Positions 1 through 64,000 of a stretch of DNA of 64,000 nt are shown piece by piece. This DNA is from Alphaproteobacteria bacterium Ga0077535 (GTDB taxonomy: Bacteria > Pseudomonadota > Alphaproteobacteria > Caulobacterales > Aquidulcibacteraceae), in contig LNEK01000018.1 in assembly GCA_001464425.1 (NCBI GenBank), positions 1-64,000 on the forward strand, read 5' to 3'. Made by a program: the position numbers and the translations under genes. Position 1 is the first letter of the stretch, and every line of letters starts with the position of its first letter. The notes below the pieces were generated by a model. The model was given only the letters and a program-made list of their open reading frames with translations. It made no database searches and was not told the DNA's origin.

Positions 1-468
1 AATGTGATGTGGCCGTTGACTGCTTTCACCGAAGAGAATGGCGCGACGCGCCTTTGGCCAGGCAGTCACACGGACGCGCTGGATCGCAGCATTGATCCAG
101 CGCGGTCGATCCCCGCGGAGATGCAGCCGGGGGATGCATTGGTCTTCCTTGGCGCGCTGACGCACGGCGCCGGCGAGAACCGGTCAAACGCGCCGCGCGA
201 CGGCATCATTGTCTCCTATTGTTTGGGTTGGCTAAAGCAGTACGAAAATCAATTCCTGGCTTACCCACCCGCCGTCGCGCGGTCTTTCCCAGAACCCCTG
301 CAGCGGCTCATCGGCTATCAGATGCACCGGCCCAATCTTGGCGGCTGGGAGGGGCAGGATCCGATCCAAGCGTTGGCGACGAACACCCCGACGCTTTGTC
401 CGCACGTGGACGCGTTGACGCCCGACATCGCGCGCCAGCTCAAGGCTCACTATGGCGAGGACGCCTGA
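1..468 (+). CDS. Phytanoyl-CoA dioxygenase (PhyH) family protein, 3' part
   Basis: The reading frame is open from the first base, so the gene starts before the window. Its last 155 or so codons resemble the C-terminal half of PhyH-type Fe(II)/2-oxoglutarate oxygenases. Near the start it reads FTEENGATRLWPGSH, the usual segment around the distal iron-binding His. It continues with PGDALVFLGALTHGAGEN and a later Arg that would hold 2-oxoglutarate. The substrate cannot be told. It overlaps the next gene by 17 bp, which suggests the two are co-transcribed. Confidence 0.8.
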   Translation, partial: NVMWPLTAFTEENGATRLWPGSHTDALDRSIDPARSIPAEMQPGDALVFLGALTHGAGENRSNAPRDGIIVSYCLGWLKQYENQFLAYPPAVARSFPEPLQRLIGYQMHRPNLGGWEGQDPIQALATNTPTLCPHVDALTPDIARQLKAHYGEDA

Positions 469-1072
469 CTCACCCATACCTGAACGCGCGTATCAGGAAA
501 TCAAGACTAGGGTCTTAGCCGGCCGCTTCAGGCTGCGTCAGCGACTGGACGCGAGCGCGATCGCGTCCGACCTCGGCGTATCAACAACGCCCGTGCGCGA
601 GGCTCTCTTGCGGCTGACTTCAGAACGGCTCGTGAGCTTTCGTCCCTCGCACGGCTTTGCTGTCGCCATGTGGAGCGAGAGCGGCCTGCGCGATCTTTAT
701 CGATGGCGGGGCGAACTCGCCGAGCTGGCGCTTGCGAATTTCGCTGCGGCGGCCCAACCGATAGTGGATGCCGCGGCGAGTTACCCTGACAAGGCCGCAG
801 ACCTATTGGCAGGGCTGGCAATCGCCGCACACACCGAACTCGTACACGCAGTGCGAAATGCCGATGATCGGCTGCACATGGCGCGGGTCGCTGAAGCCGA
901 AATCTGGCCAAACGTCGAGCAGGACCTCGCGCCCATCAGTAAGGCGATTTTGAGCGGCAACATCGCTCCGATCAGAAACGCACTTCGAAAGTATCACATG
1001 CGGCGTTGTATGAACGCCAAACGCATCCGCGACTGCGCCGCGCTGCTAGGGCTTTCCTCGAACGGCGCCTAG
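452..1072 (+). CDS. GntR family transcriptional regulator
   Basis: A 206-residue protein with an N-terminal winged helix typical of GntR regulators (residues about 8-75). It includes the stretch ending in TTPVREALLRLTSERLV, which is the recognition-helix signature of the family. The C-terminal part is helical and resembles an FCD-type ligand domain, though it is short for that class and I see no clear metal-binding set of residues. It overlaps the PhyH gene upstream and probably controls it. It stops about 100 bp before the lasso peptide precursors and has no evident link to them. Confidence 0.8.
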   Translation: MARTPDSPIPERAYQEIKTRVLAGRFRLRQRLDASAIASDLGVSTTPVREALLRLTSERLVSFRPSHGFAVAMWSESGLRDLYRWRGELAELALANFAAAAQPIVDAAASYPDKAADLLAGLAIAAHTELVHAVRNADDRLHMARVAEAEIWPNVEQDLAPISKAILSGNIAPIRNALRKYHMRRCMNAKRIRDCAALLGLSSNGA

Positions 1073-1084
1073 ACGCTTTCCGGC

Positions 1085-1110
1085 TTAATATTCATTCTTA
1101 TAAACTCTCT
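1085..1110 (+). promoter_or_regulatory. AT-rich putative promoter of the lasso peptide operon
   Basis: Between the GntR stop and the first precursor the sequence turns AT-rich against a GC-rich background and contains TATAAA at 1099-1104, a plausible -10 element. The matching -35 is weak. This is the only stretch in the gap that looks like a promoter. Confidence 0.3.
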
Positions 1111-1176
1111 TATTCACCTGGAGTGTCACACGCTCTCACCGGATCGAATGAACGATCCACCTCAATGGAGGAAGTT

Positions 1177-1296
1177 ATGCGTGAAGACCTCGAACAAGAC
1201 GAACTCATCGATCTGGGCGCCGCCAGCGAAGTCACGCGCGGCATCGTGCAGCGTTTCGCCGAAGAGTCGACGGGCCTGCCCGACTATCGCGACTGA
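1177..1296 (+). CDS. Lasso peptide precursor 1
   Basis: A 39-codon gene behind a strong ribosome binding site (GGAGG at 1167-1171). The peptide has an acidic leader of 21 residues with the motif IDLGAASEVT, then a core predicted as GIVQRFAEESTGLPDYRD. The leader ends in Thr-Arg, placing Thr at the -2 position where lasso maturases require it. The core starts with Gly and has Glu at positions 8 and 9, either of which could close the macrolactam ring. The neighbouring second precursor, B protein and cyclase make the assignment firm. The exact ring size is inferred. An upstream ATG at 1165 would overlap the ribosome binding site, so 1177 is preferred. Confidence 0.88.
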   Translation: MREDLEQDELIDLGAASEVTRGIVQRFAEESTGLPDYRD

Positions 1297-1324
1297 GTTC
1301 GCGCTCAACACGGGAGAGCCTGCA

Positions 1325-1450
1325 ATGGCTGAAGCAGTGCAAGACGTCCACGCGGACGTCATCGATCTCGGCGCCGTCAACGAAGTGACGCTGGGCATTC
1401 CAAAAGTCCCGTTCGAGGAATCGACGGGGCAGATGGATCATCGCGACTGA
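1325..1450 (+). CDS. Lasso peptide precursor 2
   Basis: A 41-codon gene 28 bp after precursor 1, with GGGAGAG just upstream of its ATG. The leader carries IDLGAVNEVT and ends in Thr-Leu. The predicted core is GIPKVPFEESTGQMDHRD. It has the same length (18) as the first core and shares Gly1-Ile2, Phe before or near Glu8-Glu9, the segment EESTG, and a tail ending in Asp, an aromatic or His, Arg, Asp. The differences lie in the ring (Pro, Lys, Val, Pro) and in the loop. It is a clear paralogue of precursor 1 and is probably matured by the same B and C proteins. Confidence 0.88.
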   Translation: MAEAVQDVHADVIDLGAVNEVTLGIPKVPFEESTGQMDHRD

Positions 1451-1459
1451 GATCCCGGC

Positions 1460-1484
1460 CGGCGCCGGAGGCCCTCCGGCGCCG
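1460..1484 (+). promoter_or_regulatory. GC-rich hairpin between precursor and enzyme genes
   Basis: An 11-bp perfect stem (arms 1460-1470 and 1474-1484, CGGCGCCGGAG and its complement) with a 3-base loop, directly after the second precursor stop. No T-run follows, so it is not a classic terminator. It could stabilise the 5' precursor mRNA or partly attenuate read-through, giving more substrate than enzyme, as is common in RiPP operons. Confidence 0.55.
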
Positions 1485-1509
1485 TGCTCAGCAAGCTAGT
1501 GGCGCGCAG

Positions 1510-2139
1510 ATGCAAAAGTATGTTCTCGCCCCTCATGTTCATGCCTCTGTCGATGGCGATTGGCTCATCTTCCTGGATCTAAAGTCAAATCGATACTTCG
1601 CCGTCAGCGCGGCGCAATCGGCGGCCATCGATGGTATTGCGAACGCGCGTCGCGACGAGACGGCCGTGGAAAGCGGAGCGCTTCAGAAGCTGGCGGCGCG
1701 AGGTGTGCTGACCGCTTCAAAGGACGCGCACCCTCCGCAAGAGCTGATTGGCCATTCCGGACGCATCAATGCGCCGACGATCATGCAGTTCGCGTGGGCA
1801 TCGCACTGGGCGTCCGCAACGGTGCGGCGAGGCGACATGTGGCGTGCGGCTCAACAGATCAGGTCATGGAAGCGGGCTTCCCGCCAGGACGTGGACGCAG
1901 GCCGCAAAGCCATCCTCCAATTCAATGAAATGCGGCCGTGGCTGCCAAAGCGCTACGTCTGCCTATTCGACGCACTTTGTCTCATTCGATTTCTCCTGTC
2001 GCGCGGCACCCATGCGACGCTTGTGATTGGCGTACGGGCACGGCCCTTTCTTGCCCATAGCTGGGTGGAGCTTGATGGCGCCATTGTCGATGACGGCGGC
2101 GAAGACTGCGCGTCTATGCAAGAGATCGTCCGGCTATGA
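1510..2139 (+). CDS. Lasso peptide B protein: fused leader-binding (PqqD-like) domain and transglutaminase-like protease
   Basis: A 209-residue protein. The N-terminal 75 or so residues form a PqqD-like recognition domain that should bind the precursor leader. The rest is the transglutaminase-fold cysteine protease that cuts the leader off. The catalytic set is visible as Cys151 (in RYVCLFDALC), His183 (in LAHSWVEL) and Asp194/195, with nearly the spacing known for McjB. The fused form is usual in Proteobacteria. It overlaps the cyclase by 4 bp (ATGA), so the two are translationally coupled. A 59-bp gap with a stable hairpin separates it from the precursors. Confidence 0.9.
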   Translation: MQKYVLAPHVHASVDGDWLIFLDLKSNRYFAVSAAQSAAIDGIANARRDETAVESGALQKLAARGVLTASKDAHPPQELIGHSGRINAPTIMQFAWASHWASATVRRGDMWRAAQQIRSWKRASRQDVDAGRKAILQFNEMRPWLPKRYVCLFDALCLIRFLLSRGTHATLVIGVRARPFLAHSWVELDGAIVDDGGEDCASMQEIVRL

Positions 2140-3986
2140 CCGCTCGTATGGTCGGTTTCCGCTGGCGCCCGACCGATCGAAACGGCGAACGCAAAGCGCG
2201 CATTGGCTTGGAAAGACTTGGCCCCAGTTTTTCCAAGGTGAGCGAGCGGCGCGGCGTTCTTATTGCGCTTGCCAACGCCGATCCAGATTCGCGAATCCTG
2301 CCGGACGACCTCGGCGTCGTGCTTGGTCCCCTATTTTTGTCCGGCGAAGAACGCGACGAGCCGGTAGCCTCAATAACATCCGCTGAGGCCTGGAAGCTGG
2401 CCGAAAGCGGCGGCGCACTTTTGGTTCAGAACTATTGGGGCGGCTATTGCGCTGTTTTGCATGACCACGGCCGCGATGAGCTGCACCTCTTGCGCGATCC
2501 CTGCGGCGCCAGCGCGCTCTACGTGCTCGACGCCGGTGAGTTCACCGTCTTTGCGAACGATGCGGAAGATCTGCTCGTCGTGGATCCCGAACTTGACGTC
2601 GACCAGACGATGCTTAGCGCCTTCCTCTGTCAACCTCGCTTGGTAACGACGCGCACGGGCTTGGCGAAGGTGCGTGAGGTGCTGCCTGGCGTCGCCCTAA
2701 CATTGATGCGGACTGGCCGGCGTCAAGCCTCGCTGTGGCAACCGTCCATACGAGAGCCGAAGCTTGACTTCGTCAACGGCCAATTAGCGCTTCGCCGCGC
2801 CGTTGGCCTCGTGGCGTCGGCGTGGGTCGGCTACAGCCAGCAGAGAGGGCCGATCGCGCTTCGGCTCTCCGGCGGGTTTGATTCAACGTTAGTCGCGTGC
2901 GCGCTTCACCACGCCGGCGCACACGACGTGATTTGCTTCAACGAATTTCCAGCCGATACGCCAGAGGGCGACGAGCGCGCATTCGCCCGCATCGCGGCCG
3001 AGACGTTGAATTTCTCGCTGAGCGAACTCGCCGCGCATCCCGACCATGTGTCCTATTCCGCCATTTTGGAAGCCCGTCTCAGCGCACGGCCTTCCTATAG
3101 TGAGTTCAGCTTCTCTGATTCCCTGCTGGGCGACGCGATCAACGCTGCGGGGGCGCATGTCGTCGCTTCGGGGCAGGGCGGCGATCAAGTGCTGCATCGC
3201 AGCCGCACGGCATCGATCGCGGCGGATGCCATGATGGACGGCTGCCCTCCGGCTGATCTTTGGCGTATCGCGCTCGACACCGCCCAGCTCATTCGCGCTC
3301 CGGTCTGGGATGTGTTCGCGGCCATAGCGGGCGCCGTCGCCCCGTGGCGGCAGTTTTCACCCTACAATAGCGTCTTCGACAACGTGCTTGCGTCCGAAGG
3401 ATCGCTTCCAGCAAGGGCGGAATGGGCGGCCCACCCATGGGCGAGCGCCATGCATAAGGCCACTCCAGCCAGAGCGCTGCGCATGGCGCATGTGGCCGAT
3501 CTCCACTTTTATCACCAGCGCTCCTCGTTGAGCGGTTTTATCGCCGCGCCGCTGCTCGCGTGTCAGCCGGTGGTCGAGTGCTGCCTGTCGATCCCACCTT
3601 ATGAAATGACCCAAGGAGGGCGTGAGCGAGCGCTGGCTCGGGCCGCGTTTGGCGACTTAGTTCCACGTATTATCCTGGAGCGGCGCCACAAGGGTGACAC
3701 CACCCGCTATCACCGCGCGGTGCTGGAACGGCAATTGCCTTTCATCCGTGAGATGCTGTGCGACGGTGAACTCGTGAAGTTCGGGCTATTGGCGCGCGCA
3801 CCGCTGGAGACCGCGCTTCGGCGCGATGTGGTGGTCGATGCGAAAACCAAAGCGCAGATTATGACCGCCTTCATTGCCGAACTGTGGCTCCGGCGCTTCC
3901 TCAAAACAAAAGCGGCGTGTGCGCTGGCTTTGCGGGCTGGAGCCGGCCCGTCGTCAGAGATAGGAAGCGAACTTCAATCGGGCTGA
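2136..3986 (+). CDS. Lasso peptide cyclase (C protein, asparagine synthetase-like)
   Basis: A 616-residue homologue of asparagine synthetase B. The N-terminal glutaminase-like half lacks an N-terminal catalytic Cys, as in other lasso cyclases. The synthetase half carries the ATP pyrophosphatase loop LRLSGGFDST (about residue 247). It is expected to adenylate the side chain of Glu8 or Glu9 of the core and form the isopeptide bond with Gly1. Its 3' end overlaps the convergent isopeptidase gene by 13 bp, so the two transcripts are antisense at their tails. No ABC transporter gene follows. Confidence 0.9.
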   Translation: MTARMVGFRWRPTDRNGERKARIGLERLGPSFSKVSERRGVLIALANADPDSRILPDDLGVVLGPLFLSGEERDEPVASITSAEAWKLAESGGALLVQNYWGGYCAVLHDHGRDELHLLRDPCGASALYVLDAGEFTVFANDAEDLLVVDPELDVDQTMLSAFLCQPRLVTTRTGLAKVREVLPGVALTLMRTGRRQASLWQPSIREPKLDFVNGQLALRRAVGLVASAWVGYSQQRGPIALRLSGGFDSTLVACALHHAGAHDVICFNEFPADTPEGDERAFARIAAETLNFSLSELAAHPDHVSYSAILEARLSARPSYSEFSFSDSLLGDAINAAGAHVVASGQGGDQVLHRSRTASIAADAMMDGCPPADLWRIALDTAQLIRAPVWDVFAAIAGAVAPWRQFSPYNSVFDNVLASEGSLPARAEWAAHPWASAMHKATPARALRMAHVADLHFYHQRSSLSGFIAAPLLACQPVVECCLSIPPYEMTQGGRERALARAAFGDLVPRIILERRHKGDTTRYHRAVLERQLPFIREMLCDGELVKFGLLARAPLETALRRDVVVDAKTKAQIMTAFIAELWLRRFLKTKAACALALRAGAGPSSEIGSELQSG

Positions 3987-5881
3987 AGCCATCGATCGAA
4001 CCAGTCCAGGGTCCGCTGCTGGGCGGCCAGTAGCTGTTGGGGCCGATATTTGAGGTGATAGGCGCCTGGATAGATGTAGGCTTCATACGGCGTTCCGTTT
4101 TCATGCAAACGCGCCAACAAGGGAAAGCCGCGCACAGCTTCGCTTTCACCCCAGTTGAACAGAATGGGCGTAGTGAGCCGCTCGGCGTTCAACGAAGCGC
4201 TGTTGTCGCGCCACCACTGTGTCCAAGGCGATCCTTCGACCCACGGCGAAGTGAGGCCAATGCGCGCGAGGCTGCGATCACGATATGCGGAGGCTTGGAG
4301 CGGCCAGCTTGCGGGATCGGTCGGGGGCGAGCCAACGACGGCCGCTCTGAAGGTGTTGGGCTCGTCCATCAGCATGGCGTAGACGGTCTCGGCGCCATCG
4401 GACAAACCGCTAATGCCAATGCGAGCCGGATCGGCGCCACGGGCAATGGCGCGGCGGATGAGAGCGTTGAGCGCCTCGCGCTTGGCGCGCCTTTCGGAAC
4501 CGTCGAGTTCGGTCTCGCGCTGAACCTCCGCGGCGGTCAGCCGCGCTGCGCGTAAGCGAAATTCCGGGCGCTCGACGCTGATGACGAAATAGCCGCGCGC
4601 TGAGAGCGGCAGGATCGGTGTCTCGTTACCGACGCCACCGCGCAGGAAACCGCGCGAGTGATATTGAACGACAACGGCGGAATAAGACCGGCCCCGGCGG
4701 TAGCGCAACGGATAGACGAGGTGTGCGTAGCTCTCATTGCCTTCGGCGTCGGTAAAGTCGAGCCGTTCTATGCGCGGGGCCGCAATCGTGCGAAAGCCGG
4801 GGTTAGGATCGAAGAGCGGCGTGAGCGCGCCGCTCGCAACGTCGATTGAAACCAAACGGCGCGGCGTCAGCGTGCTCTCCTGAAAGCAGACGAGGGCGGC
4901 GTGCCCGGGCGCGCAGGCAAAGAGGCGCTCTTCCGCCCGTCGTATCAAACGCACGGCGCCCAACACTGGTGACCACATGTAGAGGGCGTGTAACACGCGC
5001 CCATGGCCCTCGCGTCGGAGGAACAGCACTTGTTCGGCGTCGTCGCCTGACATGGGCCAAGCTGCATCTAGCGCGCCTGCGCATGCAGTGTCCATGCAAC
5101 GCTCGTCGCCCGGCGCGAAGAGACCGAGCGCGGGTTCTGCAGCCGTCGAAGTGGAATCGATCGCCCTGATGTAGGCGGGCGCCGGAGGCGCGCTGTCGTC
5201 AGCCGCACGCGTCAATCCGGACGGGGGGTCGTAGCTCCAAGTGCGCGCTCCGGCGGCTTCATCGGTGACACGGGCAAGGCCGTACGCCGCTCGAAAGTTC
5301 TCATCGACGCGAAAACCATGGCGTTCGTCCTCGAGCAATTGGGCGTGCGCCTGCTCGCGCGGCGTGGCGGTCTCGAACATCAGAACATCGCCGCTGAACC
5401 AAAGGCCGCGGATGTCGCCCTCGGCGTCGGTCACCTGGGCGTCATCACCCGTTCTCAAGTCGACACGGCGGATGTTCAACCGACCGTCGCGTTCGGCGGT
5501 GTAGTAGAGCGCCCCGCCATCAGGCGAAAAACGGGCGATGCGATCGACGCCCAGCCCGGACCGGTAGCCACCGTCGGTACGGAACACAAACCGGCCTGCA
5601 TCGGCGACGATGCGGGTGTGCCCGCTCGGGATATCAGTCAGCGCCAAGCGATAGGCATAGTTGTCTGCCTCGGGCAAGATTTCGCGTACGAAGAAGGCGG
5701 CATGAGTCTGGTCTGGCGATATCTCAAGCAATGGATCGACATCGCCCCCGATATCGCGAAGCAAGTAGATGTCCTCAAGCGTCACGGCACGACGCCACTC
5801 CGCCTGCGCCCCGGCCGGCGGCGACACGACAAGCGCGAAGCCGAGGATCATCGCCAATTGAAATCGCATCGTCGCGCTCAC
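3974..5881 (-). CDS. Lasso peptide isopeptidase (AtxE2-like, S9 family), secreted
   Basis: A 635-residue S9 serine peptidase with a signal peptide (residues 1-27, ending AGAQA). It has a beta-propeller-like N-terminal region followed by an alpha/beta hydrolase domain. The nucleophile is Ser494 in GLSDG. The acid is probably Glu581 in GESEAV rather than Asp, and the His is His609 in GAYHLKY. Glu as the acid is a mark of the isopeptidases that linearise lasso peptides by cutting the Gly1-Glu bond. It overlaps the TonB receptor gene by 4 bp (ATGA), so imported lasso peptide would meet this enzyme in the periplasm. A general dipeptidyl peptidase is the alternative, but the context argues against it. 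Confidence 0.88.
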   Translation of the reverse strand: MSATMRFQLAMILGFALVVSPPAGAQAEWRRAVTLEDIYLLRDIGGDVDPLLEISPDQTHAAFFVREILPEADNYAYRLALTDIPSGHTRIVADAGRFVFRTDGGYRSGLGVDRIARFSPDGGALYYTAERDGRLNIRRVDLRTGDDAQVTDAEGDIRGLWFSGDVLMFETATPREQAHAQLLEDERHGFRVDENFRAAYGLARVTDEAAGARTWSYDPPSGLTRAADDSAPPAPAYIRAIDSTSTAAEPALGLFAPGDERCMDTACAGALDAAWPMSGDDAEQVLFLRREGHGRVLHALYMWSPVLGAVRLIRRAEERLFACAPGHAALVCFQESTLTPRRLVSIDVASGALTPLFDPNPGFRTIAAPRIERLDFTDAEGNESYAHLVYPLRYRRGRSYSAVVVQYHSRGFLRGGVGNETPILPLSARGYFVISVERPEFRLRAARLTAAEVQRETELDGSERRAKREALNALIRRAIARGADPARIGISGLSDGAETVYAMLMDEPNTFRAAVVGSPPTDPASWPLQASAYRDRSLARIGLTSPWVEGSPWTQWWRDNSASLNAERLTTPILFNWGESEAVRGFPLLARLHENGTPYEAYIYPGAYHLKYRPQQLLAAQQRTLDWFDRWLQPD

Positions 5882-8800
5882 CAGCGCTGCCGCAATTCGA
5901 GCGAGATCACGCGGCCAAGCGGCGACGCGTTCGCGGCGTCGAATGCGAAGCCAGTCGGGTTGTTGGCGAAGGGCGGGTCTTCGTCAAAGACGTTATTCAC
6001 ATTAAACGCAACCACGAGGCCGCGCTCACCGTCGTCAAAGTCACGCGTGAGCCGGAAGTCAAAGGTCTGGAAGGAATCTATCTCCCGCGCGGGTAGGCTC
6101 AACGTGTCGCGATAAGCGTCCACGTAATTGAACGTGAGCGCGGCGCCCGTTTGCACGCCCTGCCAGGCTAAGGTGGCGCGGCCGCGAAGGTCTACCGGCC
6201 CATTCAAAGTGTTGAGCGCGCTCACTGGCGCCGCTCCCGGCGCCAACGTGGTCTCATACTGCAGCATGTTGCTGGCGGCCAAGGTCAGCGAGATTTGCCC
6301 AATGTCGGTCTCGAAAGCGTACGCCGCAGAGAGATCGATGCCGCGCACGCGCAGGGCCGATAGATTGACCAGGCGCCGGTCGACGATGACCTCAACGCCG
6401 TCAGCGGGCAGCACGCCGAATGGGGGCGGCCCCAGCGCCAGAAATTGGGCTATGAGCTCCGGCGAAGGATCGCGATAGATGATGCTTTCAAAGCCTGCAG
6501 GATTGCGCAGGATCGCAAACGTACCGCCCGCCGAAGTGATGCGGTCGGCAAAATCGATGTCGTAATAAGTCGCTGAGAGCGTAAAGCCCGCGCCGAGTTC
6601 GACGTCGAAGCCTGCGGTCCAGGTCTCCGCCTGTTCGGGACGAAGTTCGCGATTGGCGCCGGCGATAGCCAAGACCCCAGTCGAGCCGTTATCTGCGAGC
6701 GGGTCCTGTGCGGCGCTCGCCGTGAGATACGAGATCGCTGTTCCGCCCAACAATTGATCGAACAGAGGCCCCTTGAAGGATTGGCCCCAAGAGGCGCGGA
6801 GCGCGAAGGCTTCTGATAAAGCCCACCGCACGCCGACGCGGGGGGTGGTAGATGCGCCATAGTCGCTTGCATCCTCACGCCGGGCTGACGCCGACAGCGT
6901 CAGGGCATGTACAAGCGGCACGCCATTGTCGGATGAAATGAGAGGCAGGTATAGTTCGGCGAAAACAGCATCGACTGTGCGGGTGCCAGGATCTTGAACG
7001 AATTGATCGGCGACACCTGACGCGTGGTCTTCGAAACGCGAAATCGAAAAGCGTTCGCGGCGTTGCTCGACGCCGAAAGCGGCGCGGATCGGGCCGCCAG
7101 GCAAGGCCCAGAGCGGGCCATCCATGGTGGCGCCGTAACTCGTGACCCGGCCTTCGCTTTCGGTGGCGATGTCGAACGTTAGGCCCGCCAGCACTGCCGA
7201 ATTTGTGTTGGAGCCGTCTGCAAAGGGATTGAAGGCGGTGTTCAGATTGCCGCTGGCGAGCGACGCGGCAATGTTTGCGGAGTCGAAGAAGTTTTCATTG
7301 TCGATGGACTCGCGGCTTTGCGAGTGGGTGAGGGAAGCCGACAATGTCCAATCGTTCGGAAGCGCGATGTCGCCAGTAAATGCCGCCGAGTAAGCTTGCG
7401 ATCGGCTGATATTGCGGACCGGTCCCAAGTCGGGTCCGAAGAAGTACGCGATCGTAAGCGGTCCCTGGCCCAGGAATAAGTTGTTCAGCTGCCGATAGGC
7501 GTTGGTCTCCGGCACCACGATATTGGCGAAAAGTTGCTCGCGCTCGAGGTATGCCTCACGATCCGTTGCGATGAGATCGGCGCTGAGCGTAAGAACCGAA
7601 CTCACATCTTGCTGCGCGCTTACAAAGATCGAGTGGCTCGTCTGCTCCGGCAAGAGCCAGGCCCCCTCATTGAGTTCGTTGAGGTTGAGCACCCCGGGAA
7701 TGAGGTCAGCCGCAGTTAAAGACGTACCGTCTTGACCTTGCGGGATGGCGAGCGAAACCGGCGTCGCGCCGATACGAATGATGTTTCCCGGATTGGCGAG
7801 CGTACGCGAGAAGTTGGAGCCTTCGGGGCGGAAGTCGGAGCTTGCCAAGAAGTCGCGGTCGTCGATGTCGAGTTGGCGGCGATCGCGATAATCGTAAGCG
7901 GCGGTCAAGCGCCCGCTGTTCCAGTCGAAGCCGAACAATTGAGAGAAGCCTAGGCCCTCGGCGCCCCCTTGCGATGTGCCGGTGACATAGCCTCGCGTTT
8001 CGGCGCCCTCGAAGCTGTCGTTGAGGATGATGTTGACGACGCCCCCGACCGCATCCGAGCCATAGGTGGCCGAGGCCCCGTCGGCTAAAACTTCGATGCG
8101 CTCCACCGCCGCGAGCGGAATGATTGAGACATCCACGTAATTGCCGACCCCTGCGGGCGCGAGCCGGCGGCCGTTGACGAGGGTCAGTGTTGCGTCGGCG
8201 CCTAGGCCTCGCAAATCGATGGTCGAGCCGTAGGAAAAGTTGCTGCGCGCGTTGAGCGAGCCTTCCACCGTTCCTTCATTTTGGCTGCCAGCAAAATTTT
8301 GCGGCAAAGTTTGCAACGCGTCTTGCAGCGTCAAGCGCCCGGTGGCGTCCAGATCTTCGCGGCTGAGTTCGACCAAATTCGAACCGGCCGGCGCGGCGCC
8401 TCGGATGCGTGTGCCGGTGACAACGATCTCTTCGTCCGCCTCAACGTCGGGCGCCTCCGCGTTGGCGTTCGCTTCGGCGCGAACGCGCGTGTCAGCGTTC
8501 GCGCGGCCGGGCTGGGGGCTCTGATCTTGCTCCAGCGAAAGCGTATTAATGGGCGTAATCTCGCCCCGGACATTGGAGTTGGAAAGCAACTGAGACAGCG
8601 CTTCCTCGCGCGTGAAGCGGCCACGCACCGCTGGCGCGAATTGGCCAGCAAAACGGTCCGCTGGGACAAGTGTGCTCAGTCCGGATTGTTGCGCGTATAG
8701 TGCCAGGGCGCTGGAGAGCGGCTGAGCGGGGATGTTGTACTCAATCTGGATTTCCTCAGCGCGCGATGCGCTGCCGGTCTGCGCGCACGCGTCAGGCGCA

Positions 8801-8916
8801 AACGCAAATGGCGACACGCCCAGCAACAGTCCGGCAATCCGGTGCGAAACGCGCTCCGCGCGCTTGACGGTTTTGGTCAAGCTCACCTCCCCTTGGACCG
8901 CATGCTCGGTCTTCAA
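5878..8916 (-). CDS. TonB-dependent receptor with STN signalling domain (lasso peptide uptake candidate)
   Basis: A 1012-residue outer membrane receptor. After a signal peptide (to about residue 46) comes an STN domain (about 55-120, with IPAQPLSSALALYAQQSGLS) that contacts the periplasmic part of a FecR protein. A spacer rich in Ala, Asn and Glu leads to the TonB box (DEEIVVTGTRI), the plug and the barrel, ending in a C-terminal aromatic as expected for BAM recognition. It lies between fecR and the isopeptidase gene in one operon, so it probably imports the lasso peptide, possibly carrying a ligand, and signals its binding. Confidence 0.88.
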   Translation of the reverse strand: MKTEHAVQGEVSLTKTVKRAERVSHRIAGLLLGVSPFAFAPDACAQTGSASRAEEIQIEYNIPAQPLSSALALYAQQSGLSTLVPADRFAGQFAPAVRGRFTREEALSQLLSNSNVRGEITPINTLSLEQDQSPQPGRANADTRVRAEANANAEAPDVEADEEIVVTGTRIRGAAPAGSNLVELSREDLDATGRLTLQDALQTLPQNFAGSQNEGTVEGSLNARSNFSYGSTIDLRGLGADATLTLVNGRRLAPAGVGNYVDVSIIPLAAVERIEVLADGASATYGSDAVGGVVNIILNDSFEGAETRGYVTGTSQGGAEGLGFSQLFGFDWNSGRLTAAYDYRDRRQLDIDDRDFLASSDFRPEGSNFSRTLANPGNIIRIGATPVSLAIPQGQDGTSLTAADLIPGVLNLNELNEGAWLLPEQTSHSIFVSAQQDVSSVLTLSADLIATDREAYLEREQLFANIVVPETNAYRQLNNLFLGQGPLTIAYFFGPDLGPVRNISRSQAYSAAFTGDIALPNDWTLSASLTHSQSRESIDNENFFDSANIAASLASGNLNTAFNPFADGSNTNSAVLAGLTFDIATESEGRVTSYGATMDGPLWALPGGPIRAAFGVEQRRERFSISRFEDHASGVADQFVQDPGTRTVDAVFAELYLPLISSDNGVPLVHALTLSASARREDASDYGASTTPRVGVRWALSEAFALRASWGQSFKGPLFDQLLGGTAISYLTASAAQDPLADNGSTGVLAIAGANRELRPEQAETWTAGFDVELGAGFTLSATYYDIDFADRITSAGGTFAILRNPAGFESIIYRDPSPELIAQFLALGPPPFGVLPADGVEVIVDRRLVNLSALRVRGIDLSAAYAFETDIGQISLTLAASNMLQYETTLAPGAAPVSALNTLNGPVDLRGRATLAWQGVQTGAALTFNYVDAYRDTLSLPAREIDSFQTFDFRLTRDFDDGERGLVVAFNVNNVFDEDPPFANNPTGFAFDAANASPLGRVISLELRQRW

Positions 8917-8975
8917 GAAGGGGAGACGAACGGGCTTGGCAAAAACGACAACGACGGAGAAGTTTCCTCACGCGC

Positions 8976-9521
8976 TCAATCAGAGCGCAGCACGATCACT
9001 CCGTCGGCGCGCCGATCGGCGCTAACCCCGACATTGTTTTCCAACAATCCGAGAAACGCCTCAACGTCGTCCCCCGCCACGTATCCCGCGAGACGCACCT
9101 GCGCGGTCGCGGTGTCGGCGAAGGCGAAGCGCACGCCCGAAAAGCGCGTCACCTCAGCCGCTGCTTCGCGCAAGGATTGGCCGTCGAGCGCCACCATACG
9201 CTCGCGCCACACCAGCCGGCGATCCAGGGCTTCCGGCGCCAGAACCGAAACGGTGGGAGCGCCCCCGCCAAGCTCGATCTCCTGATCGGCTGAAGCCGCC
9301 ACGCTGTTGTCAGGTGAAAACAGCATCTCGCGGCGTGCTTCGACCCGTCCGCTCAGCACCGTGGTGATGGCGCCATCCGGTCCCAGCCGCACGACGAACG
9401 AGGTGCCGAGCACACGGATCTCCCCGAACTTGGTCATCACGACGAAGGGCCGCGAGGCGTCGTGCGCAACATTGAAAAGCGCCACGCCTTCTTCGAACCG
9501 CACGCGGCGTTCACCGCGCAC
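8976..9521 (-). CDS. FecR-like anti-sigma factor, C-terminal (periplasmic) part, out of frame with its N-terminal part
   Basis: This frame holds the periplasmic half of a FecR protein: GERRVRFEEGVALFNVAHD followed by RPFVV and the FecR C-terminal (STN-like) region to LLENNVGVSADRRADG. It can only start at a GTG (9521) inside the end of the preceding frame, without a signal peptide or membrane segment. The upstream half (9511-9924) ends by a stop in another frame. Compared with intact FecR proteins, several residues between DGTTIEMA and GERRV are missing, so a short deletion that also shifted the frame is likely. Assembly error is possible. Confidence 0.7.
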   Translation of the reverse strand: MRGERRVRFEEGVALFNVAHDASRPFVVMTKFGEIRVLGTSFVVRLGPDGAITTVLSGRVEARREMLFSPDNSVAASADQEIELGGGAPTVSVLAPEALDRRLVWRERMVALDGQSLREAAAEVTRFSGVRFAFADTATAQVRLAGYVAGDDVEAFLGLLENNVGVSADRRADGVIVLRSD

Positions 9522-9924
9522 CAGGCGCCATTTCGATCGTGGTGCCGTCGCTTAACCGCACTAGGCGCTCCTGTTCCGGCGCCGTGGCATAGGCGGCGCC
9601 CGGCTCGTCCCGAAGCGGGCTGAGCGGTGAGATGACGAACAAGGCGAGAGCGGCCGCTGCCGAGAGCGCGGCCATCGCGATCGGCCGCACTGGGACCCTT
9701 GTTCTCCGATGGTCAATCTCGTGTGTGACGGGTTCTGTCGCCAAGACGGCATCGATCTTGTCGGCAGTCGCTGAGACCGCGTCATAGGCGCGCTTGTGGG
9801 TTTCGTCCGCGGCAAGCCAAGTCTGGAACGCGTCGATGTCTTGGCGGCTGACGCGGGGCCCGTCCAAAACCACGAGCCAATGCGCAGCCTCCAATTCGGC
9901 CTGTGTTGGCTCGCGGTGGGCCAT
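9511..9924 (-). CDS. FecR-like anti-sigma factor, N-terminal part, frameshifted
   Basis: A 137-residue N-terminal FecR fragment. It has the cytoplasmic sigma-binding domain (about residues 5-60, with AHWLVVLDGP and FQTWLAADETHKRAYD), one transmembrane helix (about 80-100), and the start of the periplasmic domain, up to DGTTIEMAPGAR, where a stop follows. The rest of the protein continues in a different frame (8976-9521), with the two frames overlapping by 11 bp. As written, the protein could bind the sigma factor but not receive a signal from the receptor. It follows the sigma factor gene after 11 bp. Confidence 0.75.
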   Translation of the reverse strand: MAHREPTQAELEAAHWLVVLDGPRVSRQDIDAFQTWLAADETHKRAYDAVSATADKIDAVLATEPVTHEIDHRRTRVPVRPIAMAALSAAAALALFVISPLSPLRDEPGAAYATAPEQERLVRLSDGTTIEMAPGAR

Positions 9925-9935
9925 GGCGATCTGTC

Positions 9936-10454
9936 TTAAGGCGCCGAAGCGCCGCCGTCATCGGCGGTGAGCCTGGCGTGACAAAAGGCGATGGCCTTCA
10001 AGACGAGCCGCTGCACCTGACGCTCGCTCACGCCGAGCGCCGCGGCGACCTCGGCAGGCGGCAAGAGTTCAACCCGGCGCATTAGGAGCGCCTTGCGCTC
10101 AAGGTCCGGTAGCGCCGCGATCGCCGCACGCACGGCTGCCGCCTCTTCAACGGCAATGCAATGATCCTCGGCGCTGGGCGCGTGCGCAGCAGCCGGCACG
10201 AGATCAATGCTTGCGACGGCGCGATAGGGCGCTGCCTTGTGCCTCCGGAGCGCATCTACTGCCATGTTCTTTGCGGTTTGGAACAAGAACGCTCGAGGCG
10301 ACACGATCTGTGTGGCGTCAGCTGCGCATAGACGTAAAAAACTGTCCTGTGCGATATCCTCTGGAGAGACTCTTGCGCCGAAGCGGCGCAGAAATCGCCT
10401 GAGGACGCCGGCCTCGTTATCGAACAGCCGCCTGATTTCCGGTTCCCCCCTCAT
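9936..10454 (-). CDS. FecI-like ECF RNA polymerase sigma factor
   Basis: A 172-residue ECF sigma factor. Region 2 lies at about residues 10-75 (VSPEDIAQDSFLRLCA, FLFQTAKNMAVDALRR) and region 4 at about 105-160 (AIAALPDLERKALLMRR, then a helix-turn-helix, GVSERQVQRLVLKA). It heads an operon with fecR, the STN-type TonB receptor and the isopeptidase. By the Fec model, ligand binding at the receptor should free this sigma factor to transcribe the uptake and degradation genes. Confidence 0.9.
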   Translation of the reverse strand: MRGEPEIRRLFDNEAGVLRRFLRRFGARVSPEDIAQDSFLRLCAADATQIVSPRAFLFQTAKNMAVDALRRHKAAPYRAVASIDLVPAAAHAPSAEDHCIAVEEAAAVRAAIAALPDLERKALLMRRVELLPPAEVAAALGVSERQVQRLVLKAIAFCHARLTADDGGASAP

Positions 10455-10538
10455 AGAACTTCAATCAGCGTTTCGCGAAGCGCGCCGGCTCCGCAAACCA
10501 GAATTGACGCATTCGCCTGCGCGACGGCGTCTGACGAA

Positions 10539-10745
10539 TTAACGAGCACTTGCGAGTGCCGCGAAGTCCGCGGTGTCTAGAGTGTCAACGCAGCGCGCTA
10601 CGACGGCTAAGCCACTTTGCGTTCTGAATGCGATGTCCAAGGCATCGTCGCGCGCCCAGACAAGCGCGAGTGGCTTAACACCCAGTTCCGCTAGGGCTTC
10701 CTGAAGTCGTTCGGCTGCTACCGGTTGGCTTGCGACGACGCCCAT
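10539..10745 (-). CDS. Small protein of unknown function, similar to part of the 25896-26330 product
   Basis: A 68-residue protein, divergent from the first XRE gene and close to its operator. Residues 25-68 align with the protein at 25896-26330. Both have Asp-x-Ala-(Leu/Met)-Asp-(Ile/Leu)-Ala, then a hydrophobic run ending in Arg-Cys-Val, then Asp-(Phe/Tyr)-x-Ala-Leu. This spacing recalls the core strands of Mrr-type restriction-endonuclease folds, but no full PD-(D/E)xK set is visible. It may be a shortened relative of that fold. Function unknown. Confidence 0.55.
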   Translation of the reverse strand: MGVVASQPVAAERLQEALAELGVKPLALVWARDDALDIAFRTQSGLAVVARCVDTLDTADFAALASAR

Positions 10746-10773
10746 TTGCTCTTGCCGAAGAACCTAGAGAATA

Positions 10774-10801
10774 GGGACTATAGTCCCTGGCGACTATAAT
10801 C
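10774..10801. promoter_or_regulatory. Paired C-box-like operator and promoter of the first XRE gene
   Basis: A perfect 14-bp palindrome, GGGACTATAGTCCC (10774-10787), is followed 16 bp on by a second dyad GACTATAATC (10792-10801). The second dyad contains TATAAT (10795-10800), a good -10 element, so a protein bound there would block transcription. The gene's ATG is 23 bp further and lacks a Shine-Dalgarno, which suggests a very short leader. The layout mirrors the C-boxes of restriction-modification controller genes. Confidence 0.7.
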
Positions 10802-10823
10802 GTCATCCCGTTTCTTCTGTTCG

Positions 10824-11036
10824 ATGGAGTGGGAGCGAATAGTTTGCGCGAATGTCCTGCGTCTTCGGGAAGCGCGAGGACTTACGCAAGAACAGCTCGC
10901 CGTGGATGCAGGTCTCGACGTCACCTACTTACGCGAGATTGAGAAGGGCGAGGCAAACCCGACCGTCAAGAAGATCGCAGGTTTAGCGGAGGCGCTTGGC
11001 GTGTTGCCTGCCGACCTCTTTGAAATCCCGAAGTAA
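10824..11036 (+). CDS. Small XRE-family regulator, controller (C protein)-like, copy 1
   Basis: A 70-residue protein that is a single XRE helix-turn-helix domain. The scanning helices read LRLREARGLTQEQLAVDAG and the recognition part TYLREIEKGEANPT. Its size and sequence are close to controller proteins of restriction-modification systems. A paired operator directly upstream points to self-regulation. No restriction or modification gene is nearby. A paralogue follows 54 bp downstream under a near-identical operator. Confidence 0.85.
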   Translation: MEWERIVCANVLRLREARGLTQEQLAVDAGLDVTYLREIEKGEANPTVKKIAGLAEALGVLPADLFEIPK

Positions 11037-11041
11037 ATAAT

Positions 11042-11067
11042 GACTATAGTCCCTGGTGACTATAAGC
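11042..11067. promoter_or_regulatory. Paired C-box-like operator and promoter of the second XRE gene
   Basis: The dyad GACTATAGTC (11042-11051) is followed at the same 16-bp distance by GACTATAAGC (11058-11067), which includes TATAAG as a possible -10. The ATG of the second XRE gene again lies 23 bp beyond. The match in sequence, spacing and distance to the start with the first operator shows that the gene and its promoter were duplicated as a unit. Confidence 0.7.
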
Positions 11068-11089
11068 CCTGTGGGATTGACTTCTGGTC

Positions 11090-11296
11090 ATGGACTGGAA
11101 GGCGCTCGTGGGCGCAAATATTCGGAAGCTGCGTGTTCGTAGGAAGCTGAGTCAAGAACAGCTCGCGCACGATTCTGAGATAGACCTCACTTATCTGGGT
11201 GGAATTGAGCGAGGGAAGCGAAATCCCAGCTTATTGGTTTTGGTTCGCATTGCCGACCAATTGGGCGTGCATCCGAGCAAGCTGTTGGCGGAATAG
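11090..11296 (+). CDS. Small XRE-family regulator, controller (C protein)-like, copy 2
   Basis: A 68-residue single-domain XRE protein, paralogous to the product of 10824-11036. Both begin Met-(Glu/Asp)-Trp, keep LSQEQLAHDSEIDLTYL-type helices, and end just after the fold. The recognition region is TYLGGIERGKRNPSLLVL, more basic than in copy 1. It has its own copy of the paired operator, so the two proteins probably regulate themselves and each other. Confidence 0.85.
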   Translation: MDWKALVGANIRKLRVRRKLSQEQLAHDSEIDLTYLGGIERGKRNPSLLVLVRIADQLGVHPSKLLAE

Positions 11297-11454
11297 GTTT
11301 GCGCACCTATGCCTCAGGGATCGCAGCCCAACGGGCTGAGACGACGACTCGTTTGACGGGCGCCATTGGGGACCGATCTCTGATGATTTTATCGAAGGCG
11401 TTTGGCGTCCGCTTGACGTGGAAGTGCGCGGCTGTCCTCGGACGGGGCAGTGCG

Positions 11455-12351
11455 TTATTCGAGCGCGTGGATGAAACTCACCACCGCGTCGACAAAAGCG
11501 TCATTGCGGTCACCGGCGACCATGTGACCCGCGTCTGCGATGTCGGTGAACTTGGCGGACGGCAAAGATTCCACGAACGCTCTGGCATTTTCTTCGGTCA
11601 CGAGCTCGCTCATCCGGCCGCGAATAAGGTGGACCGGTATGCGCACGCCGGGCAATGCCGCCTGCATGTCTTCAATCGAATGTTGTTTGCGCGATTCCAT
11701 CACGCTGGACACAAAGCGCGGATCCCAATGCCAGCGGTAGCGCCCGTCTGGCGACAGCCGCAGATTCTTCGCCAGCCCAGAGAGATCCTTAGGACGCGGA
11801 CGGTGCGGCAAGTAATTCGCAATGATGTCCGCCGCTTCTTCTACGCTGGCGAATCCATGCTGAAGCCGCTCAGACATGAAACCCATGACCCTCGCAACAC
11901 CTGCAGGCTCCATGTTGGGCGTTATGTCGACCAGAGTGAGAGATTTGAACGCTTCGGCGCGCGTGTAAGTTTCGGCGAATAGGCCGGCGAGCCCGCCGAG
12001 AGACGCGCCAACGAGGTGAGGGCGGCGGTCTAGTTGCTCAGACGCTAACACAAGATCGGCTGCGAAGCGCTGGAGCCGATAGTCCCCTGACTCCGCCCAT
12101 GCGCTTTCGCCGTGTCCGCGAAGGTCGAGTAAGATCGCTTGCCATCCCAAGTGAGCAACCCGCGCCCCGGCTTCCGCCCAGGCATGGCGCGTCTGCCCGC
12201 CGCCATGGGCGAAGAGAACCGCGCCTCGCAATGGTGTTCCTATGACGTCGGCAGCAAGTTTGATTCCTTCATCGCCGATGAAGCTGGCGGTTCGCGTTTC
12301 CAAGGATGCTTCCTTCAACAATGCAGCGCTCGAAAGCCAACGCAGCAACAA
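11455..12351 (-). CDS. Alpha/beta hydrolase
   Basis: A 298-residue alpha/beta hydrolase. It shows the oxyanion loop HGGGQ, the segment LDLRGHGES, the nucleophile elbow GASLGG (Ser near residue 118), and a C-terminal His in ADAGHMV. A cap region lies between about residues 150 and 215. There is no clear signal peptide, so it is probably cytoplasmic. The first 15-20 residues look unlike the family, so the true start may be a little downstream. The substrate cannot be predicted. Confidence 0.8.
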   Translation of the reverse strand: MLLRWLSSAALLKEASLETRTASFIGDEGIKLAADVIGTPLRGAVLFAHGGGQTRHAWAEAGARVAHLGWQAILLDLRGHGESAWAESGDYRLQRFAADLVLASEQLDRRPHLVGASLGGLAGLFAETYTRAEAFKSLTLVDITPNMEPAGVARVMGFMSERLQHGFASVEEAADIIANYLPHRPRPKDLSGLAKNLRLSPDGRYRWHWDPRFVSSVMESRKQHSIEDMQAALPGVRIPVHLIRGRMSELVTEENARAFVESLPSAKFTDIADAGHMVAGDRNDAFVDAVVSFIHALE

Positions 12352-12441
12352 TTATCCCCGGGAACCACGCGAGGAGGGAACAATTCGAATGAACGCGTGC
12401 AAGCCATCGATTATTGATTTCATAGTTGCACAATGAGAAAG

Positions 12442-12455
12442 GTAAAGTAGTTTAC
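12442..12455. promoter_or_regulatory. Possible MarR-type operator upstream of the PagL-like gene
   Basis: GTAAAGTAGTTTAC forms an imperfect palindrome with GTAAA/TTTAC half-sites. It resembles GTAAAGTGCTTTAC and GTGAAGCACTTTAC found before the two MarR genes at 17.5 and 18.2 kb. It lies about 100 bp before the deacylase start. Confidence 0.4.
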
Positions 12456-12551
12456 TAAAGGGCTGCGACGTGCTCTGCGCGGCTCTTTGCGCCAGAAGGC
12501 GAAGTCCCCGCTGGCCAGCCCGCGCGAAAATGCGTCGCACCGGAGTGGAAC

Positions 12552-13154
12552 ATGAAGCTTAAGCCGCTGTTGGTGGGATTGGCGGTGGTCGCGGCTTTTC
12601 TTGCCGTTCCCGCCGACGCGGAAATTGACGAGATTCGCGTCGGCGGCGTGGGCAACATCCGCAACGACCACGGCGACATCGTCGAAGGCAAGCACGAAGG
12701 CGCGAACATCGAGATCGAGATTGTGTCGAGTTCGCCGGATTTGCTCAATCTGATCGGCTCGCCGCGCCCCTACCTTATGGGGTCCATCGCCACAGACGAT
12801 GGCGGTGTGTCCTTCGGCGGAGTGGGTGTGCTGTGGCGCTGGGAATTTGCCGACGGCTGGGCGTTCGAGCCGGGGTTTGGCTACATCATTCACGACGGCG
12901 AAATCGACAATCCATTCGCTGCGGGGTCGGCTGCTGCTGCGACGTTCGAGGCGGATCACCAACTGCTCGGCTCGCGGGACCTTTTCCGCACATCGCTCGC
13001 GCTTGAGCGTGAGTTTGGTGATCACTTCGCGGGTCAGATCTACTGGCAGCACATGAGCCACGGGCAGATCCTTGATACTGGGCGAAACCAGGGATTGGAC
13101 TATGTGGGCCTCCGGTTCATCTACCGATTGAACACCGATCCAGCAAATGACTAA
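12552..13154 (+). CDS. PagL-like lipid A 3-O-deacylase (acyloxyacyl hydrolase family)
   Basis: A 200-residue protein with a signal peptide (residues 1-23, ending ADA) and the rest in amphipathic beta strands, fitting an outer membrane beta-barrel. The active-site motif of PagL is visible as His167-Met-Ser169 (YWQHMSHGQIL) followed by Asn179-x-Gly-x-Asp. Ser and His would hydrolyse the 3-O acyl chain of lipid A. The product ends in an aromatic-rich strand. It overlaps the 5' part of the longest reading of the next frame but not the preferred start of that gene. Confidence 0.8.
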   Translation: MKLKPLLVGLAVVAAFLAVPADAEIDEIRVGGVGNIRNDHGDIVEGKHEGANIEIEIVSSSPDLLNLIGSPRPYLMGSIATDDGGVSFGGVGVLWRWEFADGWAFEPGFGYIIHDGEIDNPFAAGSAAAATFEADHQLLGSRDLFRTSLALEREFGDHFAGQIYWQHMSHGQILDTGRNQGLDYVGLRFIYRLNTDPAND

Positions 13155-13272
13155 GCACCTGTCGCTCGCGCGCGGATCAGGCGTCCAGCGCCGGCCACGG
13201 GCAGGGAGCAAACCGCCACACGGGTCCGCATGCTTTCAACCCCACGAAAGCACGCTGCGCGCAACTTCCCCT

Positions 13273-14502
13273 ATGCGCGCTCTGGCGGTAGTGGCGCTAG
13301 TGGCCGCCTGCACCGCATGCGCGACCGCACCGCGTCTGGAGGCGCCACCTGCGGCTTCGCTTGCGGCGGCGCCCGCCGGGTTTCCGGCTGCAATCCGCAC
13401 ATACTCGCTTGATCGAGAGTTCATTGAAACGCACGCCAGCGAAATAGCGGGGCGGGTCGCCGCGTCCGCGACAGATGGTTCTCTGGATTTGTTAGCACTC
13501 TCTGGCGGAGGCGCGGGCGGTGCGTTTGGCGCAGGAGTTTTAGTCGGTCTTACCGAGGCGGGAACCCGCCCTCAGTTCGAAGTCGTGACCGGCGTCAGTA
13601 CAGGGGCCCTCATCGCTCCATTCGCCTTCCTCGGTTCCGATTGGGACGATGAACTTGCAGAAGCCTATACCGGGGGAGCGAGCGAGCATCTCATGGTTTC
13701 GCGGGGCGTAGGGGTCCTGTTTGGCGCGGGGCTCTTCCAAGGGCGGCCTCTCCGGGAGCTAGTTGACCGCTTCGTAACCGACGACCTACTCGCGGCTGTC
13801 GCTCGCGAAGCCGCGTTGGGTCGAGGTCTTTTCGTCGCCACGACCAATCTTGATCGCGAGGAGACCGCGATCTGGAATCTTGGCGCCATCGCTCAACAGG
13901 GCGGACCGCGCGCAAGGGAACTCTTCCGCGACGTTCTTATTGCCTCCGCCAGCATGCCCGGTGTGTTTCCGCCGATCATATTCGAAGTTGAGCACGGCGG
14001 TGAGATTTTTCACGAGATGCACGTTGATGGCGGCGTTACGACACCGCTCTTCGTGGCCCCGGATATTATCGTCTTGAGGGGCTCGGGTCCGGAAGCGTTG
14101 CGCGGGGCGAATGCATACGTCATCTCGAATGCTCAATTGACGAGGCCCGCTCGCACGACCCCCGCCGACACGGCGTCGATCGCCTCGCGCAGTCTCTCGG
14201 CGGTGTTGGACCATCTGACTCGCGATGCGCTTCTTCAAGCGGAAGATTTCGCTACGCGCAATGGAATGCACTTTCGCTTCACAACAATTCCCCATGCTTA
14301 TCCGGACGGCGGCTCCCTCGCGTTTAATCAGAACAATATGAGCGCGCTGTTCGAGTATGGCCGATCCTGTGCAGCGCAGGGATTGATCTGGCTCGATGCC
14401 GCCGAACAGGTTCTCGCTCTCGACCGGCGAGCCGAGCGGGTGACTGCTCCCGAGCGGGCGCCTTGTCCCTCTGTCTTGTCGGCGGGAGCCAGCTCTTACT
14501 AG
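13273..14502 (+). CDS. Patatin-like phospholipase, predicted lipoprotein
   Basis: A 409-residue protein from the ATG at 13273, chosen because it yields a lipoprotein signal (LVAACTAC, lipidated Cys near residue 16). The reading frame is open further upstream, but those codons do not look like a leader. The patatin domain shows the glycine-rich oxyanion stretch LSGGGAGGAFGAG, the nucleophile GVSTG and the Asp of the dyad in HVDGGVTTPLF. It probably acts as a phospholipase or acyl hydrolase on the periplasmic side. Next to a lipid A deacylase, this suggests a small envelope-lipid remodelling group. Confidence 0.82.
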   Translation: MRALAVVALVAACTACATAPRLEAPPAASLAAAPAGFPAAIRTYSLDREFIETHASEIAGRVAASATDGSLDLLALSGGGAGGAFGAGVLVGLTEAGTRPQFEVVTGVSTGALIAPFAFLGSDWDDELAEAYTGGASEHLMVSRGVGVLFGAGLFQGRPLRELVDRFVTDDLLAAVAREAALGRGLFVATTNLDREETAIWNLGAIAQQGGPRARELFRDVLIASASMPGVFPPIIFEVEHGGEIFHEMHVDGGVTTPLFVAPDIIVLRGSGPEALRGANAYVISNAQLTRPARTTPADTASIASRSLSAVLDHLTRDALLQAEDFATRNGMHFRFTTIPHAYPDGGSLAFNQNNMSALFEYGRSCAAQGLIWLDAAEQVLALDRRAERVTAPERAPCPSVLSAGASSY

Positions 14503-14628
14503 CCGGAGCGGACTGCTCGGCTCTGGGCAAAGTCGGCTAGGTTGGCCTTGAGGCAACCCACGTCATCGCGATCGATGCAACAGCCCCGGCCACGGACTTG
14601 ACGAACGCCCCACCATCCTGCTCCATGC

Positions 14629-14660
14629 AAAAAAACCCCGGCTCCACGAGAGAGCCGGGG
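14629..14660 (-). terminator. Rho-independent terminator of the TonB receptor gene
   Basis: A 9-bp GC-rich stem (14636-14644 with 14652-14660, loop of 7) is followed on the minus strand by seven T residues (14629-14635). It lies about 80 bp past the stop of the minus-strand receptor gene. Confidence 0.85.
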
Positions 14661-14738
14661 GGTTAAGCGTCGCGGCTGGCCTGGGAGGGCGCTACCGCGC
14701 GAGTTTACAGCCGCGGGAGGCGACTGCAGCAGGGGGCG

Positions 14739-17426
14739 TCAATAGCGCGCGCGCAAGGTGACGCCATAAGTCTGTGGTTCGTTGGGATAGATGACGAACG
14801 TGTTCTGGAGCGTCGCTTGGAACGCCCCGACGTAATAGAATTCGTCTGTCAAATTACGTCCCCAGAACTCAACCGACCAACGCTCGTCTTGCGGGCCGAT
14901 ACCAACGCGGCCGTTGAAGATGGCGAACGCCTCATTGTCAGTGCGGCCCAGCGGATCGCGGCCCAGAGTTTGGGTGCGATATTCGCTGTTCCAGCGGCCA
15001 TCGACATAGAACAGCGCCCGTAGGTCGCCACCCAGCGGCATCTCGTACGAGATGGCCGTGGTTGCGGTCCATTCCGGCGAAAGCGCCAGCGGCTGACCCA
15101 CAAAAACTGCGTTGGGGTCAGCTGCGCCGAGTCCAGCGGTGAGCGGATTGAAGCGAACCTCGCTGTCGAAATAGGCGTCGACATAGGTGACGCCGGCGCT
15201 GATCGAGAGGCCTTCGACCGGCCGCGTCGCCAGTTCGATTTCACCGCCCTGGGAAATCATCTCCGGTACGTTGCGGGTGATGAAGTTGAAGCCGTTGAAG
15301 GCATTCAGCTGGTAGTCGTGAATCTCTTGATAGAATGCGACGAGATTGAGCGTCGTGGTTTGGTCGAACAACGTGGACTTCAGACCGATCTCGTAAGAGT
15401 CAGTGAACTCCGGGTCGAAATGCGTCTGCTCGATGTTCAGGCTCGCGGCGCTCGTCGTGTCCGGTCGCATGAAGAAGCCCTGACGGTCGAGATTGTAACC
15501 GCCGGCCTTATATCCCCTCGCGTAGCCCCCATAGATCATCAGGTCACTGTTCAGATTGTAGGCGAGCGAGATCGTGCCGCTCCACTCATTTTCTTCGCTG
15601 CCGCCAGCCCATTGTCCGTTCGCGATCGGATTGACCGCTGGGCTGCACGCGATGTTCATGAGGCCGCCAGCCGTCGCGCTTGATTGCAGCACTTCAATTA
15701 ACCCGACGCCATCGGCGGCCCCGCCGATGAACGGATCAGTGCCGATCTCAATTGCGCGCATGGCGTCGCAGGCGGGCGCCACCGAGTTGAGATCGGCGGA
15801 AACGTCTTTGGTGTCGCGTGTGAACCGTGCGCCAACGGTAAGCATGAGCCGATCGCTCAAGGCGATTTCATTGTGGGTGAAGACCGAAAGGCTTTCACCA
15901 TCCGCCGTCCAATTGTCCCGCTGCTGGCCGTCGCCCGCGACGTAGCCGCTGAGATAGAAGGGCGCTAACGCAGGATTTGGATCGAAGACGAGCGGGGTGG
16001 CAGGGTTGTCGCTCGCGCAATAGAAGAAGGATGGCCGCGCATCTGGTTCGGCGCCGGGCGCGCCCGAATCGAACAGCTCGCATCCACCGGCCGGTCCGCC
16101 GATCGCGGCCAACGGCAGCGTGCCCCCGATCGCCAAGGCATTGGCGAACAGATTGGCTTGCGCACCAATTCGAATGCGGTCGTTGTTGATGACGGTCTCA
16201 TCCGAATAGAAAACGCCAGCGAGCCAATTGACCGGACCGTATTCGCCCTGAAGGCGGATTTCCTGGGTGAAGTTCTCGACGCCGACCACGACGCCATCAC
16301 GGTAGGCGATGTCGAGGAAGTTGAAGTCGATGTCCTGACCGCGTGTTTGCTGCCAGTCCCGATAAGCGGTGATCGAGGTTAGGTTGATCCCACCAAGATC
16401 CCAATCGAGTTGTGCGGATACGCCGAAATCCTCGGTGAAATCGCTAAGATCGCGCCCTGAATGGGCGGGTTGCGAAGGCAACCCCGGCCCAAGCGAAGGA
16501 AACGCCGCCGCACCTGGGGACACGGTCATGCCGCGGCCCTCTGGGTTGATGGCCGGGGTGGCAATGGTGATGCCAGTGGGCGATGTTATCGCGCCGCCGC
16601 TCACGATGGAATTGATTGCCCCTTGGGTCGACCCGTAGATGAGGGGCGTCACGCCGCAGCACACTTCATCGGCCTCGCTGGCGTCGACGATAACGCGAAG
16701 TGAAGCGGCGCTGCTGATGTCCCAGAGCGCTTGCCCGCGCGCAAACCAGCGGTCGCGGGTGTTGATATCCTCTCCCGAAATGAGATCAGTGACGTAGCCG
16801 TCGCGTGCGCGGATTGAGCCGTCGAACGAGAGCGCCAGATTATCGGACAGCGGAATGTTCACGCCGGCGCGAGCGCCTGTCTCTTCCAGATCGTCGAAAG
16901 CCACCGCCCCTTCGAGATACATGCCCGGCTCGAAGTGAGGAGAGGCGGTCACAACACTGACTGCGCCAGCGGAGGTGTTGCGGCCAAAGAGTGTGCCTTG
17001 GGGGCCGCGCAAGATCTCGATGCGCTCGATGTCGGGAAGGTCTGCGAGCGCTGCGCCCGCGCGCGCGCGATAAACGCCGTCGATAAAAATGCCAACGGCG
17101 TTCTCGAAACCAACATTGTCGCCGCCGGTCCCGATCCCGCGAATCCGCGCGGTTGTCGCGGCGCTGGACTGGCCGGTGCCCATTTCAAACGATGGCGCGA
17201 GTTGGCTGACGTCCCGGAGGTCTTGAACGCCTGAATTCTGCAATTGCTCGCCGGTGACGGCGGTAACCGCGACGGGAACGTCCTGAAGGGCGGCCTGGCG
17301 CCCAGTTGCGGTGACGACGATCTCGTCGGACGCCTCAATTTCATCCTGAGCAAAAGCCGGACTCAACGCCCCAATCGCGGCGAGCGACGCGCCGGAAAGG
17401 AGCGCAAGCGTTGACATTTTTCTCAT
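14739..17426 (-). CDS. TonB-dependent receptor
   Basis: An 895-residue outer membrane receptor with a signal peptide (to about residue 26, AFAQ), a TonB box (DEIVVTATGR), a plug domain (about 45-160, ending ILRGPQGTLFGRNTSAGAV) and a barrel that ends in RARY. It has no STN domain, so it does not signal through FecR. The ligand is unknown. It is divergent from a MarR gene across 75 bp that contain MarR-type palindromes, so import through this receptor is probably controlled with the efflux operon beyond. Confidence 0.9.
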   Translation of the reverse strand: MRKMSTLALLSGASLAAIGALSPAFAQDEIEASDEIVVTATGRQAALQDVPVAVTAVTGEQLQNSGVQDLRDVSQLAPSFEMGTGQSSAATTARIRGIGTGGDNVGFENAVGIFIDGVYRARAGAALADLPDIERIEILRGPQGTLFGRNTSAGAVSVVTASPHFEPGMYLEGAVAFDDLEETGARAGVNIPLSDNLALSFDGSIRARDGYVTDLISGEDINTRDRWFARGQALWDISSAASLRVIVDASEADEVCCGVTPLIYGSTQGAINSIVSGGAITSPTGITIATPAINPEGRGMTVSPGAAAFPSLGPGLPSQPAHSGRDLSDFTEDFGVSAQLDWDLGGINLTSITAYRDWQQTRGQDIDFNFLDIAYRDGVVVGVENFTQEIRLQGEYGPVNWLAGVFYSDETVINNDRIRIGAQANLFANALAIGGTLPLAAIGGPAGGCELFDSGAPGAEPDARPSFFYCASDNPATPLVFDPNPALAPFYLSGYVAGDGQQRDNWTADGESLSVFTHNEIALSDRLMLTVGARFTRDTKDVSADLNSVAPACDAMRAIEIGTDPFIGGAADGVGLIEVLQSSATAGGLMNIACSPAVNPIANGQWAGGSEENEWSGTISLAYNLNSDLMIYGGYARGYKAGGYNLDRQGFFMRPDTTSAASLNIEQTHFDPEFTDSYEIGLKSTLFDQTTTLNLVAFYQEIHDYQLNAFNGFNFITRNVPEMISQGGEIELATRPVEGLSISAGVTYVDAYFDSEVRFNPLTAGLGAADPNAVFVGQPLALSPEWTATTAISYEMPLGGDLRALFYVDGRWNSEYRTQTLGRDPLGRTDNEAFAIFNGRVGIGPQDERWSVEFWGRNLTDEFYYVGAFQATLQNTFVIYPNEPQTYGVTLRARY

Positions 17427-17469
17427 GGTAATCCCCCCTCGTCTTCGGTTCGCGCGGCGTCCGAAGTTA

Positions 17470-17498
17470 GTAAATATCTTTATGGTGAAGCACTTTAC
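17470..17498. promoter_or_regulatory. MarR-type operators in the receptor/marR divergent promoter
   Basis: Two palindromes stand side by side: GTAAATATCTTTAT (17470-17483) and GTGAAGCACTTTAC (17485-17498). The second ends 3 bp before the MarR start codon. Each has the half-site plan GTAAAG-N2-CTTTAC, with some mismatches. Binding here would cover both divergent promoters. Confidence 0.65.
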
Positions 17499-17501
17499 AT
17501 A

Positions 17502-18029
17502 ATGCCGCGACGCTCTTCAAGAACACGCCCTAGCGGAAAGGCGCAAAAGGCGACCGATGCGGCATTATCGCCACGCGCGCTGCTCGGCTTTGCGCTAGCG
17601 GACGTCACCCGCTTGTTGCGCTCGATTTACGATGTCCGGCTGAGCGCGGAAGGGCTGAGCGGCGCGAGTTGGCGGGTTCTCGCCTATCTCTATAGGGATG
17701 ACGGACTGAGTCAGGCGAAGCTCGCCGAAATGCTTGAGATAAGCCGACCGGCGATCGGGCAAATGATCGACAGATTGGAAGCGGCTAATTTCGTCGAGCG
17801 GCGGGCCGACAGCGCGGACCGGCGTTCGTGGAAGGTATTTCTCAGTCCCAAATCGCACTCCAGCCTCGAGAGCTATCTCGCGGTGTCGAACGCTATTGAA
17901 GAAGAGTGCCTGAGCGTTTTTTCCGAGGCGGAGTTTGCGCAGCTGACCGCACTGGTGGGGCGTCTGAGGGCGCACCTGCTTGGCCTACAAGGCGCGCCTG
18001 CGGCTCGCGGCGATAGGACTGGGTCCTAA
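17502..18029 (+). CDS. MarR family transcriptional regulator, copy 1
   Basis: A 175-residue MarR protein. The winged helix spans about residues 55-120 (WRVLAYLYRDDGLSQAKLAEML, then SRPAIGQMIDRLEAANFVERR and the wing SADRRSWKV). The flanking helices form the dimer interface. It is a paralogue of the 18230-18721 product (shared LGF-LAD start, DGLSQA, LEA, RRSW/GRSW). An operator sits immediately before its start codon, so self-repression is likely. Confidence 0.88.
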   Translation: MPRRSSRTRPSGKAQKATDAALSPRALLGFALADVTRLLRSIYDVRLSAEGLSGASWRVLAYLYRDDGLSQAKLAEMLEISRPAIGQMIDRLEAANFVERRADSADRRSWKVFLSPKSHSSLESYLAVSNAIEEECLSVFSEAEFAQLTALVGRLRAHLLGLQGAPAARGDRTGS

Positions 18030-18189
18030 CAGCTAGCTGCCGCTTGGCGCGGCGTTGCCCGGATTTCGCCTAAAGAGCGCAATCACTTCTGCCGGTGAAT
18101 TTTCGCGCTGGCGAAGTCGCCCAGGCCCGAGATTCGCCGACATCGACGGCGCCAAGTCTCCTAGACAGTTTCTTTACGCGCGCAATCTA

Positions 18190-18203
18190 GTAAAGTGCTT
18201 TAC
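18190..18203. promoter_or_regulatory. MarR-type operator before the efflux operon
   Basis: GTAAAGTGCTTTAC is a perfect inverted repeat of GTAAAG around a TG centre, 26 bp before the second marR gene. It is the best match in the window to the shared motif and probably silences the marR-emrAB-outer membrane factor operon. Confidence 0.7.
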
Positions 18204-18229
18204 AGAGTTGATCTGGCCGGGCCTTTGCG

Positions 18230-18721
18230 ATGGGTGCGAATATCGAGCCAAATGTTTCGCCAGCGCGCACCAAGTTGAGCGAACTGGGATTCAGCCTTGC
18301 CGACAGCGCGAGGCTGATGCGGGCGGCTTTTGGCGCTCGAATGCGCGAATTGGGACTGCAGGGGTCGAACTGGCGGCTCTTGGCCCATCTCCATCGCCAG
18401 GATGGGTTGAGCCAAGCTGAACTTGCCCGGCGGCTGGAAGTCACGCGCGCCGGCGTTGGTCTCATGGCCCGACAACTTGAAGCAAGCGGCCACATCGAGC
18501 GACGATTGGATCCGGGTGACGGGCGCAGCTGGCGCCTTTTTCTCACAGCACGAACCCGGACCCAACACGCGCCTCTGCTGCGCATCATGCGCGAGTTTGA
18601 AGAGGACTTGGCGGCGGCGTTTTCCGATGCGGAGATCGAGTTCTTGAGTGAGCTCGTTGAGCGTCTTCGTGACCAAATCGCATTGGTTCGCGCCCGATCG
18701 GGTCGGAAGGAGAATCTGTAA
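18230..18721 (+). CDS. MarR family transcriptional regulator, copy 2
   Basis: A 163-residue MarR protein with winged helix at about residues 45-110 (WRLLAHLHRQDGLSQAELARRL, the recognition helix RAGVGLMARQLEA, the wing GDGRSWRLFL). It is the first gene of the efflux operon: its stop overlaps the ATG of the membrane fusion gene by one base (TAATG). This is the classic EmrR-EmrAB order, so it should release the operon on binding a pump substrate. Confidence 0.88.
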   Translation: MGANIEPNVSPARTKLSELGFSLADSARLMRAAFGARMRELGLQGSNWRLLAHLHRQDGLSQAELARRLEVTRAGVGLMARQLEASGHIERRLDPGDGRSWRLFLTARTRTQHAPLLRIMREFEEDLAAAFSDAEIEFLSELVERLRDQIALVRARSGRKENL

Positions 18722-19809
18722 TGGACACGCGCGCCACCGAGGAGAGCGCAGCGCCGCCGCCATTGCTGGCGCGTTTGCGTTCCCGCCTGACCGGTAGGGT
18801 GCGGTTGCTGGTGATGTACGGTGTTCCCGCGATCGCGATCGCTCTGCTGCTCGTCATGATGCTAATGTCGGGCCGCTTCCAGGAGACCGAGAACGCCTAT
18901 GTGCAGGCCGCGCGCGTGCCGATTAGCACGAGCGTGTCGGGGCGCATCATCGAGATGCGCGTGACGGACAATGAACAGGTGGTTGCCGGGCAAGTCCTGT
19001 TTCGATTGGACCGCGCAAATCCACAAGCGGACGTCGCCCAGTTTGAAGCTGCACTTGCTTCGGCGCGGGCGCGGGTGCTGACGTTGCAGGCGGAGTATCG
19101 ATCGCGCCGTGCGAGCGTGAATGCGCGCCGCGACAGCGTAGCCTTCATGCAAGCGGAATTGCGGCGCGCACAAGACCTCGGCGCCGAGGGTATCGCCTCA
19201 CGCCAAGACGTTGAGGCGGCGCAGCACGCGCTGCAGCAGGCGCTGTCGGAATTGGCGGCGGCTGATCAAGCCCTGGCCGCCGCACTGGCCAATCTTGATG
19301 GGGATCCAGATGTCGAGCTGGATCAGCACGCCACCGTTCGCGAAGCGGCCGCGCGGCTTGAACGCGCACGTCTGGCGCTCTCCTACACCGAGGTGATTGC
19401 CCCCCAAGCGGGGATCGTGACCCGCGTCGATCAGGTCCAAGTCGGCACGTTTGTCGCTGCGGGCCAACCGCTGTTCTGGCTCATTGCTGGTGAACCTTGG
19501 GTCGAGGCCAATTTCAAGGAAAGCCAAATCGGGCGCATGCGGGTGGGCCAGCGCGCAAGGGTGCGCATCGACACGTTCGGCGGACGCGAGTTCGAGGCGC
19601 GCGTCGCCAGCTTCAGCCCCGGAACGGGCGCCGTTTTCTCGCCTTTGCCGGCTCAGAATGCGACCGGAAACTGGGTGAAGGTTGTACAGCGCGTGCCGGT
19701 GCGGCTCACGCTGGTCGATCCGCCGCCTGAAATGGTCTTGCGCGCCGGACTAAGTGCGCACGCGCGCGTCGACACGCGGTCAGACCCTGACCGCCTGCGA
19801 GGCCGATAA
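18721..19809 (+). CDS. HlyD/EmrA-type membrane fusion protein of a multidrug efflux pump
   Basis: A 362-residue periplasmic adaptor. It has one N-terminal transmembrane helix (about residues 30-48), a biotinyl-lipoyl-like half (about 55-100), a long coiled coil (about 100-205), then the second lipoyl half and beta-barrel (SYTEVIAPQAGIVTRVDQVQVGTFV, then PWVEANFKESQIGRMRVGQ). It links the inner membrane MFS pump to the outer membrane factor encoded in the same operon. It starts in overlap with marR and ends 3 bp before the pump gene. Confidence 0.9.
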   Translation: MDTRATEESAAPPPLLARLRSRLTGRVRLLVMYGVPAIAIALLLVMMLMSGRFQETENAYVQAARVPISTSVSGRIIEMRVTDNEQVVAGQVLFRLDRANPQADVAQFEAALASARARVLTLQAEYRSRRASVNARRDSVAFMQAELRRAQDLGAEGIASRQDVEAAQHALQQALSELAAADQALAAALANLDGDPDVELDQHATVREAAARLERARLALSYTEVIAPQAGIVTRVDQVQVGTFVAAGQPLFWLIAGEPWVEANFKESQIGRMRVGQRARVRIDTFGGREFEARVASFSPGTGAVFSPLPAQNATGNWVKVVQRVPVRLTLVDPPPEMVLRAGLSAHARVDTRSDPDRLRGR

Positions 19810-19812
19810 GCC

Positions 19813-21327
19813 GTGACCGAGCGGATGACACCCGACAGTGTGCAGCGCATCCCGCTCACCATCTCGATCATGCTCGCCGCGTCGATGTTCACAATCGACA
19901 GCACGATCGCAAATGTTGCATTGCCGCATATGCAAGGCGGCCTGTCGGCGGGCCTCGACCAGATCACTTGGGTGTTGACGTCGTTCATCGTCGCCCAAGC
20001 CTTGATGACGCCTCTTGTCGGCTGGCTCGCCGTGCGGCTGGGCCGAAGGCGACTGATGCTCGTCTCGATCGTTGTCTTTGTAGGAGCGTCCATCGCTTGC
20101 GGCCTCGCGCAAAACCTCGAGCAGATGATACTCTTTCGCGTGCTGCAAGGGATCGGCGGGGCTTCGTTCATCCCGCTTTCGCAAGCGATCCTGTTCGACA
20201 TCAATCCACCCGAAAAGCACGCGCAGGCGATGTCGGTCTTTGGCGCCGGGATTGTGCTTGGCCCAATCATCGGACCGGCGCTTGGGGGTTTCATCACGGA
20301 GACGTCGAGCTGGCGCTGGATATTTCTGATTAATGTTCCGCTCGGCGTGCTGGCCTTTGTAGGCGTGTTTTTGTTCTTACCGAAGGCGCCGCGGCCGTCT
20401 CCACCCAAATTCGATTTCACGGGCTTTGCAGTATTGTCGCTGTTCGTCGCCTCGCTCCAGCTTATGCTCGACCGGGGCCCTGGCGAGGATTGGTTGCAGT
20501 CTTGGGAAGTGCGTTTTGAAGCGGCCCTAGCGCTAGCTGGGCTCTATATGTTTGCCGTACATACGCTGAGCGCGGAGCGGCCATTCTTTGACCGACGACT
20601 TCTAAGCGATCGGAATTTCATATTCGGCAGCGTAGCGACGTTCGTCGTTGGTATGCTGATGTTTGCTTCGCTCGCTCTGTTGCCGCCCATGATGCAAAAT
20701 CTCATGGGCTATCCGGTGCTCGAAGTTGGACTCGTCACCATGCCGCGCGGCATTGGTATGTTCGCTTCGATGATCGTCATCGGCAGGCTAATGAGGTTGT
20801 TCGATTCGCGCCTTCTCATGGCGATCGGCTTTGCGCTCAATGCTTTTGCTGCTTGGCAGATGACCCATTTCAACCTCGAGATGGATTCGCACCTCATCAT
20901 TGTGTCGAGTATCATTCAGGGTGTGGGATTAGGCTTTGTTTTCATTCCATCCAACACACTTGCCTTTTCCACGGTGCCTGAGGCGCTTCGAACCGATGGC
21001 GCCGCACTCAACACGCTTGTGCGAAACATAGGGTCTGCCGTCGGCATATCGGTCATGCAGGCAATCTTCCTCATAAATTCGCAGGCCTCGCACTCCGAGC
21101 TTGTACAGAACTTACGGCCGGACAATCCGATGCTCGCCCCTTACGGCGCTGAAGCGCAGGATCTGGCGGCGTGGGCGCCGGAAGTTGCGCGTCAGGCGGC
21201 AATGGTCGCCTATGTCAGCGACTTCCATCTGATCATGCTGCTGACATTGGCGGCCATGCCGATCGCCTTTCTTATGCGCCCCGCACAGGCGTCAATGCAG
21301 AGCGGAGCGGTCCATGTCATCGAATAA
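19813..21327 (+). CDS. DHA2 family multidrug efflux MFS transporter (EmrB/QacA type)
   Basis: A 504-residue inner membrane protein with about 14 hydrophobic segments and the DHA2 motifs: TIANVALPHMQGGL in helix 1, then LGRRRLM in the loop between helices 2 and 3, and GAGIVLGPIIGPALGG (antiporter motif C) in helix 5. It starts at GTG. It works with the adaptor upstream and the outer membrane factor downstream to export drugs or hydrophobic acids by proton antiport. Its end overlaps the next gene by 14 bp. Confidence 0.92.
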   Translation: MTERMTPDSVQRIPLTISIMLAASMFTIDSTIANVALPHMQGGLSAGLDQITWVLTSFIVAQALMTPLVGWLAVRLGRRRLMLVSIVVFVGASIACGLAQNLEQMILFRVLQGIGGASFIPLSQAILFDINPPEKHAQAMSVFGAGIVLGPIIGPALGGFITETSSWRWIFLINVPLGVLAFVGVFLFLPKAPRPSPPKFDFTGFAVLSLFVASLQLMLDRGPGEDWLQSWEVRFEAALALAGLYMFAVHTLSAERPFFDRRLLSDRNFIFGSVATFVVGMLMFASLALLPPMMQNLMGYPVLEVGLVTMPRGIGMFASMIVIGRLMRLFDSRLLMAIGFALNAFAAWQMTHFNLEMDSHLIIVSSIIQGVGLGFVFIPSNTLAFSTVPEALRTDGAALNTLVRNIGSAVGISVMQAIFLINSQASHSELVQNLRPDNPMLAPYGAEAQDLAAWAPEVARQAAMVAYVSDFHLIMLLTLAAMPIAFLMRPAQASMQSGAVHVIE

Positions 21328-22720
21328 GATAAGAGCATGCATGGCTTTGGTCGCCGCGGCCCAAATGAGCGCGTGCGCCAGCGTGGGCCCCGATTTCGTC
21401 GCGCCCCGGCCTCCGGCCCCGCAGTCCTTTCCCGGTGCGGACATTGCCGACGCGCAAGTCACCATGTCGGATACATGGTGGAGGTCGTTTGGCGCGGCCG
21501 AGCTTGACGCGCTGGTCGCAGAGGCGCTGTCCGCCAGCCCCACCATTGACGAGGCAGATGCGGCGCTCGACGCAGCGCGCGCGACGCGTGACAGTGCTTA
21601 TGGCGGTTTGTTTCCCCAGTCGGAGGGATCGCTTGGCGCTGAGCGCGCGCGCATCAACGCGACGGCTTTCGGCTTTGGCGGTTTTCCGACGATTGAGATA
21701 TCGCGTTACACGGCGGGGTTAGGCGTCAGTTACGACCTCGACCTGTTTGGCGGCGGCCGACGGACCCGCGAGGCCGCTACCGCTAGGCTTCAGGCCGAGC
21801 GCTTTCGCTACGACGCAGCCCGGCTCACGCTTGCGGCCGACATCACCGCCGCGACGCTCGAGGCCGCGGTGCTGCGGGCGGAAATCGAGACGCTCGAACA
21901 GATCGTCGCGGACGACCGTCAAACACTTGAACTGGTCGAAGCCGCGCTGCGGGCAGGTGCGGTCGGCACAATCGATCGCATTCGGGCGCAAACTCAACTG
22001 TCACAAGACGCTGCCGAATTGCCGCGGTTGCGCGGCCGGCTGATCGCAGCCCAGACACAGATCGAAATCCTCGTTGGACGTACGCCAGGCCTAGCGCCGC
22101 TTGCCACCATTCCGCTGCAAGACTTTGTGGCGCCTCCGATCCCCCGCAGCGTACCTTCGCAAGTGCTGCATAATCGTCCCGACATTCGGGCCGCGGAAGC
22201 CTCGCTGCATGCGGCAACCGCCGATATCGGGGTGCGCGTCGCCAACTTATATCCGCAGGTGCGTCTCTCTGCAGACTATGCGCAAACGGCGCTCGACCCC
22301 GATGTGCTGTTTGAGTACGCGGCCGCCGGCTGGTCTGTCGGACCTCGTATTTCACTGCCGCTCTTTTCAGGGGGGGCGCGGCGCGCCGATGTCCGGCGCG
22401 CCGAAGCAGAGGCTATGCGCGCAGACGCACGCTACCGAGCAACGGTCTTGCGTGCGTTCGGTCAGGTGATCGACGCATACGCGGATGTCGCCGCTACGCA
22501 GACTGAGCGCGAGCTCCGCGAGGAGGGCGCCGCCTTGGCCGAGGAAAGCCTTCGCTTGGCCCGTCGCGCCTACGAGGCGGGCGCCGGCACGCTGCCCGAG
22601 GTGATCGATGCTCAGAGGCAGGCCAATCTCGCGCGGCGCGCTCAGGCCCGTGCGAGGGGCGCCCACCTTCTGGCGATCGCGCGCCTCTGCACTGCGTTGG
22701 GCGCCCCGATCGAGTCTTGA
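21314..22720 (+). CDS. Outer membrane efflux lipoprotein (NodT/OprM type)
   Basis: A 468-residue TolC-like outer membrane factor with a lipoprotein signal (AAQMSAC, lipidated Cys near residue 21), followed by VGPDFVAPRPPAP, the usual start of this class. Two homologous halves of coiled coil and beta strand follow; the second begins at the segment HNRPDIRAAEASLHAAT. It completes the tripartite efflux pump. No further gene of the operon follows. Confidence 0.9.
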   Translation: MSSNKIRACMALVAAAQMSACASVGPDFVAPRPPAPQSFPGADIADAQVTMSDTWWRSFGAAELDALVAEALSASPTIDEADAALDAARATRDSAYGGLFPQSEGSLGAERARINATAFGFGGFPTIEISRYTAGLGVSYDLDLFGGGRRTREAATARLQAERFRYDAARLTLAADITAATLEAAVLRAEIETLEQIVADDRQTLELVEAALRAGAVGTIDRIRAQTQLSQDAAELPRLRGRLIAAQTQIEILVGRTPGLAPLATIPLQDFVAPPIPRSVPSQVLHNRPDIRAAEASLHAATADIGVRVANLYPQVRLSADYAQTALDPDVLFEYAAAGWSVGPRISLPLFSGGARRADVRRAEAEAMRADARYRATVLRAFGQVIDAYADVAATQTERELREEGAALAEESLRLARRAYEAGAGTLPEVIDAQRQANLARRAQARARGAHLLAIARLCTALGAPIES

Positions 22721-22796
22721 TTTGGTGGGCGGGCGCGGCCCAGCGCGATGAGCACAGGTCGCGGCAGAAGCCTCCGGTGAGGCGGATTGTGCCGCC

Positions 22797-23453
22797 TCAG
22801 CGCGCGCCGTCGGAATCTGGGGCGTCGAGTGCGGCACGCGCCGTGTCGACAATGGTTCCGCTTTCGTCCTTCTCGCTTTGCAAGGCGATGCGGAGGCGTT
22901 CAAGCTCCACCCGATAGCGTTCCCCATCTCCATATTCCTCAAACGCGGCGTAGCGCGGGTGTGCGCCCAGCACGCGCTTGGCGTGCTTTATTGGACACCA
23001 ATATTGCTCGGTCCGCGATCCAACCTCGCGCACATAAGCGATGACGCCATTGACGTAAGAGCAATAGGCGCAGTTGAGTTTTTCCAGCGCGTTCAGATAG
23101 GGCAGTCCGGCGCGATCGAGAATGATGTAGCGCCCGCGTTTGACCTGAGGGATGCCGTAGGCGCGAAAGCAAAGCGCCTGGTAGAGCGACACCCAAAGAT
23201 CAAGCACTACAAATGGAACGATCAGCGAATAGATGATCGGCGCCGTGAGGACGACAAGCGGGCGCGCCCTGAGGAGATAACGTCCCAGCCCCACGCGCAA
23301 AGCACGATGGCGGCGGATCACTTCTTGTTCGAAGAGAATCTTGCCGCGCTCCAGCCCGTAGCGGAAACCGGCGCGCCGCTTGGCGAACTCGATTTCCAAT
23401 TCGTGCTCAAGCGTGCGGATTTTGCCGACAATTGCGTCGATCTCCGTGGTCAT
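22797..23453 (-). CDS. Conserved membrane protein of unknown function with a Cys-rich LNCAYCSY motif
   Basis: A 218-residue protein. An N-terminal helical region (1-65) leads to one or two transmembrane segments (about 65-95), then a conserved core with YLNALEKLNCAYCSYVNG and EQYWCPIKHAKR. The three Cys and the His could bind metal or form a disulphide. Homologues with this core occur across Proteobacteria without a known role. The C-terminal 40 residues are variable and charged. It is convergent with the efflux operon. Confidence 0.75.
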   Translation of the reverse strand: MTTEIDAIVGKIRTLEHELEIEFAKRRAGFRYGLERGKILFEQEVIRRHRALRVGLGRYLLRARPLVVLTAPIIYSLIVPFVVLDLWVSLYQALCFRAYGIPQVKRGRYIILDRAGLPYLNALEKLNCAYCSYVNGVIAYVREVGSRTEQYWCPIKHAKRVLGAHPRYAAFEEYGDGERYRVELERLRIALQSEKDESGTIVDTARAALDAPDSDGAR

Positions 23454-24076
23454 GGACGTGCTCCGTACTTAGGAGGCGCATGTGCGTGGGGCATCGCAGG
23501 CCTCGTGGGACAAAACCCTTATCGCTTGAATGGACCGCCGGCTCGACGACATTGCAGGCAAGCACATCGCAGCCTGTCAGTGTCTTGAAGATGAGCCCAG
23601 TCGAATCGTCTCGTTACGCAAAATGAGTTTAGTTGGCGCGCGCACGTCGCTGGACCATTCCATTGCCGCCGTCCATGTCGATGAGACATCGGAGGTTCGG
23701 AGCAATCAAGACGAGCCCGCCGCGTGGCGGGCAGGGCAGACGGCCTCTCCAAGTTGATGCCGTTAGTGTGGCAGAATCGGAAAAGCGTAGACAGCGTCTT
23801 CAGAGCCTTCAGTGCGCCTGGCGGATGCCTTCACTGCCGCGCCCGTTTGATCAAGTCGTTTGAGGTTTTGTAGCCCTGCATGCTGGATAGAACCCAGCAT
23901 TCTGCGCTTCAGGCCAGAACAGCCGCGGCCACCATGCCTCGAACAATGCCTGCGTTCCGACTGCGGCCCGATCTGCGCGTGTGAAGCTCCAAACGTGGTT
24001 GGGGGGTACCCATGGCGGTGCAGCTCTCCGTTTGGTAGCATGATCCGCCACCGAGGAAATCCGAGGCGATTGGACC
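23454..24076. other. About 620 bp without a convincing gene
   Basis: Short open frames occur on both strands, but none has a good start, ribosome binding site or recognisable protein. The promoters of the membrane protein (minus) and of the TetR gene (plus) must lie at its two ends. It may hold decayed coding DNA. Confidence 0.5.
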
Positions 24077-24718
24077 ATGAGCCAAGGTGCAGCATCGACA
24101 TCCGGTGATCGCGGCGTCGCTCGCCGCCGGCTGTTCTTGGAAACCGCGCTACGAGTTTTCTGCGAGCGTGGTTATTCGCAAGTCAGCGTGAATGACATCG
24201 TGCAGCTGACCGGTGGTTCTCTTGCCACGCTCTATTCCCAGTTTGGCAATAAAGAGGGCCTGTTTCTAGCGGTCTTGGAGGAATGCAATGCGAGGCTCGC
24301 CGCGGATCTCTGCCCGGTAGCCGATCCATCGCTTGCGTTGCGAGCGGGCCTGCAGCGGATTGGGGAGCACTATCTTCGTCGCGCCTTGAGCGCGGAGTCG
24401 CGCCGGTTCTTCAAAATGATAGTTGCGGCGAGCGCCGATTTCCCGGCGGCCGCGAAGGAATGCCTTAGGGTTGGACCAAATCGCGTGGTCGAGACCGTCG
24501 CCGACTATTTGGAGAAGCGGGCTGCCAAGGAATCGGTGAAATTCGACGATGCGCACGCCGCTGCGATTGCGTTCTTCGCCTTGGTGCGCGGCCCCCACCA
24601 GTATCGGGCTACACTGGAGGACGACTATGGCCTGACTGACGATGAGATTTCCGACCATGTACGTTATGCGGTGAAGGTTCTGCTTGAGGGCGCGCCGTCG
24701 ATGGCGTCAGCCCGGTAG
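24077..24718 (+). CDS. TetR family transcriptional regulator
   Basis: A 213-residue TetR protein. The DNA-binding domain is at about residues 15-65 (LFLETALRVFCERGYSQVSV, then GGSLATLYSQFGNKEGLFLAVL). The remaining helices form a ligand and dimer domain resembling the AefR-like C-terminal class. No transporter or enzyme gene lies next to it, so its target is not evident. Confidence 0.88.
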   Translation: MSQGAASTSGDRGVARRRLFLETALRVFCERGYSQVSVNDIVQLTGGSLATLYSQFGNKEGLFLAVLEECNARLAADLCPVADPSLALRAGLQRIGEHYLRRALSAESRRFFKMIVAASADFPAAAKECLRVGPNRVVETVADYLEKRAAKESVKFDDAHAAAIAFFALVRGPHQYRATLEDDYGLTDDEISDHVRYAVKVLLEGAPSMASAR

Positions 24719-25022
24719 GTCGAGTTCTGGCCTGAGCCCGACAGAATTCGTGTCCCAGAGCTTTGCGCGGGGAGAGTCATGGTTGTGTTGTCACCGAGCG
24801 TGAAGGCAGGCTTGGAAGCCTGCTAGCCATGCTCGATGATTGCTCGTTCATGCTTCGCTCGGTCAGTCCAAATCGCTCGGCAAATTCCGTTCGTGCGAGC
24901 AAAAGGGCGGCACGATCGAACTCGTCTCGCTCTGGCTTGAAGTCAAAGAGGAGAACCGCATCGACCGGGGCGCCGCGTCGATCGCAGCGATCACGTTGCG
25001 GCGGGACGTGCGGACCATGGCC
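24719..25022. other. About 300 bp without a convincing gene, one short hairpin
   Basis: No frame here has a recognisable protein. A small inverted repeat, GCAGGCTT-GG-AAGCCTGC, sits near 24807-24824 and lacks a T-run. Nothing else stands out. Confidence 0.45.
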
Positions 25023-25508
25023 TCACGCGTCCCCATGCAGTGCGCGATAATCGCGCAGGATGCTCAAGATCAGTCTATGCACATCCTCACACGCGTTGTT
25101 CGTCTCCTTGATGGCGATGTTGAGCTTGCCGCAAATGCCAATCGGCGACGCGGCGACGATGGCTGGAAGCGCCTTGAGCAAGGCGCCGTTTTCGTCGCTA
25201 AGCACCTCAATGCGATCGTCGAGATCGTCCAACTCTCGGCTCTCAGGAAAGCGCCGTCGCTGAGCGCGCGTTAGCTTCATCCAGTTGTGCTCGCGATGCA
25301 GGCGGGCCTCCAACCGGCTCCATTGAACCGCGAGACGCTCATGTTCAGAGTTGCGCGCGAGCCAAGCGTGGCACGCGTCAGCAGCAGGATCAGCAGCGCG
25401 CGCTGCGCCAGGGAGGAGCGGCGTGGCGGCGGCTCCCAGGATCAGTCGGCGGGTAGGTTCGTTTCGGCACGCACTCGCGTTCGCCGCCGATGGTGGGCGT
25501 CGGGTCAT
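25023..25508 (-). CDS. Secreted protein of unknown function with a Tat-like signal
   Basis: A 161-residue protein. The N-terminus holds a twin-Arg sequence (TRRLILGAAATPLLPGAARA), which fits a Tat signal cleaved near residue 39. The mature part is helical and charged, with one pair of Cys residues near the end (GICGKLNIAIKETNNACEDV) that could form a disulphide. It is divergent from a small XRE gene, and repeats between them look like binding sites for that regulator. Confidence 0.6.
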   Translation of the reverse strand: MTRRPPSAANASACRNEPTRRLILGAAATPLLPGAARAADPAADACHAWLARNSEHERLAVQWSRLEARLHREHNWMKLTRAQRRRFPESRELDDLDDRIEVLSDENGALLKALPAIVAASPIGICGKLNIAIKETNNACEDVHRLILSILRDYRALHGDA

Positions 25509-25532
25509 TTGAGGTAACCTTCAGCTACAGGA

Positions 25533-25597
25533 GTCGCCTTTTAGTCCTTCTGGCCTTTTTGGTCAAACTAAAAGTGACTTGTGGCGCTAAAGGTGAC
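25533..25597. promoter_or_regulatory. Repeated operator-like motif between the Tat protein and XRE genes
   Basis: CTAAAAGTGAC (25568-25578) and CTAAAGGTGAC (25587-25597) are direct repeats 19 bp apart. An inverted version, GTCGCCTTTTAG, lies at 25533-25544. The last copy ends 2 bp before the XRE start codon. These are likely sites for the XRE protein acting on both divergent genes. Confidence 0.55.
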
Positions 25598-25599
25598 AT

Positions 25600-25842
25600 T
25601 TGCTGACGGCCGGACAAATCAGGGCAGCGCGCGGGCTTCTGAATTGGAGCCAACAGCAGCTTGCCGAGGCAACAAAGCTTTCTGTGCAGACCATCAAGCG
25701 GATGGAAGGCGCGCGCGGCCCATCGGGTAGCACGGAGGCGAATGTGGAGGCCGTTCGCCGAGCCCTGGAAGGTGCCGGCGTAATTTTCCTCGATCCCAAG
25801 TCGAGCAAAGATGGCGGCGCGGGCGTACGTTTGAAACGCTAG
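25600..25842 (+). CDS. Small XRE-family helix-turn-helix protein
   Basis: An 80-residue protein starting at TTG. It is an XRE domain (residues 4-65: QIRAARGLLNWSQQQLAEAT, then VQTIKRMEGARGP) with the short C-terminal strand VIFLDPKSS typical of an alphaproteobacterial subfamily. The direct repeats immediately upstream suggest self-regulation. Confidence 0.8.
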   Translation: MLTAGQIRAARGLLNWSQQQLAEATKLSVQTIKRMEGARGPSGSTEANVEAVRRALEGAGVIFLDPKSSKDGGAGVRLKR

Positions 25843-25895
25843 GTGGTTTGAGTAGCCGCGAGCGCTCGTTTCCAAGAGCACGCAGAGTGAGTGTT

Positions 25896-26330
25896 TTATT
25901 TAGCGCTCCTCGCGAGGAGAGAAGCGGCAAGTTCATCGATGCGAGCCAGAGGATAGGATGGTATCTCACTCGAACGGTGTGGCTGTTCTTCCGCAGTGTA
26001 AACCAGAGCGGCGCCGTTGAAGTCCCCTTGGATGAGCATCGTCCGCAGAGCGCGATAATCGACGGGTTCGATCCGCACGACGCAGCGTACAACGGTTAGA
26101 ACATCCCCAGCGGTCGAACTGAGCGCTAGGTCCATAGCTCGATCTGACTCCCGCACCCGGGCGAGGATATTTAGGCCGTGTGCTCTGAAATGTTCCTCGC
26201 AGAGGCGCGCCACATCACCGAGCGTGTCCGATCCAAACTGCGTTGCGTGTTTCATGGGGTCGAAGCCTATTTGCTCACGCCACGTATCAAATTGAAAGAT
26301 GCGGCCACGTCCCCCGACGAAGGTCAGCAC
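25896..26330 (-). CDS. Protein of unknown function, possible Mrr-type restriction endonuclease fold
   Basis: A 144-residue protein. After an N-terminal helical part, residues 55-115 show SDRAMDLALS, a hydrophobic strand ending in VVRCV, then VDYRALRTMLIQGDFNGAALVYT. That order (acidic strand, hydrophobic strand with a Cys, helix, strand ending in Tyr-Thr) recalls the Mrr catalytic fold. The usual Gln-x-Lys after the second strand is replaced by Arg-Cys-Val, so it may be inactive. A shorter relative lies at 10539-10745. It is divergent from traG. Confidence 0.5.
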   Translation of the reverse strand: MLTFVGGRGRIFQFDTWREQIGFDPMKHATQFGSDTLGDVARLCEEHFRAHGLNILARVRESDRAMDLALSSTAGDVLTVVRCVVRIEPVDYRALRTMLIQGDFNGAALVYTAEEQPHRSSEIPSYPLARIDELAASLLARSAK

Positions 26331-26454
26331 GCGGGCCGTAGGGAGATCAAGCGTTTCACGGAATTCCCGTAGCTAGGGAAACAACCTCTTGGCAATGGGC
26401 CCTTCGGCCCAATGACGCTGCGCGTCCCGGGGCTCAAGGTGGCTAGCGACGCCA

Positions 26455-28461
26455 ATGCGAGCGGACATGCGCAGCGCAATCATCATTGCCGTTTCAGTTT
26501 TGGTCGCGCTGATCGGAGCAGGCTCCGCCACGCAATATCTGGCGCAGGTTTTCGCGTATCAGCCGGCGCTGGGTGAACCGTGGATGAGAACGGAAGCCGG
26601 CGCTCTCTATGCGCCTTGGGCGGTGTTCGAATGGACTGAGCGCTGGGCAGATCGCTTTCCCAAGCCATTCGCGATCGCACGTCTCATCGTGCTCGCCGGT
26701 TTCGCGGCGAGCATTCTTGTCGCGGCTCTCGGGTTACGACAACGGCTCCAGCTCAAACCGTTCGGCAAAGACGCTTGGGCAAATTTCGCCGACATAGAGT
26801 CGGCCGGGCTCTTTGCAGAGCAAGGCGCCATCCTCGGCAGGTTCCAGGGTGAAATCCTGGCTTATGACGGGCTGGGCCATCAGATTCTGATCGGCGCTTC
26901 GCGTTCGGGCAAAGGCCGCGGGCACATCGTGCCGACGCTTCTGTCATGGAGCGGCTCAGCAATCGTGCTCGACGTAAAAGGAGAACTGGACCACGGCGAC
27001 CCCCGGCACGGCTTTCCGGGCGCGTCTGGGTATCGCGCGCTGTTGGGACCAGTCTTGCGCTTTGCGCCGACCCAGAGCTCATCCAATTGCTTCAATCCGC
27101 TCCTCGAAATTCGCAAAGGCGAAAACGAAGTCCGCGATGTCCAAAACGTGGTCGACATCATCGTCGATCCACACGGGCAAACACGCGGCGGCGAGCGGTT
27201 CTGGAATGACAGCGCCAAGAACATTCTGACCGGCGTCATCTTGCACGTGCTCTACACTGAACCGGTGGCGCGCAAAACGCTTGCGGTCGTGCGCGAAAAG
27301 CTCGCCGACCTCGACCGCGCCGCCGACGAGATGCGCTTGACGCTTCATCGCCTTAATCCGCGCACCAACATGCCAGAGGTGCACCCCGAAGTTCTGCACG
27401 CCTCCACCTCCTATCTAACCGGCGAGGAGCGCCTTCGCTCGGGCATCAAAGCAACTGCGGAATCCTTCTTTGGCATCTTCGCCGATCCGGTTGTGGTCGA
27501 GAAAACCACCCGCTCGGACTTTCGCATCGGCGATCTCATGTGCGGAGAGCGGCCGGTCACACTTTATCTCCAGCCGCCCCCGTCAGATGGCCCACGCCTC
27601 ATGCCGCTGATGCGTCTCTTCATCGGTCAGGTCGCGCGCACTTTGATGGAAGATCAGACCCGGGACGGCCATGGCCGTGAGAAGCGCCACCGCTTGTTGC
27701 TGATGCTCGACGAGTTTCCTCAACTCGGCCGTCTCGACTTCTTCGAAAAGATGATGGGCGCCATGGCCGGTTATGGCCTCAAAGCTTTCCTTGTGTGTCA
27801 GTCGCTCAATCACGTCATCAAAGCTTACGGTCGCGACAACGTCATCCTCGACAATTGTCATTGCGTGACCTCATTCGCGGCAGCCGATCCAGAGACCGCC
27901 AAACACATTGCGGAAATGGGCGGTGAAGTCTGGGAGATGCGCCCGCAGGAAAGCGAACATCGGCCTCGCTCAATCCTAGGTCCGCAGAAAGGCGCCATTA
28001 CCTATCGCGAAGAGCGCCGGCCATTGCTGCTGCCTGGAGACGTGCGCGGTCTTCCTCAAGACCAACAGCTCATTTTCGTTTCTGGTTGCAAGCCCATCCG
28101 CTCGAAGAAACTGCGCTTCGATCAGGAGCGGATCTTTGCAGAGCGCTTGCGGCCCGCCGCGCCCAGCGTCGCCGCGCTCGTACATGACAATGAGTGGCGC
28201 GACGTGCGCGCTCTCGGCCGCCTGGTGAAGGAGAAAAAGCCGGTGACGCCAGCGAAGCGGCCGGAGCCGTCAACGCCGCCCCGCGCGCAAACCGACTTGT
28301 TCGACGCGGATGAAGCGAAGGTTGCGCCGCCGACGCCGCCGACCGCGCCGCCACCGGCGCCCGCCGAAGCGGGGCCGAAGATCTCCGATCTGGCGCTCGC
28401 CAGCTTTTGCAATCCCGATGGCTCGCGGATGACCGAGCCGCCGCGCTCGAAGGGGATTTGA
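26455..28461 (+). CDS. traG: TraG/VirD4-type conjugation coupling protein
   Basis: A 668-residue coupling ATPase. Two N-terminal transmembrane helices (about 5-30 and 75-98) precede the NTPase domain with Walker A GASRSGKGRG (about residue 146) and Walker B LLLMLDEFPQLGRL (about 418). The C-terminus after about residue 590 is a Pro/Ala-rich tail. It would hand the relaxosome DNA to the Trb channel. It heads the Trb cluster, 5 bp before the next gene. No relaxase gene is visible beside it. Confidence 0.93.
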   Translation: MRADMRSAIIIAVSVLVALIGAGSATQYLAQVFAYQPALGEPWMRTEAGALYAPWAVFEWTERWADRFPKPFAIARLIVLAGFAASILVAALGLRQRLQLKPFGKDAWANFADIESAGLFAEQGAILGRFQGEILAYDGLGHQILIGASRSGKGRGHIVPTLLSWSGSAIVLDVKGELDHGDPRHGFPGASGYRALLGPVLRFAPTQSSSNCFNPLLEIRKGENEVRDVQNVVDIIVDPHGQTRGGERFWNDSAKNILTGVILHVLYTEPVARKTLAVVREKLADLDRAADEMRLTLHRLNPRTNMPEVHPEVLHASTSYLTGEERLRSGIKATAESFFGIFADPVVVEKTTRSDFRIGDLMCGERPVTLYLQPPPSDGPRLMPLMRLFIGQVARTLMEDQTRDGHGREKRHRLLLMLDEFPQLGRLDFFEKMMGAMAGYGLKAFLVCQSLNHVIKAYGRDNVILDNCHCVTSFAAADPETAKHIAEMGGEVWEMRPQESEHRPRSILGPQKGAITYREERRPLLLPGDVRGLPQDQQLIFVSGCKPIRSKKLRFDQERIFAERLRPAAPSVAALVHDNEWRDVRALGRLVKEKKPVTPAKRPEPSTPPRAQTDLFDADEAKVAPPTPPTAPPPAPAEAGPKISDLALASFCNPDGSRMTEPPRSKGI

Positions 28462-28466
28462 GCGCC

Positions 28467-28916
28467 ATGCCGCGCAAGGGCATCACGGTCTATCTGACGC
28501 GCGATCTCGAAGTCAAAATCGAGAAGATTGCTCGCGATCAGCACCGGTCGGAATCGTCAGTCATCGCCGAGGCGGTGCGTGCACGCTATGCTGGCCGAGA
28601 TGGCGACCCGCTGCCGCCGGTCAGCGAACAGCGGAACGCAAGCCGTCTCGACGCGCGCCTCGATAAGGTCATCGGCGAGGGGCTCATCGTCAAAGAAGTG
28701 TTGCTGCTCTTCATCCGCGTGTGGCTCGAACACAATCCTCCGATAGACGAGGCGCTGGAAGACAGCGCCGCCGCGAGTGCGGAGGCCCGGTTCGAGCGGT
28801 TCCTCCAAATGGTCGCCAATGCTTTGCGAGGCGGGCGCTCGATCAGCGGCGGCAATGTGCCGAACGGCGAGGACGCGGCCAGCGCCGGCGGAGACTTTGG
28901 AGCAACGGCGCCATGA
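28467..28916 (+). CDS. Ribbon-helix-helix (CopG-like) protein of the conjugation cluster
   Basis: A 149-residue protein. Residues 1-45 form a ribbon-helix-helix domain (GITVYLTRDLEVKIEKIARDQ, then SESSVIAEAVR). The middle is helical and hydrophobic, and the tail is rich in Gly and Ala. Genes of this type are usual between traG and trbB in Trb clusters of alphaproteobacteria, where they may regulate the operon or bind the transfer region. It overlaps trbB by 4 bp (ATGA). Confidence 0.82.
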   Translation: MPRKGITVYLTRDLEVKIEKIARDQHRSESSVIAEAVRARYAGRDGDPLPPVSEQRNASRLDARLDKVIGEGLIVKEVLLLFIRVWLEHNPPIDEALEDSAAASAEARFERFLQMVANALRGGRSISGGNVPNGEDAASAGGDFGATAP

Positions 28917-29836
28917 GCGGCGATGGATATGCGCTCGTTTCGGCACGCCGCCGCTCAGCCTTGGTGCGCGCGCTGGGCCCGGCCGTCGCGCATGCCTTAG
29001 GCGAAGCCGACGTTGTTGAGGCGCTGGTGAACGCTGACGGTCGCTTGTGGCTCGATCGATTGGGACGGGGCCTTGAACCGACTGCGCACACACTTTCGAT
29101 CGCGGAGCGCGAAACCGCCATTCGTTTGCTGGCGCACGAAGCGGGCGAAACCGTGGGAGCCGAACGCCCGGCGCTCTCGACTATTCTCCCGGATAGTGCG
29201 GCCAGGGTGCAGGCGCTGCTTCCGCCGCTCGTCGAGGCGCCGGTGATCGCCATCCGTAAACGTCCGTCGCGTATTTTTGAACTCGACGACTATGTGACAG
29301 CTGGCATCGCAACAAGGGCTCAAGCCGATGTCTTGCGCGCAGCCGTGGCGCACCGGCGAAATATTATCGTCGCAGGCGGCACAGGATCCGGGAAGACGAC
29401 CCTGCTAAATGCCTTACTTGCCGAAACACCTTTCCTCACAGCACGCGTCATCATTTTGGAAGACACTTGCGAACTTCATTGCGCCAGCCCCAACAGCGTG
29501 CAAATGCTGACCAAGAGAACCGAGCCGCAAACGTCGATGCGCGATCTGGTCAAGATGACGCTCCGGCTGCGCCCCGATCGGATCGTGGTTGGGGAGGTTC
29601 GCGACGGTGCGGCGCTTGAGGTTCTCAAAGCGTGGAATACCGGGCATCCCGGCGGGCTGCTTACTCTGCACGCCAACTCAGCCGCAGATGCGTTGCCGCG
29701 GCTAGAGGACTTGGCGATGGAGGCAAGTGCTGCGCCGCCCACACGGCTCATCAACGCGGCCGTGGATATGGTTGTGTTCATCGCCCGCACAGAGACCGGC
29801 CGTAGCATCACTGAGATTGTGCAGCACCGGCTCTGA
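28913..29836 (+). CDS. trbB: TrbB/VirB11-type secretion ATPase
   Basis: A 307-residue hexameric ATPase of the T4SS. It shows Walker A GGTGSGKTTLLNALLAET (about residues 152-170), the acidic Walker B region RPDRIVVGEVRDGAALEVL, and the His box around NTGHPGGLLTLHAN. The start is the ATG overlapping the CopG-like gene; a longer open frame upstream is a shadow. It energises pilus assembly and substrate transfer. A 227-bp gap follows before trbC, unlike the tight spacing elsewhere. Confidence 0.93.
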   Translation: MSGDGYALVSARRRSALVRALGPAVAHALGEADVVEALVNADGRLWLDRLGRGLEPTAHTLSIAERETAIRLLAHEAGETVGAERPALSTILPDSAARVQALLPPLVEAPVIAIRKRPSRIFELDDYVTAGIATRAQADVLRAAVAHRRNIIVAGGTGSGKTTLLNALLAETPFLTARVIILEDTCELHCASPNSVQMLTKRTEPQTSMRDLVKMTLRLRPDRIVVGEVRDGAALEVLKAWNTGHPGGLLTLHANSAADALPRLEDLAMEASAAPPTRLINAAVDMVVFIARTETGRSITEIVQHRL

Positions 29837-30063
29837 TTGCGAATCGACGTTTCAAACATCACCACACTGCAAACAATACGCAACGCGCTCACCGCGCGCA
29901 GTGCGACGCGTCCTATTCTCGGAGTGCAACTCGCGAGGTGTGACGAGGTGTTTGCGCGCGCTGTGAGAGCACGCGTCGGCGGCTGCGCGCAAAGCTTGAA
30001 AGCCGTTTCGTCGTGCGCGTCTTCGTGGAAACTATCCTCAACAGGCCTCTGCGAGGCGGGGAT

Positions 30064-30381
30064 ATGACGATGCGTAAGGTCAACGCACAAGCAGCAGCTC
30101 TAACAATCACGATCATCGCGATTGCAGGACCAGCTTATGCGTCCGGCTCGGGCATGCCGTGGGAAGGGCCGCTCGAACAGATTGTCGATTCGATTACGGG
30201 ACCGGTGGCGCGCGCCGCCGCTGTCATCGCGATCGTCATTGCCGGTGTCACCATCATCTTTTCCGAAGGCGGTGGCGGCGTGCGCAAACTCGCCTTCGTG
30301 GGCCTCGGCATCGCCGTCATGTTTGCGGCGGTTTCTTTCTTTTTGGATTTCTTCGGCTTCGCCGGCGGGGCGCTGATCTGA
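30064..30381 (+). CDS. trbC: TrbC/VirB2-type pilin
   Basis: A 105-residue prepilin with a signal peptide (residues 1-27, ending AYAS), then two hydrophobic helices (about 50-66 and 77-100) around a basic Gly-rich turn (EGGGGVRKLAF). It would be the major pilus subunit. The ATG at 30064 is chosen because it gives the signal peptide directly; the upstream open codons do not look like protein. Confidence 0.88.
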   Translation: MTMRKVNAQAAALTITIIAIAGPAYASGSGMPWEGPLEQIVDSITGPVARAAAVIAIVIAGVTIIFSEGGGGVRKLAFVGLGIAVMFAAVSFFLDFFGFAGGALI

Positions 30382-30434
30382 CAGCGCACGGCTGAAGCCG
30401 CTTTGAGTGAGTGACAACGACAGAGGAGGTCTTC

Positions 30435-30701
30435 GTGAACGACGAAGAGCCAGACGGATACGCCATGCCTTTGCGCACCAGCTTGACACGCCCCATTCTG
30501 TTGGGGGGCGTGCCGCGCGCCTTCGCAATCCTCAACGCCACCATCGGCGCGGCGATCGGCTTTGGCCTGCAGCAGCCGTTCGTCGGCTTGCCACTCTGGA
30601 CCGTGTTGCAAGGCGCCGCTGCGTGGGCGGCCGCGCGCGATCCCTGGTTTCTCGAAACTTGGCCGCGGCACTTGGCCAAGCCCGTCTATCTCGGAGCGTG
30701 A
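30435..30701 (+). CDS. trbD: TrbD/VirB3-type conjugation protein
   Basis: An 88-residue inner membrane protein with two hydrophobic segments (AFAILNATIGAAIGFGL and LWTVLQGAAAWAAA) and the family start of a polar segment followed by TSLTRPILLGGVPR. A very good ribosome binding site (GAGGAGG, 30423-30429) points to the GTG at 30435; the frame is open further up at 30411. It is coupled to trbE, which follows 5 bp later. Confidence 0.87.
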   Translation: MNDEEPDGYAMPLRTSLTRPILLGGVPRAFAILNATIGAAIGFGLQQPFVGLPLWTVLQGAAAWAAARDPWFLETWPRHLAKPVYLGA

Positions 30702-30706
30702 CGCGT

Positions 30707-32083
30707 ATGCTTGATCTTCGCCCTTACGCTTCGACCGGCGCCAAGCTCGCGGACTTCTTGCCCTGGGCTGCGCTGATTGCCCCCGGCGTGGTCTTAAACA
30801 AGGACGGCGCGTTTCAGCGAACGCTCGCATTTCGCGGCCCTGATCTAGATTCCGCCGTCGCCGCCGAACTCATGGGGGCGAGCGGCCGATTGAACAACGC
30901 CTTCCGCCGCTTCGGTTCGGGTTGGTGCTTTCACGTCGAAGCGCGCCGCTCGCCGGCGCCTGGCTATCCCGATAGCGAGTGGCCTGACGCAGTGTCGTGG
31001 CTGATCGACGAAGAACGTCGCGCTGTATTCGAGACGGCCGGCGCGCGCTTCGAGAGCCGTTATTTCCTCACGCTCGCTTGGCTGCCGCCAGCCGAGCGGC
31101 AGGGCAAGCTCGAGAACCTGGTTTTCGAAGGCGGCGCTGAGACCACATCGTCGATTGACTATCGCCGCCACCTCGAACGCTTCTGCCAAGAAGCCGATCA
31201 GTTCATGGCGCTGCTCGAAACCGCAATGCCAGAGGCGCGCTGGCTCACCGACGAAGAGACGCTCACCTATCTCCACGACTGCGTCTCTGACCGGCCTCAC
31301 CGCGTGGGTGTGCCTGAAACACCATTCCATCTCGATCAATTGCTGACCGACGCGCCACTTGTCGGCGGACTCGCGCCAAAGCTTGGCGGGCGCCATCTCA
31401 AAATTATTTCGATCCGCAGCTTCGTTACCGAAACCGAACCTGGATTGCTCGATCAGCTCAACCGCCTGCCGATTTCGTACCGCTGGGTGACCCGCTCTCT
31501 TCCCCTCGATCGAGAAGAAGCGCGCCGCGAACTCGAGAAGATCCGCAAGCGCTGGTTCTCCAAGCGCAAGGGTTTGCTCACGCTATTGCGCGAGGCGCTC
31601 TTCCGCGAAGAGGCGGCGCTCCTCGACAATGACGCGGCGAACCAAACCGAAGACGCCGACGTTGCGCTGCAAGAACTCGGCGCAGATGCCGTCTCAGCGG
31701 GATACGCCACTCTGACCATCACGGTCGCTGAGGCCGACGAAGAGCAGGCGAACGAAGCTGTCCGGCAGGTCCAGCAGGTCGCCGACGCATTGGGCTTCGT
31801 TACGCAAGTCGAAAGCGTCAACGCCGTCGAGGCCTGGCTCGGCAGCTTGCCAGGCCAAGCTTATGCCGACGTACGCCGGCCCCAGCGCGGTGTGGGCGGG
31901 GCCGGAGCGCAACGCCCATCTCAACGCACCGCCGCTCATGCTCACCGCGACCGATGGCGCGACGCCCTTTCGGCTCGACCTTCATGTCGGCGATGTCGGC
32001 CATACTATGATTGTAGGGCCAACGGGCGCCGGCAAATCGGTGCTGCTCGCGACACTCGCGGCGCAATGGCTCCGTTACGTTGA
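30707..32083 (+). CDS. trbE: TrbE/VirB4-type ATPase, N-terminal part, frameshifted
   Basis: From 30707 to about 31882 the frame encodes the N-terminal CagE/TrbE domain of TrbE, ending in AWLGSLPGQAYADVRRP. After that the protein is nonsense up to a stop at 32083, while the true sequence goes on in another frame (SAVWAGPERNAHLNAP). In intact TrbE about a dozen residues (a segment like STLNLAHLMP) stand between these two parts. They are missing here, so a deletion of roughly 38 bp shifted the frame. Either the gene is dead or the assembly is wrong at about 31880. Confidence 0.85.
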   Translation: MLDLRPYASTGAKLADFLPWAALIAPGVVLNKDGAFQRTLAFRGPDLDSAVAAELMGASGRLNNAFRRFGSGWCFHVEARRSPAPGYPDSEWPDAVSWLIDEERRAVFETAGARFESRYFLTLAWLPPAERQGKLENLVFEGGAETTSSIDYRRHLERFCQEADQFMALLETAMPEARWLTDEETLTYLHDCVSDRPHRVGVPETPFHLDQLLTDAPLVGGLAPKLGGRHLKIISIRSFVTETEPGLLDQLNRLPISYRWVTRSLPLDREEARRELEKIRKRWFSKRKGLLTLLREALFREEAALLDNDAANQTEDADVALQELGADAVSAGYATLTITVAEADEEQANEAVRQVQQVADALGFVTQVESVNAVEAWLGSLPGQAYADVRRPQRGVGGAGAQRPSQRTAAHAHRDRWRDALSARPSCRRCRPYYDCRANGRRQIGAARDTRGAMAPLR

Positions 32084-33134
32084 TGCGCAGGTTTTCCTCT
32101 TCGACAAGGACCGGTCCTCGCGCGCGACCATCCTCGGTCTTGGCGGCGACTTCTTTGAGCTTGGCGAGGAGGACGCTCTAGGCCTCCAGCCGCTCGCGAC
32201 AATCGATGACGCTGCCGAGCGCAGCTGGGCGCTCGACTGGATTGCGAGCCTCATCGCCAGCGCCAATGTGACGGTGACGCCCGAACTGCGCGCCGAGGTC
32301 TGGCGCGCGCTGGAAGTGCTGGCTCAGCGTCCGCTCGAAGACCGGACGTTGACCCTTTTAACGGCATTGGCCCAGGACGCGACTGTTCGCGCTGCGCTGG
32401 CGCCGTTCACGCGCGCGGGACCATACGGGCGCTTGCTCGACGACGATCAGTCGACCTTGGGCTATGGCCGCGTCCAGGCGTTCGAGATGGGCGATCTCAT
32501 GCGCCGTCCGCATGCGGCGAGCGCGGTTCTCTCCGTGCTCTTCCATGCGCTGGAGCGCCGGTTCGACGGCAAGCCCACTTTGCTCGTTCTGGACGAAGCG
32601 TGGCTCTTCCTTAAGGACGCGGCGTTCGCTTCTCAAATTCAGGATTGGCTGAAGACGCTCCGCAAGAAGAACGTCGCCGTTATCTTCGCTAGCCAGGAAC
32701 TCGCCGACGTTGAAGCGAGCCCGATCGCCTCGACCATCATTGAAGCGTGCCTCACCCGCATCTTCCTGCCCAACGACCGCGCCCGCGAGCCACGTTCGGC
32801 CGCGTTCTACGAATCGCTGGGGCTCAACGCTCGCCAGATCGCGCTCATCGCCACGGCGACGCCGAAGCGCGACTATTATCTAGCCTCACGCGCAGGCTGC
32901 CGCTTGTTCGAGCTGGGACTCGGCCCCGCCGCGCTCGCCTTCGTCGCTGCCTCGCGCCCCGAAGACCACGCGTGGATGGATCGCGTCATCGCGGAGGGTG
33001 GCGCCCAAAACTTCGCGTTCGCCTGGCTTGAAGCACGCGGCCTCGGCGACGCGGCCGATGCGGTGCGGCGCTTCAAGCAAAAAGTCGGATCGCCAGCAAC
33101 CTCGGCCGAACAATCCTTGATCGCCGCGGAATAG
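31863..33134 (+). CDS. trbE: TrbE/VirB4-type ATPase, C-terminal ATPase part
   Basis: This frame carries the motor domain of TrbE: SAVWAGPERNAHLNAPPL, Walker A GPTGAGKSVLLATLA, Walker B TLLVLDEAWLFL and the RecA-like C-terminal fold through FASQELADV. Its only start is an ATG at 31863, which reads a few codons of the out-of-frame N-terminal region. It could be made as a separate domain, but VirB4 proteins need the N-terminal domain to dock on the channel. Together with 30707-31882 it would make a normal protein of about 810-820 residues. Confidence 0.85.
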   Translation: MPTYAGPSAVWAGPERNAHLNAPPLMLTATDGATPFRLDLHVGDVGHTMIVGPTGAGKSVLLATLAAQWLRYVDAQVFLFDKDRSSRATILGLGGDFFELGEEDALGLQPLATIDDAAERSWALDWIASLIASANVTVTPELRAEVWRALEVLAQRPLEDRTLTLLTALAQDATVRAALAPFTRAGPYGRLLDDDQSTLGYGRVQAFEMGDLMRRPHAASAVLSVLFHALERRFDGKPTLLVLDEAWLFLKDAAFASQIQDWLKTLRKKNVAVIFASQELADVEASPIASTIIEACLTRIFLPNDRAREPRSAAFYESLGLNARQIALIATATPKRDYYLASRAGCRLFELGLGPAALAFVAASRPEDHAWMDRVIAEGGAQNFAFAWLEARGLGDAADAVRRFKQKVGSPATSAEQSLIAAE

Positions 33135-33144
33135 GAGAGGGACC

Positions 33145-33861
33145 ATGCAGAAGGCACTCAGATCTCTCGTGATGCTCGGCTTGGCCGCGATCGTCGCGGT
33201 GACGCCAATCGCGCCGGCACGCGCGCAGATGGCCGTCATTGATCCGACCAACCTGGCGCAGAATCTGTTGCAAGCCGCACGCGCGCTCGAGCAGATCAAC
33301 AACCAGATCCGTCAGATCGAGCAGGCGACGCAAATGCTGCGGCAGAACCCGCTGCAGCTCTCGCCCGAGCTAACCCAATCAATCTCTGAAGCGCGCGAAC
33401 TCTTCGACTCCGCCCAAGGCATCGCCTTCGAGGTCAATCAGGTTGGCGAAAACCTGCGCACGCTCTATCCCGAAACCTGGGAGGACTTCGATCTTGAAGG
33501 CGTGCTGCAGCAATCCGAGCGTTGGGAGCACGAGAGCCGCGACAGTCTGCAGCGCGCCATGGAAGCGGAAGCCCGCGCCGCGCGCTCGATTGAGGGGTCG
33601 CGCAATCGCATCGATCGCGCGCTTCAGTCGTCATCAAGCGCTGAAGGTCAGACCGGCGCGATACAGGCCAGCAACCAATTGCTCGGCGTCACTGCAAGCC
33701 AGCTCGCTGAAATTCATGCTCTCTTGATTGTACAAGGGCGTGCGCTTGAAACCGAGCGCATGGAACGTCTCGCGCGCGAAGAACGCGCCCGTGAAATCCA
33801 GCGCCGCGCCTTCCCGACCGAAACCACGCGTTCAACCGAACCGGCGCGCACGGCGTTCTGA
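33145..33861 (+). CDS. trbJ: TrbJ/VirB5-type conjugation protein
   Basis: A 238-residue periplasmic protein with a signal peptide (residues 1-28, ending ARAQ) and the TrbJ core: an N-terminal helix pair (DPTNLAQNLLQAARALEQIN), the segment YPETWEDF, and long amphipathic helices, with a charged tail. It is expected at the pilus tip or in its assembly. The ribosome binding site GGAGAGG lies just before the ATG. No trbK lies between it and trbL. Confidence 0.88.
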   Translation: MQKALRSLVMLGLAAIVAVTPIAPARAQMAVIDPTNLAQNLLQAARALEQINNQIRQIEQATQMLRQNPLQLSPELTQSISEARELFDSAQGIAFEVNQVGENLRTLYPETWEDFDLEGVLQQSERWEHESRDSLQRAMEAEARAARSIEGSRNRIDRALQSSSSAEGQTGAIQASNQLLGVTASQLAEIHALLIVQGRALETERMERLAREERAREIQRRAFPTETTRSTEPARTAF

Positions 33862-33862
33862 C

Positions 33863-34891
33863 ATGGATCCGGCTTCCCTCAATTCGTTTCTCGACCAGTT
33901 CCTGGCGCTGGCGGATTCAGGCTTCGGCCTGATCCAAGGCGACGTCACCTATGTCCTGAATGCTCTGATCGTCATTTCGATCACGCTCGCCGGCGCGCAA
34001 TGGGCGCTTGCGGGCGAAGCGCCGATGGCGCCGTTCTTCCGCAAGGTCTTGTTCGTTGGCCTCTTCGCCTTCCTCGTGAACAATTGGGCGAGCCTTTCCA
34101 CCATCATCGTCGGCTCCGGCGCGCAGCTTGGCCTCAATGCAGGCGGCAACGGCATGAGCATGGCTGATCTGCACAACCCAGGACGCGTCGGCCAGATCGG
34201 CGTCGAACTCTTCGGCCGCACCGCCGCGATGGCCGAAGGCATGAACGTCTTCACCGACGCTTTCGCCATGGCGACGGTCTGGGTCTCGGCGGTGCTGGTG
34301 ATGCTCGGCTTCTTCGTCCTAGCGATGCAGCTCTTCGTGTCGTTGATCGCCTTCAAGCTTGGAAGTCTCGCCGCGTTCGTCGCGCTCCCATGGGGCGTTT
34401 TCAACGGCACGTCGTGGGTGGCGGAGCGCCCGCTCGGCTGGGTGGCGGGTTGTGCGATAAGACTCTTCGTCCTCGCCTTCATCGCCTCGATCGCCATCAC
34501 CTTCGTCAACACGCTGCCGGCCACGTTCACGCTCAACGCCGGCGGTGTGCTCAACATCTTCCTGTTCGGACTGACCGTCCTCGCCCTCGCGTGGTTTGCG
34601 CCTATGCTCGCGAGCGAGGTGGTGCAGGGCCAGCCGCATCTCTCCGGCTCCGACGCCATTCGCACCGGCGTAGGCGCAACCTTCGCCACAGCTGGCGGCG
34701 TCTACATGGCGCACGCGGTCTACAAGGCCGTCAAGGGCGGCATGATCGGCACATCACGCCGCTTGGGCGGCGCCGGCCGCAGCAGTGGCGGAGGCGGGGG
34801 GCGAGGTGGCGGAAGCGGCGGCGCACCACGCGCGCAAATCAATTACGGCGCCATGCAGCCCAAGCCCAGATCATCCGGAGCCGGTCCATGA
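33863..34891 (+). CDS. trbL: TrbL/VirB6-type channel protein
   Basis: A 342-residue polytopic inner membrane protein with six or so hydrophobic segments between residues 25 and 250 (VTYVLNALIVISITLAGAQW is the first) and a Gly/Ser-rich tail of about 60 residues that ends in a low-complexity run. It is the likely inner-membrane pore of the T4SS. The ATG at 33863 is 1 bp after the trbJ stop. The open frame upstream is a shadow of trbJ. It overlaps trbF by 4 bp. Confidence 0.9.
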   Translation: MDPASLNSFLDQFLALADSGFGLIQGDVTYVLNALIVISITLAGAQWALAGEAPMAPFFRKVLFVGLFAFLVNNWASLSTIIVGSGAQLGLNAGGNGMSMADLHNPGRVGQIGVELFGRTAAMAEGMNVFTDAFAMATVWVSAVLVMLGFFVLAMQLFVSLIAFKLGSLAAFVALPWGVFNGTSWVAERPLGWVAGCAIRLFVLAFIASIAITFVNTLPATFTLNAGGVLNIFLFGLTVLALAWFAPMLASEVVQGQPHLSGSDAIRTGVGATFATAGGVYMAHAVYKAVKGGMIGTSRRLGGAGRSSGGGGGRGGGSGGAPRAQINYGAMQPKPRSSGAGP

Positions 34892-35571
34892 CCTTTTCCT
34901 TCCGCTCACCGGCGCGCTCGTACGCGGCCGCGCCCGCAGACACGCCTTACAAACGCGCACAACAAGAGTGGGACGCGCGCATGGGCGCCGCGGTGCTGTC
35001 GGCACGGTCGTGGCGCTCCATCGCGTTCGGCGCGTTGGGCATGCTCGGCGTCAGTGTCGTCTCACTCGTCGTCGTTGCGTTGCAGCAACGCACGTTTGTC
35101 CATGTTGTCGAAGTTAGCCCCGAAGGGCAGGTGATGAATGTCCGCGCCGCCGACGGCCGCTGGACCGCCACCGAGGCGCAAAAGGCCTACCATCTTGGTC
35201 AGTTCGTGAGGCTGGTTCGCTCCCTGCCGACCGACGGCGTCGTGCTCCGCGAAAATTGGCTGCAGGCTTATCGCCTTTTGACGCCGCAAGCGGCCGCGCA
35301 GCTCAGCGAGATCGCGCGTCAGGATGATCCCTTCCTCTCGCTCGGCCGGGTCGGCCGCACCGTGCACATTCGCTCCATCATCGCCCGCTCGAACAACGCC
35401 TGGGAGGTGACGTGGGTTGAACGCGCCACCAACGCGACCGGAACGACCGATCCGGAAGTTTATTCCGGCGTCTTCACCCTGACGACGCGCGCGCCGCGCA
35501 ACGCCGACGAGATCGCCAACAACCCGTTGGGCCTTTTGATTTCTGACTTTTCTTGGAGCCGTGAACGATGA
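34888..35571 (+). CDS. trbF: TrbF/VirB8-type conjugation protein
   Basis: A 227-residue bitopic protein: a cytoplasmic N-terminus with the family segment DTPYKRAQQEWDARMG, one transmembrane helix (about residues 45-67), and a periplasmic NTF2-like domain with ATEAQKAYHLGQFVRLVRSL and VTWVER. It bridges the inner-membrane part and the core of the channel. Overlaps of 4 bp on both sides show translational coupling with trbL and trbG. Confidence 0.92.
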   Translation: MTFSFRSPARSYAAAPADTPYKRAQQEWDARMGAAVLSARSWRSIAFGALGMLGVSVVSLVVVALQQRTFVHVVEVSPEGQVMNVRAADGRWTATEAQKAYHLGQFVRLVRSLPTDGVVLRENWLQAYRLLTPQAAAQLSEIARQDDPFLSLGRVGRTVHIRSIIARSNNAWEVTWVERATNATGTTDPEVYSGVFTLTTRAPRNADEIANNPLGLLISDFSWSRER

Positions 35572-36419
35572 TCGCGCGCTGTTCTGCTTTCGCGCTTGCC
35601 GCCAGCCTTGTGATGGTCGCGGCCTCACCCGCCGATGCACAATCGCGACGCGGCCGTGCAGAAACGCCGGTCGAGACTTTGGCGGCCGCAAACTCTGCTG
35701 CGCGCCACAGCCCAACGCGAGATGGTTTCATGCAAGCGCGCCATGTGTACGCCTACGAAGCGGGCGCCATATATGAAGTGTACGCGCATCCAAGCTACGT
35801 CTCAACAATCCTCCTTGAGCCCGGCGAGGCGCTCATTGACACCGCCGCCGGTGATACGTCGCGCTGGATGGTGACGCAGGCCGACAGCGAGACGGCGGAA
35901 GATCCGCGCACAGTCGTGCTGGTGAAGCCGAACGCGAGCGGGCTTCGGACCAACATTGTGCTCATCACCGACCGGCGCACCTATCTCATCGAGGCAATCG
36001 CCCAATCTGGCTCGGCTTATTCGGCCCAGATCGCCTGGTCCTATCCTCAATCGCAAGCAGCCGACGTCGCGGCACCGATCGACCGCATCAATCTCAACTA
36101 CAGAATTCGCACCACGCGCGGCGCACGTCCAGCGTGGCTGCCCACGCGCGTGTTCGACGATGGACGCCGCACCTGGATCGAGTTCGCGCCCAATGTCGAC
36201 GCGGGCGATCTGCCGCCGCTCTTCGCGGTCACCGGCGAGGGCGCCGAACTCGTCAACTACCGAACGCTGCAGGGGCCGTCTGGCCAGCGCTACATGATCG
36301 ATCGCATCTTTGACATCGCGGAACTCCGCTTGGGCGCGCGCTCGGCGACGATCGTACGCATCGAGCGCAATCCGGTCGATCGCGTCCGCACGCGTTCACG
36401 ACATGGAGCGCGGCCATGA
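35568..36419 (+). CDS. trbG: TrbG/VirB9-type conjugation protein
   Basis: A 283-residue periplasmic and outer-membrane core protein. A signal peptide (residues 1-24, PADAQ) leads to an N-terminal VirB9 domain with YAYEAGAIYEVYAHPSYVST and LLEPGEALIDTAAGDTSRW, and a C-terminal domain with PTRVFDDGRRTWIEF and FDIAELRLG. It pairs with TrbI in the outer core complex. Start and stop overlap the neighbouring genes by 4 bp. Confidence 0.92.
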   Translation: MIARCSAFALAASLVMVAASPADAQSRRGRAETPVETLAAANSAARHSPTRDGFMQARHVYAYEAGAIYEVYAHPSYVSTILLEPGEALIDTAAGDTSRWMVTQADSETAEDPRTVVLVKPNASGLRTNIVLITDRRTYLIEAIAQSGSAYSAQIAWSYPQSQAADVAAPIDRINLNYRIRTTRGARPAWLPTRVFDDGRRTWIEFAPNVDAGDLPPLFAVTGEGAELVNYRTLQGPSGQRYMIDRIFDIAELRLGARSATIVRIERNPVDRVRTRSRHGARP

Positions 36420-37516
36420 GCGCAACCGCTCACATCACGCCCCCAATCGAAGGACCGCCCAATTTGGCCATCCGTGCGAAGCCGCCTTCACCGCGACGGC
36501 TATCGCGCAAGGTGTTGCTAGCGGGCATGCTGCTCGCTGGCGCTGTCGTTGCGTTCGCTCTGGTCAACGGGTTGTCTGAACGTCCCGATCGCCGCGCGGC
36601 CGAAGCCCAGCAGGTCGCTGCTGCGGGCGGCCCGCCGGAATCCATCCAGGGCGCCAGCGACCAGTACGGCGCCAACGACCTCGCGGGCGCCGATCTTGAA
36701 TTGGCCGACCCCGATCTGGAATCAACGTCCGAAGACACCGCGGAGCTTCAGCCGCCGCGTGATCCTGCCTGGGCGAACCGATCCAATGGGGGCATAGGCG
36801 CCCCTAGCGCCGCGCCAGCGCCTGACCCCCAAGCGATAGCGCGGACATCTTCGATCCTTTTCACGCGCGCTGATGGAGATAACGCCAGCGAAGACCAGGA
36901 TGCGCGGTTGAATGCGCGTCTCACGCCACCTGGCTCCCGCTATGAGATCAAGGCTGGCGATGTCATCCCAGCGGCGTTGGTGACAGCACTCAATTCGGAT
37001 CTGCCAGGGCGCATCATCGCGCAAGTCACCGCACCGGTGTACGACACGGTGACAGGCCAGCATCTCCTCATCCCGCAAGGATCGCGCCTCATCGGCACTT
37101 ATACAAACGGCACACGCTATGGCGACCGTCGTCTGCTGCTGGTTTGGAATCGGCTCATCCTGCCGAATGGCTGGTCCATCAACCTGCAGGAGATGAATGC
37201 GACTGATCCTGGCGGCGCCTCCGGCCTCACGGATCGGACGGACAACCATCTCGGCCGGCTCGGCATCGCAATCGGACTCTCCGCCATCATCAGCGTCGTC
37301 GCCAACGAAGCCGAGGGTGATGACGAGAACAATAACTCCCTATCGCAAAGTGTCGGCGACGCCGCCGCCCAGCAAGCGGCCCAGACCGGCGCCCGCATCG
37401 TCGACCGTGAGCTTGAAGTGCGTCCGACCTTGCGAGTACGCGCCGGCGCGCCCGTTCGCGTGCTGGTGACGCGTGATATTGAGCTCAGACCCTACGCTGC
37501 GCCGCGCACGCCGTGA
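36416..37516 (+). CDS. trbI: TrbI/VirB10-type conjugation protein
   Basis: A 366-residue protein with a cytoplasmic start, one transmembrane helix (about residues 30-50), a Pro/Ala-rich periplasmic linker (about 55-145), and the VirB10 beta-barrel domain with GSRYEIKAGDVIPAALVTAL, GSRLIGTY and a late INLQEM segment. It spans both membranes and closes the trb cluster. Its stop overlaps the start of a small HTH gene (GTGA). Confidence 0.92.
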   Translation: MSATAHITPPIEGPPNLAIRAKPPSPRRLSRKVLLAGMLLAGAVVAFALVNGLSERPDRRAAEAQQVAAAGGPPESIQGASDQYGANDLAGADLELADPDLESTSEDTAELQPPRDPAWANRSNGGIGAPSAAPAPDPQAIARTSSILFTRADGDNASEDQDARLNARLTPPGSRYEIKAGDVIPAALVTALNSDLPGRIIAQVTAPVYDTVTGQHLLIPQGSRLIGTYTNGTRYGDRRLLLVWNRLILPNGWSINLQEMNATDPGGASGLTDRTDNHLGRLGIAIGLSAIISVVANEAEGDDENNNSLSQSVGDAAAQQAAQTGARIVDRELEVRPTLRVRAGAPVRVLVTRDIELRPYAAPRTP

Positions 37517-37824
37517 GGCGCAAGGACCTCATTCCGCAAAAGGCCGTCGCCGACGAACTTTGCGTGAGCATCACCACGCTCTGGCGTGCACGCTCCAGCA
37601 AGCTCGAAGGCTTCCCGCCGCCGGTGCTGGTGCACGGCGCGGTGTTTTGGAAGAAGGCAGAGCTGGAACAGCTTGAAGAAGCGCTGCTCAAGTTCAAGGG
37701 GCGGGGCGTGTTCGAGCGCAATCGCGAGGCAGAGCGAAAGCTCAAACGCTTGCGGGCGGCGAAACCCGCTGCCGCAAGCGCCAAGCCTCCGCCGCGTCCC
37801 CCGCAGCGTGATCTATTCGACTAA
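37513..37824 (+). CDS. Small helix-turn-helix protein at the end of the trb operon
   Basis: A 103-residue protein starting at GTG in overlap with trbI. Residues 5-55 resemble the AlpA/excisionase-like winged helix (QKAVADELCVSITTLWRA, then PPPVLVHGAVFWKKAELEQ). A basic helical tail and a Pro-rich end follow. It is probably a regulator of the element. An excisionase role is possible but no integrase is seen nearby. Confidence 0.7.
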   Translation: MRRKDLIPQKAVADELCVSITTLWRARSSKLEGFPPPVLVHGAVFWKKAELEQLEEALLKFKGRGVFERNREAERKLKRLRAAKPAAASAKPPPRPPQRDLFD

Positions 37825-37948
37825 CATCCTAATGCCATGATCTGCTGGGGTGAAGCGCCGAATGCACGTCCATGGAATCCGAGGCGCAGGCGGGCGACGG
37901 GGCTTTTCCGGCGGCTTGCGCGTCTTCATCGCCGTCAGCTGCTCCGTG

Positions 37949-38194
37949 TTCGACCTCCGCCCGAGCAGGGCGAGGTCGAATGGAATAGGGACGCGCTCCG
38001 CGTCCCGACAAGCTCTGCCCGGCCATCGCGCGCAGCGCGGGTCAAGCGCCGCGAGGCGAAGCCGTCGCTTGAGGCGCGCGAGCACGATGGCGCGCAAACT
38101 TTCCCGCGTCAGCGATGGACGCCCGAAGGGGCGAGCCGCGGCGGATGCCGCGGCTCGATGGCGAAGCCACGACAGCGCGGCCGCCGAAGGCGGC
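37949..38194. repeat. Cluster of small GC-rich hairpins downstream of the trb operon
   Basis: Within 246 bp there are at least six inverted repeats: 37949-37980 (13-bp stem with one bulge), 37988-38006 (8-bp stem, 3-base loop), 38042-38072 (7-bp stem, long loop), 38120-38133 (5 bp), 38132-38157 (10-bp stem, 6-base loop) and 38080-38194 small ones such as GCCGCC-GAA-GGCGGC at 38180-38194 and TGGC-GAA-GCCA at 38159-38169. Several loops are GAA. No gene is recognisable here. It could be a structured RNA, a transfer-origin region, or a cluster of mini-palindromes. Confidence 0.6.
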
Positions 38195-38204
38195 GACGCC
38201 CAAC

Positions 38205-38393
38205 TCAAGGTCTCGGATCAGCCTCCGCGATCTCGCCCTCGATGAGCGCCATCAGCGCCAACCGATGGTGCGCCGGCATCGCCGCGAAATCCTCCGTCGT
38301 CAGCGTTCATCCTTTCCTTCGCCGGCATGCTGGCGTTTGGCCTAACGTGACGCGCTCCAGTTCAAACGCATCGCCGCCAATCTTCACAATCAT
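38205..38393 (-). pseudogene. Possible small gene interrupted by an in-frame TGA
   Basis: Reading from an ATG at 38393, 28 codons (MIVKIGGDAFELERVTLG, then a Cys/Arg-rich end) stop at a TGA (38307-38309). The same frame continues with 33 protein-like codons (LTTEDFAAMPAHHRLALM, then IEGEIAEADP) to a second stop. The second part has no start codon of its own. I read it as one small decayed gene, but two unrelated short frames cannot be excluded. Confidence 0.3.
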
Positions 38394-38406
38394 GACTGTC
38401 TCCTAC

Positions 38407-38655
38407 TCAATCAATCCAGGGACCATCGTAAGACCCCTCTGCACGGCGCTTCGCCATGATCGCGCGATGGGCGCTTTCGGCGATGCAGAGCAGAGTGAAG
38501 GCAAGGAGCGCCGGCGCATATTCGCCGACGCAGAATAGAGCGACCGCGCTGACGCGAAGGATGACGCGGTCGACCGCAAACCAAACTCGCAACACTGCCC
38601 ATGCGGCCGCAAGCAACAGCGCGTGTTGAAGGGCAAATAGAGCGTCGTCGATCAT
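38407..38655 (-). CDS. Small membrane protein of unknown function
   Basis: An 82-residue protein with two or three hydrophobic segments (LLLAAAWAVLRVWFAV and VSAVALFCVGEYAPALLAFTL) and a basic C-terminus. The start is set by the ATGA overlap with the stop of the HNH gene; the longer open frame upstream is a shadow of that gene. It is the last gene of a three-gene minus-strand operon. Confidence 0.6.
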   Translation of the reverse strand: MIDDALFALQHALLLAAAWAVLRVWFAVDRVILRVSAVALFCVGEYAPALLAFTLLCIAESAHRAIMAKRRAEGSYDGPWID

Positions 38656-38963
38656 CGGCCGCCCCGATAGAAACCGCGCCCGCGCAGCTGCGAGCCGAAC
38701 TTCTTGCGCCGCTCGTATTGCGATAGGACCTCGCCATTGAGGCGTTTGGCCTTCCAGATCGCCTGGATGTCCTTGCGCGTTTTCGGCTTGTGATGGGCTG
38801 GGCACATGAGTTGGTCAGGCTTGGCGTAGAGCCACACTTGCGGCGTCGAGTGCTCGCCAATGAGACCCTCGGACACTTCGCAGCCTCTGACGCAGCACTT
38901 GCGCCCCTGTTTCTCAAAGAGCTCGTCATATTCGCGCTGCGTGAGATAGAGCCGCGCCATCAC
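38652..38963 (-). CDS. HNH endonuclease-like protein
   Basis: A 103-residue protein with a zinc-type HNH pattern: Cys-Cys-x3-Cys in GRKCCVRGCEV, the catalytic His region LIGEHSTPQVW, and Cys-x2-His-His in LMCPAHHKPKTRKD. Small stand-alone HNH proteins of this kind occur on phages and mobile elements as nicking or packaging nucleases. The genes on both sides overlap it by 4 bp. Confidence 0.75.
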   Translation of the reverse strand: MMARLYLTQREYDELFEKQGRKCCVRGCEVSEGLIGEHSTPQVWLYAKPDQLMCPAHHKPKTRKDIQAIWKAKRLNGEVLSQYERRKKFGSQLRGRGFYRGGR

Positions 38964-39169
38964 GACTCGCCCGGCTCGTCATCGATTTCGGGATAAGGCG
39001 GGTTCATGCCGCACTTCATGGCGAGCGCATTTAGGCGCTGCTTCCGCGCGCGCACTTCTTCGGGATGAGGTTTGCCGGCGAGCAGCCAGGCTCGGACGCT
39101 TCCGGCTTCAGCGATGCGTTCGCGAACGCGATCGCGCTCTTCGCGCGTCGGCCATCGCTCGCGTCTCAT
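38960..39169 (-). CDS. Small charged protein of unknown function, first gene of the HNH operon
   Basis: A 69-residue protein rich in Arg and Glu, with the helical stretch REERDRVRERIAEAGSV and a C-terminal acidic tail (EIDDEPGES). It overlaps the HNH gene by 4 bp (ATGA), which supports it as a real gene. Function unknown. Confidence 0.55.
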   Translation of the reverse strand: MRRERWPTREERDRVRERIAEAGSVRAWLLAGKPHPEEVRARKQRLNALAMKCGMNPPYPEIDDEPGES

Positions 39170-39540
39170 GACGCGTCACGCGCTTCGGCAAAGATGAAAT
39201 AGGCAAGAGATGCGGACATGCGCGACCCTTCGTTCGAGAAAACGAAAGGGCCCGGCGTGACGGCGCCAGGAGAGACAAGCCGTCAGCCGCTAGAACTGAC
39301 GCGCGCTGAAATGTGCGTCAGACACCTCGCGCGCTTTAAGAGCCATTGCCCGACGGCTTGCTTGAGTGCTCTCAAGCACATGCACGCGTTGCCATTCACA
39401 CTACCAGAACAAACGTGGAACGCAAGCGCAATGACGCGCCAATTGGAGGGCGGCCGAACGCGCCTTCGACCGGCGCAACGAGCCGCCGGAGGAATACGAG
39501 ATGGCTAAGGACGCGGAGCAAATGGAGCGTCGGCGGCGAC
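39170..39540. other. Gap between the HNH operon and the SRAP remnant
   Basis: About 370 bp with short open frames on both strands but no recognisable product or good ribosome binding site. Decayed coding DNA is likely, given the remnant next to it. Confidence 0.4.
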
Positions 39541-39770
39541 GAGCGGCACACGCTCCGATAGCTTGGCGTATCGCTTCGACACCACGAACGCTAACGACCT
39601 CATGCGCCCGGTGCACGCAAAGGCGATGCCGGTCATCCTCACCAAATGAATTCGCATACAATGAATGGCTGAATGCGCCTATCGATCAGATCGAAACCAT
39701 CCAAGTGAGGGTGTTGCCAGCAGGCGCGTTCGAGATCGGGCCTGACAACGAGACCGAACAACACACCGGT
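39541..39770 (+). pseudogene. Remnant of an SRAP (YedK/HMCES-like) peptidase gene, frameshifted
   Basis: One frame encodes AYRFDTTNANDLMRPVHAKA followed by MPVILT (about 39565-39638). The next frame takes over with PNEFAYNEWLNAPIDQIE and LPAGAFEI to about 39740. Joined, these match the C-terminal part of SRAP proteins, where the His in the P-(I/V)-H motif is catalytic and MPVIL and the W-L-x-A-P segment follow. The N-terminal half with the catalytic Cys2 is not found. It is a truncated, frameshifted copy of a DNA abasic-site repair gene. Confidence 0.65.
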
Positions 39771-40265
39771 AGCTCGTTCTACGCGCTGGAGCCGCGTCTC
39801 GCTTGCGGGGATATCGCTGAGTGGCGAGCTGCCGGAAGCAATCTGTTTGCTGGCTCACAACCTCCTCCGGTTGGTGGCGCTGCGCGGCGCCAAGTCCGCA
39901 TCAAGTGAAAGTGCGATCGTGCTTCGCGCACCCGTGGCGCCCGATCTGTTCGCGGCGTTGGCGAAGGTGGCGGAGTTTAACGCGGATGATGGTTGCGCCC
40001 GCCGGTCTTTCGTGGAGGGCCAAAAGGCCGAACTTTGACGCCCGTCGAGTCCAACGCTGGCTTCTGCAGCAATTCACTCCGACAAGATTGAGGACGCTGC
40101 TCACGATGACGTCGTTCGCGACGTTACTGGCGCTCTCCCGCGAGGATGTGATCAAAGCAGTGATCGGCGGGCGGCAGTGCTCGTACTTGGGCGGGGCTCT
40201 GATCGCCGATGGTGAGGTCGCGGTCCGGCAGGGATTTCTTAACCTTTAGATATTCCGATACTGGA
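39771..40265. other. About 500 bp of probably decayed coding DNA
   Basis: Protein-like stretches appear in different frames: LPEAICLLAHNLLRLVALRG and on to 40038 in one frame, and LLTMTSFATLLALSREDVIK to 40249 in another. None has a plausible start, and I recognise no family. This looks like gene debris inside the mobile element. Confidence 0.4.
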
Positions 40266-40550
40266 ATGACTGAACTGACGGATGACGACATAACGAGCGG
40301 CGTGCAGAACTACTGGCTCGTCCGCATCGACGGCGGTTCGCCTTATGCGAATGTGCTTGATGCGCTCGGCGCCGCTGCTCGCGCTCGGTTCGAACCAGAC
40401 ATGTATCTTCTCGGCGGTCCTTATCCGGGTGCCAGTGTCAGCCCAGCACAATATTGGCGCGTGGCGGTGCAATTGGCGCGCAACGGTAAGGGTGTTGAGC
40501 GTGAGCGAGCAGCCGAGGCTCTGCAAATACGCTCTTCTCGGTTGAGTTAG
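40266..40550 (+). CDS. Hypothetical protein
   Basis: A 94-residue product from the ATG at 40266 (the frame is open from 40209). It shows an N-terminal TELTDDDITSGVQNYWLVRI and a mixed alpha/beta appearance, with no recognised domain. It is convergent with the GTPase operon and ends 16 bp from it. It might be unrelated to that system. Confidence 0.4.
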   Translation: MTELTDDDITSGVQNYWLVRIDGGSPYANVLDALGAAARARFEPDMYLLGGPYPGASVSPAQYWRVAVQLARNGKGVERERAAEALQIRSSRLS

Positions 40551-40566
40551 AACGCCGCGGGCCACT

Positions 40567-42582
40567 CTACCAGTCAACGAGCGCTTCAACGACCGGAATG
40601 CGGTTGGCTAAGGTCGGGCGGACGCCTTGCTTCATGACTTTGAGCACGCGCCTGAGAAATCGCCGGCCGCGATTTGTACCGGCCGCCGTTTCGGCGAGCG
40701 ACAAGAACAGGCGGTCGTTCGCAGTGATGTCTGCAAAGATGAGGGCTGATAGTTCGCGATTGACGAAGAGGTCGACAACGCCGCTACGCAACCTCGAACA
40801 TTGATCGCGACTGGACCAGAATGCGGGCCATGGCAAGCGTTGGTCGAGCATGGCCCACGCATCGTCGGCCATGCGGTTGCTGCTTGCGGCGGCATAGACG
40901 CTGTCAAAGCTGAGCTGAGCAAGTTCGGCGCTCATGGAGGAGCGCCAACCCAGCGCCCGGCTCAGAAGGTAAGCGCGAAGATAGACTTGATCCGTTTCGG
41001 CGACTGATCCGTCTGCATGCTCAACGGCTTTCACCCAGGGATCGTCTGTTTGCCTCGCTGGCAGTGAGTCTGGCGCCGAAGCACGGGCGATGGCGACCAA
41101 GATCCGGAAAGTCGCCGAGGAGCTTCCGCCGAGATAAGCTGCAACACCTGCCGTGTCACGGGACGCCGCTGAAATCCAAGCTTCCGATTTGGCGTCGTTG
41201 GGCGTACTGGCAAGTGCAGAGAATATGCATTCCGCGCCGAACGCCGAGGTCGCCGGGATCGCGAGATCTGTCCGGCCCGCAGCAATCATGGCCTCGACTG
41301 CACCGCGGGCAAGATCATGATCGACCGCCAGCGTGGCGATCGCCTCATCGAGAGACAACCCGGCCGCCCAAAACGAGCAGTCACAGATTATGTTGGGCCG
41401 GAGTTCGAGCGCGCGGCGGAGCGTGTCGGGCTGGACACGCACGACCTGCACCAGATCGCCCGGGGTTAAAGCCGAGAGCCCGGCAAGGGCGATGCGAGCC
41501 GAGAGATCGTCGCCGGATAGCATCTCAGCGAGCGCATCGGGTGCGCGTGTCGCAACGGCAGCTCCGATTTGTCGCTCGTTTTCGTCGAGATTTGCTCGGT
41601 CGGCAAGGTCGAGGTGGCGGAGCGCAAATCGAAACACGTTGTCGCTCTGCTCGGCGAGGTTCGCGATGGCGGCATTGACGACGAGTGACCGTGCGGCTTT
41701 TAGCGGAGTCTTGGCCAGATCGTTTTCCAAGACTTTAATGGCGTCATCGATATTGCCTGCCTTAGAGAGTGCTCGGTTCAGCAGGCAGAGCGAGGCAAAC
41801 GCTTCACGACCGCTAGCGGTGTCGCCGCCCACACGATGAAAGAACGAGCGCAGGCCTTTGCTGTTCGGTTGCGCAAGGTCGCCAAGCGCATCATCGACCC
41901 ACGGTAATGCAGGCGCCAAACCCGCTTCTACGGCATCGGGGAAGCGCGATTTTCCGGTTCGGTCGTCCGGGGGGATCAGTTGGAGATCGAACGCGCCGGC
42001 TTCATTGGATCGGTCCGCTCCGGAGAGGGTGCTAAAGCGGAAAGCGCGCCGCAAACGCGGCCATTGCTGTTCCCAAATTGCGAACAGGGTGCGCTCAGTC
42101 TCGGGATTTTGCGGCGCACGCGCAATGATGCGCGCAGTCGGTGCGCCGTAGATCGCGCCGATAAGCGAACGCGCCCATCGCACGTTGTCCGGTCCCAAAC
42201 CGGACGGCGCCGCCTCGTTGCTGAACGAAAGGACAGCGCCATAGCTTGACTGAATGGTGCGATCTGGTCGGCGGAATTGAGACAGCAGGGGCGTTAGCGA
42301 GGCCAGCGTCGCCAGGTCTGAGAAATCAATGAGGAGTGTATGGGTCCAGACGCATCCGGGGCGTGGCATCTCTGGCGCCGCCCAAGTGCGCGCAAGCGCG
42401 TACACGCCTGTTTCCGCCAGCGGATAGCCGGTTAGATAGCCCGCGTCATCGATGCGCGTTCCCGAACCGGAAATATCGCTCAGCACGAGCATTGTGCGCG
42501 CATCGCGCGGCTTCATCTGCATCGACGAGGCGAGCAACGTATGGCCGTCGGCGTAACCATGAAGAGCCTGGTGGAGCTTCAC
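40567..42582 (-). CDS. GAP1-like GTPase-associated protein of a double-GTPase conflict system
   Basis: A 671-residue protein. Its N-terminus, with LHQALHGYADGHTLLASSMQM and CVWTHTLLIDFSDLA, matches the GAP1 N-terminal domain found only beside bacterial double-GTPase genes. The rest is alpha-helical and probably holds the middle and C-terminal GAP1 regions. It is the last gene of a five-gene operon and overlaps the GTPase gene before it by 4 bp. It is predicted to bind or regulate the GTPases, or to act as the effector scaffold. No experiment on this protein is known to me. Confidence 0.82.
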   Translation of the reverse strand: MKLHQALHGYADGHTLLASSMQMKPRDARTMLVLSDISGSGTRIDDAGYLTGYPLAETGVYALARTWAAPEMPRPGCVWTHTLLIDFSDLATLASLTPLLSQFRRPDRTIQSSYGAVLSFSNEAAPSGLGPDNVRWARSLIGAIYGAPTARIIARAPQNPETERTLFAIWEQQWPRLRRAFRFSTLSGADRSNEAGAFDLQLIPPDDRTGKSRFPDAVEAGLAPALPWVDDALGDLAQPNSKGLRSFFHRVGGDTASGREAFASLCLLNRALSKAGNIDDAIKVLENDLAKTPLKAARSLVVNAAIANLAEQSDNVFRFALRHLDLADRANLDENERQIGAAVATRAPDALAEMLSGDDLSARIALAGLSALTPGDLVQVVRVQPDTLRRALELRPNIICDCSFWAAGLSLDEAIATLAVDHDLARGAVEAMIAAGRTDLAIPATSAFGAECIFSALASTPNDAKSEAWISAASRDTAGVAAYLGGSSSATFRILVAIARASAPDSLPARQTDDPWVKAVEHADGSVAETDQVYLRAYLLSRALGWRSSMSAELAQLSFDSVYAAASSNRMADDAWAMLDQRLPWPAFWSSRDQCSRLRSGVVDLFVNRELSALIFADITANDRLFLSLAETAAGTNRGRRFLRRVLKVMKQGVRPTLANRIPVVEALVDW

Positions 42583-43457
42583 GAGCCGTCCTCGTCAGCC
42601 GCCATAAGCCACGCGAGGGGCTCCGTCAGATCCTGGGTCTCGTGCGCGCCATTCAGGAGACGAATGCGTTTCGATGGCTGGTCGAGATCGCGCAGTCTCG
42701 CGGCATCGGGCTTCGTTGGGGCGGCGGCGTCAATTGAATCGTAATCGCCGCCCTGGGCGCTTAAGCCATAGACGCGCCAGTCCCACTCATCGGCGCCGCT
42801 TTCCAGATACTGGCGCAGCAAGGGAAGCTTCGTTGTGAGATAGTCGTGCGGACCCAAACCCTCGCCCGCGGCCTTGTCCCAAGCCGATAGCATGACCGCA
42901 ATGCGCCGCGGTCCGATGTCGAGCGGCGGCTGACGCAACGCCTGCAACAAGGAGACCAGTTGAACCTGCGTCGGGGCGAGGCGTGGGTGCCACGGAACTT
43001 CGGCGCCCTCCGTCACCGGAAGGCCAAGCATCTTCGACAAGGCCGTGTTGTCGACCACCCAGCTCGGAGCGCGAATGTCGTCGGCATGCACGAATAGGAG
43101 GATCGCGCCGGAGATGAGCAGATCGGCGACGGGGGGATCGATATCGCGTTCTTCCCACATGCGCCGATAGGCTTCGCCGGGAAGATCGGGGAAGGTGATT
43201 TGCACCGGTGCGTCGTCAGCGTCGCGGAGGGCGATGCTTACTACCTGCGCGCCATTGAGTTCGGTCCGATCCTGAACCTTTGCCTCACGCCAGCGCTTCG
43301 CGATACGCGTCAGGTAGCTAGTTTCGCCGGCCGTCAGAGAGTGAAACTTAAGCACGGTGTCGATGTCGCGCTCGATGAGAAGATGCCAAAGCGCAGCCAG
43401 GAAAGTGGACTTGCCGGATTCCGGCAGTCCCATGGCGATGATGGAGTGGTCAGCCAT
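42579..43457 (-). CDS. Double-GTPase family protein 1 (DO-GTPase1-like)
   Basis: A 292-residue P-loop GTPase. The P-loop is GLPESGKSTF (residues 10-19), the G3 motif is FPDLPGE (about 122) and the G4-like motif is LSAWDKA (about 212). The ATG at 43457 is chosen because the P-loop should start near the N-terminus; the longer frame runs over the end of the upstream gene. It overlaps the next GTPase gene by 8 bp. It probably works as a pair with that protein as an NTP-driven switch. Confidence 0.82.
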   Translation of the reverse strand: MADHSIIAMGLPESGKSTFLAALWHLLIERDIDTVLKFHSLTAGETSYLTRIAKRWREAKVQDRTELNGAQVVSIALRDADDAPVQITFPDLPGEAYRRMWEERDIDPPVADLLISGAILLFVHADDIRAPSWVVDNTALSKMLGLPVTEGAEVPWHPRLAPTQVQLVSLLQALRQPPLDIGPRRIAVMLSAWDKAAGEGLGPHDYLTTKLPLLRQYLESGADEWDWRVYGLSAQGGDYDSIDAAAPTKPDAARLRDLDQPSKRIRLLNGAHETQDLTEPLAWLMAADEDGS

Positions 43458-44466
43458 TTGCGCCGCCTGAGTTGCGATCGAAACGCCCGAACGCGCGGGG
43501 CGAGGGAGCGAGCACCGGAGCGGCGTCTTGCGACCAATTGGCGGCGCCAAGCCAGAAGGCGAAGAGGTCGGCGACGCCGGCGCCGCGTGCAACGACCGTG
43601 GACTCTGGCGAAGCAGCGATCTTGAACGGGCCGATCGTGTCGAAGGTCGCGCCGAACTTCTGCGTCAGCGTCGCAGCCAACCCCTCGAAGTCAGTGAGCG
43701 CGCGGTCGCGTTGTGGCGACCCTTCGACGAGGTCGAGCTTGGTGAGCACGACGGCGAGGCGCTGTCCGGTCCGCGCCGCGCCGGAATCCACCAGCGCCTG
43801 CAGCGTCATGATGGCGTCGCCGCGCACATTGTGCCGTGCGCCAGCATCGAGGAGGCGCTTTCCGTCTATCAACACGGTGATGGTGTCGGCTCGCATGAGT
43901 TCGGGTAGCGTCGGGGGAATGGCGGTGTCATCGGCCGCGGCGCGATATTCTTCGCCGGCGCGGTCGGCGAGCGCCACGGTCAGGCGCGCAAAGGGCTGGG
44001 TTACGATATCGAGATGATAGAAGCGCACCTCGCCCAGCGGCGTTCGGGCGGTGTCGGGCGTGGTCCGCCTGGAAGCTGCGCGCGCGTCGTGGCAAGCCTG
44101 CTCGAACGCGTGCAAGGTGAGCGAGCGTGCGAACGCAGCGCCTGCGACGGGACCGGCTTGGAAGAGATCATAAAGGCTTGCGATCAGGCTCGTTTTCCCA
44201 GCGTCGCTTGGCCCCACGACCGCGATCAAGCGCGCGTCGCCGGCGCGCAACAAACGTCCAACGTCGCCTATGCGCAGGGCATTGGCCCCGATGAGCGCGA
44301 TGCCGGCGGGAGTTAGCTCATCGTCGGTGTCGTCCTCAACCGCGCGCCCGTAGTGTGGGCAGTCGGGCAGTTCGAGGCCTTCTACGCAACGCCCGGTTTC
44401 TGCGATGCGGCAGTCTTTGTTCGCGCAGGTTTGCGCCGCATCGGCGGCGGCTTCATCGTCGGCCAT
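43450..44466 (-). CDS. Double-GTPase family protein 2 (DO-GTPase2-like) with an N-terminal zinc-ribbon-like part
   Basis: A 338-residue GTPase. Residues 12-40 hold four Cys (in CANKDC, GRCVEG and PDCPHYG), which could bind zinc. The P-loop is VVGPSDAGKTSLIASL (about residue 83), the G3 motif is ADRAGEE (about 168) and the G4 motif is LTKLD (about 240). The C-terminal 40 residues are low-complexity. The two GTPases of this operon are distant paralogues. The gene follows the helical-protein gene by 3 bp. Confidence 0.82.
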   Translation of the reverse strand: MADDEAAADAAQTCANKDCRIAETGRCVEGLELPDCPHYGRAVEDDTDDELTPAGIALIGANALRIGDVGRLLRAGDARLIAVVGPSDAGKTSLIASLYDLFQAGPVAGAAFARSLTLHAFEQACHDARAASRRTTPDTARTPLGEVRFYHLDIVTQPFARLTVALADRAGEEYRAAADDTAIPPTLPELMRADTITVLIDGKRLLDAGARHNVRGDAIMTLQALVDSGAARTGQRLAVVLTKLDLVEGSPQRDRALTDFEGLAATLTQKFGATFDTIGPFKIAASPESTVVARGAGVADLFAFWLGAANWSQDAAPVLAPSPRAFGRFDRNSGGANG

Positions 44467-44469
44467 GCA

Positions 44470-45576
44470 TCACCCAAACAGCGTCAAGAGACGCTCGCGA
44501 TAAAAGAGGTTTGCGAGCGCTAGCGGTGTGAGCGTGTGATCGGGATTGATTTCGGTGACTGCCGCCCAACCAGGGACCCAGGCTTCGCCGACGCCCGTTT
44601 CGAGTTGGCGTATGATCGCGAAGTGGATGGGGCAGCTAACCGGCGAGGGATCAGCCGAGCCGAGAAGCGCACGCAGCCACGCGCCATCTGCGGCGTTGAT
44701 GGTCGGCGCGAGCCTGATGGTTGCGGCATCGTCCACGCCGGCGCGGGCAAATAGCGCACTGATCGAGGGAGGACCGGGCAGCATCTCGGTGTGGTCGGCG
44801 AGTTCCTTGGCGAACACGAGGGGACGCGTTGCGGGCGCAACGGCGTCGAAGGCGCAATCGCAATCCCAGCTGCGCGCGCCAGTCAGCCACCAGAGCATCT
44901 GCAGTTCCTCGTCCTGCGTCCGAAGGAATTGATCGACCCTCTGAACCAGCGCCGTCTGCTGCTGCGCGAGGGTAGTGACAGCCGCCTGAGTTGCTTGCGC
45001 TGCAAGTGGAAAGGCATGGCGGGCGCCTTCCCAATTTTCAGCCTCAGTTAGTTTCTTCACTGCCGCTTCAAAGTTGACGGCGGGTGTCTTTGCGCTCGCC
45101 AACGCTGACAGAGACGGGCGTTGCCGGTTGGCGTCAGCGATGCGCTTCAGCGCGTGCTCGGCGAATGGCGCGAGATCCATCGGCAAAGGCGGCGTGCGCG
45201 CGCCGCCCATCGCCGCAGTAGTCACAGACAACGCGGCGGCTGCAGCGGTGTCGTGATCTGCGGTGTCCTCCATAATAGCAACCAGCGCTGCACCCGACAG
45301 AACTTCGAGTTCGCGGCCATTGCCATTCATCTCGAACGTTTCGTCGGCAGCTTTGAAGTGCTCGCGCAGAGCCTGCACGGTGTCGGCGTCCGGCGCCTGA
45401 CGCGAACGAAACGCCAGACGGGTCAAAGCCTCGACGTCCGCGCGGTCGGCGCTTTGGACAATGGCGCTGACGCCTGTCCAGCGCGCATCTCGGGCGGCCG
45501 CGTGATCGCCGATGCCAACCGTGGCGTACCAGCGAGCGAAATCGGTATGCATCGGGCGGGGTTGAGCCTCGGCCAT
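44470..45576 (-). CDS. GTPase-associated helical protein (GASH-like)
   Basis: A 368-residue, mostly alpha-helical protein without catalytic motifs. The N-terminal WYATVGIGDHAAARDARW and the central and C-terminal helices (MLWWLTGARSWDCDCAFDAV) fit the helical domain protein that accompanies double-GTPase systems. It is likely a structural partner or a sensor. It sits between the phosphoesterase and GTPase genes with 3-bp gaps on both sides, so it is certainly part of the same operon. Confidence 0.75.
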   Translation of the reverse strand: MAEAQPRPMHTDFARWYATVGIGDHAAARDARWTGVSAIVQSADRADVEALTRLAFRSRQAPDADTVQALREHFKAADETFEMNGNGRELEVLSGAALVAIMEDTADHDTAAAAALSVTTAAMGGARTPPLPMDLAPFAEHALKRIADANRQRPSLSALASAKTPAVNFEAAVKKLTEAENWEGARHAFPLAAQATQAAVTTLAQQQTALVQRVDQFLRTQDEELQMLWWLTGARSWDCDCAFDAVAPATRPLVFAKELADHTEMLPGPPSISALFARAGVDDAATIRLAPTINAADGAWLRALLGSADPSPVSCPIHFAIIRQLETGVGEAWVPGWAAVTEINPDHTLTPLALANLFYRERLLTLFG

Positions 45577-45579
45577 GTC

Positions 45580-46869
45580 TTACTTCTCCAATGCGGCGAC
45601 GTCGGCGGCGATTTGATCGAGGAGGCCGCGTTCTTTGGCGCGCTGCAGGGCGAGCGCGTAGCGTTGCGGTTCAGGCAGAGCCAATTCCTCTTGGCTAATC
45701 AGAGCATGGCGAAGCGCGATATCGCGGCGCTGGCTCACGGTCAGGTTCCAGAAACGGAAGATAAGATTGCGCGTGGGCTCATCGCTCATCGTGGCCTCTA
45801 CGTCGGTATCGGCTGGCGCCGGCGGCAATGGCGCCGAGGCGGCGGCGGCAGGCGCGGCGGCGGGTTGTGCGACGAAGGCGGGGAAGTCGATCTGATGGCG
45901 AAAAACAGTGTCGCCGGCAGTGGTGAGCATCGGCCTGAAGAGATCGGGATTGGATTGCCATTGCTGAAGACGCGCATTGACGGTCACGATCCGCGAAGCG
46001 CCGGCGCCGGCGACATTGACATCGATGAGGTTGTAGCCTGGTTGCCAACCGGTCTCCTGGCGATCGGGATTCACCGCGCCCGCGGCGAAGCGCACATAGC
46101 CGTCGTCTTTATATATACGCTGGCGATGCTTGTGTCCGAACAGGTGGATGGCGGCGCGGCCGCGGACGGCGTCGTCAACGTCGTCATGGTCCATGAACCA
46201 GTCTGGCGGGTGGTGGCTCATGACTAGATTGACGACGTTGTCGATCGGATCGAGCACGGTTTGGAGCGGACTGAGATAGAGACTTTCACGGGTATCGTCT
46301 TGTCCGCCAGTCCCTGAGAGCAGCGTGGATGTAAGCCCGTGGACGCGCAGGGTGACGCCGGCCTCGAGCGGCAAGTTCTGCTTCCAATAAAGGCGTCCGG
46401 GATAGACTTGGCAGCCAAAGCGACTGGCGAAGGCGTTGTAGGCGGCGATCGGCGCAAAGAGCGCCCGACCCGCGTCCTCATCCTGGAATTGCGTGCGCAA
46501 TTCCCGCTCGCGCCTTTGAGGCGCCGCGTCGGCGATCGCCTTTTGCACGTTCCGAACGCTAGGGGTGCTGGTGATGACGCTGCGGTCAACGTCATGGTTG
46601 CCGGGGATAACGAATACCCGCTCTATTGGGCAGCCGCATTCCTTCGCCAATTCTTCGAGCCAAGCCAAAGCGGCGTCGTATTCGGCGGCGGCGCCCCGGT
46701 ATGCGATGTCGCCGCCAACGAGGATGGCCTGCACCGCCTGGCCGTCCTGCGAGGCAAGGTTGCGGGCATCCTGCATGAGTTTGGTGCGATATGGCCGCTC
46801 CGGATCGTGGTCCGGATCGTTGCAGTCAGGCGACCTAAAATGGATGTCCGACACATGGAGCAGGCGCAT
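45580..46869 (-). CDS. Calcineurin-like metallophosphoesterase with a C-terminal adaptor domain
   Basis: A 429-residue protein. All metal-binding motifs of the family are present: DIHF near the start, GGDIAYRG, GNHD, SHHPPDW and GHKH. After a Pro/Ala-rich linker (about 315-345), a small C-terminal domain (EPTRNLIFRFWNLTVSQRRD to the end) resembles the adaptor domain of GTPase-centred conflict systems. It is the first gene of the operon. Depending on its substrate (nucleotide, nucleic acid or protein) it may be the effector. Its start faces the AbiE operon across 86 bp. Confidence 0.85.
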   Translation of the reverse strand: MRLLHVSDIHFRSPDCNDPDHDPERPYRTKLMQDARNLASQDGQAVQAILVGGDIAYRGAAAEYDAALAWLEELAKECGCPIERVFVIPGNHDVDRSVITSTPSVRNVQKAIADAAPQRRERELRTQFQDEDAGRALFAPIAAYNAFASRFGCQVYPGRLYWKQNLPLEAGVTLRVHGLTSTLLSGTGGQDDTRESLYLSPLQTVLDPIDNVVNLVMSHHPPDWFMDHDDVDDAVRGRAAIHLFGHKHRQRIYKDDGYVRFAAGAVNPDRQETGWQPGYNLIDVNVAGAGASRIVTVNARLQQWQSNPDLFRPMLTTAGDTVFRHQIDFPAFVAQPAAAPAAAASAPLPPAPADTDVEATMSDEPTRNLIFRFWNLTVSQRRDIALRHALISQEELALPEPQRYALALQRAKERGLLDQIAADVAALEK

Positions 46870-46891
46870 GAAACGAATCTTTAGTCCATTT

Positions 46892-46955
46892 GTCCGAAAA
46901 ATGCAGCACGCTTCGGACGGTTCCTTTTGTCCGAAAAATGCATCATAATTCGGAC
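46892..46955. promoter_or_regulatory. Two AbiEi-type operators between the AbiE and GTPase operons
   Basis: Two inverted repeats of 27 bp stand at 46892-46918 and 46929-46955, each with arms GTCCGAA and TTCGGAC and the same first half of spacer (AAATGCA). They are 37 bp apart. The second ends on the base before the abiEi start codon. AbiE antitoxins are known to bind two inverted repeats ahead of their own operon, so these are likely its sites. The phosphoesterase gene starts only 23 bp from the first site. Confidence 0.75.
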
Positions 46956-47618
46956 ATGACTGACCAAACGCCAGACGCCGACATTAAGACCCAGGTTCTG
47001 GACCGAATCGGTCTGGACTCTACCGCCGTTTGGACCCCAGCGGACTTCGCAGACCTGGGCAGTAGGGCGGCGGTGGACAAAGCCCTGCAACGACTGGCTT
47101 TGGCCGGCGATCTGCGGCGCATTGATCGGGGCCTTTATGACCGGCCTGCGCTCAACAAGTTGACCGGCCGGCCGACCGTCCCCGACTATCGGGCCGTGAT
47201 CAGGGCGGTGGCGCGCCGCGACCAAGTTCGATTTGTGGTCGACGGCATGACCGCCGCCAACGACCTTGGTCTGTCCAACGCGGTGCCGGCGAAGATCGAA
47301 GTGTTGGTTGACGGGCGCCTAAAGCCGATCCAGCTGGGCAATCAGGAAATTCGCTTCAAGACTGCCGCGCCCAGCAGACTCTATTGGGCAGGACGGCCGG
47401 CAATGCGCGTGGTGCAGGCGCTGCACTGGATGCAGGATATGTTGAGCACGAAGGAGGAGCGCGATCGCATCGCCGCGGTACTCTCACGCATTTTGGACGA
47501 CCCGGATCACGGTGCGGGTATTCGCGACGATTTGCGTGCGGGCTTAGCGGCGCTTCCAATTTGGATGCAGGAGTTCTTGCGCGATTTGATCATCGTGAAA
47601 AAAACGAGCTCGCCGTGA
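46956..47618 (+). CDS. abiEi: AbiEi antitoxin of a type IV toxin-antitoxin/abortive infection system
   Basis: A 220-residue protein. The N-terminal winged helix (residues 10-75: WTPADFADLG, AVDKALQRLALAGDLRRIDRGLYDRP) binds DNA. The C-terminal domain is the AbiEi_1-type antitoxin domain (VDGMTAANDLGLSNAVPAKI, then KTAAPSRLYWAG). The ATG at 46956 directly follows an operator, so the mRNA is nearly leaderless. The stop overlaps the toxin's GTG start. It both represses the operon and counteracts the toxin. Confidence 0.88.
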   Translation: MTDQTPDADIKTQVLDRIGLDSTAVWTPADFADLGSRAAVDKALQRLALAGDLRRIDRGLYDRPALNKLTGRPTVPDYRAVIRAVARRDQVRFVVDGMTAANDLGLSNAVPAKIEVLVDGRLKPIQLGNQEIRFKTAAPSRLYWAGRPAMRVVQALHWMQDMLSTKEERDRIAAVLSRILDDPDHGAGIRDDLRAGLAALPIWMQEFLRDLIIVKKTSSP

Positions 47619-48685
47619 CCGCAGCAGCCTATCAGCAAGTGATCGACGCTCCAGCGCGCGAGCGCCTCGATCTCTTTCTTGCAACGGCAAATCGGCTCGG
47701 CGCTCCCATTGGCAATGTTGAGAAAGACTTCTGGGTCTGTTGGACCCTCAATGCGCTCTATCACGAACTGCCCGCTGGCCCCCGCCTTCTCTTCAAGGGC
47801 GGCACTTCGTTGTCGAAAGCGTTCGGGCTCATTCAGCGCTTTTCCGAAGACATCGATCTCACCGTGTTTCGCGACGACCTGAATGAAACCGCATCGGTCG
47901 AGGAGCTTGAGCAGCTCTCGGGGAAAAAGCGAAAGGCCAAGCTTGAAGCGATCCGGGAGGCCTGCCGCACTCATGTTCAAGGACCACTTCTCACGGCCTT
48001 GAGTTCAATAGTGGAGGGCGTGACTAAGGGCGCCGGGCGGGTAGAGGTCGATGCAAGCGACGAGCACGGCCAGACACTTTTGATCTGGTATCCGGAAGTG
48101 GAACCCAGGGACGCAGGTTATGTTCGCCCCGTCGTTCGTTTGGAGCTGGGCGCCAAATCCGCGCTTGATCCGAGCCAGTCGGTGACGCTGCGTCCATACG
48201 TGGCCGCGGAGCTGCCAAACCGGGATCTATCCGTTCCCGACGTGCTCACGATTGAGCCGGTTCGCACCTTCTGGGACAAGATCGTCATCCTCCATGGTCT
48301 CAAGCGCTGGTTTGAGCGGCGAGGGGAGCTGCGCCAAGGAGGGGAACGGGTCTCGCGGCATTACTATGATCTGCATTGCCTGAAAGAGGCGGGGATGGCG
48401 GCCTCGGCGGCTGCCGACCAGGGCCTGGGCGCCGATTGCGTGCGCCATGCGCGGATGTTCTTCGACCGGCCGGACTTCGATCTCGCGAGCGCCGTCACCG
48501 GCAGCTTCGCCCTGACGCCAACGAAAGACATGGCCGACGCACTTGAGCGCGATTACGCGAACATGGCGGGGATGATTTTCGGGACGCCGCCCGCGTTCTC
48601 AGCTGTGTTGGCCTCGGTAGCGGAGATCGACGGCCTCTTGAATGCGCCACCACCGCAAACCAACGGAAACGAACCGAGCCCGTAG
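47615..48685 (+). CDS. abiEii: AbiEii toxin, nucleotidyltransferase
   Basis: A 356-residue DUF1814-type nucleotidyltransferase. Its motif I is FKGGTSLSKAFGLIQRFSED followed by IDL, giving the GS-x10-DxD signature. A later region, RTFWDKIVILHGLKRW, and SRHYYDLHCL match the other conserved motifs of AbiEii, including the Lys-based one. It transfers nucleotides to a cell target and blocks growth or phage. The GTG start at 47615 overlaps the antitoxin stop (GTGA); the open frame further up is a shadow. Confidence 0.9.
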   Translation: MTAAAYQQVIDAPARERLDLFLATANRLGAPIGNVEKDFWVCWTLNALYHELPAGPRLLFKGGTSLSKAFGLIQRFSEDIDLTVFRDDLNETASVEELEQLSGKKRKAKLEAIREACRTHVQGPLLTALSSIVEGVTKGAGRVEVDASDEHGQTLLIWYPEVEPRDAGYVRPVVRLELGAKSALDPSQSVTLRPYVAAELPNRDLSVPDVLTIEPVRTFWDKIVILHGLKRWFERRGELRQGGERVSRHYYDLHCLKEAGMAASAAADQGLGADCVRHARMFFDRPDFDLASAVTGSFALTPTKDMADALERDYANMAGMIFGTPPAFSAVLASVAEIDGLLNAPPPQTNGNEPSP

Positions 48686-48753
48686 CGTCGCAGGGGCTTA
48701 GGACCCCTTTGCAATTGGCCAGGCTAGGCCCTATACCCCGCGGCTCGCTTTGA

Positions 48754-48830
<77 letters not shown>

Positions 48831-48836
48831 AGAAAG

Positions 48837-48862
48837 AAGGCCCCAGCCATGGCTGGGGCCTT
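48837..48862 (+). terminator. Palindromic terminator after tRNA-fMet
   Basis: A 26-bp perfect palindrome with arms AAGGCCCCAGCC and GGCTGGGGCCTT around AT. A weak T-run (CCCTTT) follows. It begins 7 bp after the tRNA. Confidence 0.7.
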
Positions 48863-48922
48863 CGCCCTTTGGAGGCTCTATGCCGCGATGGAAATTACCG
48901 CTCTGTCGGGACCAGAGCGCCC

Positions 48923-48942
48923 TCCCGCACCCAAAAACGAAG
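48923..48942 (+). repeat. Near-copy of the tRNA-fMet 3' tail
   Basis: The last 11 bases of the tRNA and the next 9 (48820-48839) recur here with two mismatches, 103 bp downstream. As at the first copy, a strong hairpin follows. This may be an attachment-site remnant or a partial duplication of the tRNA tail. Confidence 0.5.
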
Positions 48943-48954
48943 TTCGGAATTGAA

Positions 48955-48990
48955 CGGCCCCGCTGGAAACAGCGGGGCCGTTTTGCTTTT
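48955..48990 (+). terminator. Rho-independent terminator
   Basis: An 11-bp stem, arms CGGCCCCGCTG and its complement, with a GAAA loop, followed by TTTTGCTTTT. It lies before the glycosyltransferase gene and would stop transcripts from the tRNA side. Confidence 0.85.
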
Positions 48991-49032
48991 GGCCGCCAGG
49001 CTCTAGAACCTGCCGATCGGGGACACGCGCTT

Positions 49033-50061
49033 ATGTACGCTCTGCAGATCGCGGTGATGAAGGGGCGGGGCGGCATATTGAGCGCCGTCACCCATTATGC
49101 GCGCATGTTCGAAGCCGTGGGCGTACGCTCAGCCACGCTCTATCGCGGCCCCGCGCCCGAAATCGTGCGCGCCAGCGGTGCGCTCATAGAAGCGCCGGCA
49201 AGCCTCACCTCACCACTCTTCGCGTTTTCGCCCAAGCGCGGCAGCGTACGCCGCGCCATCCTCGACACCGGCGATGGCGCAACGCCCGACATCGCCATCG
49301 TCCATAGCGATCTTGCGCTCGGCGCGCTGAAGCGGCTCTTCCCGCGCGTGCGCACCGCAGCGATCTGCCATTCGGACAAACTCAAGCGCAAAAACCGTGC
49401 TGATCTCATCATAACACTCAACGCCGCTCAGACAGCCGCCGCACATGCATCGCTGCCCAACGTGCGGAGCGCACAAATCGGCAACCCCTACGTTGCGCCG
49501 CCGCCCGCTGCTTTGCCTGCGGGCGATCGCCCGCGGCTGAACTTCGTCGCCCGCTTCATCGACACCAAGCAGCCTTTGGCGCTGATCAACGCCATCGCGC
49601 GCCTGCCATCGCCACCGGCGCTGCGTTTCGTTGGCGCCGGCGAGCTCGAGATGCAAATGCGCGAAGCGCTTGCAAAAGCCAGCCTGGAGGCCGAATTCCC
49701 GGGCTGGATAGCAGCGCCGTTCAGCCAGTTCCATGATCAGGACGTGCTTGTTTTGCCGTCGCTCTGGGAGGGGCTGCCGTATCTTCTACAAGAATCCCTC
49801 GACCATGGCGTGCCAATCATCGCCAGCGACAATCCCGGCAATTCCGCGGCGCTGGCTGACGGCGCGTACGGCGCGCTCTTCCCGGTCGGCGACGACGCCG
49901 CGCTCGCCGCAACCATCGCCGCAGCGCTCTCCAACCTTGACGCTCTAAAGGCCAAAGCCGAGAACGGCCGCGCGGCGCTCAGGGCCCGCTACGGCGCGGA
50001 CGCTTTCTGGCGCGCGCTATCTGAAGAATTGCAGCAGGTGAGTGAGCCTTCGCATGTTTGA
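49033..50061 (+). CDS. Glycosyltransferase, family 4 type (GT-B fold)
   Basis: A 342-residue GT-B glycosyltransferase. The N-terminal domain starts YALQIAVMKGRGGILSAVTH, with the Gly loop for the acceptor side. The C-terminal domain has LNFVARFIDTKQPLALINAI and the donor-binding E-x7-E motif in PSLWEGLPYLLQESLDHG. It likely adds a sugar from a nucleotide donor to a surface glycan. The ATG at 49033 fits the domain start; the open frame upstream covers the terminator. It overlaps the methyltransferase gene by 8 bp. Confidence 0.87.
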   Translation: MYALQIAVMKGRGGILSAVTHYARMFEAVGVRSATLYRGPAPEIVRASGALIEAPASLTSPLFAFSPKRGSVRRAILDTGDGATPDIAIVHSDLALGALKRLFPRVRTAAICHSDKLKRKNRADLIITLNAAQTAAAHASLPNVRSAQIGNPYVAPPPAALPAGDRPRLNFVARFIDTKQPLALINAIARLPSPPALRFVGAGELEMQMREALAKASLEAEFPGWIAAPFSQFHDQDVLVLPSLWEGLPYLLQESLDHGVPIIASDNPGNSAALADGAYGALFPVGDDAALAATIAAALSNLDALKAKAENGRAALRARYGADAFWRALSEELQQVSEPSHV

Positions 50062-50839
50062 CTGGCGCAAAGTCTCCTCCGATCCCACCAACCGCGAAGC
50101 GACCATGGGCGTCGATGCGTTTCTGCGCTCAATCACGCGCATCGAAGAAATCTCGCGTCTCGACATGGTTCTCGATTTCTGCCGCGACAAAGACGTGCTC
50201 GATATCGGCGCCGGCGAGCACGACGTTTCGTTCTTCTCCGAAGAGGGCTGGGAACACGGCCGCATCGCCCGCGTCGCCAAGCGCGTCGTCGCCGCCGAGC
50301 TGATGCCGGAGCTCTGCGCCCACTACAACGCCAAGGGCTTCGACTTCCGCCACGTCGACGCCACCAGCGATGTCGACCTAGGCGACCGCTTCGACCGCGT
50401 CTTCATCGGCGATGTGATCGAGCACGTGAACGATCCCGTTGCGCTCCTCAATTTCGCCAAGCGCCATCTCAAGCCCGATGGCCGCATCCTCGTCACTACG
50501 CCAAACCCGTTCGCACCGCGCTTTCGCCAGCATCGCCGGCAGCGCAACCAGCGCTACGTCATGGCGAACCTCGAACACACACGCTGGGTGTCGATGTCCA
50601 ACATGCACGAGATCGTCTGGCGCGCAGATCTGGAAATGGCGGCGCTGCGCTGGCCGTTGATGAAGCGCCCGAAGAAGGGGCTTGCGCGCGATTGGGCGAT
50701 CTTTAGCAAAAAGCTACTCCTCTCTGTGGCGCCTCTCGAAGACGTGTTCGTCGAATACGCTTTTGAACTTGCGATGCCCGCAGAGAAGCGCTCGGCTCAA
50801 AATGTCGGCGCGGAAAAGGCCGAAGCGCGCGCGGATTGA
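50054..50839 (+). CDS. Class I SAM-dependent methyltransferase
   Basis: A 261-residue Rossmann-fold methyltransferase. Motif I is VLDIGAGEHDVSFF (about residues 46-59), motif II-III is RVFIGDVIEHVNDP (about 112), and then LKPDGRILVTTPNPF (about 142) follows. The C-terminal region may recognise the acceptor. It is coupled to a glycosyltransferase, so a sugar or glycolipid is a likely acceptor. The start at 50054 follows the glycosyltransferase overlap. Confidence 0.85.
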   Translation: MFDWRKVSSDPTNREATMGVDAFLRSITRIEEISRLDMVLDFCRDKDVLDIGAGEHDVSFFSEEGWEHGRIARVAKRVVAAELMPELCAHYNAKGFDFRHVDATSDVDLGDRFDRVFIGDVIEHVNDPVALLNFAKRHLKPDGRILVTTPNPFAPRFRQHRRQRNQRYVMANLEHTRWVSMSNMHEIVWRADLEMAALRWPLMKRPKKGLARDWAIFSKKLLLSVAPLEDVFVEYAFELAMPAEKRSAQNVGAEKAEARAD

Positions 50840-50945
50840 GCCCCAAGCGCTTTACCACGACGAACCGACGCGAAACTGCGACGAACAGAGGGCGGACTGC
50901 AAAGGGCGTTACCCCTTTCTGCGCCGAGTTCGCTAGGCTGGCGCG

Positions 50946-52079
50946 ATGACGAACGGGGAAGTCGAACGAGGAGCGATCGGCGCGCCGAGAGGCCTGCTCG
51001 ACCATCCTGCGTGGACGCGCTGGGGCGCGCACGTTGCGTTCTGGCTGATGTACTTCGCCATCCGCACTGCCGCCGCCGCAGCCGATCCGCCGGATGACGC
51101 CAGCGACTTTCCCTATTTGCTCAACCGCATTCTCGTCGTCGCCAGCTATTTCGTGCTCACCGGTGCGTTGCTCGCAATCATCGCCGGCCCACGCGCCAGC
51201 CGTTCGAACTGGGCGCGCAACCTGGCGCTGGTGCTCGGCGCCTTGGCGCTGGCGCCGCTTACGCAATACAGCGAGCAGGTTTGGCCGCGCTGGCTCGCTG
51301 GCTTTTCGCCCGAGCCGTATCCGTTCGTGATCTATCTCTTCCAATTCGGCTGGGCGTTGCCGCTGTGGGGGCTGACGCAAGCGCTACTCGGCTATCACTT
51401 CGAGACCATGACGCAAGCGAGGGCCGTCGCACGCGCACAGGCGCTCGCCTACGACGCACAGCTCAAGATGCTGCACTACCAGATTAACCCGCACTTCCTG
51501 TTCAACACGCTGAATGCGATCTCGACCTTGGTGCTGGAGAAGCGCAACGCGCAAGCGGAGAGCATGATCCTGAAGCTCGCGGGCTTCCTGCGCTACTCGC
51601 TCGATCGCCAGCCTACCGAGATGGCGGCGTTGACGGCGGAGATGGATGCGCAGCGCAAGTATCTTGAGATCGAACGCACGCGCTTTGACGACAAGCTGCA
51701 GGTGCGCTTCTCGATCGAGCCGGGCCTGGAAAACGCGCGTCTGCCCAGCCTCATTCTGCAGCCTATTCTAGAGAACGCCATCAAGTACGCGATCACGCCG
51801 CGCACGGAAGGCGGCAGCATTGACGTCGCCGCCTATCGCGATGGTGACCTGTTGCGCATCTCGATCGAGGACGATGGCCCCGGTCTGCCGCCGGAAGGCG
51901 ACACGCGCCGCCGCCGCGGCGTCGGCCTCGCCAATGCGCGAGAGCGTCTTGAACTGATTTATGCCGGGCGCGCCGGGCTCACTGCGCGCAATCGCGAGCC
52001 CCACGGGTGTCGCGTCGAAATTTGGTTGCCTTTGGAGGAAGAGCGTGTTGGCCGAGCCGCTGCGCCTGCTTTTAGCTGA
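50946..52079 (+). CDS. LytS/AlgZ-type sensor histidine kinase
   Basis: A 377-residue membrane histidine kinase. Four hydrophobic segments lie between residues 25 and 155. The His kinase domain has the phosphoacceptor in LHYQINPHFLFNTLNAIST (His near 182), and the ATPase domain has LILQPILENAIKYA and EDDGPGLPP. It belongs to the class that pairs with LytTR regulators, and such a gene follows, overlapping by 35 bp. The signal it senses is unknown. Confidence 0.9.
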   Translation: MTNGEVERGAIGAPRGLLDHPAWTRWGAHVAFWLMYFAIRTAAAAADPPDDASDFPYLLNRILVVASYFVLTGALLAIIAGPRASRSNWARNLALVLGALALAPLTQYSEQVWPRWLAGFSPEPYPFVIYLFQFGWALPLWGLTQALLGYHFETMTQARAVARAQALAYDAQLKMLHYQINPHFLFNTLNAISTLVLEKRNAQAESMILKLAGFLRYSLDRQPTEMAALTAEMDAQRKYLEIERTRFDDKLQVRFSIEPGLENARLPSLILQPILENAIKYAITPRTEGGSIDVAAYRDGDLLRISIEDDGPGLPPEGDTRRRRGVGLANARERLELIYAGRAGLTARNREPHGCRVEIWLPLEEERVGRAAAPAFS

Positions 52080-52839
52080 CGACGAACCGTTAGCGTTGCG
52101 CCGGATGCGTCTGGCGCTGGAAGATATCCCGGACGTCGAGATTGTCGGCGCCGCCAGCGATGGCGTGCAGGCGATCAACGCGATGCGTGATCTCCGGCCC
52201 GATGTGGTGCTGCTCGATATCAAGATGCCGCTCGCTGACGGCTTCGAAGTCGCCAATGCGGTTGAGGATTCCGGCGGTCCGGCCGTGATCTTCGTCTCCG
52301 CGTTCGATTCCTATGCCGTGCGTGCGTTCGAAACATCCGCCGTCGACTATCTCGTAAAGCCGGTTGAGTTCGAGCGCTTGGCCTCTGCGATCGACCGCGC
52401 TCGCACGCGCCGCGCCGCGCAAACCGCCGGCAAACGCGCCGAAGAACTCGCGGCCGTGCTCGACGCTTTGCGCCGTGAATCCGATGAGCGCGAAGGGCCA
52501 CGCTACGAGCGTGAGTTCTGGATCCGCGACCGCGGCCGTTTCCTGCGCGTGCCGGTCGGCGATGTCGAACGCATCGAAGCCGAGCGCGATTATGTGCGAC
52601 TCTATTGGGAGGGCCGCACGCTGCTGCACCGTGAGACCATGTCTCACCTCGAGGAAAAGCTCGATCCCAACGTGATGCTGCGCGTCCACCGTTCGGCGTT
52701 CGTGAACTGGGATCGTCTCAAAGCCGTGCGCCGTGACGCCAATGGCCGTCTCATGGCTGTGCTGCAAAGCGGCGATGAAGTACCGGTGAGCCGCGCCTAT
52801 GCGCAGCGCGTTATGGCGGAGATGAAAGCGCGCGGCTGA
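52045..52839 (+). CDS. LytTR family response regulator
   Basis: A 264-residue regulator. The receiver domain (residues 5-120) has DDE near 12-14, the phosphoacceptor Asp in VVLLDIKMPLADGFEV (about 57), Ser in VSAFDSYAVRAFE, and Lys in YLVKPVEFERL. The LytTR DNA-binding domain follows (about 155-260, with FLRVPVGDVERIEAERDYVRL, then MLRVHRSAFVN). The GTG at 52045 is preferred because of a GGAGGA 5 bp upstream. It is the partner of the overlapping kinase. Confidence 0.9.
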   Translation: MLAEPLRLLLADDEPLALRRMRLALEDIPDVEIVGAASDGVQAINAMRDLRPDVVLLDIKMPLADGFEVANAVEDSGGPAVIFVSAFDSYAVRAFETSAVDYLVKPVEFERLASAIDRARTRRAAQTAGKRAEELAAVLDALRRESDEREGPRYEREFWIRDRGRFLRVPVGDVERIEAERDYVRLYWEGRTLLHRETMSHLEEKLDPNVMLRVHRSAFVNWDRLKAVRRDANGRLMAVLQSGDEVPVSRAYAQRVMAEMKARG

Positions 52840-52850
52840 GCCAAAAGGGC

Positions 52851-52868
52851 GGGCGGCCGAAGCCGCCC
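52851..52868 (+). terminator. Hairpin after the LytTR regulator
   Basis: GGGCGGC and GCCGCCC form a 7-bp stem around the loop CGAA, 12 bp after the stop. There is no T-run, so termination would be weak or depend on other factors. Confidence 0.45.
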
Positions 52869-52975
52869 TGCCAAGGTGGCATGAGGCGAAACCAATTCTC
52901 GCCACGCTCTAAGGATGTTCGCACTCCGGGTTTCGGATGCAGCGCCGGCGCGCTACAAAGCGCGCGGAGGCGAAA

Positions 52976-53653
52976 ATGTCGGACAAGGTTATCGTCGTCA
53001 CAGGCGCGTTCGGGGCTCTCGGCCGCGCCGTGGCGCAGCGTGCCGCGGATCGCGGTTACGCGGTTGCGATGCTCGACTACGCGGCCGCTCCGGCAGAGCT
53101 CGCGGGCGCTAAGCTCGTTTATGGCGGCGTCGATCTCACCAAGCCCGATCAGACTACCGCGGTGATGCAACAAGTCAGGGACAATGCCGGCCGCATTGAT
53201 GCGCTGCTCAACATCGCCGGCGGCTTCACCTTCCGCACCTTGTCAGAAGGTGACGGCGCTGCCTGGGACGCGATGTACGCGATCAATCTGAAAACCGCCG
53301 TCAACGCTTCTCGCGCGGCGCTGCCTCACCTGATTGAAACCGGCGGCGCCATCGTCAATGTCGGCGCCGCTGGAGCGCTCAAAGCTGGGGCCGGCATGGG
53401 CGCGTACGCCGCGGCGAAATCAGGTGTCCACAAACTCACCGAAAGTCTCGCCGACGAAATGAAGGGCAGGGTGCGCGTGAACGCTGTGCTGCCTTCGATC
53501 ATCGACACGCCGCAGAACCGAAAAGACATGCCGGACGCCGACCATGCCGCCTGGGTGCGCGCGGAGGAATTGGCCGACGTGATGCTGTTTCTGGCATCGG
53601 CTGAAGCCAGCGCCGTAACCGGCGCCTTGGTGCCGGTAGTGGGCCGCGTCTGA
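52976..53653 (+). CDS. Short-chain dehydrogenase/reductase (SDR)
   Basis: A 225-residue SDR with the cofactor motif VTGAFGALG (residues 8-16), the structural Asn segment LLNIAGG, and the YAAAK active site (Tyr and Lys near 155-159). The catalytic Ser expected 13 residues before the Tyr is replaced by small residues in VNVGAAGALKAGAGMG. Several proteobacterial SDRs share that GAAGALKAG segment, so this seems a subfamily trait. A clear ribosome binding site (GGAGG) precedes the ATG. The substrate is unknown. Confidence 0.88.
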   Translation: MSDKVIVVTGAFGALGRAVAQRAADRGYAVAMLDYAAAPAELAGAKLVYGGVDLTKPDQTTAVMQQVRDNAGRIDALLNIAGGFTFRTLSEGDGAAWDAMYAINLKTAVNASRAALPHLIETGGAIVNVGAAGALKAGAGMGAYAAAKSGVHKLTESLADEMKGRVRVNAVLPSIIDTPQNRKDMPDADHAAWVRAEELADVMLFLASAEASAVTGALVPVVGRV

Positions 53654-53812
53654 GCGGGCGTGTTGCCGGCGCAACGAAGGAACTTTGAGCAGCCAGTGTG
53701 CTGCGCGGAGTTGCCTCGCGCGCGTTAACGGTTTGCACCCGCCCACCACACAAAATCACCTCGATGGCTTGCGTTCTACCAATCCGATTCCCGCCATGGG
53801 AAAATCAGGCGC

Positions 53813-54307
53813 GTGGGTAAAGCTATGGCCGTCGTGGTGATCTTCCGGAGTGGGACTGAGAGCTGCGCCATCGAGCGTGCGCTGGTGCAGCACATCGCGC
53901 CGGTGCCGGCGCTCTCGCGTCCGCCGCTGACGCCGCCGGCGCTCGCGGGTTTTCTCAATCTCGCCGGCAAGGCGCTGCCGGTTGTCCGCGCCGAGCGCTT
54001 GTTCGGCGGCGCCGACACCTCGGACGACAATATCTATCGGCATGTTCTCATCTTGAATCTCGGTGGCGAGCAGATCGGCCTCCTCGTCGATCGCGTCCTC
54101 GATGTGCGCGACGTTGACCTTGATGCGCTGCGTGAGGTCTCTGGCGACGTCAGCGTCAACGGCAGTGTCGTCGGCGACCTCAGCCTGGACGATGGCATCG
54201 TGCATCTGCTGAGCGGCGATCGCCTCCTTATGGCGGCCGAGAAAGTCCAGATCGAACAATTGCGCGCCGCTGAGCAGGCGCGTCTCGATGCCTGGTCGCC
54301 GTCATGA
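53813..54307 (+). CDS. cheW: CheW-like coupling protein 1 (WspB position)
   Basis: A 164-residue CheW domain: IFRSGTESCAIERALVQHI, then FLNLAGKALPVV and VLILNLGGEQIGLLVDRVLDV. It links the receptor to CheA. The frame opens with a GTG at 53813; an ATG at 53825 is the other choice. It is the first gene of a chemosensory operon, overlapping cheR by 4 bp. Confidence 0.87.
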   Translation: MGKAMAVVVIFRSGTESCAIERALVQHIAPVPALSRPPLTPPALAGFLNLAGKALPVVRAERLFGGADTSDDNIYRHVLILNLGGEQIGLLVDRVLDVRDVDLDALREVSGDVSVNGSVVGDLSLDDGIVHLLSGDRLLMAAEKVQIEQLRAAEQARLDAWSPS

Positions 54308-55632
54308 GCGAGCTTGACGCTTTCGAACAACTGCGCGCCGCGCTGATCGCGCGCACTGGTCACGCCTATTACGCCGACAAGGACAAGCTGCTGCGCGACA
54401 GAGTGCGCGAGCGGCTGGAAGCCTTGGGTCTCTCATCGCTGACCACGTATCTCCAACGGCTTGAAGGCGCCGACCGCGAAGAGGAATGGCGCGCGCTCGA
54501 AGACATCATCACGATCGGCGAAACTTACTTCTTCCGCTACGCCGATCACTTCGAGCGTCTGCGTCAAGAAATTCTGCCCGAACTTATCGCGCGCAAGCGC
54601 TCGGAGCGCGCGCTGCGGATATGGAGCATCGGCTGCGCCAACGGCGCCGAAGCGTATTCGGTCGCCATCGTGCTGCATGAATTTCTGGGCGCCGAGCTCA
54701 CCGACTGGCGCATTGCGATCATTGGCGGAGACATCTCCGAGCGTGTGCTCGCCGCCGCCCGCGCCGCCCGCTACAGCCAGTGGGCGCTGCGCACCGTCAC
54801 AACAGACGAACGCGAACGCTATTTCGACGCTGTGGACGCACGCACCTGGGCGCTGAAGCCGCACTATCGGGCCATGGCGCGCTTTGAACGCCAGAACATG
54901 CTCGATCTGCTGACGCCCAACGCGCCGCTTCAATGGAGCGAGTTCGATCTCATTCTCTGCCGCAATGTGCTGATCTATTTCTCTCCCGAGCAAGCGGTGG
55001 CGCTGACCCGCCAGCTGCGCGCGCGCTTAGCGCCCGGCGGCACGCTTTTGCTGGGGCACGCCGAAGCCACCTTGGCTGACGATCCGGTGTTCGCGCCGCC
55101 AGTGCGCAGCGAGTTCAGTCAGGCGCTAGCGCCGCCGCAGGCTTTGCCAACTCTGGAAGAGTGGCGGCCGGCCCCGCTACCGGCGGCGCCCGCTCCGCCA
55201 CCGGCGCCTACACCCATAGCAACGCAAGCGCCGTCAACGCTCGACGACGTGAAGCGCTTGGCCGACGCCGGCGCTTACGAAGCTGCGCAAACCGCGTGCG
55301 ATGCGCTAATCGCGCTGCAGCCGACAGCGGCGCGGCTTTATTATTATCGCGCCATTCTACGCCACGTCAGCGACGACACGGCCGGCGCCGAATCCGATCT
55401 GAAGCGCGCGCTCTATCTCGATCGCAACTTCGCGCTCGCGCATCACCGCTTGGGCCTCTTACTGCTCGGCGCTGGCCGCAAACAGGAAGGGCGGCGCTCT
55501 CTTATGACAGCCGCCCGCGTCGCCGCCGCGCAGCCGGAGAGTGCGCCGCTTGAAGAAGGCCAAGGCGTCACCGCACACGCCTTTGCCGCCATGGTGCGCG
55601 CGCAAGTCGAACAGACGGATGCGGCCGCATGA
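54304..55632 (+). CDS. cheR: CheR-type receptor methyltransferase with C-terminal TPR region (WspC-like)
   Basis: A 442-residue protein. The CheR N-terminal helical domain (5-70) and the SAM methyltransferase (75-275) show GETYFFRYADHFERL, the SAM loop WSIGCANGAEAYSVAI and LILCRNVLIYFSPEQA. After a Pro/Ala linker (285-310) there are TPR-like repeats (310-420). That tail is found in CheR proteins of alternative, non-flagellar chemosensory systems such as Wsp. It would methylate glutamates of the MCP in this operon. Confidence 0.92.
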   Translation: MSELDAFEQLRAALIARTGHAYYADKDKLLRDRVRERLEALGLSSLTTYLQRLEGADREEEWRALEDIITIGETYFFRYADHFERLRQEILPELIARKRSERALRIWSIGCANGAEAYSVAIVLHEFLGAELTDWRIAIIGGDISERVLAAARAARYSQWALRTVTTDERERYFDAVDARTWALKPHYRAMARFERQNMLDLLTPNAPLQWSEFDLILCRNVLIYFSPEQAVALTRQLRARLAPGGTLLLGHAEATLADDPVFAPPVRSEFSQALAPPQALPTLEEWRPAPLPAAPAPPPAPTPIATQAPSTLDDVKRLADAGAYEAAQTACDALIALQPTAARLYYYRAILRHVSDDTAGAESDLKRALYLDRNFALAHHRLGLLLLGAGRKQEGRRSLMTAARVAAAQPESAPLEEGQGVTAHAFAAMVRAQVEQTDAAA

Positions 55633-56201
55633 GCGCTTCACCGGAAAACCCCGGACGCCGCGCTTGGGAGCAGCGCCTGCTTGAGGAGCGCGCGCGTGCG
55701 CTCGCGGCGCCGCGCACGGCGCTCGGCGAGGAAGCGCGCAATGCGGAACGCGTTCTGGTTTGCGCTGTCGGCGATGCGCTGTTCGGTTTGGACATGCGGC
55801 GCGTCCTGCGGGTAATGCCATTTCGGCACCCGGCGCGCTTGCCGAGCGCCAATGCAGCGCTGCTTGGTCTGATTGCCCGCTCCGGCGTCTATCATCGCAT
55901 CTTCGATCTCGGCGTATTGCTTAGCGGCGGCGCAGCGCGCGACGGCGGCTACTTCCTGCTGCTGCGCAACAGCGTAGCCGGACTACGCGTCGATCAGGCG
56001 CTCAACATTGCTGCTGTCGTCCCGCTCAACGCCGAAGAGTCGCCGCACGGCGCCGCCTCGCATCCTGCCACGCGCGGCTATGCCCGCCCACTTCAAGCCG
56101 GTCTCTTCGATGGCCGGCTCATTTCGCTTCTCGATCTCGATAAATTGTTAGCGGACGCCGCGCCGTCCGCACATGGAGGACACCGCAGTGTCGATCTCTA
56201 A
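55629..56201 (+). CDS. CheW-like coupling protein 2 (WspD position)
   Basis: A 190-residue protein. An Ala/Arg-rich N-terminal helix (1-40) is followed by a CheW domain (45-185: RVLVCAVGDALFGLDMRRVLRV, then ALLGLIARSGVYHRIFDL). A second CheW with an N-terminal extension after a TPR-CheR is the Wsp arrangement. It overlaps the genes on both sides. Confidence 0.85.
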   Translation: MSASPENPGRRAWEQRLLEERARALAAPRTALGEEARNAERVLVCAVGDALFGLDMRRVLRVMPFRHPARLPSANAALLGLIARSGVYHRIFDLGVLLSGGAARDGGYFLLLRNSVAGLRVDQALNIAAVVPLNAEESPHGAASHPATRGYARPLQAGLFDGRLISLLDLDKLLADAAPSAHGGHRSVDL

Positions 56202-57852
56202 TCGTCTCATCATTGGCTTCGGCATCGTTGTCGCGCTGCTGGTCGTCCTTGGCTTCTACGGCGTCGCCCAGATCGAGCGTGTCCGCGACACGACCGGCAG
56301 GATCGTCTCGCGCGATCTCGCCATGATCCGTGAGGTCGCGACCATATCGGACGCGCAAGCCGAAATGCGAGCGTACCGCGAAGATATGCTGCGTGACGCG
56401 CTCGCCTCGCGCGGCGCGCCGGGCTCGATCGGCGAGAACGAGCGCCTTTGGGGTCAAGCGCTCGGCCGCACCACAGATGCTTTGCGCCGCGCAGACGCGC
56501 TCGCCGAACAATTCTCATCCGATGCGCTCTCGGCAGAGCGCAGTGAAGCCTGGGGGCGCCAAGGCAACCTGCTGGACGAGCTCAATGCCGAACTGCTCGG
56601 CATCCAATCGGCAAGCGAGCGCCAGTTTGCATCTGTCCGCAACGGCAATCTCAGCGATGCTCTCGCGCAAGAAGACGAATTGATTCGCCATCGCGTCGAG
56701 TTCGCGCGCCTCGTGCGTGAGGTGCACGCTGTCGCGGATGAAGGCGTTGAACTCGGCCAGGAGCGCATCACCGCCGTTTATAACGAGAGCCGGATATCGA
56801 CCTTCATCGCGATCCTGGTAGCGCTTGCGATCGGCATCATCGTCACCTTCCTCTTGCGCCGTTCGATTATCGCGCCGGTGCAGCGTTTCATGGCGTTCGT
56901 AGAGCGCGTCGGCCGGGGCGACCTTTCCGGTGAGCCGGCTGTCACCGGTACGGACGAAATCGGCCGTCTCGGCGTCACGCTCAACGCCATGGTCGACTCC
57001 TTGAAGCAGATCGCGGTGCAGAACCGCGAAGCCAACGCCAATCTGGGCGCTGCGATCGCCGAAATCCGCGCGTCCTCGCAGGAGCAGGCGGCTGGGGTTG
57101 AGGAGCAACTCGCCGCGGTGCAGGAAACCGCAGCGACGGTCGATGAAATCACCCATGCCGGCGCGCAAGTAACGAAGCGCGCGCAGGAAGTGATCGCCGC
57201 CGCCCAAACGACAGCGCAGACCTCCGCCGATGGCCTCCGCGCGGTCGACGAGACCGCCCGCGTTATGGACGCGATCCGCGAGCAAGCCGAAATCGTCGCC
57301 CGCAACATCGTTGCACTGAGCGAAAAGACGCAAGCGATCGGCGACATCATCTCCACCGTGAACGATGTCTCCGAGCGCTCGCACCTCTTGGCGCTGAACG
57401 CCGCCATCGAAGCCGCTGCCGCAGGCGAAAGCGGGCGCAGCTTCGCGGTCGTCGCCAGCGAGATGAAAGTGCTGGCCGATCAGGCTAAGGACGCCACCGT
57501 GCAGGTGCGTTCCATCCTTGGCGACGTGCAGCGCGGTATCAACACCTCGGTCATGCTCACCGAAGAGGCCGTCAAACGCGTCGTCGCCGGCAAGGAGCGC
57601 ACCGAGATCACGCAGCGCACGATCGGCGAAATCACCAGCCGCGTGCAGGAAGGCGCACTGACTTTCCAACAGATTGTCGCCTCCACCAACCAGCAGCAGC
57701 TCGGCATCGAGCAGGTGATGAGCGCGCTGCAGAACATTCGCCAGGCCAGTCAGCAAACGGCTGCCGGCACCCGCCAGCTCAACGAGGCCGCCGGCAATCT
57801 GGCGACGCTCTCGCAGCAGCTGCAGGCGTTGGCGGATCGCTACAAGATTTAA
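56188..57852 (+). CDS. Methyl-accepting chemotaxis protein (WspA position)
   Basis: A 554-residue receptor. The first transmembrane helix is near residues 8-26, a periplasmic helical sensor of about 155 residues follows, then the second helix (about 205-225), HAMP (SIIAPVQRFMAFVERVGRGD) and the signalling hairpin with DVSERSHLLALNAAIEAAAAGESGR-type tip sequence. No C-terminal tether pentapeptide is present. The GTG at 56188 is chosen because GGAGGA lies 7 bp upstream; an ATG at 56173 overlaps that site. Confidence 0.9.
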   Translation: MSISNRLIIGFGIVVALLVVLGFYGVAQIERVRDTTGRIVSRDLAMIREVATISDAQAEMRAYREDMLRDALASRGAPGSIGENERLWGQALGRTTDALRRADALAEQFSSDALSAERSEAWGRQGNLLDELNAELLGIQSASERQFASVRNGNLSDALAQEDELIRHRVEFARLVREVHAVADEGVELGQERITAVYNESRISTFIAILVALAIGIIVTFLLRRSIIAPVQRFMAFVERVGRGDLSGEPAVTGTDEIGRLGVTLNAMVDSLKQIAVQNREANANLGAAIAEIRASSQEQAAGVEEQLAAVQETAATVDEITHAGAQVTKRAQEVIAAAQTTAQTSADGLRAVDETARVMDAIREQAEIVARNIVALSEKTQAIGDIISTVNDVSERSHLLALNAAIEAAAAGESGRSFAVVASEMKVLADQAKDATVQVRSILGDVQRGINTSVMLTEEAVKRVVAGKERTEITQRTIGEITSRVQEGALTFQQIVASTNQQQLGIEQVMSALQNIRQASQQTAAGTRQLNEAAGNLATLSQQLQALADRYKI

Positions 57853-57870
57853 CGCGGAGGACGCGCGCCA

Positions 57871-59946
57871 ATGGCCGACATCCGCGAACAATTGCTGGCC
57901 GCTTTCGAGGTCGAGCAGAGCGAGCATGTCGAAGCTATGCGCGCTGCGCTGGCGCGTGCGCGCGCCGGGCAGCCGATCGATATGCGCGAGGTGTTTCGCC
58001 GCGCGCACAGTCTGAAAGGCGCGGCGCGCGCAGTGGATGCTCCCGCCATTGAGGCGGCGGCGCATGCGCTTGAGGCGCTCTTCGCGGATGTGTCAGCCTC
58101 AGGCGCTGCGCTTGATGAACCGGCGCTCGACGGCGCCGGCCGCCAGCTTGATGTGATTGAGCGCGAGGTGAAGGTGCTGTTCGCGCCCGCGCCGGATATG
58201 GCGGACGCGCGCCCCGCCGCCGGATTTCTGCGGGTTGATTCCGAGCACATCCAAGTTCTGGCGACTTCGCTGCATGAGCTCTCCGCCGATCTTGCGCTCA
58301 TTGAATCGTCTTCTGACCGGTTGGATGATCTGCAAGGGCAAGCACAAGCTCTTGCCCGCAGCGCCGAAGCTGTGGCTGCGCGCTTGGCCTCCTCGGAGAC
58401 GAGCGCGCTCGCAGCGGAGAGCCGCGCCTTGGCGTTGGCGCTCGCAGCTGTTGCGCGCCAACAGGGGCAGATGGCATGGGCGGCGTCGCAGGCGGCGGCG
58501 CGTGTTCGCGGCGAAATGGAGCGCATCGCGCTGGCGCCGGCCGCAAGTGTGTTTGCTGGCCTTGATTCGATGGTGCGTGAACTGGCCGCGTCTTTTTCCC
58601 GCGATATCAATTTCCACGTCGAAGGTCTGGATACCCAGGCCGACCGCAAGCTGCTGCAGAGTCTGCGCGATCCCGTGATCCACCTCCTGCGCAATGCTAT
58701 CGCGCACGGTGTGGAATCCGCTGAGGCGCGCGCGGCCGCCCGCAAGCCGCCGCGCGGCGAAATCGTGTTGCGTATCGAAGCCAAGGGCGGCCGACTGATC
58801 GTAAGCGTCCAAGATGATGGGGCGGGCCCCGATTTGAAGCGCATTGAAGCGGTCGCCATCGCGCGCGGGCTGCTGCCACAGCGCGTGTTTGGCCAGCCGC
58901 CGCCAACAGCTGAGGCGCTGTTGGCGATCGTGTTCTCCCCGGAATTTTCGACTGCGGCCGGCGTTGATAAACTCTCCGGTCGTGGGCTCGGTCTCTCGGT
59001 GGTCGCCGAAGCGGCGCGTGCAGCAGGCGGCGAGGCCTATATGACCCGCCGCGCGCCCTGGGGCACGCAAGTCACGATCTCCACGCCGCTCTCCGCCGCG
59101 CACCAGACCCTCCTTTTTGCGAAGGAAGGCCGCGATTACTTCGCCTTGCCGTCACACGCAGTGGAGCGGGTGGTGCGGGTCGGCGCCGACGCCTTCGAAG
59201 AACTCGACGGCCGCTCTGTTTTCCGGCTGCAGATCGCAGGGAACCAGATCGTCATTCCCGTTGTTTCATTGTCTAATGCGGTAGGCGTTTCCGATGGAGC
59301 GCCGCGGGAGAGGCCGTTCGTGCACGTTGCTGTGGTGCGTCAGGGCGAGCAGAGGCTGGGCCTCAGCGCGGAAAGTTTCGAAGGCGTGCGGGCTGCGACT
59401 GTCACCACTTTGGACATGGCGGGCGCCGTGAGCGACCTTGTGGCCGGCGCTGTGCAGTTCGATGATGAAGCTGTAGCCGTGGTGATTGATGCAGGCGCTC
59501 TGATGCGCCGCGCCGCCCGCGGCGAACTCGACGTGCGCACCCCTCAAGTGACCGCCCCGCAAGCGCGCGCCGCGACGCGGCACACCGTGCTGATCGTGGA
59601 CGATTCTATCACCACCCGCACGTTGGAGAAGAGCATCCTCGAGGCGCAGGGCTATCGGGTTTTAGTCAGCGTCGATGGTGTCGATGCACTCAACGTACTG
59701 CGCACCGCAACAGTACAGGTCGATGTCATCATCGCGGACGTTGAAATGCCCCGCATGGATGGCTTCCAGCTCCTGCAGACGCTGAAATCTGATCCCCATC
59801 TGGCCAGCGTGCCCGTTGTCCTTATGACCTCCCGCTCAGATCCAAGCGATGTGCAGAGGGGTCTCGAACTCGGCGCCGATGCCTATCTTGTGAAGCAGGA
59901 CTTCGATCAGCGCGAGCTTTTGACGACGATCGGGCAATTGCTGTGA
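57871..59946 (+). CDS. cheA: CheA histidine kinase with C-terminal receiver domain (WspE-like)
   Basis: A 691-residue hybrid CheA. The HPt domain has phospho-His46 in RRAHSLKGAARAVDA. The dimerisation region and ATPase follow (HLLRNAIAHGVESAEA at about 271, DDGAGPD at about 313, GLGLSVVAEAARAAGG), then a CheW-like domain (about 410-540) and a receiver domain (about 570-690) with Asp in VIIADVEMPRMDGFQL. A fused receiver is typical for Wsp-type and other non-flagellar CheA kinases and may serve as a phosphate sink. Confidence 0.93.
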   Translation: MADIREQLLAAFEVEQSEHVEAMRAALARARAGQPIDMREVFRRAHSLKGAARAVDAPAIEAAAHALEALFADVSASGAALDEPALDGAGRQLDVIEREVKVLFAPAPDMADARPAAGFLRVDSEHIQVLATSLHELSADLALIESSSDRLDDLQGQAQALARSAEAVAARLASSETSALAAESRALALALAAVARQQGQMAWAASQAAARVRGEMERIALAPAASVFAGLDSMVRELAASFSRDINFHVEGLDTQADRKLLQSLRDPVIHLLRNAIAHGVESAEARAAARKPPRGEIVLRIEAKGGRLIVSVQDDGAGPDLKRIEAVAIARGLLPQRVFGQPPPTAEALLAIVFSPEFSTAAGVDKLSGRGLGLSVVAEAARAAGGEAYMTRRAPWGTQVTISTPLSAAHQTLLFAKEGRDYFALPSHAVERVVRVGADAFEELDGRSVFRLQIAGNQIVIPVVSLSNAVGVSDGAPRERPFVHVAVVRQGEQRLGLSAESFEGVRAATVTTLDMAGAVSDLVAGAVQFDDEAVAVVIDAGALMRRAARGELDVRTPQVTAPQARAATRHTVLIVDDSITTRTLEKSILEAQGYRVLVSVDGVDALNVLRTATVQVDVIIADVEMPRMDGFQLLQTLKSDPHLASVPVVLMTSRSDPSDVQRGLELGADAYLVKQDFDQRELLTTIGQLL

Positions 59947-61004
59947 AGCCGGCAGCGTCACCAGTCCGCGTGATGGTGGTGGAAGATTCTGCAACCGTGC
60001 GCATGCTGCTCTGCCACATCATCGACCGCGACCCGCGCCTGCAGCTTGCGGCCGTGTGCGTCAGCGCCGAAGAGGCGCTTGAATCGATCGAAGTAGTTGC
60101 GCCCGATATCATCTCTATGGACATTCGCCTGCCGGGCATGGACGGCCTTGAAGCCACCCGCCGGATCATGAGCACGCATCCGACGCCGATCGTCGTGATC
60201 GCCGACGCGGTTCATGATTCAGCCTTCAGCATTGCGCTCAACGCGCTGAAGGCGGGTGCGCTCACTGTGCTGGAAAAGCCGGCTGGCCCGGCCGCCGAGG
60301 CTTACGAGTCCGCCGCCAAACATATCGCCACACAATTCTACATCATGAGCCAAGTGTCGGTGATCAGACGGCGCGCCTCTTCACCCGCATCGGACGATAA
60401 CGATCGCACCACGCCGGGCGCGCGCTTCGGCGGCGCCAACCTCGTCGCAATCGCCGCTTCCACCGGCGGCCCGCCCGCGCTTGCTGCAGTGCTAGGCGGG
60501 CTCCCCGCCAATTTTCCAGCGCCAATTCTTGTTGTGCAGCACATGGGCGGGCCCTTCATGGAAGGCTTCGCTGCTTGGCTTAACGATCAGACGCCGCTCA
60601 GCGTCTCGATCGCCAAGGATCGCGAAACGCCGATCGCCGGACGTGTCTATGTCGCCCCTGGTGATCGCCATCTTTCGCTCGGACCCGGCGGCGTGTTGCG
60701 CATCACGGCTGAAGCGCCGATGGCCAGCCAGCGTCCGGCGGCGAATGTGCTCTTCCAGTCTCTGGCGCGCACCGCCGGCGCCAAGGCGATCGGCATTCTG
60801 CTCACCGGCATGGGCGAAGACGGCGCGCGCGGCTTGCTCGAAATGCGCGAGGCCGGCGCCTGCACCATTGCCGAGGATGAAACCACCGCTGTCGTCTACG
60901 GCATGCCGGCCGCCGCCGCCCGCATGGGCGCCGCGACCATCCGCCTGCCGTTGGACGCGATTGCGCCGCGCCTCATTCAACTCATCGCCGTGGAGCGGAC
61001 ATGA
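59943..61004 (+). CDS. cheB: CheB receptor methylesterase (WspF-like)
   Basis: A 353-residue protein: receiver domain (8-125, phospho-Asp in ISMDIRLPGMDGLEATRR) and CheB methylesterase domain (about 165-350). The active site shows Ser in AIAASTGGPPAL, His in VVQHMGGPFMEGFAAWL and Asp in LTGMGEDGARGL. It removes methyl groups from the MCP as the counterpart of CheR. It starts at GTG overlapping the cheA stop by 4 bp and overlaps the next gene likewise. Confidence 0.93.
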   Translation: MKPAASPVRVMVVEDSATVRMLLCHIIDRDPRLQLAAVCVSAEEALESIEVVAPDIISMDIRLPGMDGLEATRRIMSTHPTPIVVIADAVHDSAFSIALNALKAGALTVLEKPAGPAAEAYESAAKHIATQFYIMSQVSVIRRRASSPASDDNDRTTPGARFGGANLVAIAASTGGPPALAAVLGGLPANFPAPILVVQHMGGPFMEGFAAWLNDQTPLSVSIAKDRETPIAGRVYVAPGDRHLSLGPGGVLRITAEAPMASQRPAANVLFQSLARTAGAKAIGILLTGMGEDGARGLLEMREAGACTIAEDETTAVVYGMPAAAARMGAATIRLPLDAIAPRLIQLIAVERT

Positions 61005-63394
61005 GCGCCGTCCCCACCGCCGCTCAGCGCATCCTCCTAGTCGAGGATTCCGATGTGCAAGCGCTGGAGCTTCGCAGCGTGCTGGAGGCCACCGGCTACG
61101 AGGTGACGCGCGCCGCCAGCGCCGAGCAAGCGCTGGAGCTGCTTAATCACAGCATTCCGGACCTGGTGATCGCTGACCTCGAATTGCCCAACATGGACGG
61201 GCGCGAGCTGACGCGCACGTTGCGCCAAAATCCGCGCACCCGCGCCGTTCCGGTGCTGATGGTGACTAGCGCCAGCGCCCGCGAAGATGAGCGCGCCGGC
61301 CTTGAGAGCGGCGCCGACGCCTACGTGCAAAAGTCTCGCGATCCGCAACCATTGCTGATGCGCGCGGCGGCCTTGTTGCGCAGCGCGCGGCTGGATACCC
61401 CGCAAGAGGGCGCCGACTTCCGCCGCGCCCGCGTCGTAGTGCTCGATTCAAGCGCGACGCAGCGGCTCAATATCCAACAATTGCTCGCCAACGATTTTAT
61501 GATGCAGGCCTCCGGCGATCTCGACGAGGTGTTGCGCTCGCTGCGTGCGCCTGAGGCGCCCGATTGCATCATCGTCAATCTGCTCGACGTGCGCATCGAT
61601 GGTGTCACGGCTTGCGAGCGTCTGGCGCACGCGCGTGATACCGAGGAAGCAGCGCCGCTGGGCTGTTTGATCGTCGGCGTCGGCGGCCGTAGCCTGGCGG
61701 ATGGCGATCTAGTGCGCGCAGCGTTTCTTGCCGGCGCCGATGACGTGGTCGGCTCCATCGCTGACACGGAGCTCTTGCGTCTTCGTCTGCGCGCGCTCCT
61801 GCGCCGGCAGGCGGTGCAGCGTGAGGTGCGCCGCCTTGAGGCTGAGCGCGCCTCCGCGCACGCGACCTCAGAACATTTCCGCCTGCTTGTCGAAGGCGTG
61901 CTCGACTACGCCATCTTCATGCTCGACACAGACGGCAAGGTGACCACCTGGAACGGTGGCGCGGAGCGCATCAAGGGCTACAGCTCCGACGAGATCATTG
62001 GGCAGCACTTCTCTCGCTTCTACACTAAAGAGCAATTGGCCAGTAACGAGCCGCAGCGCGCCTTGAAAATGGCTCGTGACGAAGGCCGTTACGAGGTCGA
62101 AAGCCAACGTGTCCGCAAGGATGGCGCCGCGTTCTGGGCGCACGTCGTTATCGATCCCATTTTCAGCGCCGAACGCGAACTCCTCGGCTACGCCAAGATT
62201 ACGCGCGACATCTCGGAGCGCCGGCAGGCCGCTGAGCAATTGCAGGAAGCGCGCGTTGCGCTGATGCAGGCGCAGAAGATGGAGGCGATCGGCCAGCTCA
62301 CCGGCGGCATCGCCCACGATTTCAACAATATGCTCGCAGGCATCATCGGCGGCCTCTCGCTGCTCGAGCGGCGCATCAACGCCAAACGCTACGACGAGAC
62401 CAAGGAGCTGATCGACGCCGCGCTCACCAGCGCCAATCGCGCTGCCTCGCTCACGTCACGCTTGCTCGCCTTCGGCCGCCGCCAGTCTCTCGACATCCAG
62501 CCCAATGATGTCAACGCTATCGTCGCCTCCATGCGCATGCTGGTCGAGCGCACGGTAAGCGAAAACATCACGTTTGAGACCGTGTTCGAAAAGCCTGAAG
62601 CTTGGGCGATGACGGATGCAAGTCAGCTTGAGTCAGCCATCCTCAATCTCGTCATCAACGCCCGCGACGCCATGCCCGCGGGCGGGCATCTTCGCGTCGA
62701 AACCAAAGCTGGGCGTATTGCCAAGAACGCGGGCGGCGAATGTGCGCCGGGCGACTACGTCCTGATCACCGTGCGCGACACCGGCCACGGCATGACCAAA
62801 GAGGTGCTCGCGAAGATCTTCGATCCGTTCTTCACCACCAAGCCGATTGGCCAAGGCACGGGGCTTGGCCTCTCCATGGTCTATGGCTTCATGCGCCAAG
62901 CCGGCGGGCAAGTTCTGGTGGAGAGCGAAGTGGGCGAGGGCACGGCCGTGACGATGTGGCTGCCGCGCGCCAACGCTCAAAAGCAAGTTGAGCCGGTTCA
63001 AACCCTGCGCGCGCGCGGGGCCGGCGAAACTGTGCTCGTGGTCGAGGACGATCCGCAAGTCCGGCTGATGATTGGCGAGGCGCTAAAGGAGCTTGGCTAT
63101 AACAGTCTGCTGCACGAGGAGGCCGCAGCCGCGCTGCCGATCCTTGAGGACGAAGCCCAGCACATCGATCTGCTGATCACCGATGTTGGGCTGCCGGGTA
63201 TGGACGGGCGCAAGCTTGCGGAAATCGCGCGCAGCGTCCGCCCCGATCTCAAAGTGCTTTTTATCACCGGTTACGCCCAGCACGCGGGTGTCCGTAGCGA
63301 ATTCCTGAGCGAACGCATGGCGATGATGGTAAAGCCCTTCTCGCTGGAAGGCTTCGCCGACGCCGTGAACCAGATGCTGTCGCCGAATACCTAG
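61001..63394 (+). CDS. Multi-domain hybrid histidine kinase (REC-REC*-PAS-HK-REC), output of the chemosensory operon
   Basis: A 797-residue kinase. Receiver 1 (10-125) has Asp in LVIADLELPNMDG. A second receiver-like domain (145-270) has Asn in place of the acceptor Asp (CIIVNLLDVRIDG), as in PleD. A PAS domain (295-410) follows, then the His kinase core with His near 438 (GGIAHDFNNMLAGI), ATPase (540-665, DTGHGM, GTGLGLSMVYG) and a C-terminal receiver (685-795, LLITDVGLPGMDG). It stands where wspR, a diguanylate cyclase, would be in a Wsp operon. It probably receives phosphate from CheA on receiver 1. Confidence 0.9.
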   Translation: MSAVPTAAQRILLVEDSDVQALELRSVLEATGYEVTRAASAEQALELLNHSIPDLVIADLELPNMDGRELTRTLRQNPRTRAVPVLMVTSASAREDERAGLESGADAYVQKSRDPQPLLMRAAALLRSARLDTPQEGADFRRARVVVLDSSATQRLNIQQLLANDFMMQASGDLDEVLRSLRAPEAPDCIIVNLLDVRIDGVTACERLAHARDTEEAAPLGCLIVGVGGRSLADGDLVRAAFLAGADDVVGSIADTELLRLRLRALLRRQAVQREVRRLEAERASAHATSEHFRLLVEGVLDYAIFMLDTDGKVTTWNGGAERIKGYSSDEIIGQHFSRFYTKEQLASNEPQRALKMARDEGRYEVESQRVRKDGAAFWAHVVIDPIFSAERELLGYAKITRDISERRQAAEQLQEARVALMQAQKMEAIGQLTGGIAHDFNNMLAGIIGGLSLLERRINAKRYDETKELIDAALTSANRAASLTSRLLAFGRRQSLDIQPNDVNAIVASMRMLVERTVSENITFETVFEKPEAWAMTDASQLESAILNLVINARDAMPAGGHLRVETKAGRIAKNAGGECAPGDYVLITVRDTGHGMTKEVLAKIFDPFFTTKPIGQGTGLGLSMVYGFMRQAGGQVLVESEVGEGTAVTMWLPRANAQKQVEPVQTLRARGAGETVLVVEDDPQVRLMIGEALKELGYNSLLHEEAAAALPILEDEAQHIDLLITDVGLPGMDGRKLAEIARSVRPDLKVLFITGYAQHAGVRSEFLSERMAMMVKPFSLEGFADAVNQMLSPNT

Positions 63395-63498
63395 CCTGGT
63401 GGCTCGCCATCGCCATTGCGCTTGATCAAGGCCAGCGCCGGGCGCAGGGTGTGAGATAGCTCCAGGTACGCCGCAAGTGGGCGCAGAGGAGAGGCGTT

Positions 63499-63960
63499 AT
63501 GCGCCACCCAATTATATTCGTGCTTTGTGCAGCGGGATGTTTGCTTGCGACGCAGGCGTGTTCGCCAGCACCCGAGCCTCCGTCGGATTTGACAGGGCGC
63601 TGGCGCGTTCAGCAGATTGCGGGCGCCTCACTCGGCGAAGGTGTACGCGCGTATCTTGATATTGACGCCGAAGCTGGCGTCGCTTCCGGGAATACTGGTT
63701 GCAATGGCTTCACGGCGCTCGTGACCATCTATGATCGAGCCATCTCATTTGGCGCGGTCACTGAAGATGCCGCAGCGTGCCCGAGTGAGGCCGCCGCCAC
63801 CGACGAAGCGCGCTTCCTGGGTGTGCTTGGATCAGTCCGCCGCTACACTCGCAGTGGACGCGCCCTCGAACTATTGCCGCAAGAATACGGAGAGGCGCTT
63901 CTGCTGCTGCGACTGGAAGACGATGCGGCCAGCACGCCGGTCCCGGAAGACACCCAATGA
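63499..63960 (+). CDS. META-domain (HslJ-like) lipoprotein
   Basis: A 153-residue protein with a lipoprotein signal (LLATQACS, lipidated Cys near residue 21), then a META domain. It contains LTGRWRVQQIAGASLG, the hallmark GNTGCNGFTALV (about residues 54-65), and a paired Cys in AAACPSEAAATDEARFL. Family members sit in the envelope and some affect heat or antibiotic resistance. Its stop overlaps the next ATG. Confidence 0.85.
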   Translation: MRHPIIFVLCAAGCLLATQACSPAPEPPSDLTGRWRVQQIAGASLGEGVRAYLDIDAEAGVASGNTGCNGFTALVTIYDRAISFGAVTEDAAACPSEAAATDEARFLGVLGSVRRYTRSGRALELLPQEYGEALLLLRLEDDAASTPVPEDTQ

Positions 63961-64000
63961 AGCAGCCAATTACATGGGTCGCGACATTTGATGACGCCAA
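63957..64000 (+). CDS. Start of an unidentified gene, cut by the window end
   Basis: An ATG overlaps the META-protein stop (ATGA) and the frame is open to the last base, giving MKQPITWVATFDDA. Translational coupling suggests a real gene. The first residues vaguely recall host-attachment-type proteins, but 14 codons are too few for a call. Confidence 0.4.
   Translation, partial: MKQPITWVATFDDA

Follow-up and report, generated by a model that had tools for sequence, protein, structure and literature searches.

The 64,000-nucleotide stretch of DNA analysed here (the window) carries at its left end the genes of an isopeptidase-type lasso peptide cluster. Two precursor genes, a fused B gene and a cyclase gene are read from one strand and converge on an isopeptidase gene, a TonB receptor gene and a FecR/FecI pair on the other (Table 1). 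The initial annotation had named two precursors, B, C, E, the TonB receptor, FecR and FecI between positions 1177 and 10454, and all of these genes are found there, the precursors being of the benenodin type. The families to which it assigned them are borne out by profile matches and by the homology of E to the solved AtxE2 structure (5txc, E 2.6e-71). The span itself was drawn too short, as gntR and the 3′ part of phyH belong to the same unit. Both of these genes, and the quorum-sensing pair expected beyond the contig end, were absent from that annotation.

Table 1. Features of the lasso peptide locus and their positions in the window.
Feature	Positions	Strand	Profile match or remark
phyH, 3′ part (phytanoyl-CoA dioxygenase family, Fe/2OG oxygenase)	4..468	+	PF05721 E 7.7e-15; contig starts within gene
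gntR regulator	452..1072	+	PF00392 E 1.4e-14; overlaps phyH
Precursor A1, predicted core GIVQRFAEESTGLPDYRD	1177..1296	+	NF033522 (NCBIfam benenodin family) 32.5 bits, below cut-off of 33
Precursor A2, predicted core GIPKVPFEESTGQMDHRD	1325..1450	+	NF033522 21.3 bits, below cut-off of 33
B, leader-binding and leader-peptidase fusion	1510..2139	+	PF13471 E 1.6e-15; NF033537 (lasso_biosyn_B2) 62.5 bits, cut-off 33
C, macrolactam (asparagine-synthase-like) cyclase	2136..3986	+	PF00733 (Asn_synthase) E 1.4e-23; NF033561 102 bits, under its own cut-off
E, AtxE2-type lasso isopeptidase with signal sequence	3974..5881	-	NF033523 535 bits, cut-off 400
TonB receptor, plug and barrel	5878..8370	-	PF07715, PF00593; right end of exchangeable cassette; evolves with C and E
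TonB receptor, signal sequence, STN-like domain and TonB box	8371..8916	-	start of constant signalling block
fecR 3′ fragment, periplasmic domain	8976..9521	-	PF04773 E 2.9e-11; out of frame, without signal or anchor
fecR 5′ fragment, cytoplasmic anti-sigma domain and membrane helix	9511..9924	-	PF16220 E 8.6e-13; premature end
fecI, ECF sigma factor	9936..10454	-	PF04542, PF08281; 94% identical to L038 copy

Genes of the lasso peptide locus

Both precursors have the conserved leader of isopeptidase-type lasso peptides, a Thr at position -2 and an Asp or Glu at core position 7-9 (here Glu8/Glu9). A1 combines the Thr at -2 with Gly1/Glu9, and its predicted lasso has a monoisotopic mass of 2033.981 Da ([M+H]+ 2034.988); the corresponding values for A2 are 2023.942 Da and 2024.949. 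The predicted linear peptides are heavier by 18.011. The N-terminal B1 part of the B protein is without a profile match and is assigned from its position. The cyclase carries an SGGFDS ATP loop, and the last 13 bp of its gene overlap the 3′ end of the convergent isopeptidase gene. In the isopeptidase, Ser494, Glu581 and His609 are invariant across 16 aligned relatives. The N-terminus of this enzyme is a Sec-type signal sequence (MSATMRFQLAMILGFALVVSPPAGAQA), a region that is similarly hydrophobic in the aligned relatives. Linearisation, which had been placed inside the cell, would on account of this signal most likely take place in the periplasm.

The regulatory and uptake genes typical of such clusters, namely gntR, the TonB receptor and the sigma/anti-sigma pair, are all present, with the anti-sigma gene frameshifted. 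All genes of the window locus other than fecR are intact. The receptor had been labelled STN-type; it scores 18.0 bits (E 0.0026) against the STN profile PF07660, short of the Pfam cut-off of 28.4, and its siblings pass at the homologous position. The absence of an exporter holds within positions 1-10454, with the contig starting at base 1 and the upstream side outside view. Among 60 genomes of the family, 33 isopeptidase loci of the AtxE2 type (one of them split) are found, so the arrangement is not a chance pattern. The genome of the window has four such lasso loci. The near-constant architecture of isopeptidase-type clusters, including a nearby GntR regulator, has already been published.

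The quorum-sensing head of related loci

The gntR gene holds its position in nearly all related loci, and the window phyH is 97% identical to a full-length copy (L056:3983-4882) that carries the HRD...H iron-binding motif. In relatives, the two genes are preceded by a LuxR/LuxI pair. The order luxR-luxI-phyH-gntR-A-B-C is seen in 25 of the 26 related loci whose upstream sequence reaches far enough, and the LuxI and PhyH motifs of these units are intact. Across 21 lasso-bearing genomes, 25 of the 36 LuxI genes have a lasso isopeptidase gene no more than 9 kb away, with a chance expectation of 0.8% for each. The same linkage recurs at seven other Sphingomonadales-type loci and, in a different gene order, on plasmid Lpl of Novosphingobium PP1Y.

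The relatives also share a lux-box-like palindrome of 18-20 bp, located 70-79 bp upstream of luxI. Its arms covary: they are 0.80 complementary to their own partners and 0.62 when swapped (permutation p 0.0002). LuxR may act at this site on an operon that continues into the lasso genes. At the window locus, luxRI is out of sight because the contig begins inside phyH, and its presence there is inferred from relatives that are about 93% identical. A search of the window's assembly for luxRI at high identity returned none, only matches of 66-75% at other loci. Within the window, no copy of the lux box precedes A1, and one chance-level match lies at 26395. Quorum control is not universal, since only gntR among the head genes is found at the Asticcacaulis, Sphingopyxis fribergensis and N. 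resinovorum loci, and the C7 locus of the window's own genome has no head gene at all.

Two further roles were considered for the head genes. The GntR proteins of the window-type and X-type loci are 83% identical in the DNA-binding domain and about 50% in the C-terminal domain. The idea that this C-terminal domain senses the peptide was dropped because, over all loci, GntR follows phyH and luxRI rather than the core peptide (rho -0.16 to 0.10). Tailoring of the core peptide by PhyH, in the manner of CanE, is possible but not favoured: PhyH and the core are uncorrelated (rho -0.12), and luxI and phyH together are already known as a unit.

Mosaic inheritance and the break in fecR

Three blocks, each with its own inheritance, make up a mosaic locus: LuxR/LuxI/PhyH/GntR; the core peptide with B, C, E and the receptor plug-barrel; and the receptor STN with FecR and FecI. 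In Mantel tests, the core peptide follows C (rho 0.72) and the barrel (rho 0.70), and does not follow LuxR, FecI or GntR. Correlations of 0.70-0.88 (rho) tie the plug-barrel to C, E and the core peptide, and it is inherited apart from the STN, FecR and FecI of its own locus. One block border thus falls inside the receptor gene, where the STN and barrel of the same protein are uncorrelated (rho 0.03). The loci L043 and L056 share their flanks (4.5 kb at 91.5% on the left, 3.1 kb at 90% on the right) around unrelated cores. The STN-side receptor DNA of the window is 70-98% identical to that of loci with unrelated cassettes, and the STN and FecR of window-type and X-type loci form one clade with 99% support.

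A short STN of about 126 residues, in a set where most pairs are only 30-40% identical, could give such a pattern through saturated, short or gappy alignments. This is very improbable, as the same short segment correlates with FecR (0.70) and FecI (0.64), and the difference between STN-barrel (0.19) and E-barrel (0.86) persists in 22 dereplicated loci. Moreover, the junctions are directly visible in DNA identity profiles of the flanks, and a single clade of window-type and X-type barrels is rejected (p-AU 6.8e-29).

Inheritance of the plug-barrel with the core peptide, C and E is as expected for a cognate receptor and supports that role. Co-inheritance of adjacent genes could stem from linkage as well as from peptide-receptor matching. 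Non-lasso STN receptors that could serve as controls are scarce: ten genomes gave 13 STN matches, most of which are lasso receptors. It is probable that the core peptide, B, C, E and the plug-barrel constitute a specificity cassette that is swapped in one piece while the regulatory ends on either side stay constant. The position of the border within the receptor gene indicates which part of the receptor should recognize the peptide.

The anti-sigma gene named in the initial annotation is present, split into two ORFs by a 23-nt frameshift deletion at their junction when compared with six intact relatives. An intact, membrane-spanning FecR is found in relatives and is lacking in the window copy. 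A paralogous locus of the same genome has a different frameshift, of 43 nt, at the same spot, which leaves the FecR relay severed at two of the four lasso loci. FecI depends on FecR for the receptor's signal; in this genome the sensing arm has therefore probably lost its coupling, with signalling at the two broken loci probably constitutive or dead. The truncated FecR counts against a working relay in this strain. Both deletions were seen in the assembly, where an error is conceivable. A hairpin hotspot behind the deletions was rejected, single-strand folding being unremarkable (z -1.4), and no direct repeats were seen by eye at the deletion ends.

These breaks may alternatively mark a non-functional island whose genes are on their way out. 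Two fecR copies with different deletions at one spot agree with decay, as do the remnant loci of relatives (L060, L070). However, no other gene of the window locus is damaged, and relatives that are 92.8% identical are complete, which makes decay an unlikely account. The breaks nonetheless caution against presuming that every such cluster still senses its own peptide.

Proposed function and comparison with known systems

The function of isopeptidase-type lasso peptides has been described as "enigmatic" (PMC9266682). The best reading of the window locus, which we consider probable as a whole, is that it is one of several isopeptidase-type lasso loci in a Hyphomonadaceae-type alphaproteobacterium, and encodes a quorum-controlled lasso peptide, which is inherited with its cognate receptor and isopeptidase as a specificity cassette open to exchange. 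The full unit would comprise luxR-luxI-phyH-gntR-A1-A2-B-C facing E-receptor-fecR-fecI. At high cell density, LuxR with its acyl-homoserine lactone would bind the palindrome before luxI and drive an operon extending into the lasso genes. B and C would mature the peptide, which would then leave the cell by a route that the model does not specify. A receptor with a matching plug-barrel would take the peptide up, and its N-terminus would signal through FecR to FecI for more receptor and isopeptidase. The exported isopeptidase would open the lasso in the periplasm. Release, uptake and linearisation, the cycle proposed in the initial annotation, is the standing, still unproven hypothesis for these peptides (PMC9266682); the shared inheritance of barrel, core peptide, C and E supports it, and the truncated FecR counts against it or amends it for this genome.

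A tentative and rather less probable reading is that the lasso peptide acts as a second, strain-specific signal in a two-signal communication system. The shared acyl-homoserine lactone would count cells, and the peptide would reveal the cassette type (pherotype) of the neighbours, as it could be read only by a barrel of the same cassette. Recombination within the conserved phyH/gntR and STN regions would carry cassettes from one locus or strain to another.

A siderophore-like role is a somewhat doubtful possibility: a metal or small cargo would be bound by the lasso peptide and brought in with it by the receptor, after which ring opening by the isopeptidase would set the cargo free. Pyoverdine-type loci likewise swap ligand and receptor as a block. 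The FecI/FecR/TonB layout also suits a scavenger, a role that is among the current hypotheses for the class (PMC9266682; PMC11006600). Nevertheless, the core peptides have no evident metal-binding motif, no cargo is known, and quorum-sensing heads are atypical of scavenging. Narrow-spectrum antagonism, whereby the peptide harms importing relatives and the periplasmic isopeptidase provides producer immunity, is quite unlikely. Rapid diversification of cassettes, control by quorum sensing and multiple loci per genome are often seen in toxin-immunity systems, but most isopeptidase-type lasso peptides assayed to date show no antibacterial activity (PMC9266682), and a dedicated uptake receptor would expose the producer to its own toxin.

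What these peptides do and when they are made becomes approachable by ordinary genetics through the inducer and the receptor part. The quorum-sensing head, with its operator visible in relatives, names the inducer to try.

The window locus resembles the clusters of astexin-2/3 (with AtxE2), benenodin-1 and sphingopyxin I in its leader family, B and C proteins, AtxE2-type isopeptidase, TonB receptor, sigma/anti-sigma pair, gntR before the precursor and lack of an ABC exporter. Unlike these clusters, its relatives add luxR-luxI-phyH before gntR, its receptor is chimeric at the STN/plug border and its fecR is broken in this genome. The LuxR/LuxI-phyH units of sphingomonads (novR/novI of Novosphingobium; PMC3704786) share with the heads of the related loci the order and direction of luxR-luxI-phyH and the intact LuxI motifs, whereas these heads continue into gntR and the lasso operon. 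The published description of novR/novI is silent on lasso genes (PMC3704786); the luxR/luxI-phyH unit on the PP1Y plasmid adjoins a lasso locus. As in FecA-FecR-FecI signalling of the ferric citrate type, an STN-like N-terminus and FecR-like and FecI-like partners lie in one cluster, but here the predicted ligand is a lasso peptide, FecR is truncated, and the barrel does not share the history of the STN. Pyoverdine and its receptor FpvA form a ligand-receptor locus diversified by recombination, in which the ligand-making genes and the receptor similarly change together within conserved surroundings. The present locus differs in that the ligand is a ribosomal lasso peptide and the junction cuts through the receptor gene, leaving the signalling domain out of the exchange.

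Mosaic inheritance of the lasso locus

The window locus and L038, a paralogous locus of the same genome, share closely similar ends around divergent centers. At one end, fecI, fecR and the start of the receptor gene mostly match at 87-99% DNA identity; at the other, the initial 300 bases of the phyH segment match at 90-99%. Protein identity is just 24-37% in the leader-binding/leader-peptidase fusion (B), the macrolactam cyclase (C), the isopeptidase (E) and the receptor barrel. Two related loci, L043 and L056, share a chromosomal site, where conserved flanks of 4.5 kb and 3.1 kb enclose two unrelated cores. In locus L060, a window-type barrel is joined to a different STN/FecR/FecI set; this locus is a tandem pair, the remnant member of which carries that barrel.

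Across the family loci, identities correlate in three blocks: LuxR-LuxI-PhyH-GntR (0.53-0.81), B2-C-E-barrel (0.78-0.88; B1 is weaker, 0.44-0.52) and STN-FecR-FecI (0.68-0.81). The cassette shows no correlation with either end (values mostly <0.2); between the ends themselves the correlation is weak to moderate (0.11-0.50). The relatives compared are mostly metagenome-assembled, and the block pattern is retained in 22 dereplicated loci. The core peptide correlates with C (0.72), the barrel (0.70) and E (0.66; p 0.002 each), weakly with STN (0.22), and does not follow FecI, FecR, GntR, PhyH or LuxRI in these loci.

When the receptor is scanned by sliding analysis, its correlation switches from FecR/FecI to C/E at the STN/plug border. 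The STN call on the window receptor itself is sub-threshold. A tree test rejected the two barrel types as one group (p-AU 6.8e-29), and the STN and FecR of loci bearing these types form a single clade. On these comparisons, the ligand-facing part of the receptor travels with the peptide and enzymes, and the FecR-facing part stays with FecR. Since linkage alone could hold neighboring genes together, what carries weight is that the border falls within the receptor gene. This split inheritance is the best, if indirect, support here for a receptor that serves its own lasso peptide.

In relatives (L056, L062), ParB-like, S26-peptidase (TraF-like) and transposase genes border the lasso islands, and on Novosphingobium plasmids the islands sit among conjugation genes, which suggests their spread through mobile elements.

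Coordinates of features in the window and related loci
Feature	Locus	Position
fecR with 23-nt deletion	Window	8976-9924
fecR with 43-nt deletion	L038 (paralogue)	9008-9966
Correlation switch zone	Receptor	residues 135-199
Tandem lasso loci	L060	G034:C3:1081001-1101000
ParB-like, S26-peptidase, transposase genes	L056	1-2255
ParB-like, S26-peptidase, transposase genes	L062	2877-4247
Head with no lasso genes found behind it	L125	6907-9848

The broken fecR

The window fecR is split into two ORFs in differing frames. Alignment with seven close copies reveals a frameshift deletion here and a different one at the same site in L038, with fecR intact in copies from six other genomes. Both deletions keep the cytoplasmic anti-sigma domain and membrane helix and detach the periplasmic domain. 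FecR without this domain attached would either leave FecI constitutively active or lock the sigma factor; either way, the receptor would be uncoupled from FecI. That both copies are frameshifted at one position could be due to selection, to a fragile site or to an error in the assembly.

The quorum-sensing head in related loci

As phyH and gntR lie ahead of the precursors, the unit is larger than first reported. The window begins at the end of contig C18, within phyH, and the paralogous contig C12 begins at the same point, as expected if the assembler halted at a repeat. For the window locus, luxR and luxI were not seen in this assembly. Both are present upstream in L056, which is 92.8% identical to the window locus, with an autoinducer-binding domain (E 1.6e-23) and an autoinducer synthase (E 7.1e-27), respectively. 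The order luxR-luxI-phyH-gntR occurs in 25 of the 26 family loci having enough upstream sequence, the sole exception being the C7 locus of the window's own genome. The same genome also holds a head adjoining mobile-element-type ardC and ssb genes (L125). Within 21 genomes with a lasso isopeptidase, 25/36 LuxI genes lie within 9 kb of one (chance expectation <1% each).

Beyond the family, seven Sphingomonadales-type loci also show this link, and Novosphingobium PP1Y plasmid Lpl has it with the genes differently ordered; some other relatives have gntR alone, without luxR-luxI-phyH. The head lies beyond fecI rather than ahead of the precursor in three Qipengyuania- and Erythrobacter-type loci (L105, L107, L111).

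In most loci, GTCA and then an 18-20 bp palindrome lie in the luxR-luxI gap, beginning 70-79 bp upstream of luxI. Its arms covary between loci (ATAGGCACG..CGTGCCCAT, ATAGGTCCC..GGGACCAAT, ATGGGCCGATCGGCCCAT), matching at 0.80 for own arms vs 0.62 for swapped arms (permutation p 0.0002). Such covariation is what one would expect of a LuxR operator whose specificity changes. Read-through from the head into the lasso genes is plausible because phyH overlaps gntR, the gntR-A1 gap is 104 bp and no terminator is predicted in that gap. As to whether the peptide serves as signal, scavenger or antagonist, the quorum head and type-specific receptor tentatively favor a role in communication.

Peptides, enzymes and known architecture

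All genes named in the initial annotation were found, each in the family stated. Both precursors have a benenodin-type leader, in which I-D-L-G-A is followed by Thr at position -2 relative to the core; the predicted cores are GIVQRFAEESTGLPDYRD and GIPKVPFEESTGQMDHRD. Core positions 8 and 9 are Glu; since Glu9 is common to every core of the closest relatives, L053, L055 and L069, the ring more likely has nine residues. The isopeptidase has full-length homology to AtxE2, with Ser494, Glu581 and His609 invariant in 16 relatives. Read by eye, the enzyme begins with a Sec-type signal sequence, which makes the periplasm its probable site of action. The genome holds four lasso isopeptidase loci (L038 on C12, L039 on C16, L040 on C7 and the window locus on C18); relatives hold up to three, counted over the family cut-off. 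Two Steroidobacter-type loci (L086, L090) carry two tandem isopeptidase-like genes, with B/C not found nearby.

No paper tying AHL signaling to these clusters was found in a search that took in few subscription journals, so priority is uncertain. The luxI-phyH pair has been described in Novosphingobium, with lasso genes unmentioned (PMC3704786). Isopeptidase clusters, whose function is called enigmatic, have an almost constant architecture according to a 2022 review, with gntR ahead of the precursor and, following the isopeptidase, a TonB transporter plus the sigma and anti-sigma genes (PMC9266682). The gene layout and uptake cycle proposed initially are therefore those already known for such clusters and are not new (PMC9266682).
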